Shown here one piece after another: positions 1-64,000 of a DNA stretch of 64,000 bases. Position numbers and translations under genes: made by a program. Every line of letters begins with the position of its first letter. The first letter of the stretch is position 1. The notes under the pieces are model-generated. The model worked only from the letters and a program-made list of their open reading frames with translations, did not search any database and was not told the DNA's origin. The stretch spans positions 10,060,259 to 10,124,258 of the forward strand of contig OX442320.1 of assembly GCA_949358305.1 (NCBI GenBank), read 5' to 3'. This DNA comes from Strigamia acuminata. Taxonomy: Eukaryota; Arthropoda; Chilopoda; Geophilomorpha; Linotaeniidae.

Positions 1-1360
1 TGAAAATTTTTTAACGTGGTGTTCTATGGCCAAGAAACCAGCAAAGCCGTTTTTAAGTATTCGTTATATCGCGGTTCTTATAACGTTCTTATTGCCGGTC
101 ATCATCAGTCATTCTTAGTAACCACTGAAGATGACCAGCAATGATCGAAAGGCCTTTGGGGTGACATTAACATCGTGTATTGTATTTGTCATTTAAGCAT
201 TCTTTATTAAAACATCAAAGTGTTAGGTAGGTTCGCACTTGTGTTCAAGCAACGCAAGCTGCTTGCATCCAAGAATTCTTGACGTTGACGCCAATTCCTG
301 CTTCAACTCCAAGTTGAAGTAAGCGACACAACGCAAGGAAAGGTCTTGCGGCCAACCAATCACGATCGACTCCAACTCTTGTCGATTCACGTCTGGTTGG
401 CGAGACTGTGCCACATGCAAACAGGCCGCCATTTTCGGATTCTGCAACTAGTTCTAGAACTACATCCAATTCCAAGTTTCATTGAACCCATCTGATTGGC
501 CAGACGCAATATCAATTGTTTCAGCTCTGTTCACACGTGCCCTACAGTGTGAACAGGCTGATTGACTAATTTTTGCTTGCATTGCGTCTAGTGTGAACAC
601 AAGTGTGAACAGAAGTGTGAACCTAGCGTTGTAGACCATTGAATTAATGTTTTGTGTGTGTGTGCGATGTTTGTAAACAGTGATCATTTTGTCATTTATA
701 AATAGATTTGAGATGTGATAGAGATTAACGGTTATTTGCCTGTTGCTTCACATTAAAGCTGTTAATCTAAGCAGAGACTTAGTCGTAAGCCAAAATGGCA
801 GGCAGTAAAGCCGTGGTGAAATACTGAAATAATATCGAAATAATTCCAGGAAATGAAGAGTCTGTCTTTGAGCGTTTTTTACGTTTTAATATGTAAACAA
901 GAGCACAAACAACGTTGGGGTTACTTGAGTACACGTAATTGTTTGGTTTATACAACTTCACGAATTTATTGTTTGATTAAAATTTTAATTACAGTCAAGT
1001 GTGTAGTTGCTATGCAAATAAGGGGATTCGTTGCTGGACCGAGAGCTGTTTTGGGCCGTTGGCTTCTGGTCTCTTCAAGTGTGAATTTGATTTCCATCTG
1101 AAGTGACAGCTGACCACTAAATTTCCCCGAGGAATTTTTTTCTAGTGGAATATCTGTATCCTATTGTGGTGTGTTCAAATCTCGGTTCAAATGCAGTTGG
1201 TGGTGAAATACACCTGTTTTGTGCGCAAGAAAATATTTTGTGCAGTAAAAGTTGTTGCTGTTTTTGCTGTCTTCGGTGTTTCTGTCAACAGGTTGGATAC
1301 TTGCAAAAATAGAAACCACTACTTGAGTGGTTTTTGAAGTGATTTTGGATGAAATTGAAA
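1..1360. other. Non-coding sequence with one MITE
   Basis: No protein-coding exon can be supported here. The stretch holds the MITE at 230-623 (separate entry). The rest, about 626-1360, is AT-rich with no recognisable domain or RNA gene. It may be the 5' flank or promoter of the candidate short first exon at 1361-1394, but I see no clear TATA box or other decisive promoter motif. Confidence 0.5.
230..623. mobile_element. MITE with TA target duplication
   Basis: A 394-bp element bounded by terminal inverted repeats GGTTCGCACTT (left) and AAGTGTGAACC (right, one mismatch), flanked on both sides by TA (228-229 and 624-625). The repeat unit GTGTGAAC recurs several times inside the right end. 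No transposase is encoded. TA flanks suggest a Tc1/mariner- or PIF-like non-autonomous element; the family is inferred. Confidence 0.6.
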
Positions 1361-1394
1361 ATGGCTTTAGGTGGAGCATTCATCGCCAAAGAGC
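1361..1394 (+). CDS. Candidate additional first exon, possibly PDE1
   Basis: An ATG at 1361 opens MALGGAFIAKE and runs to a strong donor (GTGAGT at 1395). The exon has 34 coding bases, so it ends in phase 1, the phase that the PDE1 exons at 25,650 and 25,840 accept. The two better-supported PDE1 first exons (15,168 and 22,094) also end in phase 1. The join would span a 24-kb intron containing the Copia element in antisense. Only the start codon, donor and phase support this; it may be chance. Confidence 0.22.
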
Positions 1395-1631
1395 GTGAGT
1401 AGAAGCAAAATTGTGTTGAAAGAAATGGAAATGAAGGAGTTTTAATTGCTGGTTACCATATTTCTTCGATTTTAAGGTCCACTTTTTTTTTTAATCCATG
1501 TAAGCATCTTTAAAAACGGGGTGCTCTTACAATCGAAAGGTTTTAGAATGTAAAATTTTACATCTTTTCTCCTATTAATATGTCTACATACGGGGTGCGT
1601 CTTAGTATCGAAGAAATACAGCACAGTAGAG

Positions 1632-1664
1632 CAGGGGTTCCCAAACTTTTTAGCATCGCGACCC
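1632..1664 (+). mobile_element. hAT-like transposon terminus
   Basis: The sequence CAGGGGTTCCCAAACTTTTT followed by a GCGACCC stretch matches the general form of hAT-superfamily terminal repeats (CAGGGGTTCCCAAAC...). I did not find the opposite end, so this is a partial or decayed non-autonomous copy. The superfamily call comes from the terminus alone. Confidence 0.4.
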
Positions 1665-3390
1665 ATTTTTAAGCAAGGTGATCTTCCGCGCCCCACTTTA
1701 TCTATCGGCGCATTAAATTTTTCAAAAATGAACCACGATGAGTACAAACTGAGTCCGTGGATAATGATTTTCAAGTTATTGAATCATTGGTCACTCCTGG
1801 TTACTGTTGTTGCCTAAATTGGGTACGATCAGCTAAAATGCATCCCCGATAAGCTTAATTGGTTGATTACTCATCTGGAAAACGTGGGAAGTAACTTTGA
1901 CTGCAGCTAGGGACTGTTTTATTTTTGTTACCTTGATCCAATGTGCAAATTTCGTGTGAAGGTCTCTCCCGACAGGGGGGGTTGTTCTGTAATCTCGCAA
2001 CCCAGAACGTGATTTGGAGACATCCGGTTCCACGAACAATGCGAGCAGGTCGTGCGATTCATGTGCGATACGAATAAACCAGTAACCATCACCAAATAAC
2101 GAATTCATTCCAATCGATTTACAAGAAGGACTCCTTGGAGTCCGGACAGTTTTATTTTTTCAACCAGAAATTTTGGATTTCTAGATACATTACCATGAAG
2201 TTCCAGCACTGGAAAAACCCATTTCTGTTCCGGCGTTTCGTATATAAGGTTGGGGTTTATTTTGTAAGATATTGTTGTTATATTAAAGGGGTTTAATAGG
2301 CAGTGGAGCATTATCCGTAGCCATGACAACCCCCTCATTAAAACCTCTCTTCGGGAGGGTTTCTTGAACTATAAAGAAAAAAGCGTACACAGAATTTAAA
2401 GAGAGTACCGTAAGCAATTCTTAAAAAAGTTTTTTGTCATTAAGAATGACAAAAGTGTTATACTCAACTCATTGCTCCTTTCCCCTCATTTGAGGGTATA
2501 AAATCCTCTTAATTTCCCGAGGGTCTTTGATTTTTTTTCTTTATCTTTTCGACGACGCGAGGTAAGGATACGATGCACCGATGTTTGTCTAACTCAATTG
2601 ATGAAATGAGCAATTTACTATTGAATTTTGACCAGATATATTGCCCTCGGCAGCATCTTGTCGTTGATTAGTTGCCGTAACCATGGCGATATCCAGTCGC
2701 TTGATTTAATTTTCGAGCGATTGCAAGGAGCCGAGCAGCGTTTAGAGTGCGATAAGTGATACAATGTAGGGAGAATGTTTTTTAAAAGGCCAATGGGGTG
2801 CCAAGAAAATGGAGGTCCTGGAAGCGAGAATAGGATGTAAACAAGTGGGTGCGCAATCGGTTTATTTTGGGTAAAATTAGAGTCGAAAAATCGATTCGTT
2901 AGAACGGGAATTTGTTACATCGGCCATTCTTAGGTATTCGGTATATCGATAATTCGTTATATTGCGATTCGTTATAAAGAGTTTCGGGGGGAAGAAGAGG
3001 GGCGTTGTTGCAGATCTCTTTGGGTTTTCGAAATACATGTCAGGAGCTGCGGAGTTTGTCTTAAGTTTTCAAAAATGGAGTGGTGGCTCCAATTCACTCC
3101 ACTCTGGGAACCTTGAGTTGGGATAAACAAGCCAGAAGGTTGGAATTTGATGTCGCCACTCTGCTGTTCGATTTAAGTCGTAACTAACCAACTTAGAGGA
3201 ATTGCGACGTGGAAAAGTAAAATATCAAAACCGGCTAGTAATAAAAAAGTTTTTTCTTTTATTAAATCGGAGGTTCAGAAGACAAGCTATTGGAAAAGCA
3301 AAGAAAGGTCTTTTAATACGAGAAGTGAGGGCAGGACTCGAAAAGTCAGTACGTGCATTCAATCCTTATTCGTCTGACATCACATCTTTT

Positions 3391-3811
3391 TATACTCTTG
3401 TTCGACTCAAAAGGGTGCCCTTCTCCCATTGGCCGAGCCGCATTACTCCTATCTCAAGTTTGTATTACTACCACTAGGAGAAGTAGTTTTTATTTTTCTT
3501 ATGTTTTGTGATTGCTATTACCATTTAAGTTGATATAATTTTGATTATTTTTATAAAAAAAATGTTATTTCCATTTAGGAAATAGTTTTAGGCACATATA
3601 AGTGTAAAACTCATGTTTGTTATGTTTATTGGTTACTATGTCTGGATAGTAAACAATTTTGAATTTTTGGCAGTTGCCTAGGCAATCGATTACAATGTCT
3701 GTACATTGTAATGCATTTCTGGTGTTTGGGTCTACATTTTTGGATCACTACACCAGTGATACGGCTCGGCCAATGGGAGAAGGGCTCCCTTTTGAGTCGA
3801 ACAAGAGTATA
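3391..3811. repeat. Long inverted repeat (MITE-like)
   Basis: Two 50-bp arms, 3391-3440 and 3762-3811, are reverse complements with one mismatch, separated by about 321 bp. Similarity continues weakly outward (TTCAATCCTTA on the left against GAGGATTGGATG on the right). The structure could fold into a hairpin or be a MITE. A 91-codon open frame overlapping the left arm is not a gene. Confidence 0.6.
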
Positions 3812-6800
3812 GTTCAGTGAATTAGTCTTTTGAGGATTGGATGCAGCTGGTTTAAAATTGCGGTTAATATATTTAGTCTAAATGTTTTTACGAAAGCGCC
3901 TAGTGTTTTACCTTGATGCCAGGAAATAAATGTAATAAAAAAGTGCAATAGGTGAATCGAGTTAGTGCTGACATCTGGGGAGAACTACAAAAAGTGATTT
4001 ATTTTGGGTCGAGGTGATGTTTCTTAAGCAAAGCATTGGGAGTGTTTATCAGGGGATTTTGAAAAGAGGATTTGGCAAAGGAAGAACACAAATGCGGGAT
4101 TTGACACGGACAATAGTATTTAGGGCAGTCGTGACAACCGATTTGTACGATACATATTGGTCAAGTTTGATGTTTCCATAGAAATGTGTGGAGAAAACAG
4201 GAAACAGATATGGAATTTCATTGAAAATGAGAAGTTTGATTATTAAATTTGAAGAATTTGAGGTCTAGGGTTCTGACCTTGGGGGGAAAGAGCATTTTAA
4301 TCAAATGTGAGCACAATTTGCGTGAATTTTCAAAATTGGATCAGATTTTGAACTCCTGCTGTGTGTTTAATTTTGTCTTTTTTGGGCTAGTTTATTCTAT
4401 GTAAGTGGGCTAAGTCAGGGGAAAGTATGAAGGCTGCTTTATGGTAGAACTAACAGCAGTGAAATGGATAATTTTAAAAGAAGTTGTTTGTTCTCATCTT
4501 ATGGAATGTGTGTGTGAAGATTTTTTTTGGAAACAGTTCTATAGTAGTTCATTTTCTATTGGCCTTGAGCCAATTTTGTGCAGTCAAACACGAAAAAAAA
4601 TTTTTTTTTTGCGAAGTGAGAGCTTTTAGGCAGCCTTTATTTGCTATGTTTTTTTTATATACTTTTTTTTCCAATACTGGGAAGATCGATTTGATTGTTC
4701 CTTCAGATTTCTTTTTGGGAGGAAGAAACTGAAATAGGTTTACAAAACTAAGTCAACATTTAAAGTGTTTTTTTTTTTTTTAACTTTTTAAATTTAATGT
4801 GTTTGTTTTTTTAATAATAAATTTGGTTTTATCATCATGTGGTATTTCAAGGTTAATAATTCTATATAAAAAGTGATGCCGTATTCCTTCAAATAAGAAA
4901 ACTTGGGCCGATCACCAAATTGCTGGGGGTTGAGTTTATTCGACAAGGCGCCAGGACCTTCGTATCTCAGAAATCTTTCATCAGTGCTGGACTGGTCCGT
5001 GGCCGCTGTGGCCTGTCCCGACTTCATTAATTGTGGCCCAGACATCCAGATTTCCCGGAAATAAATTTGTTCCTAGTCCAGCCCTGTCTTTCATAGCGAA
5101 ATTGTCGAAGAAATTCGACATCAAGGGGGTAATTTTATTTGTTGTCATAATAAAACCCAATGTTGGCTACATTGAAAAAACATTGTCCACTTAAAGTGAG
5201 TGCTGACACTGAACAATTTCAGAGGGTAAAGCCTCTTGTCATTTTACTTTACCATTGGGTCAGTGACCTTCTACAATAAAGTCACACAACTTGCTCTTAT
5301 GATGTTTTTATGGTTTCACAAGCAGCAAACTGTTATGTAAGATTGTGGGTGTTTAGGAAATATTTATGGAGCTTCTTGACACCCTGTGAGAAGTCATATA
5401 AGATGGGGATTTCGGTGGTTAAGCTGTAGGTTTACGTGGAATGATTAAAGTTGTGTAGGGTAGTCAGCGGTTCTGTGCTCATATTAAGTTTTTTTTATGG
5501 CTTTTTAACATGTTTCATTTGTAATTTGCTTACTGTGTGAGGTTTTTGGGTTTTCCAACCATCTTTAGTGACATTTTGTACTGTGTCTTGTGTTCACTGG
5601 GCTAGCAACTTTTAATATTATGTAAAAAAAATTTTTTTTATTGTAGCATACAGTTCTCTTTCTTCATAATTCAACATCAAACAGTAAAGGGTAAAATGTA
5701 CCGGTTTTGGTGTAAGGCATTACGCGTTTAGGGACAATTTTCAGGTCGATTGGTTAAAGCGCCATTTAGTTTGTTTTTAGTTCGCAACTAATTTTATAGA
5801 GAGCGCAACACGTAAACAATAAAAATAAATAAGTTTGAATCATCTGGTGGTGGTTTTAAACACTACTGAAGCACTTTTTCCTAATGCAGCAAAGCCAGCT
5901 TAAAAGTTATGATGGAGCTGTAAGGGGAAGAAAATTTTAATTTAGAATAATTAATTAAATAAATAACGAATGACTATAAATTTCATGTGAGTTAAAGTTT
6001 ATGTTTACTATGATAGTCACAAATTTTCAGCAAAAAAATGAACAGGAAAAATAATTTTCCATTCAAGAAAGTGCTTGTCCCTAAATGCGTATAGCCTTAA
6101 GCCTCCGAGGTTTAATGGAGCCTACAAATAATATATTGTACTTAGTTTCGCTAAATGCAATTAAGTGAAATTTGAACCATATGGGCATTGTCGTCTTTAC
6201 CAGGGAGTAAAATTAAATAACAATAATAATAATAATAAAGTTTAATACTCAATACAGGATTGAGGGGGTGCCCCACAACAGCGATAACCCTACAAGGAGG
6301 AACACCCCACATACAAAAACAAAAAATAAATAAACAATGCAAAACAAAATCAGAATTAATAATAATAATGAGAATGCAATAAGGATGGCATTAACTTTGG
6401 CTTGGATTGATACAATAGGGGGTTTCATAAATGATGCGCTGAAGGCGATGAAGCGATTATGACGATTATTCTGATGAAGCGATTATCATGTGACTTGCGT
6501 GGGCCAATCACATAAATAATCGGTTCAGCGTTTCAGCGCTTATTTATAATCACTGAAAAAGGAGCTTTTCATGCTTAAAACACAACATAACATAACCGGA
6601 AGTCATGTGACAGTAGTATAATCAATTGGACTTGCCATCACCTAGCGTAAGTCTTCAATAATACAGCGATTGTGATTATTGGAATAATCACTTCAGCACT
6701 TTCAGCCTATCATTTAGGAAACCTCTTATCGCTACTACTCGTAGACTTTATATGTGGCAGTGTTTCTTTGTACTGTCTGGTGATTATGGCACCAGCTGGA

Positions 6801-9800
6801 ACCAAAGTGCAACAAAAACATCATACGGCTAATGGGAGTGTGTTCAAATTCAACAAAATGCCAATAAGGGGTAAAGTGTCTGTAATCACAGTGATGCGCA
6901 ATTTGTCCACAAAGTTGAGATATTGCAAACAGACGGTATCACGGTTTCCTGTGGTAATCGTCCTAGCATTCAATCATCGTAAATGCATCACGAAGAGCTT
7001 TTATCTTGCAAACAACCGGTCTCACGACTCCAAAGGAAAGTTCTTAGGGTTTTAACTGTCGTTTTGTTGTTGATTCGCTAAATCGCTTGCATGTGCGAAA
7101 TAACAAATATTTGCAAATGCCAAAGGCCGCGGTTGCAAGGATGTTTTCATAATAGAAAACCGATAACCTTGCATACATTTTATCATTGTGGAGGCGTTTC
7201 TTCAAGCTGCTTTATTTGTTGCCATTAGATCTGCAGATCACGGGGTGTAGTTGTGTTGCAAGGTGCTGAGTTTGTCCTAAGTTTTTCAAAGCAGAACACA
7301 AGCTTCTACACGTCGCTTTGAGAAAGAAAGAAAGACCCAGCTTAGCATCCTGCCGTGCGAATATCTTACAAACTGGCAGATGTAGGGATGCAGAATCTCC
7401 TGTTAGAAAGAAACCGTTCTTTGTAAACAAGGCTTTTGAAGTGAAACTTCTTTTGGCACGGTATGATGCCAAACCGGAAACAACGAATGAGTGACAGAAG
7501 CGATGTAACAGTGAGGGGAGGGGCGTAGAACAATATAGGACAATGTTTTGTACTGTATTCCTTCGATTAAGAGCCGGGCTGAGGGAGCAAGAATACCGTG
7601 TTGTCGCAACAACAATGTACAGTCGTGGACAAAAAAAACTTCCCTTCAGTTTAGCTGTTTAAAGTTTTCGCCCGGTCTATCTTTTAATACTGTTGTAAGG
7701 GCAAGACGAGAGTCCAGGTCAAGATTGATGTCATTGAATCTCAATGGATTTTTATGGAAATCGTAGTTGCGGCCGACGGTGGCAGTTTTGAATAAGAGCC
7801 GGCTCCACCGGTATTTGTTATTGTGGATAGTTTACAATGCCGGGTAGAGAGTTTAGAGTTGAAAATTTTTAATTTATCTTTTTCTTAACAATTTACGCGC
7901 GTGGTATTGCGTAACTGATTGTCTAAGCAGGTCACTGAACAGGCCGAATGCTGCTTAACTTGTGTGTTCTAATGGGAATAGGTGATCAGTATGGTGAGCT
8001 GTTCCTATCTCTTTTGAGCTGCTTTGTATGCTCCTGCTGGCTTAGTGCCTTGTGTTTTGATTAAAAGCCTTAACTAAGCAATGGTTTTGATTAATTAGTT
8101 GTCAATAATCTTGTTTCCAACTCACAAAGTTTCATCTAGCATCTCACATGATTGAATCCAATTTAAACGTCAAACTTTGATTTTTTTCCTTTATAGAAAA
8201 TGTCATTTTTCTGTTTGCTTATACTTGATTTTGTTATGTCGGCATAATATTGGCATACTGCTTCGGTATATAATGATATTAACCTTCAAGCGTACGATGC
8301 AACATTGAAGCTCCATTAAGCGAATACCAGTGACAATACTCATAGCTGCAAACCAGCTCTTCTGATCATGTGCTGCACTAAGGGATGGATTAACAATTTT
8401 GTCATCCGTATGTGCGAAAATTAAATTTTTCGAGAGAAATTTTTCAATTCGGGACGAAAATGACCTGGAAATTGGAAAATAAAACCCTAATGTTGTTGCC
8501 TGGTTTGTCTGTATCAGGAATTTCAGATTGGGGCTTTGTGAGACATTTCTGGCTGCTCTGCGAGGCGTCTCTTGGGTCTCCTTGAGACGTGTCTAGGGGC
8601 TTCGAAAGACATCTCTTAGGGCATTGCGAGGTATCTCTAGGTCAGGACTATTGGTCACGATCCCATTTGGGGTTACTGTGGGGAAATATGAATGGTTATT
8701 TGTACTCCCTCTGTCCCAAATTATGGTATACATTTCTCTAAATAGTTCTTGATTATTGTTGATTTCGTATATTTCTAAGATTTATTAATTGAATATCCTT
8801 CAAAATTATTTGCACTTGCTGGCCAATTGTTGGCATTATGGGTAATTAGTTCTATCCTTCCGTTATTGTTGAGTTGCATCTTCTCAAAGCCGCGACTCCT
8901 AATCGATAAAATACGATACCGTAAAACTTGAATACAACACCACGGTGTTATTTTTGTTTGAAGACGGTAGTGTGTTGTTCCACTTGGTCGTCTAGATGAA
9001 AATGTCATTTGACGGTTCGGCGAGATATTTCTCTTCTTGACGCTAAAAACCAAAGTTGGACAATAGTTCGTGCAGAAACGAGATAGGCGAACAGCCGGTG
9101 TTTCCTCCACCGGTTGAGTTATTTCCTCAAAGCTATCCGCACTTGTACGATACCTTCGCTGCACGGTGTTTCAACAGGTGGTTGTGAAATGAAGTATGAT
9201 AAAAGCCTTAGCCCCTTTCCTGCTCCCCGTACATCTTCGAAGCACGTGCTTAAAACAGGCCTATACGCAGTCCCCAAACTTGTCCGGCCGAAGAAGTAAT
9301 TCCCTTTTACCATCTCATATTTTCTTATCTGCTACTTGTGCTTGAATTATTATTCACACAAGGTGTCATTCTAGTTCCTCTCGCTTCCCTGGCCTACTTT
9401 GCTATGAGTTTATTGATTTTGTGGTCGTTAAGGGCAACCATTTTTCAATCCATCTCTGCAGTAAAAAGAGGCAGAAGAAAATTTCCCATTACATGGAACC
9501 TTGGTATAAAACATTTTATGACCCTTGAGGAACAAGTGTCATTTTTCCAGCCTTTTAGATGGACCATCGCTGAAATTGTACGGCACGTCTGTTTTTGGTG
9601 TTACCCTTTTGGCGTAACCCTCGACCTTTTTATTCATCGTTCGGTACCCAGACGTGGTCAATGTAGAACCCGGACGACATACGATATATTATTTAGCATA
9701 AAATGGAATTTTTGGTGCATATTTTATGCGCATAAAACGAATTTTATTTTGCATAAATATCTGGGGTCTAATAATAAGTGTATTTTTTAGACTTCTTTAG

Positions 9801-10169
9801 ACCCCGCGATACCTAAGCCTGGTCACCTGGCGCACGTAACTCTGCACAGAATACATTTTTAATTCGTTTACGAAGTAACGATGTTGAAATGCAGTTACAG
9901 GGAAGTCGTTAGAACGATCTTTTAGTGTATTGTTATCGTTGCCGTGGTTACTAATTCGTAATTAAGTTGGTGGCGATAACAGGACACCTCCTTGTTCGGT
10001 GTTTATTCAAGGCTAGCGTGAAAGGAACGGCGAAATGTCGTCTCCATGGCGACCGCAAAAGCGCCCTGCTTGGTATTCGTTTCATAGCGGCTGAGAAAGC
10101 GATGCAGATACAGGGGCGATAACCTTATCCGTGCTCGTGTTATGACGCGCGATGACATCACCAGCGTTT

Positions 10170-10330
10170 TGTGAGTGTACGTGTGTGTGCAGAAAATGTA
10201 GGAAGAAGAAAGCTTTTTCAACAAGAAACTGATGAGATGTATATTCAATACAAGTAACACAATAATACAGAACATGCGCGCAGTGCGCGTTACCAAGCAA
10301 CTTAAACTATGATAACATATATATCTCACA
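10170..10330 (-). repeat. Copia 3' LTR
   Basis: 161 bp, identical to the copy at 14620-14780, with TGTGAG/CTCACA ends. It lies next to the end of the gag-pol frame and the purine tract, which makes it the 3' LTR of the minus-strand element. Confidence 0.95.
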
Positions 10331-10341
10331 AATCCCCCTCA
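10331..10341 (-). other. Copia polypurine tract
   Basis: Read on the minus strand the bases just before the 3' LTR are TGAGGGGGATT, a purine-rich run in the expected position for the plus-strand DNA primer. Confidence 0.8.
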
Positions 10342-10434
10342 TAGGTTATCATTTGTTTAAACTTAAAAAGAAAACTAACTCTAACAACAAACATGAATGA
10401 AAGAGAAAAACGAATAAAATATTAACAACAAAAA

Positions 10435-13400
10435 TTATTGTTCTTCTTCTTTCATCTTGGCATCATCTTGAAGACCCACACGATCACGGCCTTCTTCAAA
10501 CTTGTCCTTTGCCAGCGGTTTAGTCAAGAAATCCGCAACCATTTCTGCTGAAGGAAGGTGGACCAGCTTGATATTTCCCAATTTTAGATCGTCCTTAATA
10601 AACATCATATGTCGATTCATATGCTTGGTCCGCCCAAACTGGTTTGAACCACAAAGAACTTGAATGCCGGGTGTGCAGTCAGTGTAGATTGGTACGCATC
10701 TTGGCACGCAATCCCCCTCACCGACCTCGCTTAGGAAATCTCTTGCCCATTTGATTATTTTGAGCAGTTCACAAATCGCAAGTATCTCGCTCTCGGTGGT
10801 GGACATCGCCACCAAACGTTGTCTTTTCGTTTTCCATCCGATAGTTGCGTCGCCGATCTTTAAAATCAAGCCCGTGTGTGACTTAGCATCTTGGGTTACA
10901 CACCAACTTGCGTCCGCGAATCCTTGTAAGCTTCCTTCTTTGCTTGAGAAGAACAAACGCAAATCTTTTGTACCGTTGACATAACGCAAAACGCGTTTCG
11001 CTGCTCGAAAGTGCAGTTGGCGAGGATCTTTGGAGAAAGCTGAGAGAGCGCTCACAGCATATGACAAATCCGGACGAGAAACAATCATCAGGTGCATCAA
11101 AGAACCGATGATCTGCTGGTATAAATTCTGATCAACCTTCTTTGATTTGTCGAAGTCCTCCAAATCCTGTCCTGTTGCCATCGGCGTTTTCGCAGTGATC
11201 CCATTGAGTAAGTCAAATTTTGTCAAAATGTCGTTTACATATTTTTGTTGTCCCACGTATACTCCGTCCTTAGTGACCGAAATTTCCATTCCGAGAAGGA
11301 AGTGAACTTCCCCCATGTCGACTATTTCGAAAACCTTCTTTAGTCGTTTTAGTATCCGATCAAGAATTCTTTGTCTCGTGAAAGCAGCCAAAATATCGTC
11401 CACGTACACGCCCAAAATTATGTAGTCATTTTTATGTCTATAAATATAGACACACCGGTCGTTTATGAGCGGTTTCAAGCCAATCTTGATCAGTTCCTGG
11501 TCAAGTCGCTCGTTCCAGCATCGCCCCGACTGGCGCAACCCGTACAGGCTGCGTTCCAGTCGGCAAACGAGATCGTCTTGCTCGTAACCTTCCGGTTGTT
11601 CCATAAAGATGACTTCGTCCAACAATCCGTAAAGGTACGCGGTCTTAATGTCGAACTGTCGCGTCAACAGTCCGTGTCTGGCTATCATCGAAAGTATGAT
11701 CCGGAGCGACTCCATCCTCACTACGGGCGAAAAAGTCTCCGTGAAATCCACACCAGGTCGTTGGGAATACCCCACCGCCACCAGGCGTGCCTTATACTTA
11801 TTGACGCTTCTGTCGGCATTAAGTTTAATGCGGAAAATCCATTTGCTTTTCACCGTCACTGTCTGTCTTTCCCTCTTTACAAGTGTCCATACTTTATTGA
11901 TGTGTAGAGAATTAATCTCGCTGTCCATCGCTTCTTGCCATTTCTTTCTGTCATTGCAGTTTACCGCCTCTACGTAAGTTTCAGGAGTGAACAGCTCTTC
12001 CACACACTCTATTGCAGCATTGACCGCCTCTTGTTGCGCTGCTATGCGCTCCGAGCGTCGCACTCCCTCTTGTTGCAATCGCTCTTCGCGCTGCGCAAGC
12101 TGTTCCGCCAGTCTCTGCTCAAGCGCCGCTTTCGTCGCGCCCCTGGGTCGCCCCACCTGCACCGGCTGAAGTGGCTGCGGTGCGGCGTCGTCAACAGCGA
12201 TAACCGGGTGTTCGACCTCGTCTTGAGCGTCCTGCAACTCGTTCACCGGTTCAACAGGAAAAATGGCGTCTTCCTCTTCTTGGCAAAAACGTTGCTTTGC
12301 CCCCTCATCGTTTAAACCAAAAACGTCTGCACCTCGCACCTCCTCATTGAATCCTACCGTCCTGCCCTCTTCTACTTTACCGTCTTTCGGAACGTAAATT
12401 CGATAGGCTTTCCTGTCGACTGAATAACCGACAAATATGCCGTGTTTGGCTTTCGGATCCAATTTCCGTCGCTTTTCCTCCGGTATGTGCAAAAAGGCTT
12501 CGCAACCAAAAATCCGCAAGAATGCAACTGTCGTCTTGTGTTTCGACCATAACTCCTCGGGTGTAAAATCCCCATTCGGCTTGGTAAACGATCTATTTTT
12601 GACATAGACCGATGTGGCGATCGCTTCGGCCCAAAACTTCAAAGGAAGGCCCGATTTGATTAGCAGTGTCCGAGCCGCCTCTACCAGCGTACGATTCGCT
12701 CTCTCAGAAATTCCATTACTAGAAGGATTAAAGGGAACCGTAAGCTCGTGCAGAATGCCCTCAGATTCGAAAAAACGCTTGAAATTTGCATTGACAAATT
12801 CCCCACCGTTGTCACTTCTAAACCTTTTGAGTTTGTAGCCAGTTTGCTTCTCTGCCATGTTCTTGAATATTTCAAAATGTTCAAAGCATTGAGATTTCTC
12901 CCGCAAGAAAAACGCGAATTTTTTGCGTGTAAAATCATCAGTTAGAATCAAAGCATACTTGCTGCCTCCCAGCGATGCAGTCTGAAACGGTCCAACCATA
13001 TCCCCATGAATAAGTTGCAAAACTTCAGATGACTGCTTCCCCTTGACTCTTTTGTACGGGCTTCTCGTCATTTTTCCCAACGTGCATGCAGTGCATTTTT
13101 CCAAATGCACGTCCGCATATTCCAGCCCGTGCACAATCTGTTTGTCTCGCATTTTATCTATTGCACGCTCATTTAAATGACACAGTCGCTCATGCCACAA
13201 TTCCTTGCTGGCTGGGCGAGGTTGCACAGAAACTGCGTTGGCTTCCTCTCCAACCCATTGGTGCAGTAAATACATGCTGCCATTTAATGTTCCTGTTGCA
13301 ATCGTCATTCCTCTTGGGTCCTTAATTTCCGCGACTTTATTGTTGAATGAAATCGCATAATTATTAGCGGTAAGACGTGGAATTGACAACAGATTGCCTT

Positions 13401-14499
13401 TCAACTCTGGCACAAATAAGACGTCGAGGAGCAAAATCTTCATGAATTCCGTTTCTGAAAGCTTGCATCTCAAAATGATATTCCCTTTCCCCGTAGCCAA
13501 CAATTTTGCGCCCTTTTTGGCTGTGGTGACCACTGCTTCGATTTCCTTGAAAGTCCCAAACAATTCCCGTTTTCCAGACATATGCGCCGACGCGCCGGAA
13601 TCGAGAATCCACTCGTCTTGACAATCGTCGCCGCCCAAATCGACGACAAAAGCATGCTGGATAACCGCTTCCTGTTGTGCTATTTTTGCCGTGGCTGCCT
13701 CTCTTGGTCGTTGTGACGCTGGACTCGGCCTCTTTTCGGGGTAGCGCTGCCAACAATTCTTGGCAATGTGGCCACTTTTACCACATTCATAACAGGCTGA
13801 TTTTGAAACGTTTTTCAACTTCTTGCCGCCCGAATTACGTCCCACCTGCGCCTTGAACGCAACCGTCACGTTGTCCACGGTCTGTCCCTTTGAGTGGAAT
13901 GTCGCCCACTGATCTTCCATTTTCAGTGACCGTCGCAAATCTTCAAATTTCGCGTCTGCCGCGTCACGATAATTTCGTGCAATATTGCCATATTTTGGCA
14001 AAAGTCCTCGTGTCGTGTAATGAAGAATCTCGCGGTCCGAAACAACCTTTCCTACCGCTTTGGCTTTTGCCTGAATCGACTTGGCCCTGTTCAAGTAACC
14101 ATCCGTCGACTCGTCGTGTCTCATGCGCAGCTCCGCAAGTTCCGAACCAGCGTCAATTTGTCGCTCTTCCGTGGTACCTGCGTACTGCGCTTTCAACGCC
14201 TCCCAAAGCGCCTTGGCCTCGGTAAAAGCCATACAGTTTGTGGCTTCTTCGTCCGACATCGTTAAAACTATAATCCCTAAAGCCTCGTCATTATTTTTGG
14301 CCCACGCTTCGTGCTTCTTCAGCGCGTCTGCATACGTTGCATCCGTCGCGTCGGGCACTATCGGCTCCGGTTTCGTGATGACGCCTTTCAAACCTTTTGC
14401 AGCTAGAAGTGTCCCCACTTTGAATTGCCAAGTAAAATAGTTTTGAGGTTTTAGAAGTTCAATTCGATTCAAAGATGTACTTGCAATCGCATCCGCCAT
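10435..14499 (-). CDS. Copia-type Gag-Pol polyprotein
   Basis: 1354 codons, uninterrupted, near the usual Copia polyprotein length. Domains in order: a UBN2-type Gag region (about residues 10-220); a CCHC zinc knuckle CYECGKSGHIAKNC (about 234-248); an aspartic protease with LDSGASAHM (about 298); an integrase with an HHCC zinc region (HERLCHLNE ... CTACTLGKM, about 430-480) and a catalytic core with DNGGEF and ERANRTLVEAARTLL (about 510-640); a reverse transcriptase with QFDIKTAYLYG and the active-site YVDD (about 1029); and an RNase H with ADASW and STTESE (about 1190-1330). The order protease-integrase-RT-RNaseH is diagnostic of Ty1/Copia. Gag and Pol share one frame with no frameshift. 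The start is the ATG at 14499, about 120 nt inside the 5' LTR. All catalytic motifs I can see are intact, so the element is probably autonomous. Confidence 0.96.
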   Translation of the reverse strand: MADAIASTSLNRIELLKPQNYFTWQFKVGTLLAAKGLKGVITKPEPIVPDATDATYADALKKHEAWAKNNDEALGIIVLTMSDEEATNCMAFTEAKALWEALKAQYAGTTEERQIDAGSELAELRMRHDESTDGYLNRAKSIQAKAKAVGKVVSDREILHYTTRGLLPKYGNIARNYRDAADAKFEDLRRSLKMEDQWATFHSKGQTVDNVTVAFKAQVGRNSGGKKLKNVSKSACYECGKSGHIAKNCWQRYPEKRPSPASQRPREAATAKIAQQEAVIQHAFVVDLGGDDCQDEWILDSGASAHMSGKRELFGTFKEIEAVVTTAKKGAKLLATGKGNIILRCKLSETEFMKILLLDVLFVPELKGNLLSIPRLTANNYAISFNNKVAEIKDPRGMTIATGTLNGSMYLLHQWVGEEANAVSVQPRPASKELWHERLCHLNERAIDKMRDKQIVHGLEYADVHLEKCTACTLGKMTRSPYKRVKGKQSSEVLQLIHGDMVGPFQTASLGGSKYALILTDDFTRKKFAFFLREKSQCFEHFEIFKNMAEKQTGYKLKRFRSDNGGEFVNANFKRFFESEGILHELTVPFNPSSNGISERANRTLVEAARTLLIKSGLPLKFWAEAIATSVYVKNRSFTKPNGDFTPEELWSKHKTTVAFLRIFGCEAFLHIPEEKRRKLDPKAKHGIFVGYSVDRKAYRIYVPKDGKVEEGRTVGFNEEVRGADVFGLNDEGAKQRFCQEEEDAIFPVEPVNELQDAQDEVEHPVIAVDDAAPQPLQPVQVGRPRGATKAALEQRLAEQLAQREERLQQEGVRRSERIAAQQEAVNAAIECVEELFTPETYVEAVNCNDRKKWQEAMDSEINSLHINKVWTLVKRERQTVTVKSKWIFRIKLNADRSVNKYKARLVAVGYSQRPGVDFTETFSPVVRMESLRIILSMIARHGLLTRQFDIKTAYLYGLLDEVIFMEQPEGYEQDDLVCRLERSLYGLRQSGRCWNERLDQELIKIGLKPLINDRCVYIYRHKNDYIILGVYVDDILAAFTRQRILDRILKRLKKVFEIVDMGEVHFLLGMEISVTKDGVYVGQQKYVNDILTKFDLLNGITAKTPMATGQDLEDFDKSKKVDQNLYQQIIGSLMHLMIVSRPDLSYAVSALSAFSKDPRQLHFRAAKRVLRYVNGTKDLRLFFSSKEGSLQGFADASWCVTQDAKSHTGLILKIGDATIGWKTKRQRLVAMSTTESEILAICELLKIIKWARDFLSEVGEGDCVPRCVPIYTDCTPGIQVLCGSNQFGRTKHMNRHMMFIKDDLKLGNIKLVHLPSAEMVADFLTKPLAKDKFEEGRDRVGLQDDAKMKEEEQ

Positions 14500-14600
14500 C
14501 TTCCTTGTTCGATCGTTACGCCTTGTTTTTCAATTCTTCTTTCACCGCAAATTCTCCACAAATCGTCGCCAAAATGGAACGTTTCTATCTTGCAAAGAAA

Positions 14601-14617
14601 CCAGACTCCTGCTACCA
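14601..14617 (-). other. Copia primer-binding site
   Basis: On the minus strand, starting 2 nt inside the 5' LTR, the sequence is TGGTAGCAGGAGTCTGG. The TGG start is complementary to a tRNA 3' CCA end. The first nine bases resemble an initiator-Met tRNA site but the rest does not, so the tRNA identity is uncertain. Confidence 0.7.
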
Positions 14618-14619
14618 CT

Positions 14620-14780
14620 TGTGAGTGTACGTGTGTGTGCAGAAAATGTAGGAAGAAGAAAGCTTTTTCAACAAGAAACTGATGAGATGTATATTCAATA
14701 CAAGTAACACAATAATACAGAACATGCGCGCAGTGCGCGTTACCAAGCAACTTAAACTATGATAACATATATATCTCACA
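14620..14780 (-). repeat. Copia 5' LTR
   Basis: 161 bp, identical to 10170-10330. It lies upstream of the primer-binding site and the gag-pol start on the minus strand. It begins TGTGAGATATAT, so an AT-rich promoter-like run lies near its 5' end. Confidence 0.95.
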
Positions 14781-15167
14781 CGTTTTACGACTCGAAACGG
14801 GTACGGCGTTCATTTTTTTATTACGTAATCTGGCGGTTGGCGAAAGGCGGCAAAATGCGGGGAAGATGGTTGTTTCGAGCTTTGTATTGTGCCACGTGAC
14901 GCGTGACGTCAGAGACGAGCGCGTGCCGGGCAACGGCTTCCGTAGTCGGAGCCAGATAAGCGGAGAGTGGTTGGGTCCATCTGCTGCCACTCTCGCGTTC
15001 GGATGATCGTCGCAGACCACGTGACTGTTGATGAAGTGCTCGGAGGTGATGCACTGGACTCGTTCGGGGCTCTGTGGGTCCGCGCCTGAATTGACGCGGA
15101 GGAGAAACAGAAACAGGTTGGTGATTTACTCGTCACCTGTTGGCGAACGGCGGGAGCAAGGAATAAG

Positions 15168-15249
15168 ATGGCTTCGAACAGAGAAGTGAGGCAGTTTAAA
15201 AAGTGTAAAAGTGCCACTTTCCAGGTGGATGGGTGCTCGTATACGATCG
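15168..15249 (+). CDS. PDE1: PDE1 alternative first exon 1a
   Basis: An ATG at 15168 opens MASNREVRQFKKCKSATF and the exon ends CSYTI plus one base at a GTGAG donor (15250). The phase-1 end matches the downstream acceptors at 25,650 and 25,840. Its final residues (VDGCSYTI) resemble the end of exon 1b (LDGYSYVI), which supports both being alternative starts of one gene. The 300 bp upstream are relatively CpG-rich, as expected for a promoter. The basic, Phe/Trp-poor N-terminus is variable in PDE1 isoforms, where it usually tunes calmodulin affinity. This isoform would be about 616 residues without optional exons. Confidence 0.75.
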
Positions 15250-18200
15250 GTGAGTTTTTGTATTAGAAATTAAACTGTGCGAATTAAACAATAATGTCTT
15301 TATATCATGCAATTGTGCAATTACGTACGGGGCAGGGATGGGGAACCTTTTTTCTGGCAAGGGGATGTCCGTAAGTTACGTAATGCACCAAAAAGGAAAG
15401 AAATTAATTTTTAATAACGAAAATATGAGGATTTTTTTATGATTTTGGAAAATTTTGGGGGGTGATTTTAAGTTTTGTTACGTAATTAGGGGGTTCGGAA
15501 ATTTGTTAGGATGTTACAGAGTGGGGGAGGTGGTATAAAAATGCCAAATTTTGCGTTACGTAATTTATGGACGGCTTTCAAGGTCCATTTGGATGTTTGT
15601 AAGGTCGTTCGCGGGCCGTATAAAAATTATCGGGTTAAAAATTAGCGTGGATTTGGTGAAACGTTTAATTAAATCATCGCTAATGCGGTGATTGCGTTTG
15701 CTGGGCCGGACGAAATGATTTTGTGGATGTTATTTGTTCCTCACTTGCAAGGATGTTTTTTGGGGGGGGCGAGGGGGGGGGGCGTTTTGTAATTAGTTTT
15801 TGCGATTTTCTTTTTGTTTTGATTTTTTTTGCGGTTTTTTGGTGGGGAATGATTTGATTAGTTGGTGGTTGGAACGGGTTTAGTGATTTATGGTGTTGAC
15901 GATTAATAATCAGTAGTCATGGCTTTGGAACACTCGATTGTGATATCAAGTTGTTATTATTTGCACGTGTTTCGGGCTTAGAGGAAGACGGGTTATTTGT
16001 TTTATTATTGTTTTTGTTGCGTCATTTTTGTGGTTTGCGTTTAGGTTTGGTGGTTTGTTGGGAAATAAATGTTTGTTTAGTAAGGGGAGGTTTTTGTTTG
16101 GTTTGCATTTTGGGGATTATTTTTGGATGCAAAGTTGGGAAAGTTTTGGTAAAAGTTCACGAGTTTGAGTGACGGCGTGTTTGATGTTGATACGTGATGT
16201 AAATAAACAAAATTTGAATGTTTGGGAAAGCAATTATGTGCGGAAAATAAATATTTTTGCATTTTTGGGTTTTGGTTGGAGTGGATGGAGAAGGTCGCTG
16301 TTTTGTCTTTTGTGTTGGTGGGATGAAAGAGCAAAGTAATTAGTTTGATGGAATGAGATGGGTTTGGATGGCGTCAGTTTGGCGTATTGTTATCTCCTTG
16401 ACAACTCGTTTTTTTTGTTTTGTTTTTTGTTTTAATATTTTCCTCATGTGGCCACGTGTTATTTGCTTATTTTTGATGAGATACGACTGACGTTTGAAAA
16501 ATGAAAACAATAAAAGGGAAAATTGAAGTGTCTGTCTGCAGCTGTGGTGTGGAAAGTCATCGCATCGTGTGTTTAAAAACAAGGAAAACGACTCGGGAAA
16601 TGCACAAAAGTTCTCGAATTTGATGGTTAAAGCTGCGAATTGTGGCCTGGCGTTTAAGCAATAAACGACGGATCTTATTAAGCGCCGGAGTCACAAAAAT
16701 TACCGATTGTGTAATAAAAAACTGATTTTTAAAAAAAAAAATTGGTCATTTTGTTGTAAAATCACCGATTTTGTTGCAAAATTATCGATTTTGTTGTAAA
16801 ATCACCGATTTTGTTGTAAAATCACCGATTTTGTTACAAAAATCACCGATTTTGTTACAAAAATCACCGATTTTGTTGCAAAAATCACCGATTTTGTTGC
16901 AAAATTATCGATTTTGTTGCAAAACTATCGATTTTGTTGCAAAAATCACCGATTTTGTTGCAAAAATCACCGATTTTGTTGCAAAAAGCACGGATTTTTT
17001 ATAAAACCTCCTTGGGATCGGGTCCGGACGACGTTGGATCTTTAAAAATGTGTAATAACAAGTTTGTTTGTTGACTTGGCTGACGAGACGCTTGGATTCG
17101 TGCCAGTTTAAAAAGGTTGCAGGTTAAATTTTTCTTTTTATTTGGTCAAGATTAGTGTTGTCTTTAGGTGAGTTTTTTTTCTTTGGGCTGGAATTGTTCA
17201 TTGCGGAGTCATTTGAGCTAGGCGTTGGTTCGATGAGGCGATCACTATGGTTACGCTTTGTATTTGTTGTGCTTGCATCGAAGGATGGGGCTGGGGCCGT
17301 ATGGAGCCCTTGAGAAGCATTTTCAATAGTTTGACTCTCGAGTGGTGGATTGTGAACTCCTTTTCTCTCTTATTTGCTCGCATTGAATGGCGTTGCTATG
17401 GCGATGTGTGTTCCTTGATTTGGTTTGTTTGGTGGCGCTGGTTTTCACCTATTAATTGTAATTGTCATTTTTTTTGTTATTTTTTATTTTAATTTTTTTT
17501 TTTTTGTATTTTTTTTTTTTTGGGTTGTAATAAAAGATTTAATCTCTGAAACCTTGACTATCTAGTTGTTGGAGCAGTTCCAAAGGGATTATATAAAGAA
17601 AAGGGATTTTTTGGAAGGAAAAAATCAAAATATTACACTGCGGTGTTTTTAATGGCGGATTTGGTGCAGTTGTGAAATGTGATTGACAGTATGCGCATTC
17701 ATAGTCATTTAAACTGGAATAAGTCCAGAAGTTTCACTTCTGCCGTTTGGTTTCACGCACAGCACGCTTTTTTTTTAATTTTAAAATTTTAAAAATAGTA
17801 GGCGCGTTCAAAGTTTTGGTTTTTACGGATTTTATCGTTTCTATAAACCGAACGGCATCAAAAATGTACTTATTTTGTGTCACCTGGCCCAGTGTATTTG
17901 AAATCCCGAATGAGGGTCTCCATCGCCAGTGTGTAGTGAAATCTCAAAGACCCAACACGTGTAACGGCACTTCCGGTTACGTTATGACAAAACGCGGTTA
18001 GTGTGTGATAACGTGTGTGCGATTAAACGACTTTATCTCAGATAATCGATGCGATCTTCTTCCAACGATTTCCAAAAACTTTGCCGACGCATCGGGATAA
18101 TACGCATTTTTGTGTAGGGTTCGTGTTGTTTCTGATTCCAGTGACTACTGAGCATTCCTGTGCCCCATTTTTATGACTCAGAAGGACTCGGCAAAATAAA

Positions 18201-21200
18201 TTTGTGTTTTGTCAGTATCTGGAGTGTGTGCCACCTATTTCCAGGTGCACATTCACGGCTGGGCAGGTACTTACGATCAGGCTCCCTGAGAATACTGTAT
18301 CGCGGCGTCTTTCAAACGCGTCCATTTAACTCTCTTGGAAACGCGATTCATTACACGTCCACAACCAAAAACCATCACCAAAAACCGCAAAAACCAAAAC
18401 CATTTTTGACTACTTTGAACGCACCTAATTTTTTTTTTTTACTATTATATTAAATGAGTTTATTATATTAATTGATTGGGCGATGGAGTTGTGATGTTTT
18501 GGTGGTGGATTTTTCAATGCTCTGTTTAGAGGCTTCAAGTGGGAAAGCTCACCTCGACGGTTGGCTTCACTGCACACCATTTTCCGTAAGGCGATTACGT
18601 TTTAAAAGCAGTGGCCGACACAAAAGAAAACCTGAAGGGATTTGCCAATATTTTCTAAGTTTGTTATTATTAGTTTTGGAGTGGGCAATTTTGGTGCACA
18701 ACACGTCGGGACAAAAAAGAGCGATCGGGAAACAAATTGATGTCGTCGAATGGAGGAATGATTTGCAGCTGCCTTGAGCCGTCAATTTTCATTGCACATG
18801 TCGAATTAGCTGTTTTTTTGTAGTTGCGAAGTTTCGGACAGGGAATGATGCTGCGTTGCTAAGCAACAGCATGGTGTTGGTTGGTGGCGCTCTCTGGCGG
18901 TTTAAAGGGGAAATGTGGTTTTTTTTTTTTGGTTTGAAATATTTGATTGAATCATTTTCGGGAATGATTTTCGGGTTTGGAAGTCGTTAAAAGTGAGGAT
19001 GGTTTTTATCTTTGAAATGATAAGGCGTGTGTGCATCGTTAGCTTCGATTTTTCGACACCAGGGGGAGATAGTTTATTGCAAATGATTTTTTTTTATTTT
19101 TTTAAATATTTATTTTTAGAGTTTTGAACTTTGATTTGATTAATTTTCTACGATTAGGCAAGATTTTAAAATGGTCAGTGACCCTTTCTTGTGGCTGCTT
19201 AAACAAACCACAATGTATTTATAGAGTTGAGTTACTTCTATTTGTGGACTTAACTCGGCACATTTGGAGTGGCACGTGTTCAATTTTTCATGAAAAATTG
19301 TTGAAAGACCAAACGTATAATTTTTTTGTGGTAAAATTTGTTAGGTTTTTTTTTTTTTTTTGGTATTTTTCTGTCGATAATTGAGTAATTTGTTGTGGTT
19401 TTCCTTTGGCCATCAGTCACGAGTGTCTTGAGATTTGTTGTTATTGAGTTTGTGAACGCCATCAAGTGGACCGTGGTGAAAGCAATTAAGTTAGTGGGTA
19501 CCTTTGTGAACTGACTTGTCAACAGGGTTCTCACTCATATACTTTAACCTAACCTGTAAATGCTTGGCTTGACGAATCGAAGCTTATTACTCTTCTGTCA
19601 ACCCAATAAACAGCTTCCTTTAGCAATCAACTCGGCTCATCCGCGCCGAAGTGGGGGCACAAAACAAAACAAGCGCGGCTATTTAGGTTTAGACTTACCA
19701 GGAACAAATTTAGTACCGGGAAATTTGGATAGGTCGGGCCACGGGAACAAATTTAGTACCGGGAAATCTGGATAGGTCGAGCCACGGGAACAAATTTAGT
19801 ATCGGGAAATCTGGATAGGTCGGGCCACGGGAACAAATTTAATATCGGGAAATCTGGATAGGTCGGGCCACAGGAACAAATTTAATACCGGGAAATCTGG
19901 ATAGGTCGGGCCGTGGGCAGAGATCTGCATTGGGTACCCGTACCCTACAAGTACGGGCAGGTAACGGGTACGATTTTTATGCCAATGCACATCTCTGGCA
20001 CACGTGATCGCGTTCAGGAACAGGTACGGGTAGGGTAGGGTAGAGAACTTTTTTGGAGACGGGTAACGGACGGGTAACGGGTAAGGATTTTACGCCAATG
20101 CAGATCCTGGCCGTGGGGTCAGGCATTTCCATCGTCGGTTAAGTAACTTGTACCAAAAGTAAAGTAAAGATAGTTGCAAGGGTTTGTTTGCGGCCTGGGA
20201 AAACAAGCTTATCCGATTGGAAATGAGCTCGGGAATCGATCCCGATTTCAATTTAGTCGTGGCGTGCACCATTGCCAAGTTACGGTCCCTTAGTGAAATG
20301 TTGGACCTCTATTCCAATGACCGCTCGTTGTAATGTGTACAGACGGCTAATTTATTGGTAGTAAAAAAATACTTTTCCCCAAAAAAAGTTTCTAGATTTG
20401 CCTTAGCAAACGTTCTTTTTTTTTTCTTTTTACCTTTGTCTCTAACTGTTGATTTTTGTGGGATATTTTTATTTTTGGATATTGCTGCCAATGTGAGGGG
20501 TTTATTGGTTGGAAATTCCTTCGGCGGTGCATTCCTCGGGGTGGAATTAATCAAGTGTGGTGCGTGATACCATCATGCTAGAAGCACTATAGTTGTCTTA
20601 CACAATGGATGAATAATTTTTCAATATGCCCTGTCTGTTGGATGAACCCTGTGACTTTGCCTGTCTAATTAATTTAAACTTAAATTTGTTTGCCAAATTA
20701 AAACACACTCGGAGTCCGATAAAAGGCGAATCGAAACTACGACTACAATTCGTAATTGGGACTAAAGAGGGCGTTGTAAATTTATTCCCTCGACAACGAG
20801 CGCTAATTTATATACAGCGGTAATTTGGAAATTTCTCACTTTTAATAAATGGGGCATTAATATTTAATGATGAGGGTATGGGGAAAAAAATTTTGGTTCA
20901 ATGTATTTGTATTATTCTTTAAAGTTGAGGTTTTTGGGTGTTCCTGGCGTCAAATCGTGGCGTAAGATCATTTGTTGTGATTCAAGTCATGACCAACTGT
21001 TGCTGCTTAAAAGGCGCTTCGACGGGTGGCGTGGATCACCGTGGCAACTGACGTTGCCACGGCAACAACTGCTTTTCTTATAGCAATGGCTGAATTAATT
21101 GTTTTGCATTTAAGCTGATTAATTTCGCGAGAATCAGTCGTTTCAAATTTATTTACTTAAATTTGACAAGTGGGAGTCTTTGATGAATTTATTAATGTGG

Positions 21201-24200
21201 GTAGTGCATATCGCCGCCACCAGGGATTAAGATGGCGGCATGGGTTCGGTCCGCGGACCACCATTGTGAGATGCGTTGCTTTAGTGGACATTGTTTTCTC
21301 GCCCCACTTGTCATAAACATCGAAATGTGTCGAAGTTATTAACCTATTTTTTGTTTTTATTTTTTTTTTGAATCGTAAAATGAAAAAAGAAAAAGAAAAC
21401 AGTTATGAAAAAAATGGCCTCATTCGAGCGATAACAATAACTTTTTTGTTGTTTCTTATTTTTTTATTTTTTTTTCTAGTTTTGGTTATTAAATGAAAAG
21501 TTAGAGTCTAAAATAGACAGCAGGACATTAGCGCATAACTAAACGACGCCTTTATTGTGCAAGTTTTTGTTAATGGCTGCCTGTTGACGTCATCCACCTC
21601 GAAATTGTCAGTAAGTGGAGATGTTTTGTGTTTCGCTGCATTCGCCATAAATTTCAACCTGTTCCCCAAAGTGCCGTTGCGCACAACGTGGGAAATTAAC
21701 TGATTTAGGCCTATTCCTAATTAATTATTTATTTTCTTCGTCCGGGGAACGAAAGCAAAGCGGATGAAATATTAAATGTAAGAAATGATGAAATTTCCTC
21801 GTTGATTCCTCGCAAATTGACTCGATTCATCTCGCAAAACTATATTATCCGTTATTTTATCTGGTCGCCATGGAAACCCGCGATTCCACATTTCGCCGCC
21901 GCACGACGTTCGCTCGAGTGACGTCAGCTCGCGGCGCAATAAAAACAAGTTGTTCGGCCACGTGCCGCCAGTCAGATCGGTGGTGGGATTTAAAATCGCG
22001 ACATTTTTGCAACATTTTGACAACATCGATGGCGGATCGCGGGCGAAACGCGAGATAAAAAGCGTGGGATTCGCCGGTGATGAGTTACGCAGCATGGCGA
22101 CTAGTCCCCGTCGCACTCCGAGCATGACGCGGGATTTGCACAAAAGTTCGTCCGTCCCCGCCGCGGTCCGCCAGCGCGCCGCGACGGGCACGGCCGCGGC
22201 CACCACGGCCAAACAGAAATGCATCTTGAAACTGGACGGCTACTCGTACGTCATAGGTGAGCTGGTGCGAGATACAGACGAGATTTGAATTGATTAAGTG
22301 CAGTCAATTGGCGCGTGATTAATTTGTTGCTTTTAATTAATGCACACTTTTGGTTTATTATTTTAACTCCGTGTTTGCATTCGGGGGATGCTGGGCTGGG
22401 CCGTCTGCGCTGTCTGAGAAAGAGAGACTTGTGACGTCATTGGTCGCGTCAGTCTTGGCTATTTACCGTTGAAATGCAAGGATTGTATCGTTTTGCCAGA
22501 CCATTGGAACCTAAACCTGATGGTTTTTTTTCTTTTTTTCTTGACAAGGGGGGGCTAGAGTCCCCCCCCCCCCCCCTGACCCCTTAAAAAAGGGAGTGTA
22601 TTTCTTCGCCTTCTGAATAATTAAATGTGTAATAAGTGAACGTGTGTGGTTTGAGAAGCGTTTGTTTGAGACTTCCTGTTTGAACGGCGACTGGAAAAAT
22701 GAAGTTGGCGCGTGCGCAGTGGCGGTGGGTGAAGATTTGTGTATGTGTTTTGGTTGAGATAAGATTTAAGTGCATTTCCCTGTCTTGTCTTTGGGCGTTT
22801 AATTTTACACGTGTCACTTGCAATTGCAGTTTCTTAGATAGGAATTGGTTGTCGAATTACATAGATTTTCTTTGTTTTGTTTTTTATTATTGTATTTGTT
22901 TTTATATTTGAATTTCTCAACCGGAAGTGAGTGACGTGGGCTCTGAAATCACATGTTATTATAGTTTTTTTTTTAGTTTTTTTTTATGTTTATAATAATG
23001 GTTTTATTTGTTTGTGATGTGGCAGAGTTTTATTTTGAAAATTTTATTTTGTCATGTATTAATGGAGTCGTATATTAATTACATTTTTGCTTCCCTGACA
23101 TTCCCATCTGTTTTATTATTTAGTTAATGGAGATTGGTATTGCGTTACATTTATTTTTACAACTAGTTATTTATAGAAATTTGTTTTTGTTTTATTGTTT
23201 GTACAGTGTCGTTGTCATTAATTTGATGTATGTTACGCACCGAGCCGCCATGTTGGCGATAGCGTGAGGTCAGCGAGATTATTTAAGGGGAGTTGTTTGA
23301 GAAATGGCTCTCTGTAGAAATTCCTGTGATTTATTCAAACCAGAAGACCGAGAGGGAAAATAATCGATTATTCCCATCGATTTTCACACATAAATCGAAG
23401 CAGTTTGATCGTTTTTGTAAAAAACAAACAAAAAATTATTATCAGCGACTGAACTCAATGGAAATCTAATGAAAGTCTATGATAAACAAACAAAAAGCTG
23501 TCAGTTTTTGATTACACAAGATAGATCCACTCGTAGCATTATGAAATGTGCAATTATCTTGTTTGTGTAGCAAAGTACAGCTGCATTGCCCAATTGCCAA
23601 TCTATGGGGCCCCCTGTAGAAAACATGGGTGACCGAACAACTTAACTGCTGTATTTTACCGATTAAGAGTCGCTCTCGAATTGTAGCCACCCTCGAATAG
23701 TAGCCACGGCTGAGACACCAGGAATACCGTATTTTTGCAAAAGTGCGGTATTGTTTCCGTATTTAACCTCATGACATCATTCGTTATATTAAACAAATGT
23801 AACGAACGAAAAACCGAAATTGTAATTGCTGACAAAAATGGGAGTTTTGAATAAAAGTTGCGACTCTTAATCGATAAAATACGGTATTTCCCATTGCAAT
23901 CAGCTAGATTGTAAAACATAGACAAATGAGCGCGGAACAGGGCTGGATTAACCATTAAGCAACATCAGCACGTGATTAGGGCATCGTGGGAAGGGGCAGC
24001 ATGGAAATTTGCCTATACTAATATCTAGGACGATCAACTATAGGACTTTTTTAAATCTATGTGGAGTAGGAGCCATCTGTCGTCGCAATGTTAAAACTTT
24101 TTGTAGGCAAATGGTGGACAACTAACATCCCGTATCTACATTTTTGCTGGACGTTGTAACGTAGTTCAATTTTATTTAACGTATAGTTGAAAAATAATAT

Positions 24201-27200
24201 CTAAAAGAAATAATAAAAAAATTTCAGACATTATTTTTAACTTCAACGTAAAGTATAAATGTACCACTTTATAATGTCCTCTGTACTCCAAACCCAAGTT
24301 TTGCACAAGGGATTGTATCAAAATAAGAAAATAGCAAGTAATACAATTTAAAAATGGCAGAAAATTGATGACATAATCACTGATTGACTAATCAAACAAA
24401 GGCATGTTATGTGATATTAATTTTATCCATTTGTTTGCATCAAATATTCTATACTTATGTCACCCCCATTTTTGAGGAAAATCACTGCCAAATTTATTTT
24501 TCTACAAAAGTTATAAACCTGTTAATTTTAAATGAATTCTAATGCCAAAATACATTTATTAAAAAATTGGTTTGATTCCAGATGAAGCGCAAAAAGAGAT
24601 ATTTCAAAAAAACTGATTATTTTATACTTATGGCGCGCACCTTAACACTAATGGAAAATAACGTTAATTTTTGTATACCGTACAATAACTTGTAAAAATA
24701 AACGTTATTTTTCATCTTAATGCGAGTTTTGTTTCATTTCAAAAAATATAAAAGTTTAATCTACGGCATATTATTACCGTAAGGCGTTAAATAAGCGCCC
24801 GGGCACTTATTCGGAGCCGGCTCCAATTTGAAGCTTTACGGTATGTATGTTTTGAATTGGATAGTCTAAGACGACTCCGACGGGCAGTTATTTAATCAAA
24901 TCTAATGTAATATGGGGTCAGCAAAATGTTTTCCGTGCTTAGGGTCTTTTATCCGGGCCTGCCGGGGAATGAATGTATGCAGAAGTCGATTAAGTGCAAT
25001 CTGGTGCTTTCGATATAACGGATATAAGAGAAGTAGCTGAGATGTTTTAATCTTTTTAATGGCTTCATCTCGATGGACAATGCGGGCATATGTTGCATGC
25101 CTCGACTTGGAACATGTGGACGTAATAAAAGCGCAAATGAATGGCGGAAATAAACGGAAATTTGGCATTTTATTTTGTTTTTGGAGATGTAAGGGTTGAC
25201 CTTTACGTTCGGTTTGTTGTTACTCACTTTTATTCCGTTTGATTCGCTGTTTTTTGTGTTCGCTGCTGAGTTGACGCTCGAATGGATTTTCTGGCGGAAA
25301 TAGATTTGATCCGATGATATTTTTCGTTCCATTCGAATAATTTTTTTCTTTTTTTTTCTTTGTGGAATTCTGAGACTCGAATCGATAATTTGAGCTGCAT
25401 CGGGAATAAATTGTACACGTTTAAAGTAAAGTTTAGCATTTTTGAATGGGATTTGAAGGTTGTGTGTCACCCGAACTGTATCCGAACGTTTGATTTGATT
25501 GCAGCCAGGAAATGAAGGTGTTTGTGTTTAATTCACCGCTTTTGCGCGTCCCATTTCCTTTCCACCGAACGAAAGACTAATTAAATTAATAAATAAAGCC
25601 CGGATAAAGTTACTTTTATTTATTCTTCATTTTTTTTTTTGGTATTTAGTGGCTAGTCCACCTGAAAAGAAGTGTTCAAAGGATGATAGTCAGTTGGGAA
25701 CGACGCGCAGAAGCAAATCTGCATCTAGAAATGGGCAGTTATCAAGTACATTAGCGCCCATGGGCGTCAAAACGGGTTTTAATGCGTGATTTTATTGATT
25801 TTTGATATATTGATTTTTTTTTTTTTTTTTTTTTTCTAGAACAGAGTGGCCTTACTATCGTGAGAAGTTCGACGCTTCGGAAAACGGCTCTGGCGAGATC
25901 GAGCAAAGTGCAGAGCAGCGTCGACGACGCTCAACTCGACCAGCTGGACCTCGCGTCGGACAATTTGCCTTCAGTCGACAGCCCCGACGCGTGCGACAAA
26001 GCGTCAGTCAGGTGCCGAACGAAACGATGCGCGAACGAAAGAAATGCGTCGTTTTTTAATCGCATCTATTTAATTTTGAAGAAGAAAAAAATCAATTGTT
26101 TTCGTTTAGATTACGTTCCATTTTGCGCCAGCTCGAAGGCGGCAACGTTCCGATCGAAGTGCTGCAAAAAAATCTTCAATTTGCTATCCACGTTCTCGAC
26201 GCCGTCTACGTCGAAGAGACGAGGTGCGAGTGCCAACGACTTTTCTCACCCGAAATTTGAATTTTGCCAGTTGTGCACGCATTATTTGTAACATTTTTGG
26301 CACCTTTTGAATGTAGTTAGGCCCCAAATCCCTTCGTTTTTAAGTGTGGTCCCGAACGGAGGTCGGAATGACCAAGAGCGGAATAAAAAACATGGACACG
26401 TATTCGTGTGTTATTTGCTATTGATTCGTTGTTCTGTTCGCTGATTGGACGACAGAAATCACGTGTTGTGGCGTATTTGTCAACTAAGCATGTTTGTTAT
26501 TTGTTGTCATCCCAGAATACAGTGCGGCTGTATGTTGTGGCGCCACGAGTGGCAAAACGCACTGAACATGTGGATACGTGTCCATGTTTAAACCGATTCT
26601 CTCGATTTTCTCTGGCGGAAATTATGGAAAGCGCGTCATGTTTTTGAAAATCGGATTATCGAAAAACCGATTCTCATAATCCACGTTTGGGGTTGATTCT
26701 TTGGATTTTGATGTCGATTTTAACTCGTTTTTCTGTCGGCCGTATTCAAATCCAATAGATCGGGGCAAGTGAGGACTTATGCAAGAGGTAAGTTTATCTG
26801 AATAATTTCTTATCAGGAAATGAGTATAATAAAGTATCCATTATCAGATAAGAAATTATTTGTGGGTAATATACTTTACAGATTACATTAAATCCACAAT
26901 CTCTTTACCAGACACCATTTTGGGTAATCAAGTTTTTACAATCGGTTTTTCACAATTTGAATTCCGCGATTGGTAATTCCGCTCTCCAAATGGCGACTCT
27001 GTTAAATTTACATAAAACGCAAATTTGATGTTCGTTTCCCCGCCCCCCGTCCCGTTTTTACAGGGAAGCCACTTCCGACGAGGATTTAGGCCTGAGCTCT
27101 GCAACACCAGTTCCATTGCCGATTTTCAAGCCGAGAAAACTTGTGCCTCCCTGCTCGAAAAGATGGAACCCGAAGCAGGCCAGGTGCATGGAAACAATTT

Positions 27201-29620
27201 GATTTCAATCCTTGAATATATGCTATTGTTTACATCCAATTTCTACCGATGCCCCCCGTCCCGTTCCTCTTTATCTATTTATTTATTTATTTATTTATTT
27301 TTACACAATTTTGCACTCGCTTTTCTGCTTTTCCGATCATTTTATGCGTCGTTTTCTGTGTTGTTTAGGCGTTTGACGGAGGACGAGGACGATTTGTCGG
27401 AAGTGCAGCCCGACGCGGTGCCCCCGGAAGTGCGGGAATGGCTCGCGTCGACTTTTACGCGACAGTTGAGTGGACACAGGCGAAGGACGGACGAGAAACC
27501 GAGTTTTCGGTCGGTGGCGCACGTTATTCGAGCGGGGATCTTTGTGGAGCGGATATACAGAAGGATGTCGAGTTCGGCCAGTTTGCAGTTCCCGCCGCAA
27601 GTGATGGCGCTCTTGAAGGTAGCGCGAAAGCGGAATGTGAGCGGGGTTGGGTGGAGTTTGAAGTTGATTTTGTGATTTGGGTTTGTAGAATATTGACGAC
27701 TGGTCGTTCGATGTGTTTGCGGTGAGCGACGCGTCTAATAACCAGCCTGTGCGCTACATTGGCTATGATTTGTTGAATCGTTACGGGATTATTAATAAAT
27801 TTAAGGTAGGAATTGATGATTATGGGGATTTTTGATTTTTTAATTTTTTTTTTTTTTTTTTTTTTTTTTTGAGATTTCGCCGACAGTTTTGGAGAATTTC
27901 TTGGGAGCGCTCGAAACCGGGTACTGCAAACACAAAAATCCTTATCACAACAATATTCATGCAGCAGACGTTACTCAGACCGTCCATTTTATGCTCTGTC
28001 AAACAGGGTTAATGGTAATTTTGGTTTTAATAAGCGTATTTTTTCTCGTTGTGCGCCCGCACACTATCGGCAAGATTGAAATTGCTAAATTTTCCGTTAA
28101 AAAATTAAAATTTTATATAATTTTCCATTAAAAAATTGAAATTTTAATAAAATTGTTGATTAAAAAAATAAAATTTTACTAAATTTTCCATTAAGTAATG
28201 GAAATTTTATTAAATTTACCATAAAAAAGTAGTAAAATTTTATTCCATTACTTCTCCCGCGGTCTAATGGGGGCCCGCGCACAATGAGAAGAAACACAGT
28301 AATTAAATTTGATTTGATTTAGTTTAATCGTTTGTTGTTGTTTTTAGCACTGGCTCACTGATTTGGAGATTTTTGCTACTCTTATAGCGGCCGTTACTCA
28401 CGATTTCGAACACACAGGAACCACGAATAATTTTCACGTTAACTCGGGGTGATGATGCGAAATGATGGCGGAAATGAAGGCGTTTAATCGGAAATTATTT
28501 TGTTTTGACAGATCGGACATAGCACTTTTGTACAATGACAGGGCAGTTTTAGAAAACCACCACATTAGCGCAACGTTCAGGTTGCTCAAGGCGGACGAGA
28601 CGAACATCGTCGCCAACTTATCCCGCGAGGAGTTCAGGGAGTTTCGCACGTTGGTCATCGACATGGTGCTCGCGACGGACATGTCGTCGCACTTCCAGCA
28701 GTTGAAAATCATGAAGAACATGCTGACGCTTCCGGAATTCAGGTTGACGAGAAATAAAATTAAAATCAAATTTAATTGCTTGTTATTTCAGTGTAGATAA
28801 ATCCAAAGCGTTGTCGTTAGTTCTCCATTGCGCCGACATCAGTCATCCGGGCAAGCGGTGGGACTTGCACTACCGGTGGACGGAGATTCTACTCGAGGAG
28901 TTTTTCCAGCAGGGGGACAAGGAGAAGGAGCTCGGCTTGTCTTATTCCCCGTTGTGCGACAGGGGTAACACTCACGTAGCCGAATCGCAAATAGGTCGAA
29001 CGGAAATACGCTGATTGAAAATATTTGAGATTTTAAAATTGTGTTTTTCTTTTTTTAGGTTTTATTGATTTTATCGTTGATCCGAGTATGCAGGTGTGTG
29101 CCGACATGTTGGATCGCGTGATGGCAACTATGCAACCTCCGAGGAACGCCGACGAGGCAATTAGGGAAGAGACGTCCGACGTGACGCCGGTTTTAGGTGA
29201 CTTTAATGATGCGCCGAATCGATTTTGCGGCGGTAATACGTTTTAATTGATTGCTCGGAACAGCAAAAACGCAGTCGTTGGTCGGCAAACCGCGCTCGAG
29301 GAGCAGTGTGACCTCCCAGGACTCGGTCAGCAGCGTCACGTCGACGAAATCGGACGGGAGTTTGCCGGCGTCGCCGAAAGGGGCGCAGAAACCGTCGCCG
29401 CTCGTCAAGGCAGAGTTGAAGAAGCCCTGGGTGGATTGTCTGCTTGAGAATAAAAAGATGTGGGCCGAAAGAGCTGCAAAAGGAATTGGTAAATTCATTG
29501 TTTTGTTTGTTAAATTAAATTAAATTAAGTCGTTGAATTGCAGATGGTTTGTTTGGTCGGCCATTGAGTTCGGGTGTAAATAGTGAAATGGCCGCTTCTT
29601 CCAGAGACGGACAAAGTTAG
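15168..29620 (+). CDS. PDE1: PDE1 gene, whole
   Basis: Calcium/calmodulin-dependent 3',5'-cyclic nucleotide phosphodiesterase. It hydrolyses cAMP and cGMP and links calcium signals to cyclic nucleotide levels. Two first exons (1a at 15,168; 1b at 22,094) splice in phase 1 to common exons. With 1b and no optional exons the protein is about 643 residues, a usual length for the family. Domain order: variable N-terminus, Ser-rich linker, calmodulin-binding/autoinhibitory segment, catalytic domain with all metal-binding and proton-donor residues, Ser-rich tail. I see no stop or frameshift in the common exons, so it should be functional. The catalytic exons are CpG-richer than the surroundings. Spread over 14 kb mainly by intron 1, with dual promoters implied by exons 1a and 1b. 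Confidence 0.93.
15361..15575. mobile_element. MITE nested in a hAT-like fragment
   Basis: Inverted ends of the form GTCCGTAAGTTACGTAATGC (left) and TTGCGTTACGTAATTTATGG (right), with C-rich purine/pyrimidine runs inside. This layout, ends reading GTCCATAAATTACGTAACGC, is one I associate with repeats in arthropod genomes. It interrupts a CAGGGATGGGGAACC...GCGGGCCG sequence (15,333 to about 15,625) that looks like a hAT terminus, giving a nested insertion. Confidence 0.5.
16745..17000. repeat. 20-21-bp minisatellite
   Basis: About 13 tandem copies of a unit like ATCACCGATTTTGTTGCAAA with small variations (TTGTAAAATC, TTACAAAAATC). The unit length is close to a multiple of three in places, so an open frame with repeated ILLQKSP peptides appears; this is not a gene. 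Confidence 0.9.
17801..18425. mobile_element. TA-flanked MITE (GGCGCGTTCAAAG family)
   Basis: 625 bp between TA duplications (17799-17800 and 18426-18427). The terminal inverted repeats are GGCGCGTTCAAAGT and its partner ACTTTGAACGCACC (one mismatch), with further inverted similarity inside (TTTTGGTTTTT against AAAACCAAAAC). Its terminus resembles the element at 52,083-52,765, so both probably belong to one superfamily. No transposase. Confidence 0.65.
18855..18867. promoter_or_regulatory. X-box-like palindrome
   Basis: GTTGCTAAGCAAC is a perfect palindrome around TAA and fits the RFX X-box half-site rule (GTTGCC/T ... GGCAAC). It lies in the intron between PDE1 first exons. Function is inferred from the motif only. 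Confidence 0.3.
19701..19915. repeat. 43-bp tandem repeat, five copies
   Basis: Five head-to-tail copies of a 43-bp unit beginning GGAACAAATTTAGTACCGGG and ending GTCGGGCCACG, differing at a few positions each. No coding potential. Confidence 0.9.
19918..19997. mobile_element. 80-bp hAT-like miniature element
   Basis: Ends CAGAGATCTGCATTGG and CCAATGCACATCTCTG are near-perfect inverted repeats. The interior is an imperfect inverted copy of GGGTACCCGTACCC / GGTAACGGGTACG. A second diverged end (CCAATGCAGATCCTGG, about 20,095-20,111) follows, so two copies or a duplicated half are present. Confidence 0.5.
21053..21066. promoter_or_regulatory. X-box-like motif in a larger palindrome
   Basis: GTTGCCACGGCAAC fits the RFX X-box pattern. 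It overlaps a second inverted pair, CCGTGGCAAC (21,039-21,048) with GTTGCCACGG (21,053-21,062), so the site is compound. It lies about 1 kb upstream of PDE1 exon 1b. Regulatory use is inferred. Confidence 0.35.
22094..22256 (+). CDS. PDE1: PDE1 alternative first exon 1b
   Basis: An ATG at 22094 opens MATSPRRTPSMTRDLHKSSS and the exon ends LDGYSYVI plus one base at a GTGAG donor. It encodes 54 residues, rich in Ser/Thr/Ala/Arg. The phase-1 end and the C-terminal similarity to exon 1a show it feeds the same downstream exons. The exon and about 300 bp upstream are GC- and CpG-rich against an AT-rich background, as expected for a second promoter. The same frame is open further upstream (from 21,950), but an in-frame ATG beginning MATSPRR after the CpG-rich leader is the more natural start. 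This isoform would be about 643 residues without optional exons. Confidence 0.8.
22257..25649. other. PDE1 intron with MITEs
   Basis: About 3.4 kb with no supported exon. It contains a C16 run near 22,561, a complete TACCGTATTTTA-type MITE (23,648-23,887), a 70-bp palindromic relative (24,776-24,843) and otherwise AT-rich sequence. Confidence 0.6.
23648..23887. mobile_element. TACCGTATTTTA-type MITE, complete copy
   Basis: About 240 bp with inverted ends CTGTATTTTACCGATTAAGA and ACTCTTAATCGATAAAATAC. Relatives lie at 32,548-32,810 (complete), 24,776-24,843 (short), 33,540-33,595, 49,310-49,385 and 7545-7825. Interior sequence carries AGAGCCGCGGCTCTTATT-like palindromes. No coding capacity. 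Confidence 0.6.
25650..25775 (+). CDS. PDE1: PDE1 candidate optional exon
   Basis: 126 bases between an ATTTAG acceptor and a weak donor (GTTTTA at 25776). Entered and left in phase 1, it is open throughout and would insert 42 residues (VASPPEKKCSKDDSQ...), rich in Ser, Lys and Arg. Because both neighbours also meet in phase 1, inclusion or skipping keeps the frame. The acceptor is good and the donor poor, so the exon may be rarely used or not real. Confidence 0.5.
25840..27618 (+). CDS. PDE1: PDE1 regulatory N-terminal exons
   Basis: Exons 25840-26011, 26110-26223 and 27369-27618, with the optional exon 27064-27183 between the last two. The first encodes a Ser/Asp-rich linker. The second encodes LRSILRQLEGGNVPIEVLQ and QKNLQFAIHVLDAVYVEET, the conserved PDE1 N-terminal calmodulin-binding and autoinhibitory segment. 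The third encodes RLTEDEDDLSEVQPDAVPP and EVREWLASTFTRQ, matching the conserved PDE1 motif ahead of the catalytic domain, then AHVIRAGIFVERIYRRM. All joins keep frame (phases 1, 2, 2, 0). This part makes the enzyme respond to calcium through calmodulin. Confidence 0.93.
27064..27183 (+). CDS. PDE1: PDE1 optional 40-residue exon
   Basis: 120 bases between CAG and GTGCAT, phase 2 at both ends, adding 40 residues (EATSDEDLGLSSATPVPLPI and a basic, Pro-rich tail). Skipping it joins ...VEETR directly to RLTEDEDD, which is the arrangement in vertebrate PDE1, so the exon is most likely alternative. It lies between the calmodulin-binding segment and the conserved pre-catalytic motif, where an insert could alter calcium control. 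Confidence 0.6.
27466..27618 (+). repeat. Source of the chimeric PDE1 duplicate
   Basis: This part of the PDE1 exon, from TTGAGTGGACACAGG onward and into the following intron, recurs with substitutions at about 41,419-41,600. The duplicate is fused there to sequence matching 30,080-30,306. Confidence 0.8.
27689..28994 (+). CDS. PDE1: PDE1 catalytic-domain exons
   Basis: Exons 27689-27805, 27874-28014, 28348-28448, 28512-28742 and 28792-28994, split by introns of 49 to 333 bp. They encode the class I phosphodiesterase fold: WSFDVFAV; GYCKHKNPYHNNIHAADVTQ with the catalytic proton-donor histidine (YHNN, about residue 297); the metal-binding signature THDFEHTGTTNNFH (about 336-349); ALLYNDRAVLENHHISATF; and HCADISHPGK with the second metal-ligand aspartate (about 446). 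The wording of these motifs is PDE1-specific rather than PDE4 or PDE7. The enzyme hydrolyses cAMP and cGMP to 5' monophosphates in the cytoplasm. All phases agree (0, 0, 2, 2, 1). Confidence 0.96.
29059..29620 (+). CDS. PDE1: PDE1 C-terminal exons and stop
   Basis: Exons 29059-29196, 29264-29488 and 29544-29620 end the protein. The first finishes the catalytic domain (GFIDFIVDPSMQVCADMLDR) and starts the tail. The second is a Ser-rich tail (SRSSVTSQDSVSSVTSTKSD) followed by KKPWVDCLLENKKMWAERAA, a conserved-looking helical end. The third ends SSRDGQS and stops at TAG 29618-29620. Joins are in frame (phase 1 each). The Ser-rich part is a plausible phosphorylation region (inference). Confidence 0.93.
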
Positions 29621-30060
29621 GAGGAATGGAGGAAGAAAAAGTGTATTTATATTATTTATTATTTCTGCCAAAAACTCAACCGAAGGTGAATCGTGTGCTG
29701 TGTAATTTTAGTGGACTGCTGCTATTCACTGCAGGTTTAATTGAAGAGATTTGTTTCCGAAGCAACAATGTTATGTTGTTTAGTTTTGTGTACATTTGAA
29801 AGTTCGGTTGGAACTTGCTTGCACATATCATGTAAAAGAAATGTAGCTTTTTAGGGATATAAATTGTTTATTGTAAATTGACGAGGGTGCGAGGAGAGAA
29901 AGGTATTTTGATGATGTGTAAACGCGAAAATTTGTAAGAAATTATTTGATATATGAAGTATATATATATATATATATATATAATAATCGTGTAAAGATAT
30001 TGTGTTTGTTTAATTTTTACAGCTTGTAAGTTGCATGCAATAAGAAATTAAAAAGTTATT
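29621..30060 (+). other. PDE1 3' untranslated region (probable)
   Basis: AT-rich sequence after the PDE1 stop, with a (TA)n run at about 29,959-29,983 and an ATTAAA poly(A)-type hexamer at 30,047-30,052 as the likely end. The extent is inferred. Confidence 0.5.
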
Positions 30061-31004
30061 CCATGGATTTTGGTTGGATGGGCGTCGTGGAGTGTTTTAG
30101 GGGGAGTTGGCGAAGCGGCCGTCGGATGGAGCCACCTCAACGACAACGGGCAACGGCGCATCTGTAGTCTGTAACTATACTAAAGATTGGTTTGTTTTAT
30201 TTGGTTTCTTGTTTTTCTGTTTTTCAACTAGAATTGGCGTTTTTACATTTTAATATAAAAATTTGTATACATTTTTTTTAGAAATTTGAAAAGATTAATG
30301 CAATAAGTTGCTTGCTTCTCTTCTCTTCTAGAGGTCGCTGTTATCATTCAGGCGCGGGATTTAGTTGCGCACAATTGGGAAGAAGAACTAGGAAGGACTA
30401 CACGCAGCGCAAGAATATTGATAGTAAACTTAAATTCACCGGTTTGTGTAATATCTTGTTCGCATCAGAAAGTTTGGGCTAGCCCAAAGTTTAAATCTAG
30501 TTCTGGCCTGATATTAGCTTAAAACGTTCAGACTAGAGCATTCGCACCAAAAAACAAAAAGCCACATATCTAGGCCAGCATGCAGCCAATAGACCAGGTT
30601 ACGCATGGAATTGTGGGAAGTGATCTTGGCAGTTATCTAGTTCTTTGGCAATTATTTAGTTCAGACAACTGGATTAGAATTATCTAGTTTAACAATTTTT
30701 AAACTAGGTAATTTCGGGCTAGATGCGTTCGTAGTTGCACCAACAACCAGAATTAGATTTAAACTTTGTCGCACCTCGAAGCAGGGCGTCTTAACACTTT
30801 GCAGTGCCCCTTGCCTGGCATCCTTCTGTGCCCGGCGCCATTCCGTGCACGACGCCCTTTGGCTGCAGCCCAGTTAACTCAATGATAAAGGTGAGCTTGC
30901 CTCCAAGTAGGTCTTTTTTAAATGCACTGCAGTCCACGAGCTATAAAACGAATCTCAGTTCATCAAAATGTACTTTGAGCGGTGGCGCCACTCAGCGAGT
31001 AAAA
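30061..31004. other. Intergenic; source of a duplicated segment
   Basis: No gene seen. The segment about 30,080-30,306 (AGCGAAGCGG/GATGGAGCCACCTCAACG...) recurs at 41,217-41,418. An inverted-repeat element lies at 30,485-30,768. Confidence 0.5.
30485..30768. repeat. Inverted-repeat element
   Basis: Arms CAAAGTTTAAATCTAGTTCT (30,485 on) and AGAATTAGATTTAAACTTTG (ending 30,768) are reverse complements with one mismatch over about 22 bp. Interior also holds TTATCTAGTT repeats. MITE-like; no target duplication established. Confidence 0.45.
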
Positions 31005-31470
31005 AAGCCGGGATTCCATCGTGCATTTGTCTGCTGAGGAAGAGGGAAGTGCGACGACTACAAATGCACCAAGAAAGGAACAAAAATGCTTTTTGTTTTA
31101 TTCGCTTTCATTTGGCGTTGGTGCAGGAACTCGTCAATACGTGCTAACAAACTAGCGTGTGTCTGTCGACTAGGGGTCGCCAGATCGACGAAAACTGCTC
31201 TGGTTCGATCAAAGACGAGATGTTTGTGCATGCCCTGGTTCAACAAACACCTCATTGCTCGTGATTGTAGTTGTCACTTTTGCGCAATGACTGTCGAGGG
31301 CAAACGTGCGTGCCAGTACGTCGTTTTATTTTGTTTTGTTTTATTTTAGTTGGCTGCCCGACTGCATGGGGACGAGTTGCGACAAAAAGCAGACGGAATT
31401 GCATCCGTGTCTGCTTTGATGGGGCAGTGTGCGCCGAGGATTTGGATTCGTCGATCCTGCCTTTTTAATT
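31005..31470 (+). pseudogene. Remnant of an EGF-repeat gene, copy 1
   Basis: Sequence around 31,005-31,150 matches the later part of the EGF-repeat pseudogene at 47,715-47,880 (GCCGGGATTCC..TCGTGCATTTGTC.., GGTGCAGGAACT). Downstream, a Cys-rich stretch (31,150-31,325, with CVCRLGV) and a possible exon after TTTATTTTAG (31,350-31,465) follow. No frame runs through the match: stops and frameshifts separate the pieces. It begins a block whose later parts match 48,110 onward. Confidence 0.5.
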
Positions 31471-31723
31471 TACTTTTTAAATCTGGTTTCGAATTTTTTG
31501 ATGTCTCCAAGGAGTGTTAGGATTGCGCTGCGAGATCGTTATGGTAACGAATTCCCACTGCTCGTGAGTGTACAATTTGTTGTATTTAATTTCTTTCATT
31601 TCGATCCAATCGGATTGATTTTAAATTTCAATTTTAGGAACCACAGTAAAGAAATCAGCAGGAAATACTCATAAAAAGCCCGCTGATGTCTGAGAATCAC
31701 ACTTATTTATATCTCATCAGAAA

Positions 31724-31749
31724 ATGGCCGCCGTTGATGAAATGAAATC
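31724..31749 (+). CDS. Short start exon MAAVDEMKS, copy 1
   Basis: ATG followed by eight codons (MAAVDEMKS, last codon split) and a good donor GTAAGTGACG. The same exon with one change (MAGVDEMKS) and the same donor occurs at 48,292-48,317, and a diverged relative lies near 53,957. I do not recognise the gene and found no downstream exon, so it may be a duplicated promoter/first-exon fragment. Confidence 0.3.
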
Positions 31750-32547
31750 GTAAGTGACGTTATTTTAGTTTATATTTTAATCGTGTGAATCTAAAAAATG
31801 AATAGAAATACAAATACCGAGTTGAGAAAACAAATGTTATAATTCCTGTTTGATGATTTGAGGTTCATTGTTAGCTTGAAACGAAGTTGGTCAGTTGGCA
31901 GTTGAGCGTAGGGAATGGCGCGAAAAGCGAAGAATTTCCTGTGGTTTAAAGTGGTCGTCTGGGAGCCAAGAATTCACAGTCCGGATTCGAGTTGGGCTAT
32001 TGGTTCTTTTTCAAAGTTTGATTCAAAGCAACAAACCGACAGTACAGAGTTTTAGACAAGTAAATAAGAGAAGCAATGGTACCGCGTTGGCCATTTTGAT
32101 TTGAATAAGCTGCAGCTGGTTTCTATCCATTTGATCGAGCTCGCTTGTGCTGTCACGATACCAATTTAATTACACTTTGTACTGTTGAAATAAATAAATG
32201 GAAAAAAGGCATTTTTTCGTTTGTTTGTTCGGTGATTTATGGGGAATTTGGATTATCAGATTAGTTTATTTTTCTGTTAGTTTGTCATTTTGTCTATGAG
32301 TGCAGTCATGGACAAAAAAAACTTTCCTTCAGTTTATCCGTTTTAAGTTTATCTACCAGGTGGCATAAAAATCCATTGAGATTTAATGACATCAATGGTA
32401 ACTCGGTCTCTTGTCTTGCCCTAACAACGGTAAAAGATAGGCTGTGAATCTGGGCGGGCTGTGCTGTTCTCCAGTTAACAATGCCACCGTCTGTTTCTTC
32501 ACTATGTGATTTCTAGCATAAACTAAAGACGACGTGGACAATCCGTG

Positions 32548-32810
32548 TACCGTATTTTACCAAATAAGAGCCGCGGCTCTTATTCAAAATGGGCACTTTG
32601 AGCCGCGGCTCCAAATCGGGGGCGGCTCTAATTCGGGGGCGGCTTTTATTTCAAATAGTGGCCAATGTCAATGTTACGTTCATTGAACGTAACATAAGCC
32701 GCGGCTACTATTCGAGGGCGGCTCTTATTTCAAGTAGCCTCTCTTTGTCGCGGCTCTTATTCGAGGGCGGCTACAATTCGAGGGCGACTCTTATTCGGTA
32801 AAATACGGTA
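32548..32810. mobile_element. TACCGTATTTTA-type MITE, complete copy
   Basis: 263 bp with near-perfect inverted ends TACCGTATTTTACCAAATAA and TTATTCGGTAAAATACGGTA. The interior repeats GAGCCGCGGCTCTTATT and TTCGAGGGCGGCTCTTATT motifs in both orientations. Non-autonomous. Confidence 0.7.
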
Positions 32811-33000
32811 TTATTTATTTCCTATTGATTTGTTGTTCTGCGTGCCGTTTGGATGATGGCAATCACTTGTCATGCATTGCTTGCCAGCTAAGCATGTTTG
32901 TTACCTGTTGTCATTCCAGAATACAGTGCGGCTATGTATTATGTAGTGCCATCGGTGGCAAAACACACTGAACATGTTGATTCGCATCCATGTTATTCTT
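32811..33000 (+). repeat. Dispersed 190-bp repeat
   Basis: One of at least four copies: about 26,400-26,590 (plus), 32,811-33,000 (plus), 38,075-38,830 (plus, interrupted by a fold-back element) and 43,550-43,710 (minus). Shared pieces include TCCATGTT near the end, AGTGCGGCTATGT and GGCAAAACACACTGAACATG. The outer edges CATGGACACGTATCC look like inverted termini, so a MITE is likely. Confidence 0.55.
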
Positions 33001-33737
33001 GCTTTATGTTTCTAGTATGAATCAAGGTTGACCATTTTTATTGTTCAAGTGCACCCAGTTTTTTATTTTGCCAATCAAACGTACAGCATAAAAATAACAT
33101 TTAAGTTGTAAATAGAAGAAAATGGTGAAAATCAACTTGATTGTGCCAATAAATTGTCATTGTGCATGAGTAAATTGGAGATACAATTGTAGGAAATTTG
33201 TTGGATACTTGGATCACTCAAATTCGAGTGTAATTACTTTTTAAAAAAATGGTATACACGTTTTTGGTGCTTGAGAATTGAAGTAACATACATTTTTTGG
33301 ATACAATTGTGTGAATTAAGTTGCATCACTCAATTACAGTGCAATTACAGCGATTGCTATAAAATATTGGTGTGTACAAATAGATAATATTTAAAACCTT
33401 AACTAAATTTGTGCAGATTATGCTCATATAATTTTCTGAATATTTAAACACCATTCATTTACATAACGTTACATAAGGAATATGGTACACTCGTATCGTA
33501 ACATATCGAATACGGTGCCAACATTGCGCCAATTGCAATAAGAACCGCCCTCGATTAAGAGCCATGGCTCAGAGGGCCAGTCTTGAGGATATACGGTAGT
33601 AATAGTAATAGCTAATGGTGGTAGATATCTGAATATTAAAACAATTCATTTGGTGTTTTTTTGCCACGGTCAATATTGACAGATCTAGTGATAAACTTAA
33701 AGTATTGACATTTATGTGAAAAGTCAATTGAATCATA

Positions 33738-36700
33738 TTATTGTTGGCGATGTTGAAAAATTAGTTTTTCCATTTTTCTAGCCACACTCAATATCGACAG
33801 ACCTAGCGATAAACTTAAAATATTTCCGATGTCGCATATGAACGAGATAATCTCATATTCAAGCCGGTCAATAAACATTTGAATTTTGTTTGTTTCGAAA
33901 TAATGGTATATTGAGGTATATTTATTGTTGGAACGTGTAGGTCGTGCCAAGCTAGAGTACTTAGATTCTTTGCAGGGAATGTGACATTGACATGCATCCT
34001 TAACATTTGTTTTAAGAAAAATCTTTTTGTAGATAGAATCCGTCGTTTTTGCCGATTGAGAAGTATTGCACATGGGATATTGCAGTTGGTCTATGTATGG
34101 TAATCTGGAGAGAGAAAAATTTTGTTAGCTATGATCTAGTGTTTTGTGCGGTTTACAAATCTGTCTTCGGTGTTCAAAGTGAAATGTGTGTGCTCTGTTA
34201 TCACTAAAAGTTTCAGTCTAAAAAAATAGGACTCAATTTAATAACCCCCTGTCTTTGACTTATTTTCCAACCAAGAATGACTTCAAATCTCCCAACTCAT
34301 AAAACCATCATGAAAACTATAGTTCTTTTCTAATGCTTATTTCCCCCAAAACAAGTTTCACATTCCAACATATTTACCCTAATTATTGCCAAATGTATCC
34401 CAATTTTTATTTTTATTTTTATTGTAAACACTATAGGCGCGTTCAATTTCAAATCGAAAAACCGATTTTCTCGATTATCTAGATTTTTCCTGGCGGAAAT
34501 GATGCAAAACACGTCATATTTTTGAGAATCGGATTCTTTCATCTTTCTTCTAAACGTTATCTAAATTGTCCGAATCGCTCCATGTGGGCTCGTCTCCGCC
34601 CCACGCACTGTAGTCATCGCAGTTTGTGTATCGACATTCTTCCTTCTGGACTTCCGTAGATGTCGAAACTTAAATCGTACACATGTTTCCTTCGGGTATC
34701 TGATTTCTCTTGCCTGCACCCTTACCATGCTTGGTATTCTGTCTTTCTCGCTTCGGTTTTGTACTTGCTACTATCTTGTGTGCATTCCCTTCACAATTAA
34801 AACAAAACGTTGGGTTTTCAAAGTCATTCTCCGTATGCCCGGGTTGGTTGCAGTTAAAGCATTTCCTGTCATCTCTGCGCTTTTCTAATTTCTTTCGGTT
34901 ATCGACTTAGGACGCGACATCCGTGCTTCTTTTGCTTTTAATACCGTTTTGGGTTTCGAAGACGCCCATCGAATACTAAGTGGCCATTGTGTTCACAATA
35001 AAACTAAAAAAAAGAATTGGGATACTTTGGCAATAATTGGGGGGAAAATTTTGGGGTGTAAAACCTTTTATTTGAGGAAATAAATATTAGTGGAGAACAA
35101 TATTTTAGTTGAGCGACTTTAAGTCCTTCTTGGAGGTAAAATGAGTCAAAGATGGGGAGTGAATAATTTGTTGTCAAAACAATAACTAGAATTTGTGTGA
35201 AAGAAATGAATAAATATTTTTTCTGTTGTTTGGTGTAGGAACTTTGATATTTTTATGACTGGGTGCATATACTGTATGCCAAAACAAACATACCGGCATG
35301 TTAATTTTTCATTCAGTTTTTTGCGGTAACATTGCTTTTTGCACTGATAGAAATCGTTTGGTTGCATAAATTTTCGTATTCGGGTATTTATGCGGTCAAA
35401 CTATTAAGAAATTTAAAAAAATATTTGTCAGTTTATATTTTTGTTATAATTACACAGTGACCAGGATTATAAATCAATCAATCTTAGTTCAGACAACAAA
35501 GCTCGTACAACTCTGACTGAACTTTGTAGAGTGTGGACTGGGTGCATTTTTTGGGCCTAGGCTATTCCTTACTGTATGACTCAATGTTTTTTTATGCCAA
35601 CCCAAATTTTGGAAAAAAAAATTTCTTTTGACCCAACAACTTATGTTTTACAGTATATTCGAGAGTTGTTGTCCCTGGATAAATGTGGTTGAGGTTAATT
35701 TTATGATGAGTCTCATGGTTAACCTTGGTCCTAAAAGTCTCTGGCTGCATATGAAGTTAAAATGCATGTTGAAGAAAAGACTAAACAAGTGGCATCCATG
35801 AAAACTGTGTATTCACTGGGGTTGAAGCTTTATTTTGTCTAATGCCTAGTTCACACTTGAACCATTTTACCAGTCGATTGGAAAACTGTCTAAAAGCAGC
35901 CAGGTAAATGGCGTTTTGAGTTTGGAACCAATTGATGTATTCGATTAAAGTATGACGTGTTTAAGTTTTCTTACCTTGATCATGCGATACCCAACACTTA
36001 CTACGATGCCACCTTCGAATGGTAATAATCCATTTGAAGTCAAATCCAAATCTTGGTCTTCTCTTGTTGTTATGAAAAACTTTGTGATACATGACAATCA
36101 ATTAACATACGAAATTAAATTTCTGATTGATATGCTTTTTTTACCTCGTAGTATTGGTCACATAACATCAATTCAGGAGGCTCGTAATGCTTTATAAGCA
36201 TTGTGGCTTGGCCGTTGTACGGAGTTTCATCTAGAAAAAAAGAGGAGTTGTGATTATATTGTTATTGACTCATTTTCAGTAAAATCCATCATTCAATCAG
36301 TTAATCGGCATTTTGCATATTTTGTGGACGGACCATAAGATTTACCATGTACCCCAAATTTATCAGTCAATTCTTAGCAAAAATACTTTTTGAATGATAA
36401 GATGCATAGGATCAAAAGATTTAAAATTTAAAATTTAAAATTTAATTTTTTATTTTTATTTTTATTTTCATGATTGCCCGAATTATTTTCATGGGAATGC
36501 TCAAATTAATTTTATGGGATTCCCCAGACTTGCCATAAGTTTGGATTATAAGGCGCACTTCGGATCACAAGACGCACTAAACTTTTAGTTGACTTTTTAA
36601 ACTGCGTCTTATGGTCTGCAAAATACGGTAATGTAAAATAATATTACAAACAAAAGTTGACGGAAACTGAGTTAGATCGAAAAATGTTATAACCATTTTG

Positions 36701-39700
36701 TTTACATTTTTTGATACAATAACTTATTTGTATTTTGGTGTCGATTGTAATAACAAGATTGCTTCCAATACTGTGCTACTCGATGGGAGGGTGGATAATA
36801 ACTAATTTTGGCAATCATTTGCTGCAGCATCAAGTTAAAGACACACCAATTAAGTAACGTGTACATATTCCTCTTGGGGTATTTATTTCAATGTCTGAAA
36901 ACTGTACCTGCCAAAAGGTAAGATTTATAAGATGACTGTCTGGTAAGTTGCATAATCCTACTTACGTAACCAGTTAAGACCCAGGCATCTGAAGAGGAAG
37001 ATTGCTCCCATAGTTCTTCTATTGTGAGGTTTTCTCCTTTTAAATCTAGTAGGCTCAACATGGGAATGGGACAATCACTCTGACTCAGATTATTTTCATC
37101 AGCATACATCTTCTCCAATTCAAAGGTCGTCGGTTTCGTTATTATACAAGCTGTTATGTTTGGAAAGGTTACATTTGCTTCGTCCGCGACTGCAATGTTT
37201 ACTCGTATGGGATATGCCATGTAAGTCATCAATTTGAATTAGATCATGGCCAGAAAGAGGGAGGTGCAGCCGAGATAAACAACCTTTTCCAATATGTTTT
37301 GAATACGGCTGCGAGGAATTGGCTCGTTTTCTTTCAGTAGGGATGAGAAATGGCTTTTTGTTTTCTGCAGATAATGCCATACTTTGTGGTGAATTCTACT
37401 ATTGTTCCATGACGTTGCATTACGTTTTCTATAATTGATGATTAATGTGATCAAATCCAAAACTGAAAGTATTGACATCCCAAGGTAAAGGCCAATGTTT
37501 CCGGCTGCATCAATGAGTAGATTGACAAATCCATAAGCAAATCTTTCTTTGATAACTTCAATAACAGGTGATGCTGCTTCGTTTTCGCGTTCTGTCAATG
37601 GGGTATCTGATGTAGTAGATGTGTAGAATTTTATCTGCTCTTCTATTTGAGTGCACATTCGGTTGCACAAGCACTTTAATTCTGATTTGATTTTCTTTAG
37701 TTTATTGCAAATGTTTATGTACAGAATTCTGGTATCAATGGAAGCATTGCATGTGTCGCCGGTCTTTCCACTCATAAATGGCAATCTGAATAAACAATAA
37801 TATTTAATTATATCAGTGTTGTGTTTAACTCAAATTCATTTTAAATGGTTATTCCTGTGTGTAAATTGATTTCTCACCTGCAAGGTTGCTGACTGTAAAA
37901 ATCTTGAAGGCATTTCTTGTGACATTTGATAAAATCCTTTTCGTCAATGCATGGATTAGAAGATGTATTCAGAAATATAAACTACAATTATAGACGTAAA
38001 AAAATAATCAAGATTTGCAATGTATACACTGGACCATGAAGCAAGGATTACAGGGACACATATGCATGTATTATTTCCTTTTGATTCGTGGTTTTGTATG
38101 CTGATTGGATAACCGAAATCACGTGTTATGTATTGCATGCTAACTAAGTATGTTTGTTACTTGCAAAGTGGAATACAGTGTGGCTATATATAAAGGGTGT
38201 CCCAAAAGTAACGCAAGATTTGAATTAGTCGCCATTTGTGCAGTAAATTGTTGGCAACCCTGAAACAACAACGATTTGACAGCTGAGAGTTTGGGGTTTT
38301 TCTGCCGAAATTGGATGATATTGATGTGGCCAATATGTGGTTTCAACAAGACGGTGCCACATGCCATACAGCTCGTGAAATAATTCAATTACTGCATAAA
38401 TGTGGCTGAATTTCGTTGATGCAGCGTTTAATTTCCTCCTGTAATGCACGGGTGGTTGTGGGCTTGTTGACATAGACCTTTGACTTCAAATAACCCCATA
38501 AAAAGAAATCTAATGGTGTTAAATCACATGATCTAGGGGCCAATTCTGATCACCGAAACCGGTGATGTCTCATGCAGTAAGTAATTGAATTGTTTCACGG
38601 GCTGTATGGCATGTGGCACCGTCTTTTTGAAACCACATATTGCCCACATCAATATCATCCAATTTCGGCAGAAAGAACCCTAAACTCTCAGCTGTCAAAT
38701 CGTTGTTGTTTCAGGGTTGCCAACAATTTACTGCACATATGACGGCTAATTCAAATCTTGCGTTACTTTTGGGACACCCTTTATTATGTGACGCCATTTG
38801 TGGCAAAACACTCTGAACATGTGATCCTTCTTTGTTCATGACTGTAGTCTGTAGCCCAGACGGACATAGGACGGGTCTCAGGAAGTTGTCTAGATGGGAG
38901 AGGAAATGTAACATTACTTGTCAGAACCTTAAATCTGTTTATTTTTCAACATTTTGACTGTTTTTCCTCAATTTTTGCCTTTTTTGGTTGTATCTTTTAA
39001 CAAATATCATACTGTACGTAATGCAACACCTTGGGGAAGACGGTAGGAAAATTATTAATCAAATGGTGATGGTAAATACCTCTTGTAAACTAAATTTACT
39101 TCTTATTACTTCATTTGAATTTTCACGGATTGCCATATCAGATCTACCTGGAATAGGGCTTGACACCTACAATTTTAATAAATTTTAATGTTTGAAATTT
39201 GCTTTTTTTATTGTAGGTAATATATATACGTAAAGTATGCCTGGGGGACAGAATCGTGGTCGATTGAACCACATTTTCAATTTGCCGTATAAATTTCGAT
39301 CCGTAATATTTTCTAGAAAACACCAAATGACTCCGTAGTAGGAGTTTATTCCTGTTAATGGTCGATCATAACTTACCAATCGTTATCACATCGCAGGTTC
39401 CATATATGGAAAATTCTTTGCTTATTTGAATATTTGGTTTGTCCATAGATTTCTGTAAAAAGTCTGGTAGTTTACATTTCAGTTGGGAAAATAGAGTTTG
39501 CGACAGGTACTTTTCCCTTATAAAAACTCCTGTTAAGCCTATAAGTATAGTGGAAAACTTATAACTCTACCCGAGCTTACACTACAACTGAAAATAGCGT
39601 AGCCAATCCGGTAGTTTTCCATTATTTACGTCACTAACTAAAAATCTGGATTAGCATTGACCTGTTTCGCCGCCATTTTGAATTCTCCGCTTCATTCGCA

Positions 39701-40491
39701 CGCGGAGCACATGTTATGTTATGGTTTATCTAATTGTTTGTGCTTTAAATTCTTGTAAATCCACAATAATAAAGTTGCAGCATTGTATTGCAACAGTTAG
39801 AAACAGGAATTCTCTCTTTTTATGCGAATGAGACATTAATAGTTTTGGTAATCACGTGACATGTATAAGGTTAACTCCAATTTTATAACGATAACTTAAA
39901 ACTTCAACCGCAACCCGCTTTAACCTTACACTAAATATAGTGTAAAAAATGTCATAATTCTAAGGGAAAAGTACCTGCCGCAAACTCTCTAATAAATCGA
40001 TATTTGCTTACCGAAATAAATTCTGTTTTGTTTAATACAGGTTGATCAATATCCCATAATGCAGATATGTTGACATTCTCATTTTCAAATAAATGCGTTA
40101 TGATATCGTCACACTCGTACAAAGTGTTTGGTGTTTTGTGTAAAAAAAATTTCCACGCTTGTCGTATGTATGTGTTTTCACTCGTGCACACTTTTAGAGC
40201 TGGGAATGACATCTCGGTTGCGTCTCTTGTATACGCATCAGTAGCGATGGGGTTCGAAAAGAAATATTTGATTTTCTGCCCAGTTTGATAGCAACAGACT
40301 GTAAGGCAGCTCATCAGAAGTAAAATCCAAACTAATTTGATTTTACCGCTTTTCGTGCGATCAATTAATGTTTGTAATTCGGGAAATGATTTCTCAAACA
40401 TCCATAGTCGTGGCATTTGTTGTTGTACAATTCTACGAATTTTATACTTTACCGCAGCTGCAACTGCATTCCTTCTCATTACAATTCTCAT
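33738..40491 (-). CDS. DEG/ENaC channel gene A, two-unit architecture
   Basis: Ten exons on the minus strand (high to low): 40491-40012, 39452-39377, 39166-39080, 37981-37878, 37795-36966, 36907-36847, 36230-36145, 36079-35975, 35400-35294, 34104-33738. Unit 1: TM1 (VWILLLMSCLTVCCY) then FFSNPIATDAYTRDATEMSF and FPALKVC; GTCDVITI; Cys-rich FIKCHKKCLQDF; TM2 GNIGLYLGMSILSVLDL. Unit 2: TM1, FPNITAC, GICTRYL, EGGIVVSVGYRMIK, FYQCKKQCYRKKL, CQCHIPCKESKYSS, TM2 DIGNILSLSLGLSILSV. The family makes trimeric sodium-selective, amiloride-type channels of the plasma membrane. A TAA at 37241-37239 interrupts the second TM1, so translation would give about 434 residues with unit 1 only. The exon 2/exon 3 join is one base out of phase with these boundaries. 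Full length without the stop would be about 765 residues. Expression and function are uncertain. Confidence 0.75.
36966..37795 (-). CDS. Gene A linking exon: TM2 of unit 1 + TM1 of unit 2
   Basis: An 830-bp exon (phase 2 in, phase 0 out) encoding LPFMSGKTGDTCN..., the Cys motif CLCNRMC, the pre-TM2 segment and TM2 GNIGLYLGMSILSVLDL with the G-x-S selectivity motif (GMS), a basic linker of about 75 residues, then the second TM1 (SLFLAMI, stop, FKLMTYMAYPIRVNI) and FPNITAC. The stop TAA at 37241-37239 replaces the tyrosine codon TAT of gene B. The frame is the same on both sides of the stop and downstream sequence is still well conserved, so the stop is recent or an allele/assembly error. Confidence 0.85.
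38193..38781. mobile_element. Fold-back mariner-like element
   Basis: TA-flanked (38191-38192, 38782-38783). Ends AAGGGTGTCCCAAAAGTAAC and its reverse complement. The left ~210 bp and right ~210 bp are inverted copies of each other, both carrying transposase codons (MWFQQDGATCHTARE, left arm on plus strand). The centre on the minus strand carries codons resembling DQNWP ... LKSKVYVNKPTTTRAL with breaks. It is a palindromic, non-autonomous derivative of a Tc1/mariner-like DDE transposon, inserted in the intron of DEG/ENaC gene A and inside a copy of the dispersed 190-bp repeat. Confidence 0.8.
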
Positions 40492-40639
40492 TTTGCAAAC
40501 ACAAGTATGAATTTTTCGTTTTAAGAAGGTTGAAAACTTGCTGTTGTTCTAGTTTATGCCGGGGTTTGCATGCGATAGTGTTTCTATTTCTTTTGTATGG
40601 AAGTTTGAAAATTGCATGGATATGAGATATATTAATGGA

Positions 40640-40790
40640 ATAAGTAATAAGAAAATTATATACTGTACATGTTGACGTGGCTAGTGTAGCAATTTGTTGG
40701 TTTAATCAAGTTTTGCGTAAATTATTTGTAAATTAAATGTCAAAATAATGAAAAGGTGGTTGTAATTATATTGTCAATGTAGGAAATATT
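40640..40790. repeat. Repeat unit shared by 5' flanks of DEG/ENaC genes
   Basis: Pattern: GGAATAA..AATAAG, AAATTATAT..TGTACA, GTTGAC-TGGC.AGT.TAGCAA, TTTGT.GGT, TCAAGTTT, AATTAAATGTCA-AATAATGAA. Related copies at 41,695-41,760, 41,788-41,935 (41.7-41.9 kb), 46,200-46,330 (upstream of gene B) and 46,440-46,540. The presence upstream of both channel genes may reflect common ancestry of promoter DNA. Confidence 0.5.
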
Positions 40791-41204
40791 GTTTTTTTCC
40801 ATTTTAATTTTTAATGTGTTGATTTCTTAGAGAGAATGATTTTTGATAGCAAACTGAATCCGTGTACGGAGCTAGTAAAATAGTTTACATTTTTTATTTT
40901 TTGTTAAAAAAAAAGGAAATTTGCCAAAAAAAAATTTCCATAAAACGAAAAATAAAAATTTGTCTATTTTTCTATTTTCCTTTTTCAAATCGAATTTTTG
41001 TTGTTTAAGTCAAATATTAATTCTGGTGTTTGGTTTAGGAACTTGATATTTTTGTGACTCAGGATGCATATACTGTCCCAGGTAACATTTATTTTGGAAT
41101 TGGGAATATTATACATGAGTTTTACTTTTGTAATTGTTTGCCTTTTTTTTTAAATTTATTTGTGAGAAATATTTATTTCATGAAAAAATGAAAAAAAATT
41201 AGAA

Positions 41205-41600
41205 CTTATGTTGATCAACGTCGTGGGGGAGTTAGCGAAGCGGTCGTCGGATGGAGCCACCTCAACGACAACGGCGCATCTGTCGTCTGTAACTATACTA
41301 AAGATTGATTTGTTTTATTTGGTTTCTTGTTTTTCTGTTCTTCAACTCGAATTGGCGTTTTTACTTTTGATATAAAAATTTGTATCCATGTTTTAGAAAT
41401 TTGAAAAGATTAATGCAATTGAGTGGACACAGGCGAAGGGCGGACGAGAAGCCGAGTTTTCGGTCGGTGGCGCACGTTATTCGAGCGGTGATCTTTGTGG
41501 AACGGATATACAGAACGATGTCGAGTTCGGCCGCAAGTGATGGCGCTCTCGAAGGTAGCGCGAAATGTGAGCGGGGTTGGTCGCAATTTGAAATTAATTT
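41205..41600 (+). pseudogene. Chimeric duplicate of PDE1 exon and PDE1 3' flank
   Basis: 41,217-41,418 matches 30,080-30,306 downstream of PDE1. At 41,419 (TTGAGTGGACACAGG) the match jumps to the PDE1 exon at 27,466 and runs on into the following intron sequence to about 41,600. Several codons are deleted relative to the exon (the LQFPP segment is gone), and no flanking splice sites or catalytic exons follow. Carrying intron sequence, it arose by DNA duplication, not by reverse transcription. Confidence 0.75.
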
Positions 41601-42481
41601 TGTGTGGTAAAACCTTGTTGATCCAGTTTGGTTCGGATAGTGTTTTTACTTCTTTTTTTTCCTACGTTTCAACAAAGGTTGTATATGAGACCAGTTAATG
41701 GAGTAATTAATGAGGAAATTATATGCTGTGGAAGTTGCCATGGGCAATCTATCAATTTCTTGGTTCAAGCAAGTTTTGAGCGAATTATTAATAAGGAAAT
41801 TATGTGCTGTAGACGTTGACATGGCTAGTCTAGCAATTTGTCGGTCGAATCAAGTTTCGAGCAAATTATTTTCAAATTAAATGTCACAATAATGAAAAGG
41901 TGGTTGTAATTATATTGCCAAAGTTTGGAATATTGGGTACAAGTTTATTTTTTTCAAATTAATTTTTAATGTGTTGATTGTACAGAGAGAAGGATTTTCG
42001 ATTTTTGCTAGCAAATACTGGATGGGATTCTTATTTTAATTATTTGAAAATATTTATTAGTAAGTGCAAGTAAATATAATGTATTGAGTTTTAAATTGTT
42101 TTTATTTGGGAGATACTGAAACCAAATTTATTTGTTGACCATATTTTGTTTGAAGCCGCAAATCATTTAGTTTCGGGCATACAAAATATTTTCACTTTAC
42201 TTGCAAATCATTGGCCATTGAAGATAGTGGATCAAGTTTTAATTAGAATTGCAATTGTTGGAGTAATATTTAAAATGTTAATAAGATAACTTTGTGCACG
42301 AATATATTGCTCGTGATTTTGGTTATAATTGTATAAATTAGGTTATATCACTGAATTTTGAGAGTACAAATAGATAATATTTGAAAATGGAACTAAACTA
42401 CATTAGTGCTACACACGAGAATGACATATAGTATTATTAACACGCGTGTTTGGATTAGTGTAAATTATGCTCTCAAGGTTT

Positions 42482-45400
42482 TTACTGATGTTGAAAAAAC
42501 TTTTTTTCCATTTGTCGTGCCACGCTCAATATTGAGAGACCAAGTGATAAACTTAAAATGTTTCCGATGTCACATACGAACGAGATAATGTCATATTCAA
42601 GCCGGTCAATAAACATTTGAATTTTGTTAGTTCCAAAATAATGGCCCATTAGAACGAAATCAGGATAATGGTAGTGAGTAAGAAATGGCACGCTAGAGTA
42701 CTTTGATTCTTTGCAAGGTATGTGACATTGGCATTCATCTTTTACATTAGTGTGGAGAAATGTCTTTTTGTAGACAGAATCAGTCGTTTTTGCCGATTGC
42801 GATGTGTTGCACATGGGATATTGCAGTTGATCTATGTATGGTAAACTGGAGAGATATAAATCTTGTTAGCTGTAGTCTAGTGATTCATCTATTTCTCAAA
42901 TCTTATAAAAATGTTATGATTAAACTGCAAATGTTCAAGCTGGTTTAAGAACTTTCTTATGTCGTAATACTGTACCGGCATGTTATTTTTGCATTCAGTT
43001 TTTTGCGGTAGCATTGTTTTTTGCAATTATAGAACTCCTTTGATGGCATACATTTCCGTATAGGTGTGTTTATGCGTTCAAACTAAGTAATTTTAAAATA
43101 AATATTTGTCAATTTGTTTTGTAATAAATATACAGTGGTGTTTTAAATGTTTTAGGTGTTTCGCACCTTTATCACACGATAGCTGACACCTGTTAAGGAT
43201 CCCCCTTCCATTGGTAACAGTGCGTTTGAAGTTAAGTCCAAATCATGGTCTTCTCTTGACGTCACGAAAAACTTTGTGATAAAAGACAATCAAGTAACAT
43301 ACAAAACTAAATTTTTAATCAAAATGCTCTTCTACCTCGTAGTAATAGTCACATAAAGCCAAAGAAGGAGTCAAGTGAGCTGCTGTAAGCGCTGTGACGA
43401 GGCCATTGGATTGTACTGCGCCTAGAAAGTCAAAACCATTCAATCAGATAAAGAAAGCCAAGTAAAATTGTATTAACGTGTCGATTGTAATAACAAGTTT
43501 GCTGCCGGTGTCCTTCGATGGCTTGGTGTGTAAAAGCAATGAACCAAGGATAACATGGACACATATCCACATGCTCAGTGACATATGACAACAGGTAACA
43601 AACATGCTTGGTTGGCAAGATAGTCGGCAGCACTGGATTGCTGTCATCCAATCAGTGCACAGAACAACAAATCAACAGGAAATAACACACGGATACGTGA
43701 CCATGCTATCATTGGTTCATGGTAAAAGTGTGTAGCATTGAAAAACATGGAATTTTGGCAATCATTTACTGTAGCATGAATAATTTAAGTTAGGGGAAAA
43801 TTGCTAGACATAAAAATGATTATCTGAAGATTGAGATGGATGTGGTGAATTGAGACGTGTTAGCGTTAGCATAAAACCGGAAGTGGGTCCGTTAAAGTTT
43901 ATTTACGGTGTAAACACAATGCGCCTGGTGGAGCTCATACATTAATAACATCACTCATAATACATACTATCAGTTAAGTATTGCGTACACATTCCACTTG
44001 TGGTATTTATTTTAACCTTTGAATACTTTATCTGCAAAAAACAGCATTTTGTTGTAAGAACAAAGAAAGTTGCATAATAATACTTACTCCATGTGTTTGA
44101 TCAACTTCTGCAGTGTAAGATAAATCCCAGAGTTCTTCTACTGTACGGTTCTCATCTTTTAGATCTAGTAGGCTCAATGTGCGAATTGGACAATCACTTT
44201 GACTCAGATTATTTTCCTCAGCATACATCTTCTCCAAATTTGTAATTCTCTCATCCAATACACAAGCTGTTATGTTTGGAAAGCTTACATTTGCTTCGTC
44301 CGTGATTTCAATGTTAATCCGTATGGGATATGCCATGTAAGTCATCAGTTTGAAATAGATCATGACCAGAAACAGAGAGATGCAGCAGAAATAAACAACT
44401 TTTTTCAATGTGTTTTGAATTTTGCTGCTAATTGGCTCGTTTTGAGGCAGTTGAGATGACACGTGGAGGTATTGATGGCATATTTTGAACTGAATTCTTC
44501 TACCATTCCGTGAGGTTGCATTCCGTTTTTGATAATTGATGATTAATGTGGTCAAATCCAAAACTGAAAGTATTGACATTCCAAGGTAAAGACCAATGTT
44601 TCCAGCTGCATCAATGAGTAGATCGATAAAACCATAAGCAAATCTTTCTTCAACTACATGAATGACGTTTGATGCTGCCTCGCTTTCGCGTTCTAACAAC
44701 GGCGCATCTGATGTAGTAGATGTGAAGAATTTTACCTCTTCTTCAATCTGAGTGCACATTCGGCTACATGGACATTTTAATTCTGTATTTTTTTTATTTA
44801 GTTTCTCGATAATGTTCTGATACATTTTTTTTGTATCACTTGAAGTATTGCACAAGTCGCCTGTTTTGCCAATCATAAATGGCAATCTGTATTTAAAAAA
44901 AAATAATAATAATATTAGGAAAAAAATCACAAATTAATGTTATTGCTGTATATACTGTACTCTAACGTAAAGTGATTGCTCACCTACAAGGTTGTTGACT
45001 GTAAAAATTTTCAAGACATTTCTTCTGGCATTTGTTAAAATCCTTTTCATCAGTGCATGGATTAGATTTTGTATTCAAAAATATGAACTATATAATTAAA
45101 TACAAAAAATTGTTATTGTTATTCAATTTTTAGTACAATAGGTTGGGACTGTATGTCAATGTAAGTCAAATTAGGTTCTAGGGAGAAGATGCAGCGCCAT
45201 TTTAGTATTACTAGGAATTAATCAAATAATGATGGTCGATACCTTTCGTAAACTAAATTTACTTCTTATTGCTTGATCTGATCTCAACGGCATTGGTGGT
45301 TGAGATGCATCAGTATCAGGAAATGACATCTAAAAATGTAATGAATTTAAAGTTTGAAATTTGCTTTTGTCGTTACAGTCAATATATTTACGAAAAGTGA

Positions 45401-46117
45401 GCCGGGTTTGCACAATTGTGGTCGATTGAACCACATTTTGAATGTGCCCAACAAGTTTCGTCCCGTAATGTTTTCTAGAAAACATTAAATTTGATACTGA
45501 AATATTTATGTTTATATTTTATTTTTGTATTAAATCACAACTTACCAACTGTTATCACAGTGCAAGTTCCACGAGCAGCCAATTCATTTCTTATTCGAAT
45601 ATTTGGTTTGTCCTTTGATTTCTGTAAGCAGATTTATATTTAAGTTGCCAAGTCAAATCGAGTTTTCCTTACCGAAATAAACTCAGTTTTGTTTAATACA
45701 GGTAAATCGATATCCCATAATGCAGACATGCTCACTTTCTCATTATTAATTAAGTCGAGCAGATTGTTCTGACAATCCGATGGGTTTGAATGTAAAATAT
45801 TTCTCCACACGTGACGAATGTAGGCGCTTTCAGGCGTGCAAAATTTCATAGCGGGATATGACATCTCGGTTTCGTCTCTCGTGTATGCATCGGTAGCGAT
45901 GGGGTTTGAAAAGAAATATTTGATTTTCTTCCCAGTCTGATAGCAACAGGTTGCGAGGCAGTAAACTCCAGACAAATTTGATTTTGGCGCCTTTTGTGGG
46001 ATCAATTAACGTTTGTAATTCGGGAAATGATTTCTCAAACGTCCCAAGTCTCGACAACTGTTGTAGTACAATTTTACGCATCTTGTACCTTACTACCGCA
46101 GTTGTATTCCTACTCAT
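42482..46117 (-). pseudogene. DEG/ENaC channel gene B, two-unit, with 5' lesion
   Basis: Same ten-exon layout as gene A (46117-45673, 45621-45546, 45329-45243, 45087-44984, 44886-44088, 44031-43968, 43421-43336, 43271-43167, 43082-42976, 42845-42482); exons 2, 3, 4, 7, 8 and 9 have identical lengths in the two genes. Here the linking exon is open throughout. Exon 1 starts MSRNTTAVVRYKMRKIVLQQ but lacks 11 nt of the gene A sequence within TM1 (near 45,960), so the frame shifts before FFSNPIATDAYTRDETEMSY. If the lesion is real the gene is broken unless a downstream start is used. Exon 2/3 show the same one-base phase problem as gene A. Unit 2 ends DIGNILSLSLGLSILSVA. Ectodomain motifs: RGTCTVITV, DFNKCQKKCLENF, GMCTQYL, EGGSLTGVSYRVIK, CQCHIPCKESKYSS. 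Confidence 0.75.
44088..44886 (-). CDS. Gene B linking exon: TM2 of unit 1 + TM1 of unit 2
   Basis: A 799-bp open exon (phase 2 in, phase 0 out). Order: LPFMIGKTGDLCN, CPCSRMCTQIEEEVKFF, RFAYGFIDLLIDAAGNIGLY into TM2 (LGMSILSVLDLTTLIINY), linker QKRNATSRNGRRIQF ... KIQNTLKK, second TM1 (VVYFCCISLFLVMIYFKL), then YPIRINIEITDEANVSFPNI with the post-TM1 motif FPNITAC, and NNLSQSDCPI. It ends HG before GTAAGT. This is the direct evidence for two fused channel units, because a TM2 and the next TM1 are encoded without any interruption in one exon. Confidence 0.9.
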
Positions 46118-47112
46118 TGCAATTTCTGTTTGAAAAATGTTCGAAACCTGCTGTGTTGTTGTAAAGTTTACGTGGGGATTTGCGTGTGGCGAAACACGTT
46201 ACTGGAATAAATAATAAGGAAATTATATCGTGTACATGGCCAGTCTAGCAATTTGTCGGTTGGTTCAAACTTTGAGCTTATTATTTTCAAATTAAATATC
46301 AAAAGAATGAGAATATAGTTATAGTTGTACTGTATATATTCTCAAGATAGGGAAAATTGAACTTAGCTATACTTTAATCATAGTGCAGGTTCCCTACAGC
46401 GTTATTATTTTGAGTGTTTCAAACTTCCATGTACGTAGAATAAATAATAAGGAAATTATATAGTGTACACGTTGAAATTGGCAGTCTAGAAAATAATTTG
46501 GCAAAATAAAAACCAGAAGGTTGTAACTTATAATTACATTTTTACAGTAGGTTGCACTTTTCATTTTCTCAAATTAATTATTAATTTGTTGGCTTTTTCC
46601 ATTTTTTTTGCCACATTCAATATTGCCAGTTTTAAGTTTATAATATGTTCAAGTTCGTCGATAGAGATTTGTAGCGTGCAGCAGTAAGAACTTGAACTTT
46701 GCTGCTTTTATCATGGCGCAGGTTGTAATATACAGAGTGGGCCAAAAGTCACAAACCGGTCTGACGTCGTAATAACTTTTTTTGAAATAAATATTTTTAA
46801 ATTTTGTAATTTAAATTTTGTAATTTTAGGAGATTAATCATGGAAAATAGACGTTATAAGCTTAAATAGTATTAACGTGCTGACATTTTTATTATCATTA
46901 CCTTTGGAAACATATCGAATGCAAAAGTTGAATGAATTCACTTTGTTCGGAGATCAAAATGGCGGAGAACGACGAAACAAATAAGTGAGCAAAATGAATG
47001 TGACCTGATGGAAGAGCATTTTATATTTGAGATTTTGTTAGTTTGTAAAAAAGAACAAGATTACAATTATTTTTTATATTTTATACGTTTAAGTACACTT
47101 TGAGTTTTTCAG
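46118..47112. other. 5' flank of gene B, intergenic
   Basis: No gene seen. Repeat units at 46,200-46,330 and 46,440-46,540, and a possible transposon end AGTGGGCCAAAAGTCACAAA near 46,737. An ATGGCGGAGAACGACGAAAC stretch at about 46,961 could be a first exon but stops after MAENDETNK. Confidence 0.4.
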
Positions 47113-47880
47113 TCTCAAATCTCTGCTTTCATTCGACTGCGTGGAGAACGTTTTTTGCGTTGCCGGCTCGTGTTTGTGTCCCGACGGGTTCAAGGAAACC
47201 CGAGACGGTTTAAAGTTGGAAAAGTGTGAAAATCCCGCGGCGACAAAAGGACAAGGTGAGTGAATTAGCAGTTTTTATTTATATTTGTATTTATATTTGA
47301 ATTATTTAATCTTTAGCCATGTACGAGAGCGACCACTGCGAGAAATACGGAGAAATATCATCGCTCTCAATCAACACTGTAAGAACAAATGATTGTGCTA
47401 CAGTCGGCCGAGGAGCCCGGACAGAAACCGCCGCTGCGTTGCGCGTGAGTTGCATCATAAGTGGCTTTTTTGTTTAAATGTAAAAGATGTGACCATTTGG
47501 CCACCCACGGCGAACCGATTTGCCAGTGTCCGCAGAACTCCACCGGTGTCCGCTGCAGCGTTGCGAAGCGATGAATTGCCACAACAACGACGCGTGTCGC
47601 TGGAGCAAGGGCGATCACGTCTGCCAGTGCAGTCCGGGCTATGTTGGCGTGTACTGCGAGTCGAGTGTGTGCGAGAATTAATGCGAGATTGGCACGTGCA
47701 AGATCACGGAGCCGCCGGGATTCCGTCGTGCATTTGTCCGTCAGGAAGTGCGATGACGACAAATGCACCAATCCGTGCAGGAACGGAGGTAAAGAAAGGC
47801 TGGGAAAATTTTTTTGTTTTTGTTTTATTGGATTTTATTTGTTGATGCAGGAACTTGTCAGCACGTGGGTAACAAAAATG
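47113..47880 (+). pseudogene. Decayed EGF-repeat gene fragment, copy 2
   Basis: Possible exons: 47113-47255 (DCVENVFCVAGSCLCPDGFK, good TTTTTCAG acceptor and GTGAG donor), about 47327-47378, about 47487-47787 and one after GCAG at 47,850. EGF-like pieces: CDHLATHGEPICQCPQNSTG; NCHNNDACRWSKGDHVCQCS with GYVGVYCE; then CEN, an in-frame TAA and CEIGTCK; and DDDKCTNPCRNGGTC. The frame changes between the first and second pieces and again before the last, and a stop splits the third, so it is non-functional. EGF repeats of this kind belong to secreted or cell-surface proteins. A partial copy lies at 31,005-31,470. Which parent gene it came from I cannot say. Confidence 0.65.
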
Positions 47881-48291
47881 TGTGTTTGGGTCGAAATGGG
47901 AACTCCACTCGAAGAGAAACACAGGAATACAGGAATACAACATCATCGTCACTGGCGCTGTGTTAGTTAGCCAGGGTATTTTTGTAAAATGTCCAAATGT
48001 TTTTTTTAAAGCTGAACTCGTGCCTAATCGATGGAAAATGACCTAAAAAATCGATTCCCGGTGTCGGAATTTGCATTGCGAGTATGACGTCACATCGTGA
48101 TGGCGGTAATGAATTCCCACTGCTCGTGAGTGTTGAATCCGTTGTATTAAATTTTTTTCATTTAGATCCAATCGGATTAATTTTAAATTTCAATTTTAGG
48201 AACCACGGCAAAGAAATCAGCAGGAAATAGGCATACACAGCCCGGTGATGCGTGAGAATCACACTTATTTACCGGTATATCTCATCAGAAA

Positions 48292-48317
48292 ATGGCCGGC
48301 GTTGACGAAATGAAATC
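48292..48317 (+). CDS. Short start exon MAGVDEMKS, copy 2
   Basis: Duplicate of 31,724-31,749, with the same GTAAGTGACG donor. No downstream partner is identified. Conservation of both the ATG frame and donor in two diverged copies is the only support. Confidence 0.3.
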
Positions 48318-49519
48318 GTAAGTGACGTTATGCTAGTTTATATTTTAATCGTGTTAATCTACAAAATGAATAGAAATACTAAAAACCGAGTTGAGAAAAC
48401 AAATTTTACAATTCTTGTTTAATGATTTGAGGTTTATTGATGACGGATGGAACTTTTCTGAGCCAAAAATCCAATCGCCAGTCGTTTTTCGTTTGGTAAT
48501 TTCTCACTGTGCTCACTTTGTCCATCTGGTGTACGTGGATTTGATCGGGCTGTGCCGGTCTCCAGTTAACAATGCCATCTGCAGTTTCATCTACGGGGTT
48601 CCTAATATAGGTAAACGATTAAATTGACAAAAATCAGCCGTATCCATCCAAATCCCACGACTCGGTCAAGCAGTTTCACATCTCCGGTGTGGTCTTAAGC
48701 ATTTTCTTACCTATTTTGGGAGCCACGAATCCGCAGTCCGGATTCGAGTTGGCCTATTGGTTGTTCTTCAGAGGCTGGTCCAAAGCAACCTAGTTTTTTA
48801 GTTTGTCAATCAAACGTACGACATATTAATATTAAAATTGTAGTTCTTAATAAAAGAAAATGGTTAAAATCAACTTTATTGTCGCAATAAATTGTCATGT
48901 GCAAGAGTAAATTGGAGATACAATTGTAGGAAATTCGTTGGATACTTGGATCACTCAAATTCGAGTGTAATTACTCTAAAAAAAATGGTTTACAAATTTT
49001 TGGTGCTTGAGAATTGAGGTAACATACATTTTGTGGTTAGAATTGTATGAATTAAGTTGAATCACTCAATTTTGAGTGCGGTTATAGCGATTGCTATAAA
49101 ATATTGGTGTGTACTAATAGATAATATTTAAATTTGTGCAAATTGTGCTCTTATATTTTTCTGAATATTTGGTGTTTTTTGATGTCAACAATATTTTCCC
49201 AATCGTAACGTTATGTAACGAATACGATACGCTCGTAATAAATCGAATACAGTACACTCGTAATGTACCAAATACTGTACCAACATTGCGCCAATTGCAA
49301 TAAGAACCGCCCTCGATTAAGAGCCATGGCTCAGAGGGCCAGTTTTGAATAAGAGCTGCGGATCTTAATTGAAGATATACGATAATAATAGTAATAGCTA
49401 ATACTAGTAGATATCGGAATATTAAAACAATTCATTTGGTGTTTTTTTTGTCACAGATTGACAGATCTAGCGATAAACTTAAAGTATTGACATTTATGTG
49501 AAAACCCATCCGAATTATA

Positions 49520-49889
49520 TTATTGTTGGTGATGTTGAAAAATTAGTTTTTCCATTTTTCTAGCCACACTCAATATTGACAGACCTAGTGATAAACTTAA
49601 AATATTTCCGATGTCGCATATGAACGAGATAAGGTCATATTCAAGCCGGTCAATAAAAATTTGAATTTTGTTTGTTTCAAAAAATTGGCTTACTACATAG
49701 CTCAGAAGATTTACATGACGTGTAACTCGTGTCAAGCTAGAGTACTTAGATTCCTTGCAGGGAATGTGACATTGACATTCATCTTTAACATTTGTGTCAA
49801 GAAAAGTCTTTTTATAGATAGAATCAGTCGTTTTCGCAGATTGAGAAGTGTTGCACATGGGATATTGCAGTTGGTCTATGTACGATAAT
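49520..49889 (-). pseudogene. DEG/ENaC fragment C, last exon only
   Basis: Encodes the unit-2 end: YPMCNTSQSAKTTDSIYKKT, CQCHIPCKESKYSS and TM2 DIGNILSLSLGLSILSVARK, stopping at 49,520. The frame is open and the acceptor (CTTCAG) is kept. None of the other nine exons occurs upstream; the duplicated block stops at 50,826 in a transposon fragment. A truncated gene copy without a start. Confidence 0.85.
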
Positions 49890-50830
49890 CTGAAGAGAAA
49901 AAAATTTTGTTAGCTACGATCTAGTGGTTTGTGCATTTTACAAATCTGTCTTTGGTATTCCGATTAACATGCAGTTAATTTCTTTTCAAAGTGAAATGTG
50001 TGTGCTTTGTTAATCACTATTAAATCGATCTGAAACAATAGGACTCGATTTAATAACCCCCTATCTTTGACTTATTTTTCACCCAAGAATAACTTAAAAT
50101 CTCCCAACTCAAAACACTCAAGAAAGTTCTCTTCTAATGTTTATTTTACCGAATAAGTTTCACATCCCAACATATTTATCCCAATTATTGCCAAAAGTGT
50201 CTCAATTTTTATGCTTTCATAGCTTTCGATGATGTTCCTGATCGGTGGGTACAGTTTTTGCCTTTGGTGGTATGACAACAATTTCTTGCAAATACACATC
50301 TTCGCAAACACTGGGCATTTGTCTGTTCTATGGTTCAGTCATTGTTTCCAATCTTGATATGCCACAATTGATTTTTGGTCAAGCATTGGATGCCCAAGTC
50401 ATATCTATTCAATAAATTATTTGTGGCATGACAAGATTGAAAACAATGACTGGAACTTGCACAGGCCCTGTGTTTGCAAACATGTACATTTGCAAGATAT
50501 GATTGTCCACCAGAGGCAAAAACTGTAACCATCAGTCAGAAATACCATCGAGGAGGCCCATCAAATGCTAAGTGGGCGTTGTGTTCACAATAAAACTAAA
50601 AATAAGAATTGGGGGGAAAATGTTGGGGTTTAAAACTTTTTATTCCGGGGAATAAATATTAGGGGAGAACAATATTTTTAGTTGGGGGTAAAATGAGTCA
50701 ATGATGCGGAGTAAATAATTTGTTGCCAAAACAATAACTAGAATTTTTGTGAAAGAAGTGAATAAATATTTTTTCTGATGTTTGGTTTAGCAACTTTGAT
50801 ATTTTTATGACTGGGTGCATATACTGGTAG

Positions 50831-51227
50831 TGTACTCTCTCGTTTCGGTGATCAGAATTGGCCCCCTATCGTGTGATTTAACACCAGTAGATTTCTTTTT
50901 ATGGGGTTATTTGAAGTCAAAGGTCTATGTCAACAAGCCCACAACCACCCGTGCATTACAATTCTGATCACTGAAACGAGAGAGTACATGATCAGGAAAT
51001 GTCTCATGCAGTACGGTAATTGAATTGTTACACGTTGTTGTATCGTGTAACGCTCCAGTTTTACTAACCCTAAACACGTTTTTGTATCGTGTAACACTTC
51101 ATTTTCACTAACCCTAAACCTAACCCTAAACTCTCAGCTGTCAATTTGTCGTTGTTTCAGGGTTGCAAACAATTTACCGATCAAATGGCGGCGAATTCAA
51201 ATCTTGCGTTACTTTTGGGACACCCTT
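50831..51227. mobile_element. Mariner-like fragment with fold-back left end
   Basis: The right terminus (CTTGCGTTACTTTTGGGACA, ends 51,227) matches the fold-back element at 38,193-38,781. Inside, plus-strand codons DLTPVDFFLWGYLKSKVYVN and NKPTTTRAL match the transposase C-terminal part. The left 29 bp (50,831-50,859) are inverted at 50,960-50,988 with few mismatches. The normal left terminus is missing. Degenerate CCCTAA/CCTAACCC units lie at 51,105-51,132. Confidence 0.6.
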
Positions 51228-51235
51228 TATTAGGC

Positions 51236-52080
51236 TTAATACTGCTAAATAACAACTGGAATTAGAAAATCGTCTGCGCAGAATGGGATGCGCAGTACGA
51301 ATTTAGCATCAAGATACCGTGCGCGAACTGTTGTCCTGTCTTCTCCCTGGAACCGGTTCAGGTCGGTTGCTATGCGGCCGGCATGTACGCAGACGAGAGT
51401 TACCAATGAAAGGTCTATCCATCAATTGGTTACTAAGTGACAATGGCCCGGCAATTATTCAATTTCTGTATAACAATGGCTTGGCAATTACACAATTATC
51501 GTATGATAATAGTTAGAAGCACCCGAAACAGAATGGGGACAGAATGGTAACTGCGATACACAACACGACCAAAACCAATAGGATTTTGTTAGATTTTTCC
51601 AATTAAATCCACCATAAATCTACTGTATGACAAATCAAACGAGCAGTCGTTTTTAGTTTCTACAAGTGACAATTCTCTTGAAATATGATGATTCAAATAT
51701 CGATATCGCAAAAATATATCCGGTCAAACACGTGGAGTCTATTTTTTATAAAACGAATTATTGATGTAAATTTTTTGTTTACATGTAATTCAATACGGAG
51801 TTGTTTTTTCTTTTTTGTTTACTTCATTGTCAATCGACATAACTACAGCAACAAGAATTGATAATTTATCACTAAGTGTTAGTATAGTTTTTTTTTCGGG
51901 CAATGTCGTTACAATATTTATTAGCGGCGGAATTTGGTTACCACAGTGTATTAGTAATTGTTTCATTTTTTGTTATGTTGTTCTACATCTAGGAGGACAA
52001 TCCTAGGACGCTAGGAGGACAATCCAACACCATCCACCATAAACAATGCCACGATATAAAACAATTCCAGGAATAAACAG
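51236..52080. other. Intergenic with a Cys-rich exon copy
   Basis: No intact gene. 51,325-51,410 is a diverged copy of the exon-like segment at 55,041-55,133. The rest is AT-rich with no recognised feature. Confidence 0.4.
51325..51410 (+). pseudogene. Cys-rich exon remnant, copy 1
   Basis: Read in the frame CANCCPVFSLEPVQVGCYAA and GMYADESYQ followed by a stop (TGA shortly after). It matches 55,041-55,133 (SLEPVRVGCHAAGMYANGSY) at DNA level. No splice donor is evident. Parent gene unknown. Confidence 0.45.
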
Positions 52081-52082
52081 TA

Positions 52083-52765
52083 GGCGCATTCGAAAAGTAA
52101 TTTGCACTAAACGACCAGTGCAACTGGTAGTGTAAATTTCAAGTTAAACGACCCAATTTTCGAGTTTCAAAATAAATTTCTGTGTAAAATTCAGTAGTGT
52201 AAATTCAAGTGTAAATATTAAATTAGTCCAAATAATAACCATAGTCATTATTGTTGTTGTTTACTCTAAAAAAAAAACAGGAGATTATAAAAACATGATT
52301 ATAAAATGTAAATTTATTTTAATTATTTGTATTATTAATATTTATTTCCGAACGGGAATCGGCTGAACATCCGCCTCAATCGCACAAACGCGGCCGAACG
52401 TCGGCCGCATTCGATTGTACAAATGCGGCCGAACGTCGGTCGAACGTCGGCCGTATTCGATCGTACAAATGCGGTCGAACATCGGCCGCATTCGATCGCA
52501 AGAATGCGGCTAATACCTGCTAAAAAATTGTTCTTGCGATCGACATCGTTCCAACCGATCTAACGAAAATCCAAGATGGCTGCCAGCAAGACCCGATTTC
52601 AACGAGAAAACTCGTTGCACGGAGATTTTAAACAGAAACGTGGCGTACAGGCCGTTTCCGTTTAACCAGTTTACACGACATTTACACGAATTAATTCGTG
52701 TAAATGTCGTGTGAAAACGAGTGTAAACACGTTTACACTCGTTTTAATGACTTTTCGAATGCGCC
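52083..52765. mobile_element. TA-flanked MITE with palindromic right end
   Basis: 683 bp between TA duplications (52081-52082, 52766-52767). The terminal inverted repeats are a perfect 16 bp, GGCGCATTCGAAAAGT / ACTTTTCGAATGCGCC. The middle holds GC-rich repeats of CGGCCGAACGTCGGCC and GCATTCGATCG (about 52,380-52,510). The right part contains two adjacent perfect palindromes (52,673-52,712 and 52,714-52,745). No transposase. Related by terminus to 17,801-18,425. Confidence 0.75.
52673..52745. repeat. Two adjacent perfect palindromes
   Basis: First: 40 bp with 20-bp arms meeting at TTAA (ACACGACATTTACACGAATT and its complement). Second: 32 bp with 15-bp arms AAAACGAGTGTAAAC separated by 2 bp. 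Both share the GTGTAAA core. They form stable hairpins or cruciforms within the MITE. Confidence 0.85.
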
Positions 52766-52767
52766 TA

Positions 52768-54438
52768 GTGCCACAATCGAAAGCAATTCTCGTCAAGAGA
52801 ACATAACAAACAATCCCAACCTCACGCGGTTCTACTATATGTTGCAGCACAGTTACTACTGTGTCCTCTCTCATTCTTTTTAGTCAGGATCGCTGCTGAT
52901 ATGTAAGGGGACTTTTTTTTCTCCCATTTTTTAGTAGCACTCCGGAGCTCTGGTTTACAGAGATGACCAAATTAAAAATGAATTTTTGAAATTTGTTTTC
53001 AAGAAGAGCCTTCTTCAGACCAGAAACCACTTCTATTCTAGCCAAACCACTAGACTCAAATCCAACAATTTAATTTTAACCAGAGTAATCAATTCTCGAA
53101 CATAGTCATTTCAAAGCTCAAGAAAATGTAGATTTTTTTTGTCGTATTTTTCATTCAAAAAGGCAAAATCTTAGGAAACGAGGAATAAAATTGAGAACAC
53201 TTACCTGATCACAGACGCACAGGACTGTGAAAGCAATGTTGATGTTACTTTTTCTTGATTGTTCCTTTGTTTTTGTCAAGTTACTGGATCGAAATAACTA
53301 TGGCAACAATAATTGAAAATTGAAAACAATTTTGTATAATAATGTAGAGTCGGAATGTGAGGTTTATTACTTCTAATAATTATTTTTAATATAAATTATT
53401 TATTATTTTGCTCATTGAATTTATTTATACGCATTTCTAGTACACAATGCAGATTTTTATTGCTTACGATAATCGAAATAAATGTTTTATTTAATTGCAT
53501 GTTTCGTCTAGTTAATTAATTTCGTGGGACAAAAATGGACGAAGATCGTGTGGTTTCATCGTGTTGTTGTATTGGGTGTGGAGCGAGATTTCTGCTAATT
53601 CTTCGTCTGGTTACGTACAACTACCTCCAGATAGCGGGATACGGATCGGTAATAAATTTAAGGCAAAATAAACGAGGTCAATTCTAAGTTTTCATATATA
53701 ATTTTGTTTTTAAATTCAAGTGTTTCATCTAATATTAAATTAGTTCCATTGTTTTTTAATTTGATACTCCGTATTTGATAATCGGAACTGCATCGTGGCA
53801 AACATGGCATCAAAGGGTGTTCGTGCTGTGAGTATTATCCGCTGGACTCAATTAATTTAATCGAATTTTTTTTCTATTTCAACATTAGGAATCTTGGAAA
53901 AGAAAACGACAGGAAAACAAAGATCGATCACGAGTGACAACCCGCATTTGCTTCGTTCAAAAATGGCCGCCGATACGTGTGGTTCGCCGGTATGTTGATT
54001 TCGAATCTTTTAAATTGTCTCATCTTAAACATATGAATGGATATACTCATATCGAGTTGGTAAACAAATTGTCCAATTCTTGGTTGATTATTCGAGGTTT
54101 ATTGACAGCATCTGCAACTTTTCTGCGCTAAAAATGCAATCTTCAGTCGTTTTTCACTTGGTAGTTTCTAACTGCAATGGTGTTGTCGAGTGACGTTTTC
54201 GTCAAGCATTCGATCGTGGCTCAGGATGCCCATTTCGATTGTCAGAACTAATTGGGAGCCATAGGAGTTCATACGGACATTAAGATCATGTACGTTGGCT
54301 GTGTCTAGCGTGAACATTTCATACGAGCAGGATTGTACATAAACTTCTATTCCTCCACCCAACGTTCAAAATAAATCGGGTAAATAAAAATTTTGTCCCG
54401 TATTTATTTATTTATTTTTTTAGACGAATTTATTTCAG
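52768..54438. other. Intergenic, exon-like fragments only
   Basis: No intact gene. 53,535-53,650 has an open ATG frame (MDEDRVVSSCCCIGCGARFL) ending in a possible GTAATA donor. 53,802-53,825 reads MASKGVRA before GTGAGT. 53,955-53,990 resembles the MAAVDEMKS exon (MAADTCGSP before GTATGT). A minus-strand open frame at 54,168-54,362 (VYVQSCSYEMFTLDTANVHD) looks protein-like but I do not recognise it. Confidence 0.35.
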
Positions 54439-54584
54439 GCGATATGAGCAACTAGCTTGTGCATCAAGGTGTTCGTCTCAACGGCTGCAGCAACGAGCCC
54501 GTGTTCGGCAGTTTGTCGGCTCTGGTTTACCAGCACTCGATCACACCGATGGCGTTGCGTGCAGACTCCTATTGCCCGACGCAG
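54439..54584 (+). pseudogene. Tensin-like SH2 exon remnant
   Basis: Bounded by a good acceptor (TATTTCAG) and donor (CAG/GTGC). It reads [20 protein letters not shown] then [14 protein letters not shown], closely resembling the SH2-domain core of tensins ([26 protein letters not shown]). An in-frame TAG precedes LVHQG, and a missing base after the TTG of MAL shifts the frame (downstream codons would otherwise read CRLLLPDA). The tensin family links integrin adhesions to actin. With no other tensin exons nearby, this is a stray dead exon. Confidence 0.6.
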
Positions 54585-55040
54585 GTGCTTTGAATTTGAA
54601 CGAATAAATTGAGTAAATTCAAGTTAATTTATCTTTTTTCAAAATTGTCCTAAAAAGGACAAATAAAAATTTGGCCATTTTTCTACTTTCCTTTTTCCAA
54701 TCGAATTTAGAATGCAAAAAGGAAATTTTTTATTTTATTTATTTGATAAAATAAAAAGTACTCTGATCTCTACTAAGTTTTCAATTGTTTTTATTGTTGG
54801 TGAAGCAGTAAATGACAAGGGATGCATTTTCAGAAGGTATTTGTTAGAACAATGCTTGTTGAGATGAGAAAAGGTCGACCTTACTGACGTATACTGACTA
54901 ATAACTTGTGTTGTGGACTGACAAAGTAATGAGAAAGTGGGAACTGACTTGTGCAGGAATATCAGGAAGTTGAGTAATATCACCCATGCAAACAATAATC
55001 TTACCTTTCACTGTTGTAAACAATGCCCTGGTTGTCAGGA

Positions 55041-55133
55041 CAAACCTTGTACTGTCTACTCCCTGGAACCGGTTCGGGTCGGTTGCCATGCGGCCGGCAT
55101 GTACGCAAACGGGAGTTACCGACCCCCAGACAG
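55041..55133 (+). pseudogene. Cys-rich exon remnant, copy 2
   Basis: Between a TTGTCAG acceptor and a GTATGA donor, in frame: KPCTVYSLEPVRVGCHAAGM then YANGSYRPPD. The upstream bases also read CKQCPGCQD. The same segment occurs at 51,325-51,410. Conserved cysteines suggest an extracellular protein. No other exon of the gene is seen, and I do not recognise the family. Confidence 0.4.
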
Positions 55134-55662
55134 TATGATGAAAGGACAGAGGAGATTTTTAAATCTTTGACTACTTCATCGACTGCAATGGAAAGAATGG
55201 ATAGTTGTTGCAATTTTGTCTATACATGTTCAAAATTAGCATTCTTTTTATTATCAATTACTGTATTTTACAGCTAAATTACAAAACAATTACATGAACT
55301 AGCAAATTCTTTTGTGAAACCAAAATTTATTTAGTCATTTTGTAGTGACCCTAGTGGTCACTAAGGAAGTAACAGAAAAAGTCTGTAAAATTATATTTTG
55401 GTTTATTATATTTTAGTTTGAGTTTTTTATGCTTCCTGTCTACAGGCAAGAAAGCTGAATAGAGTGGGAGGAAATGTGGGTGGTTGCCAGGGTAACCAGC
55501 CCACAAGCCTCCAAACAGGAAATGAGTCCTGAGAGGAGTGAGAACTCCTCAGTATGATCACAAACTTTGCCAGAGAAACAACACAAAATAACCCAGAGAA
55601 ACCTCCAGTATTTTGTGAAAACCTCCGTGAAGTTTCATACTCATAATCTTGCTGTGAAGATA
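55134..55662. other. Intergenic before the LTR element
   Basis: No gene. Contains a near-palindrome AGTGACCCTAGTGGTCACT at about 55,345 and an X-box-like palindrome GGTTGCCAGGGTAACC at about 55,481. Nothing else recognised. Confidence 0.4.
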
Positions 55663-57571
55663 TGACGGTTTACAATGGCTATAAATGCCTATTTTCTATC
55701 AAGAAAGCGCTGTTGCGCCAATATGATGGTATTTTTACAATATTCTGTGTAAAACTGATAAATGTCTAGAATAAAGTCATTTATGATGTTTCAAATACAA
55801 AGATGTTCGTTTATTAAGAATAAACACTAATTTCCACATGATACTAAAGTATCACGGCATAATTACGAAGATTCGTCTGCTAAAACCCGCATTTGTCAAT
55901 GCTCCATATTGCCACTAGATGGCGCGATCGCAATTAGCGATAAATTCGAATACGAACTTGAAAACCTCATGATTAAATATAAACGTATATTTAATCAAGT
56001 GAATAAATTGTGTTAAATATTAATATAAATATATATTAAATATCTGACATTGTTAAATACAATGTAACTTCCATTTCTGCGGGACAGAATGTTTAGCGAT
56101 CAATCGGTCAACCGATCAATCTGATTGGTGGAACCCATTTCCGGTCCTGGGTATCCAGTTCCGGTTGTAACAAGGATTAGCATAATTTGCATAAATGCTC
56201 CTCCGTATCCACTTCCGGTGATACGGGATTGGAGGGATTCGTGGAACCCATGTTCCAATTGGATGACTGGATTAATCCTTAAATCCAGTCAGGTTATATA
56301 AACCCAAACAATCGGCCATTCCGCAGCTCTGTTTGATTATTTCTGTTTGGTATTGTTACTTAAGAAGTATGATTCGTTGTTCACGTAAAAAACCTTTTGG
56401 TTCTTTGTTGATTTATTCGCAAAGAACCGTTGCATGATTCTACAGAATCATGCCACCGCCGGCAATTGAAGTCGAAGTGCTGGGATTATTATGTTGCATA
56501 AATGTTACAGTCTACGGTTGCGACGCCGAAGGAGAACCCGCCGTTGTGCAATTCAGTATCCTCCGGACAGGACCAAGTTGTCTTTTTCGGTATGAACGTA
56601 TTCCGTTACCACGAGTAGCATCGGTATTGTTGAGAATCGGTTCATTCACCTGATGGTGCCAAAGCAGTCTGTTTTACAGTAACCACGAGTAGCACCAAGT
56701 GTTTGGCAAGCTGATTCTCATGGTATTCGATGCCAAAGCAGTCGGTCTATTATTAGTACCGCGAGAGATAAAACTGCTGTGCGGAGCCGCGAGCTATCGA
56801 CCCCTGTGTACGTGGTACCGTCAACCACTCGATGGACGACCGTGCTGCGACGCCGGGGACGCTTGATACCGTTCTGCATGGCAAGGCGTATATTCTAATC
56901 GATGGCAATTGTGTGTTGCGACGGGAAGCTTAATCTTCATTTTATTTATAACAGAAAAACTTAAACTCGACAACCAGTTGGACCAAAATCAAGTCAGAAG
57001 ACTTAATCTCATATTGAACTCAATATAACCGATAAGTTGACGACAACTTATTCCCGAAATATCTAAATAAGAATTCACAACGATATGAATTAAATATAAT
57101 TCATAAGTGGAATATTGATAAGTAAATGAATACATTTACTTACACCAATATCCTCCCAAAGTTGTGGCGGTGCAGACAAAGTCAACCGCAATGCTCAGAT
57201 CATTCGATTTATCGACGTGCGATAGTTTACACAGCGAACCAAGGAAACCAGCGAAGCCGTATCGGACTCCAGGACACAGCCATCCGGCTTAAGATGACAT
57301 CTATAATCAGGTCGAGCGATGGGGAAACCGCTCCCATATTCCAGACCCGTAGTGATATTATTCTAGGGCCAGTTGGCCAATTCTTTGTATAGTTTAATAG
57401 CTGATTTAACTTGCCAAATGTCGGCATTAGTCCTATGTATAATTTAGCCTTGATATTATTGTTTACCAACAATAAACTGTCTTGTATTTATCTCGTATTG
57501 TATTCACTGTTTATTTATTGCGATCTCTTCCCGGTACCATTGTTAAATGGGAGTTGTGGTCGTCACCGTCA
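55663..57571 (+). repeat. 5' LTR
   Basis: Starts TGACGG and ends CCGTCA, a perfect 6-bp terminal inverted repeat, 4 nt before the primer site. A TATA box (TATATAAA, 56,295-56,302) marks the promoter and an AATAAA (57,471-57,476) the poly(A) signal, implying an unusually long R region of over 1 kb. No protein-coding frame of note. Confidence 0.8.
56295..56302 (+). promoter_or_regulatory. LTR TATA box
   Basis: TATATAAA in the LTR, with a transcript start expected about 30 bp downstream (near CCATTCCGCAG, 56,316-56,326). The same sequence is present in the 3' LTR near 63,804. Confidence 0.6.
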
Positions 57572-57575
57572 CACG

Positions 57576-57593
57576 TGGAGGTCCCACCGAGAT
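57576..57593 (+). other. Primer-binding site, tRNA-Gln
   Basis: TGGAGGTCCCACCGAGAT is the complement of the 3' end of a eukaryotic tRNA-Gln (recalled consensus). It lies 4 nt after the LTR, the expected position for priming reverse transcription. Confidence 0.8.
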
Positions 57594-57810
57594 TAGGTTG
57601 CAATTAAATTCGATTGAATTGCAACAGTGAATATTGGAGATAAATATTTAACAAAAAGATTTAAGTTAAAAATAGACAGATTAAATTTTCAGTTTATATT
57701 TCCATGTGAAGAAGTTAAACTGATGAAATAGAAATACGTAGTAGATTTTCCTTCATTATTTTCGTTTGAAGATTTTAGGGATTTCAAAGACTACCACCTA
57801 ATCTCACACG

Positions 57811-57828
57811 TGGAGGTCCCACCGAGAT
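57811..57828 (+). other. Second tRNA-Gln primer-binding site
   Basis: Identical 18-nt sequence 235 bp downstream, within a tandem duplication whose units start TCACACGTGGAGG and go on TTAGGTTGCAATTAAATTCG. A third, eroded unit begins near 57,990 and has lost the primer sequence. Confidence 0.85.
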
Positions 57829-60777
57829 TAGGTTGCAATTAAATTCGATAGAATTGTAAAAGTGAATTTTGAGATAAATATTTAACTAAAAGATTTAGTT
57901 AAAAAACAGACAAGTTTCAAACCATGTTTATTTTCTTGAGAAACACCAAAACAGTCCTTTAACTAGGAATTTCGGAAGTTATAGACCTATCACACGATCA
58001 CTGAAATAGGTTGCAAATTAATTCGATCGAATTGCAAAAGCGAATCTTGAATCCGATATTAACTAAAAAATTTTAGTTAAAACAGACAAATAGATTTTCA
58101 GTTTATATTTTCATGTGAAAAGTTAAACTGACGAAATGGAAACGTTTAGTGAACTCTCTTTACTATTTTCGTTCGACAATTTAAGGAATACGAAGTATTT
58201 TAAATAAGAAATCAAAAAAGTTTCGAGTGAAATAAGAATACAGATATTTTTTTCGAAGTTTGTTTTATTTCGAAAAGCTAAAAACATACAAGTTTAGAAG
58301 GCGGACTTCTTACGAATTTATCTTTCCACCTGAAAAGTTAAAACGAAGAAAACACCGCAACTATTTGGAAATATTTACAAGAAATTAAGTTTCTTGTAAC
58401 TGTACGTCGACACCGATAGCCAGCGACCACGCGCCATAGCAATACGCGTCGATCTCCGTATCAAACGCAGCAGGGAAGCTACTCAAACCTTCAACGCAAG
58501 GTGCGAACGAATGCTTGGAAATTATGGCGGACAACAGATAAAAGACAGCGGAGAAATGTTACAGAAGGTTCGTAGAGATTTATTTAAGTGTCGCGAACTA
58601 ATTTTTCCACTGCCATCGGTACCAAAGATAATTTAGTTGTTGAAGAAAAACAACACACTCCATTTCGCAGAAAAGATTTGCAAATCGAAATGAATATTAC
58701 CTTTATTTGAAGGAATTAACTATTTTCACAAAAAGTACATTTTTTCCTTCGGGACAATGGAAATTAAGAAAATATAAAATGGCGGCGAATGAAGTTGCCG
58801 ACCACGTAGAATAGTATTTTTTACATTGAAAGTTACGAATCACGAAAAACGCTTTCCCTCGGAAAAGTAAAAGGATTTCATTCAATCTTTCCTTTCGGAA
58901 ATTTAACAGTGTTTTAAGTTTCCAACGATATTTGGGTCTCCCAAATTTTGAGAATTTCTAAATGAAATTTAGCTGTTTGAAAAACAACGAATATTTTTAG
59001 TAATCTAATCGGACATTTTCCCACATGATTTCTTAAAACCGGAATAACAAATCCATTTGTGGCTATGAACTTTGCCACATGAAATATTTACGGAGCGAAT
59101 ATTTTTTGATTGGATTGAAGCTTTAAAATCAGATAGCTGATTTAAACGAAGAAAATAAGTTTCAAAGTAATTATTTTTCTTTCGGAAAAATCAAATAAAT
59201 CACCGCTGATGAAAAGTTGTATTTTTCCATTCGAAAAAACTAAGAATTGCACAAGATTTATCTTCTATTTTGAACATAGATTTTATTCGGAAAAGGAAAG
59301 ATTCTAGATACATTATTTTTCTCTAAAAATTAAGAATTTAGTCAATTTTCCTAAAGGTTAATGGAATGTCATCATATATTTCGTTCGTAATTTACGTGTT
59401 AAAGTTTAATCAGAAAAACGATTGAATATGTTTTATTTGCGATAAGTAAAAGAAAGGTTCTTTAAAAATGGAATTTCGATGCAAATCCCACAGTAAAGGG
59501 AATGTTATGTGTGAGCAATTAACGAAAAGTTGGAATAACTTCATTTTATTTCATTCAAAAGTAGTTGTGAAAAATCAATTTCAAATATTTTTCAAAGAAA
59601 AATTATTTTTATCGGAAAAAAGTAATTTACATGTCCTCGCGCGGACCGAGTAGTAAACTGCTTAATTGTGACATCGATACTGTTATTGTGTCACGTGTTA
59701 TACGGAATTCCAAACCAGTGAATTACGAATTTTGGCGCGATAGGAATAGAAGTTTGACAGTGAAAGTTCTCCAGATTTGTCTTTTCATTTGAAAAGTTCA
59801 AATTGAGGAAATGCTGCAGCAGATGAAGGTATTTACGACAATTGAGATTTAAATATTCTTTCATTCAAAAGATAAAAGATCTCTGCAAAAACATCTCGTT
59901 ATTAGAGATAAGGGGGACGAAAATTATTAAAACGAATAATCAAAGACACGTCCTTCGTAAATATCGCAAAGGAATAACTAATTGTGAAAACAATTGTCCG
60001 CTCAGGAAAAGTGGAATTTAGCTAGATATTTTCTTTCGAAAAATCAAAGCAATTGTCATCAAAAAAGAAAGATTTGATGAATAATTTTTACCCAAAAGTC
60101 TAAAGGATTGTCGAATAGTTTTCTCCCGAAAAACAAGTACACATTTGTACCAATAACTTTATCGTTTAAAGTAAAATTTCGAATATTTTCTTTTGGAAGA
60201 TTAGAGAATTAGATAATTTTTCTCGCAAAACAAATTTAAAGAATTTTAACGAATTTTTATTTGTTAAAAAAATTTGTTAAAAAAGGGGGAGATGGATGGT
60301 GAAAATTTATTTTTTCACACTCGAAAAATGGAATTTAAACCCGAAAAAGTAAAGACTTGGTCAAATTATTCTTCCTATTGGAAATGAATACACAATGTTG
60401 GGAATCGAAAATAGATTTCAATTACAAAGGAATGATTATTTGAACGATAATTGAATAAGAATAAGAAAAATTGAGAGTTTGAGAAAACTTTATTAAAGTT
60501 GTGGTTGTAACGATATCACACACTAACGGAATAATTAAAAGAAAAATATTTTTTGAAGAAAAGTTATTTAATTATTTGGATTGGTAAAAATCCCAAAGTT
60601 CAAGAAGATTGAAGTAAGTTTATTTTATTTTCATTTGAAAAATACAATATTTTACGAATGTCTTCCCGAAGGAATTTTATTTTATCGGTAAAATTGAATC
60701 TCGAAGGGAACGGACTTAGTAGAGAACTACTAAATAGATGTAACGTCCTTTATACCATTGGCCGACACTAACATCCG

Positions 60778-60828
60778 CCAATCAGAAGTTGGGAGATCTA
60801 GGGATCCCCAGCCCCCTGCTATTAAAGG
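60778..60828 (+). promoter_or_regulatory. Possible internal promoter for the ORF
   Basis: CCAAT at 60,778-60,782, TATTAAAGG at 60,820-60,828, and a TCATTC initiator-like sequence about 22 bp after that (60,849). The ORF starts 240 bp further on. The surrounding 150 bp are more GC-rich than the leader. Motif-based inference. Confidence 0.4.
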
Positions 60829-61091
60829 AGGACCAGATCAGATACTGATCATTCGCATCCAGACCAGAAGACGTGTTCCAGAGTCATCTTGACCACGCCG
60901 TCCCGATTTCAGTCACGATTCGAATTTTGTGTGCCGTGTAACCTGCAAAAGCTAACACGTGTCAAACAAACGCGAAGTTTAATTTTATTTTGTCAAAAGT
61001 AAAGTTTAGAAGTGTTTCTTGTTGAAAAGTGTATTATATTCGTCTTCTTTATAAATTAAAGAATTAAAATCGTCAGATTTTGAATTTTTTT

Positions 61092-62573
61092 ATGGCTCAA
61101 AAACCATTGAATATGATCGATCCAAAAGGAAATAATAAGCAGACAAACTTAAATTTAAGTTCTGTACCACTTGGCGATCAAACAGAAAAGATTCCCGATC
61201 ATTTTACTCTGTATTGTAATCGTCATGGACTGGATAAAACCAAGTTTAAAAATATAATCGAAGCTTCAGACTATGTAAAAGCTAGGAACTGGCGAGATCG
61301 TACCCAATCTCAATCTTCACATCAAGATCCAGTACGGAATCCACAAACATACAGCCGAAACTTAGTGAATCAAGATTCTCATACTATGTTTCAAACATCC
61401 AGTAGGGGATCTAAGTTAGAAAAGTTTAAACCACCTAATTCGGTAGATAAGGGGGAAGAGAATTATAAACCTAATAATTCTCGTCCAGAGAGTTCGTTAA
61501 CTAACCAGTCGGTTGTTCAGAACAAATTAAAACTCGTTTACAATCGAGATCAGCTAATTTCAGTTCGATATGCTAATCCAGCTGAAGCACAACGATATGT
61601 GGCTAGCCTTAATCTGTCGATTAACCTACCGCTATCAAAAGAATTGGGAACCGTAAACAAAAGTTTTGGGCCACCAATATCAACGCAAAGGAAAGATATT
61701 CGGACTCCAAACAAACATTTGCAGTCAAATAACGTACAACAACGTGCCCGATCGCCGATCACAAACTCATGTTTGCGGACGTATGATTTGTCTACCAAGA
61801 AGAGTCCCCAGCCAAGACAATTCTACCTAACGCCCATTTCAAATCGAAAAAAGGTCAAGCAAACTTTTCCCTTGAAAAAGTATTACCAACACGATAATGA
61901 GAATGATTTTAAACCTAAAAAAGAAAGTTTTTTGACTAACCCACGGGAGATCCGGTATCAATTCGAACAGTATTGTAAACAATACCAGTTAAATTCAGCT
62001 GAATTTAAAAATATAAACGAAGCGCAACAATTCGTATTTCGAAATCAATACCGTAACCAACGACTAAAACCCGTCCCAGTCGTCAATCTGACGGAGATAC
62101 AACAATTTGCGTCTGGAAAGCAACCCTGCAATATCCAGAATAATTCATCTCAACGAGAGGAATTAAGAACTTCAAAAAAGCGTTTTCGGTCACCAAGTCC
62201 AGCTGGTGATGAAGAAACTTCAAGTACAAACCAACATGTTCAAAAACTGACTGAAAACCCAGGGTTCCAATCATCAGTTCCACGACTTAGAGTCAAATAT
62301 AGATCCCCTCGTTTGTTGCGGGATTTCACAATTCCAAATATGGGTCCTTTCCACGTATGGTTTTCCAATGAGGGTCCCATTCATGTATGGTTTTCCAGAG
62401 ATGACCTAAAACAAAAAGTTGGGTCGTCACGGTCATTTACACTGCCAAGTCAGTACACTGTATGTAACTGCCCAAAAGAAAAACGTCGAAAGAAATCAGT
62501 ACAGCAGGCTGAGAGATCTCGGAAATTCGCAAATATGCGAGCTCAATATTTAGCAAAGAATCATGTTGATTAA
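61092..62573 (+). CDS. Unrecognised basic, repeat-bearing protein of the LTR element
   Basis: 493 codons from the ATG at 61092 (MAQKPLNMIDPKGNNKQ); the frame is open a little further upstream but only with non-ATG codons. I do not recognise it: no zinc knuckle, protease, RT or integrase motif. Visible structure: a motif of about 35 residues, F..YC...L....FKNI.EA..-V, occurs near residues 37-70 (FTLYCNRHGLDKTKFKNIIE) and 290-322 (FEQYCKQYQLNSAEFKNINE), with a weaker version near 150-178 (RYANPAEAQRYVASLN). Between them are Ser/Gln/Asn-rich, low-complexity stretches. Near residue 416 a short duplication (GPFHVWFS, GPIHVWFS) occurs, and the C-terminus has a basic cluster KEKRRKK that could be a nuclear signal. 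It could be a divergent Gag-like or nucleic-acid-binding protein. Its unbroken frame in a recently moved element suggests it is translated. Confidence 0.7.
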   Translation: MAQKPLNMIDPKGNNKQTNLNLSSVPLGDQTEKIPDHFTLYCNRHGLDKTKFKNIIEASDYVKARNWRDRTQSQSSHQDPVRNPQTYSRNLVNQDSHTMFQTSSRGSKLEKFKPPNSVDKGEENYKPNNSRPESSLTNQSVVQNKLKLVYNRDQLISVRYANPAEAQRYVASLNLSINLPLSKELGTVNKSFGPPISTQRKDIRTPNKHLQSNNVQQRARSPITNSCLRTYDLSTKKSPQPRQFYLTPISNRKKVKQTFPLKKYYQHDNENDFKPKKESFLTNPREIRYQFEQYCKQYQLNSAEFKNINEAQQFVFRNQYRNQRLKPVPVVNLTEIQQFASGKQPCNIQNNSSQREELRTSKKRFRSPSPAGDEETSSTNQHVQKLTENPGFQSSVPRLRVKYRSPRLLRDFTIPNMGPFHVWFSNEGPIHVWFSRDDLKQKVGSSRSFTLPSQYTVCNCPKEKRRKKSVQQAERSRKFANMRAQYLAKNHVD

Positions 62574-63171
62574 CATGATATGATACACAAAGATTCCCCG
62601 ATTATAGTGTAAACAGAAAATCCTCTTCTAAAAATCATGACCTCTCTTCTAAAGAAAAGGGGGACAAAATATAAAGTTAAAATTAACAATTCTCGAAAAG
62701 TAATATTACAGTATTAAAAAGACAACTAGTTTAAATTAAAATTAGTCAATTGTACAAAGAATACCAAGTGACTCCGGTCATGACAATTAAGGGGGACATT
62801 TTGATTCTTAAATTGTCAACTCTTATCATCTAAAAGCTATTTATTGTATATTTATAGCGATACATCTGACTAGGCATATGAAATAAATATTTTGTGATAA
62901 CACAAATGATGATTTTATGTATGACGAAAGTTTCTTCAAAAAGAAGACTTGGAAATAAATTCTGGACTTGAATTTAGGCTATTAGAAAAGATTATTTCGG
63001 CAGAAATCCAGAACTTAGATAATTCAAGTTAGTTTATGTAAACTCAAATTCGAAATTGGAAGTCACGGTATCTCCAAGATACATCAAGTCCGAAAATAGC
63101 ATTTATGCTAATTAGGAGAATAACGAAAACTCTATAAAATATTATATAGTTGTGTTATTAAGGGGGATGTA
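62574..63171 (+). other. 3' interior with repeated purine tracts
   Basis: No gene. AATAAA at 62,882-62,887 could end the ORF transcript. Purine tracts AAAAGGGGGACA (62,655), AATTAAGGGGGACA (62,787) and ATTAAGGGGGATG (63,158) share a core. The last abuts the 3' LTR and is the expected plus-strand primer. Confidence 0.6.
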
Positions 63172-64000
63172 TGACGGTTTACAATGGCTATAAATGCCTA
63201 TTTTCTATCAAGAAAGCGCTGTTGCGCCAATATGATGGTATTTTTACAATATTCTGTGTAAAACTGATAAATGTCTAGAATAAAGTCATTTATGATGTTT
63301 CAAATACAAAGATGTTCGTTTATTAAGAATAAACACTAATTTCCACATGATACTAAAGTATCACGGCATAATTACGAAGATTCGTCTGCTAAAACCCGCA
63401 TTTGTCAATGCTCCATATTGCCACTAGATGGCGCGATCGCAATTAGCGATAAATTCGAATACGAACTTGAAAACCTCATGATTAAATATAAACGTATATT
63501 TAATCAAGTGAATAAATTGTGTTAAATATTAATATAAATATATATTAAATATCTGACATTGTTAAATACAATGTAACTTCCATTTCTGCGGGACAGAATG
63601 TTTAGCGATCAATCGGTCAACCGATCAATCTGATTGGTGGAACCCATTTCCGGTCCTGGGTATCCAGTTCCGGTTGTAACAAGGATTAGCATAATTTGCA
63701 TAAATGCTCCTCCGTATCCACTTCCGGTGATACGGGATTGGAGGGATTCGTGGAACCCATGTTCCAATTGGATGACTGGATTAATCCTTAAATCCAGTCA
63801 GGTTATATAAACCCAAACAATCGGCCATTCCGCAGCTCTGTTTGATTATTTCTGTTTGGTATTGTTACTTAAGAAGTATGATTCGTTGTTCACGTAAAAA
63901 ACCTTTTGGTTCTTTGTTGATTTATTCGCAAAGAACCGTTGCATGATTCTACAGAATCATGCCACCGCCGGCAATTGAAGTCGAAGTGCTGGGATTATTA
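63172..64000 (+). repeat. 3' LTR, partial
   Basis: The first 829 bp of the 3' LTR, matching 55,663-56,491 without a difference that I noticed. The remaining 1.1 kb and any target duplication lie beyond the window. Confidence 0.85.

Follow-up and report, generated by a model that had tools for sequence, protein, structure and literature searches.

The window, i.e., the whole 64,000-nucleotide stretch of Strigamia acuminata DNA that was analyzed, carries two genes of the DEG/ENaC channel family on its minus strand, here called gene B (46117-42482 including the stop codon; coding sequence 46117-42485) and gene A (40491-33738), each of which was resolved into 11 exons by splice-aware alignment. 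DEG/ENaC channels are regarded as trimers whose separate subunits have two membrane helices each (TM1 and TM2), and an FPxxTxC-like motif after TM1 is a feature of the family. Exon 1 of gene B (45673..46117; like all exons below, on the minus strand), which is frameshifted, covers the N-terminus, TM1 and early ectodomain of a first unit (unit 1), and exons 2 (45546..45621), 3 (45392..45474), 4 (45243..45329) and 5 (44984..45087) cover ectodomain of the same unit, with CR at the end of exon 5 and a phase-2 intron behind it. Exon 6 (44088..44886), placed by reading and alignment and flanked by AG before and GT after, is open and leads from unit 1 into a second unit (unit 2), in the order palm end, TM2 with GMS, a linker of 44 residues, TM1, FPNITAC and early ectodomain; exons of this kind are referred to below as linking exons. 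Exons 7 (43968..44031), 8 (43336..43421), 9 (43167..43271) and 10 (42976..43082; a phase-2 intron follows) encode ectodomain of unit 2, while exon 11 (42482..42845; reading and alignment) supplies the palm end of unit 2, TM2 (DIGNILSLSLGLS) and the stop. The initial annotation had described a single open exon joining TM2 of one unit to TM1 and FPNITAC of another, with flanking exons that complete both units; this exon is present as described, from 44886 to 44088, and the 11 aligned exons between 46117 and 42482 complete both units.

Gene A consists of exon 1 (40012..40491; reading and alignment), which encodes the N-terminus and TM1 of unit 1 in an intact frame with FPALKVC after TM1, exons 2 to 5 (39452-39377, 39312-39230, 39166-39080 and 37981-37878; span 37878..39452, by alignment), a linking exon (36966..37785; reading and alignment), exons 7 to 10 (36907-36847, 36230-36145, 36079-35975 and 35400-35294; span 35294..36907, by alignment) and exon 11 (33738..34104; reading and alignment) with TM2 of unit 2 and the stop. 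The end of the linking exon was placed by hand at a GTAAGT donor; the automatic model ended it at 36987, at a GC donor and also in phase 0. When the two halves of each protein were run separately against Pfam-A, with broken sites entered as X, every half scored above the PF00858 cut-off of 23.6 bits (54.4 and 58.1 bits for units 1 and 2 of gene A; 39.0 and 54.1 bits for those of gene B), so that PF00858 occurs twice per protein, second half included, as had been predicted.

Both genes carry lesions that had been overlooked earlier. The claim that gene A shares the structure of gene B holds for its two units and its linking exon, but TM1 of its unit 2 is interrupted by an in-frame TAA (37241-37239), which replaces the Tyr codon found in gene B. 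Likewise, the arrangement of gene B as a two-unit gene stands, but TM1 of its unit 1 is 11 bases short as compared to gene A (near 45961), so that exon 1 falls out of frame. As a disabling lesion is found in each, genes A and B are probably decaying members of their family; these lesions leave the main claim untouched, because an intact member, L031, exists elsewhere in the genome.

The window holds several further features. A last exon of unit 2 type with TM2, detected as a last-exon match, lies at 49532..49888 (minus strand), and no companion exon of such a copy was found within the window. An upstream element common to family members is present at 46188-46260 (minus strand) as well as at 40638-40791 and 41701-41935. 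A 73-nt query taken directly 5' of gene B identified 10 places in the genome including itself, seven of which are followed by a first-exon match after 83-168 bases and two others after 1.3 and 2.0 kb; the element may be a family promoter element. An open frame with CCHC zinc knuckles, which we take to resemble retroelement gag, is located within the last intron of gene A (34670-34906, minus strand), and tandem repeats occur at 16748-16998 (12 units of 21 bases) and 19701-19912 (five units of 43 bases).

A genome-wide family and its origin

The animal's own genome (237.5 Mb in 157 contigs) was searched for further linking exons, with only the best candidates scored. With the linking exon of gene B as query, 144 matches were listed (24-100% identity), 136 of which span TM2 to FPxxTxC; 128 of these 136 are stop-free, and stops are present in 15 of the 144. 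The linking exons of the distant genes L032 and L033 as queries added 57 places (52 spanning, 49 open), giving 177 open linking exons in the genome among the matches listed (128 + 49), a number that includes some identical copies and some on a small contig that is possibly a duplicate. Subfamilies are in some cases only 22-33% alike. The arrangement described for genes A and B is confirmed, and its extent is that of a genome-wide family rather than of two genes. Chance or artefact as a source of the linking exon is excluded by copy number together with the purifying selection described below. A search for relatives in the protein database yielded 6182 candidates, none of them at E <= 0.001.

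First-exon and last-exon matches, intact or not, were assigned to a linking exon if they shared its strand, were no more than 30 kb away and had no other linking exon in between; of the 150 last-exon rows, two fragments were dropped and 148 used. A first-exon match upstream was found for 91 of the 128 open linking exons, a last-exon match of unit 2 type downstream for 84, and both for 74, while for the other 54 the search, at its given depth, detected no first or no last exon. Both are present for the first 30 open members in the table, all of the close family; the 31st (C1:49441453) is without a last exon. We saw no three-unit gene, because the longest open frame among the 150 last-exon matches of unit 2 type measures 199 aa and approx. 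205 would be needed for a third TM1 with FPxxTxC. A recent tandem amplification lies at C4:3.01-3.06 Mb, where a linking exon with one and the same reading frame occurs three times at a spacing of approx. 13.35 kb, beside a fourth, more divergent member. In the member at C9 8.36 Mb (L029), exon 9 is followed by an open frame (L029 6014-7300, plus strand) that is presumably gag-like, and a last-exon match lies approx. 24 kb downstream of exon 9.

The intact member L031 (C8:14509000-14516700) encodes a protein of 784 residues in 11 exons, with ten GT-AG introns and its sole stop at the end, and each of its halves exceeds 23.6 bits for PF00858. Its intron phases are 0,1,0,0,2 in unit 1 and again 0,1,0,0,2 in unit 2, with no intron at the join, and genes A and B show the identical series twice. 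Units 1 and 2 of L031 share 23% identity (E 4e-21); when they are aligned, three of five introns fall in the identical column and phase, and the other two, also equal in phase, are offset by no more than 3 and 9 columns. The automatic model of L032 (phases 0,1,(1),0,2 and 0,1,0,0,2) is suggestive only, as it contains two introns that we do not believe, one of them inside the open linking exon. L030 was excluded as a gene model, its sequence stopping short of the first exon and its exons 1-4 having been misplaced by the aligner. Overall, the PF00858 matches of both halves, the diverged open linkers in more than 100 copies and the intact L031 support the reading of these genes as two complete fused DEG/ENaC units in one gene, as the initial annotation had proposed.

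The repeated phase series and the intron positions in both units point to tandem duplication of a six-exon one-unit gene; the simplest origin would be that such a gene was duplicated and that the last exon of one copy and the first exon of the next merged into one. A tree of the palm-TM2 exon was built from 47 exons (33 unit 1s, six unit 2s, six other last exons of the genome and two centipede channels) over 119 columns. In this tree the 33 unit 1s group together (98/90), as do the six unit 2s (99/97), and each group contains the same four subfamilies. As the sampled unit 1s and unit 2s each form a group, one old fusion is indicated, and most likely the fusion happened once, before the family spread. 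The tree contains several long branches, which leaves the position of SU_L004, a one-unit gene, next to the unit groups uncertain. The last exon of the one-unit gene L064 (C5:5189700-5194700) is a neighbor of the two-unit family in the tree, and its TM2 exon is likewise preceded by a phase-2 intron. In comparison with the unit 2 guide, only the phase-0 intron at the start of L064 and the phase-2 intron at its end looked alike, the middle of the alignment being poorly resolved; L064 is a candidate for the ancestral one-unit form.

Linker, selection and pore residues

Linkers were compared in 32 of 35 distinct open frames obtained from 48 loci (L017, L019 and L054 were left out). All 32 carry a net positive charge and are 40-52 residues long; 19 of them, including that of gene B, have no Met between TM2 and TM1, and 13 have one. 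The linker of gene A, outside this set, also has no Met. Since Met is missing in 19 of 32 linkers, internal initiation in the linker would be no general route to a separate unit 2. Among 132 pairs of the close family, dN/dS was 0.18 for TM2, 0.52 for the linker (bootstrap 0.34-0.79), 0.25 for the stretch from TM1 to FPxxTxC and 0.37 for the early ectodomain of unit 2; among 10 pairs of a second subfamily, the values were 0.28 for TM2, 0.94 for the linker (0.41-3.5) and 0.30 for TM1 to FPxxTxC. Judged by these ratios, purifying selection on the linker is shown in the close family only, as the linker value of the second subfamily has wide limits. The close-family value argues that the linker is translated together with both units.

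By hydropathy and homology, each unit has two membrane helices and each polypeptide four, unlike the two-helix chains of other DEG/ENaC proteins; one extra hydrophobic stretch in the ectodomain of unit 2 also passes the hydropathy cut. An AlphaFold2 model of the linking exon (32 sequences) placed helices at 74-132 (TM2) and 153-185 (TM1) with a loose stretch between them; the model is poor (mean pLDDT 59, pTM 0.29), with block pLDDT of 71-90 only in the helix cores 91-120 and 151-180. L031 has 16 glycosylation sequons, none of which lies in the linker or tails and one of which falls in TM1 of unit 2. P203 and C208 of the motif after TM1 of unit 2 are invariant in the 32 linking exons. A His-Gly motif before TM1 is common in the DEG/ENaC family and has a role in ASICs. 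In place of this motif, unit 1 has TKS in gene A, TKG in gene B, TKG in L029 and TKP in L031, and HG before TM1 of unit 2 was found in none of the 32 linkers.

Pore positions were numbered by PDPNaC1, a centipede channel that is gated at Asp372 and Gly375 and needs Gly378 for its selectivity (PMC12714832). Position 375 is Gly in all 32 unit 1s. It is Asn in all 22 last exons preceded by a linking exon, a set made up of 16 of 20 fetched last exons together with those of genes A, B, L031, L032, L033 and the C4 copy. The orphan exon of the window (49532-49888) also has Asn. The four fetched last exons without an adjacent linking exon, which may belong to one-unit genes, have Asn (L072 and L075) or Ser (L076 and L077). 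Gly is found at 375 in nine other last exons of the genome (L001-L008 and one in L029) as well as in PDPNaC1 and BRTNaC1, a second centipede channel. At position 378, 25 of 32 unit 1s have Gly, and unit 2s following a linking exon have Gly or Ser, often Ser. Other pore features are kept: the upper-gate Asp (372) is present in 32/32 unit 1s and in 21/22 unit 2s (Glu in L068), D92, G95, G102 and S104 are invariant across the 32 unit 1s, and GxS in TM2 occurs in 22/22 last exons following a linking exon and in 26 of the 27 last exons of unit 2 type that were read (AxS in L077). So consistent a difference at a gate position suggests separate functions for units 1 and 2.

Proposed channel and known systems

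We consider it probable that these genes form a natural tandem-dimer DEG/ENaC family, with a single old fusion, two unlike pore units per chain and a likely sensory function. By sequence, one chain comprises unit 1 (TM1, Cys-rich ectodomain and TM2), a linker that is basic and 40-52 residues long, and a unit 2 built alike, with both chain ends and the linker presumably on the cytoplasmic side. After the fusion, gene birth and death would have multiplied the family to far more than a hundred copies, and the units would have acquired their different pore signatures. Each chain would then provide two unlike neighboring positions of a cation pore, the mixed composition being set by covalent linkage and not by chance assembly.

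Several other explanations were weighed. The loci could be two ordinary one-unit genes in tandem, with separate proteins arising from alternative transcript ends and starts or from a two-cistron message, and a Met able to start unit 2 is indeed available in 13 of 32 linkers; however, it is missing from the other 19 (gene B among them) and from gene A, linker length and positive charge are kept in 32/32 across subfamilies approx. 30% alike, and the close-family linker ratio of 0.52 together with 128 stop-free copies among 136 spanning ones speaks for one continuous product, which makes separate proteins very unlikely. That the copies are amplified relics without function is harder still to credit, and we give it hardly any weight: genes A and B are broken, stops occur in 15 of 144 matches and the window has an orphan last exon (49532-49888), whereas TM2 and TM1 of the close family evolve at ratios of 0.18 and 0.25, 128 of 136 copies are open and L031 is intact.

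Two alternatives accept the fused chain and differ as to its pore. Unit 2 could stand outside the pore as a tethered regulatory or decaying domain of a trimer of unit 1s, as the change of the gate Gly to Asn in 22/22 and the frequent Ser in place of Gly378 might indicate; yet GxS is kept in 22/22 and the upper-gate Asp in 21/22 (L068 has Glu), and the close-family ratios for its TM1 (0.25) and early ectodomain (0.37) show purifying selection, so that this reading seems unlikely. A non-trimeric complex, in which two chains make a four-unit channel or three chains a six-unit ring, would suit the even numbers imposed by two-unit chains, and the authors of one biochemical study favored a homotetramer for ASIC1a (PMC4529235). 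Set against this are the homotrimeric PDPNaC1 (PMC12714832) and the three chains in the PDB entries of BRTNaC1, and we regard such a complex as quite improbable.

For the tandem-dimer channel, a pore that is still trimeric appears most likely. A unit from a further chain might occupy the third pore place, or a one-unit partner from another locus of the genome might do so, a solution with a substantial chance though somewhat short of even; the next best reading, which is possible but rather doubtful, would have three chains make two tethered trimers. That a two-unit chain can form a channel at all is suggested by engineered ASIC1a: chains of two, three and four subunits conduct, and the two-subunit chain gives typical ASIC1 currents in oocytes, although smaller breakdown bands were also observed (PMC4529235). 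The stoichiometry, which the initial annotation had called awkward, is less so in the light of these currents. A sensory role, whether chemical, pH or heat, is likely by analogy, as the repertoire is large and the nearest relatives are PDPNaC1 and BRTNaC1 of Scolopendra. More tentatively, the animal could possess a whole repertoire (>100 genes) of natural concatemers with a fixed pore of Gly and Asn gates, possibly arranged by three chains as tethered trimers.

A natural, old and greatly expanded fusion would reveal how the make-up of a mixed channel becomes fixed in evolution, a natural concatemer could be used for testing stoichiometry and the role of each pore position, and the family may be a major sensory-channel repertoire of the animal. 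Our literature search, in which coverage was partial and the exact phrase DEG/ENaC was unsearchable, found no natural two-unit DEG/ENaC fusion; the relevant literature that it did find concerned one-unit centipede channels and arthropod DEG/ENaC repertoires. The main text of the Strigamia genome paper contains no mention of ENaC, pickpocket, degenerin, amiloride or sodium channel (PMC4244043). Descriptions outside the literature searched, or database entries with two ASC domains, may exist.

A large spider-mite DEG/ENaC repertoire was reportedly described by Ngoc et al. in 2016. Members of the family have been proposed as chemoreceptors in insects and mites (PMC7738191, available text), and arthropod repertoires such as that of mites, compared here by description, include no fused two-unit genes in the part of that text available. 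By sequence match, the nearest solved relatives of the fused family are centipede sensory channels. The best PDB match to the whole of L031 is PDPNaC1 of Scolopendra subspinipes mutilans (PDB 9jf7), which aligns within unit 1 (E 5e-17). PDPNaC1 has 421 aa as compared to approx. 390 per unit of the fused family, and its pore residues align without gaps; it differs in being a gene of one unit with two helices, not a fused gene, and in its filter, which is GAS as opposed to GMS or GLS in unit 1. It is described as a homotrimer without a knuckle domain that is expressed in antennal sensory (receptor) neurons (PMC12714832). For unit 2 of L031, the top match in the PDB (E 2e-11) is BRTNaC1, the broad-range thermal receptor of the centipede Scolopendra (PDB 8ymr and 8ymw), a single unit of 431 aa. 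Although they are the best PDB matches, both channels fall outside the two unit groups in our tree, which has long branches; BRTNaC1 groups there with the last exon SU_L006 of the genome. Engineered ASIC concatemers likewise join the C-terminus of one subunit to the N-terminus of the next, but are man-made. In one ASIC2a/3 study, linkers of 19 residues were added between subunits (PMC10329638), whereas the natural stretch from TM2 to TM1 totals 40-52 residues and joins units that are unlike.
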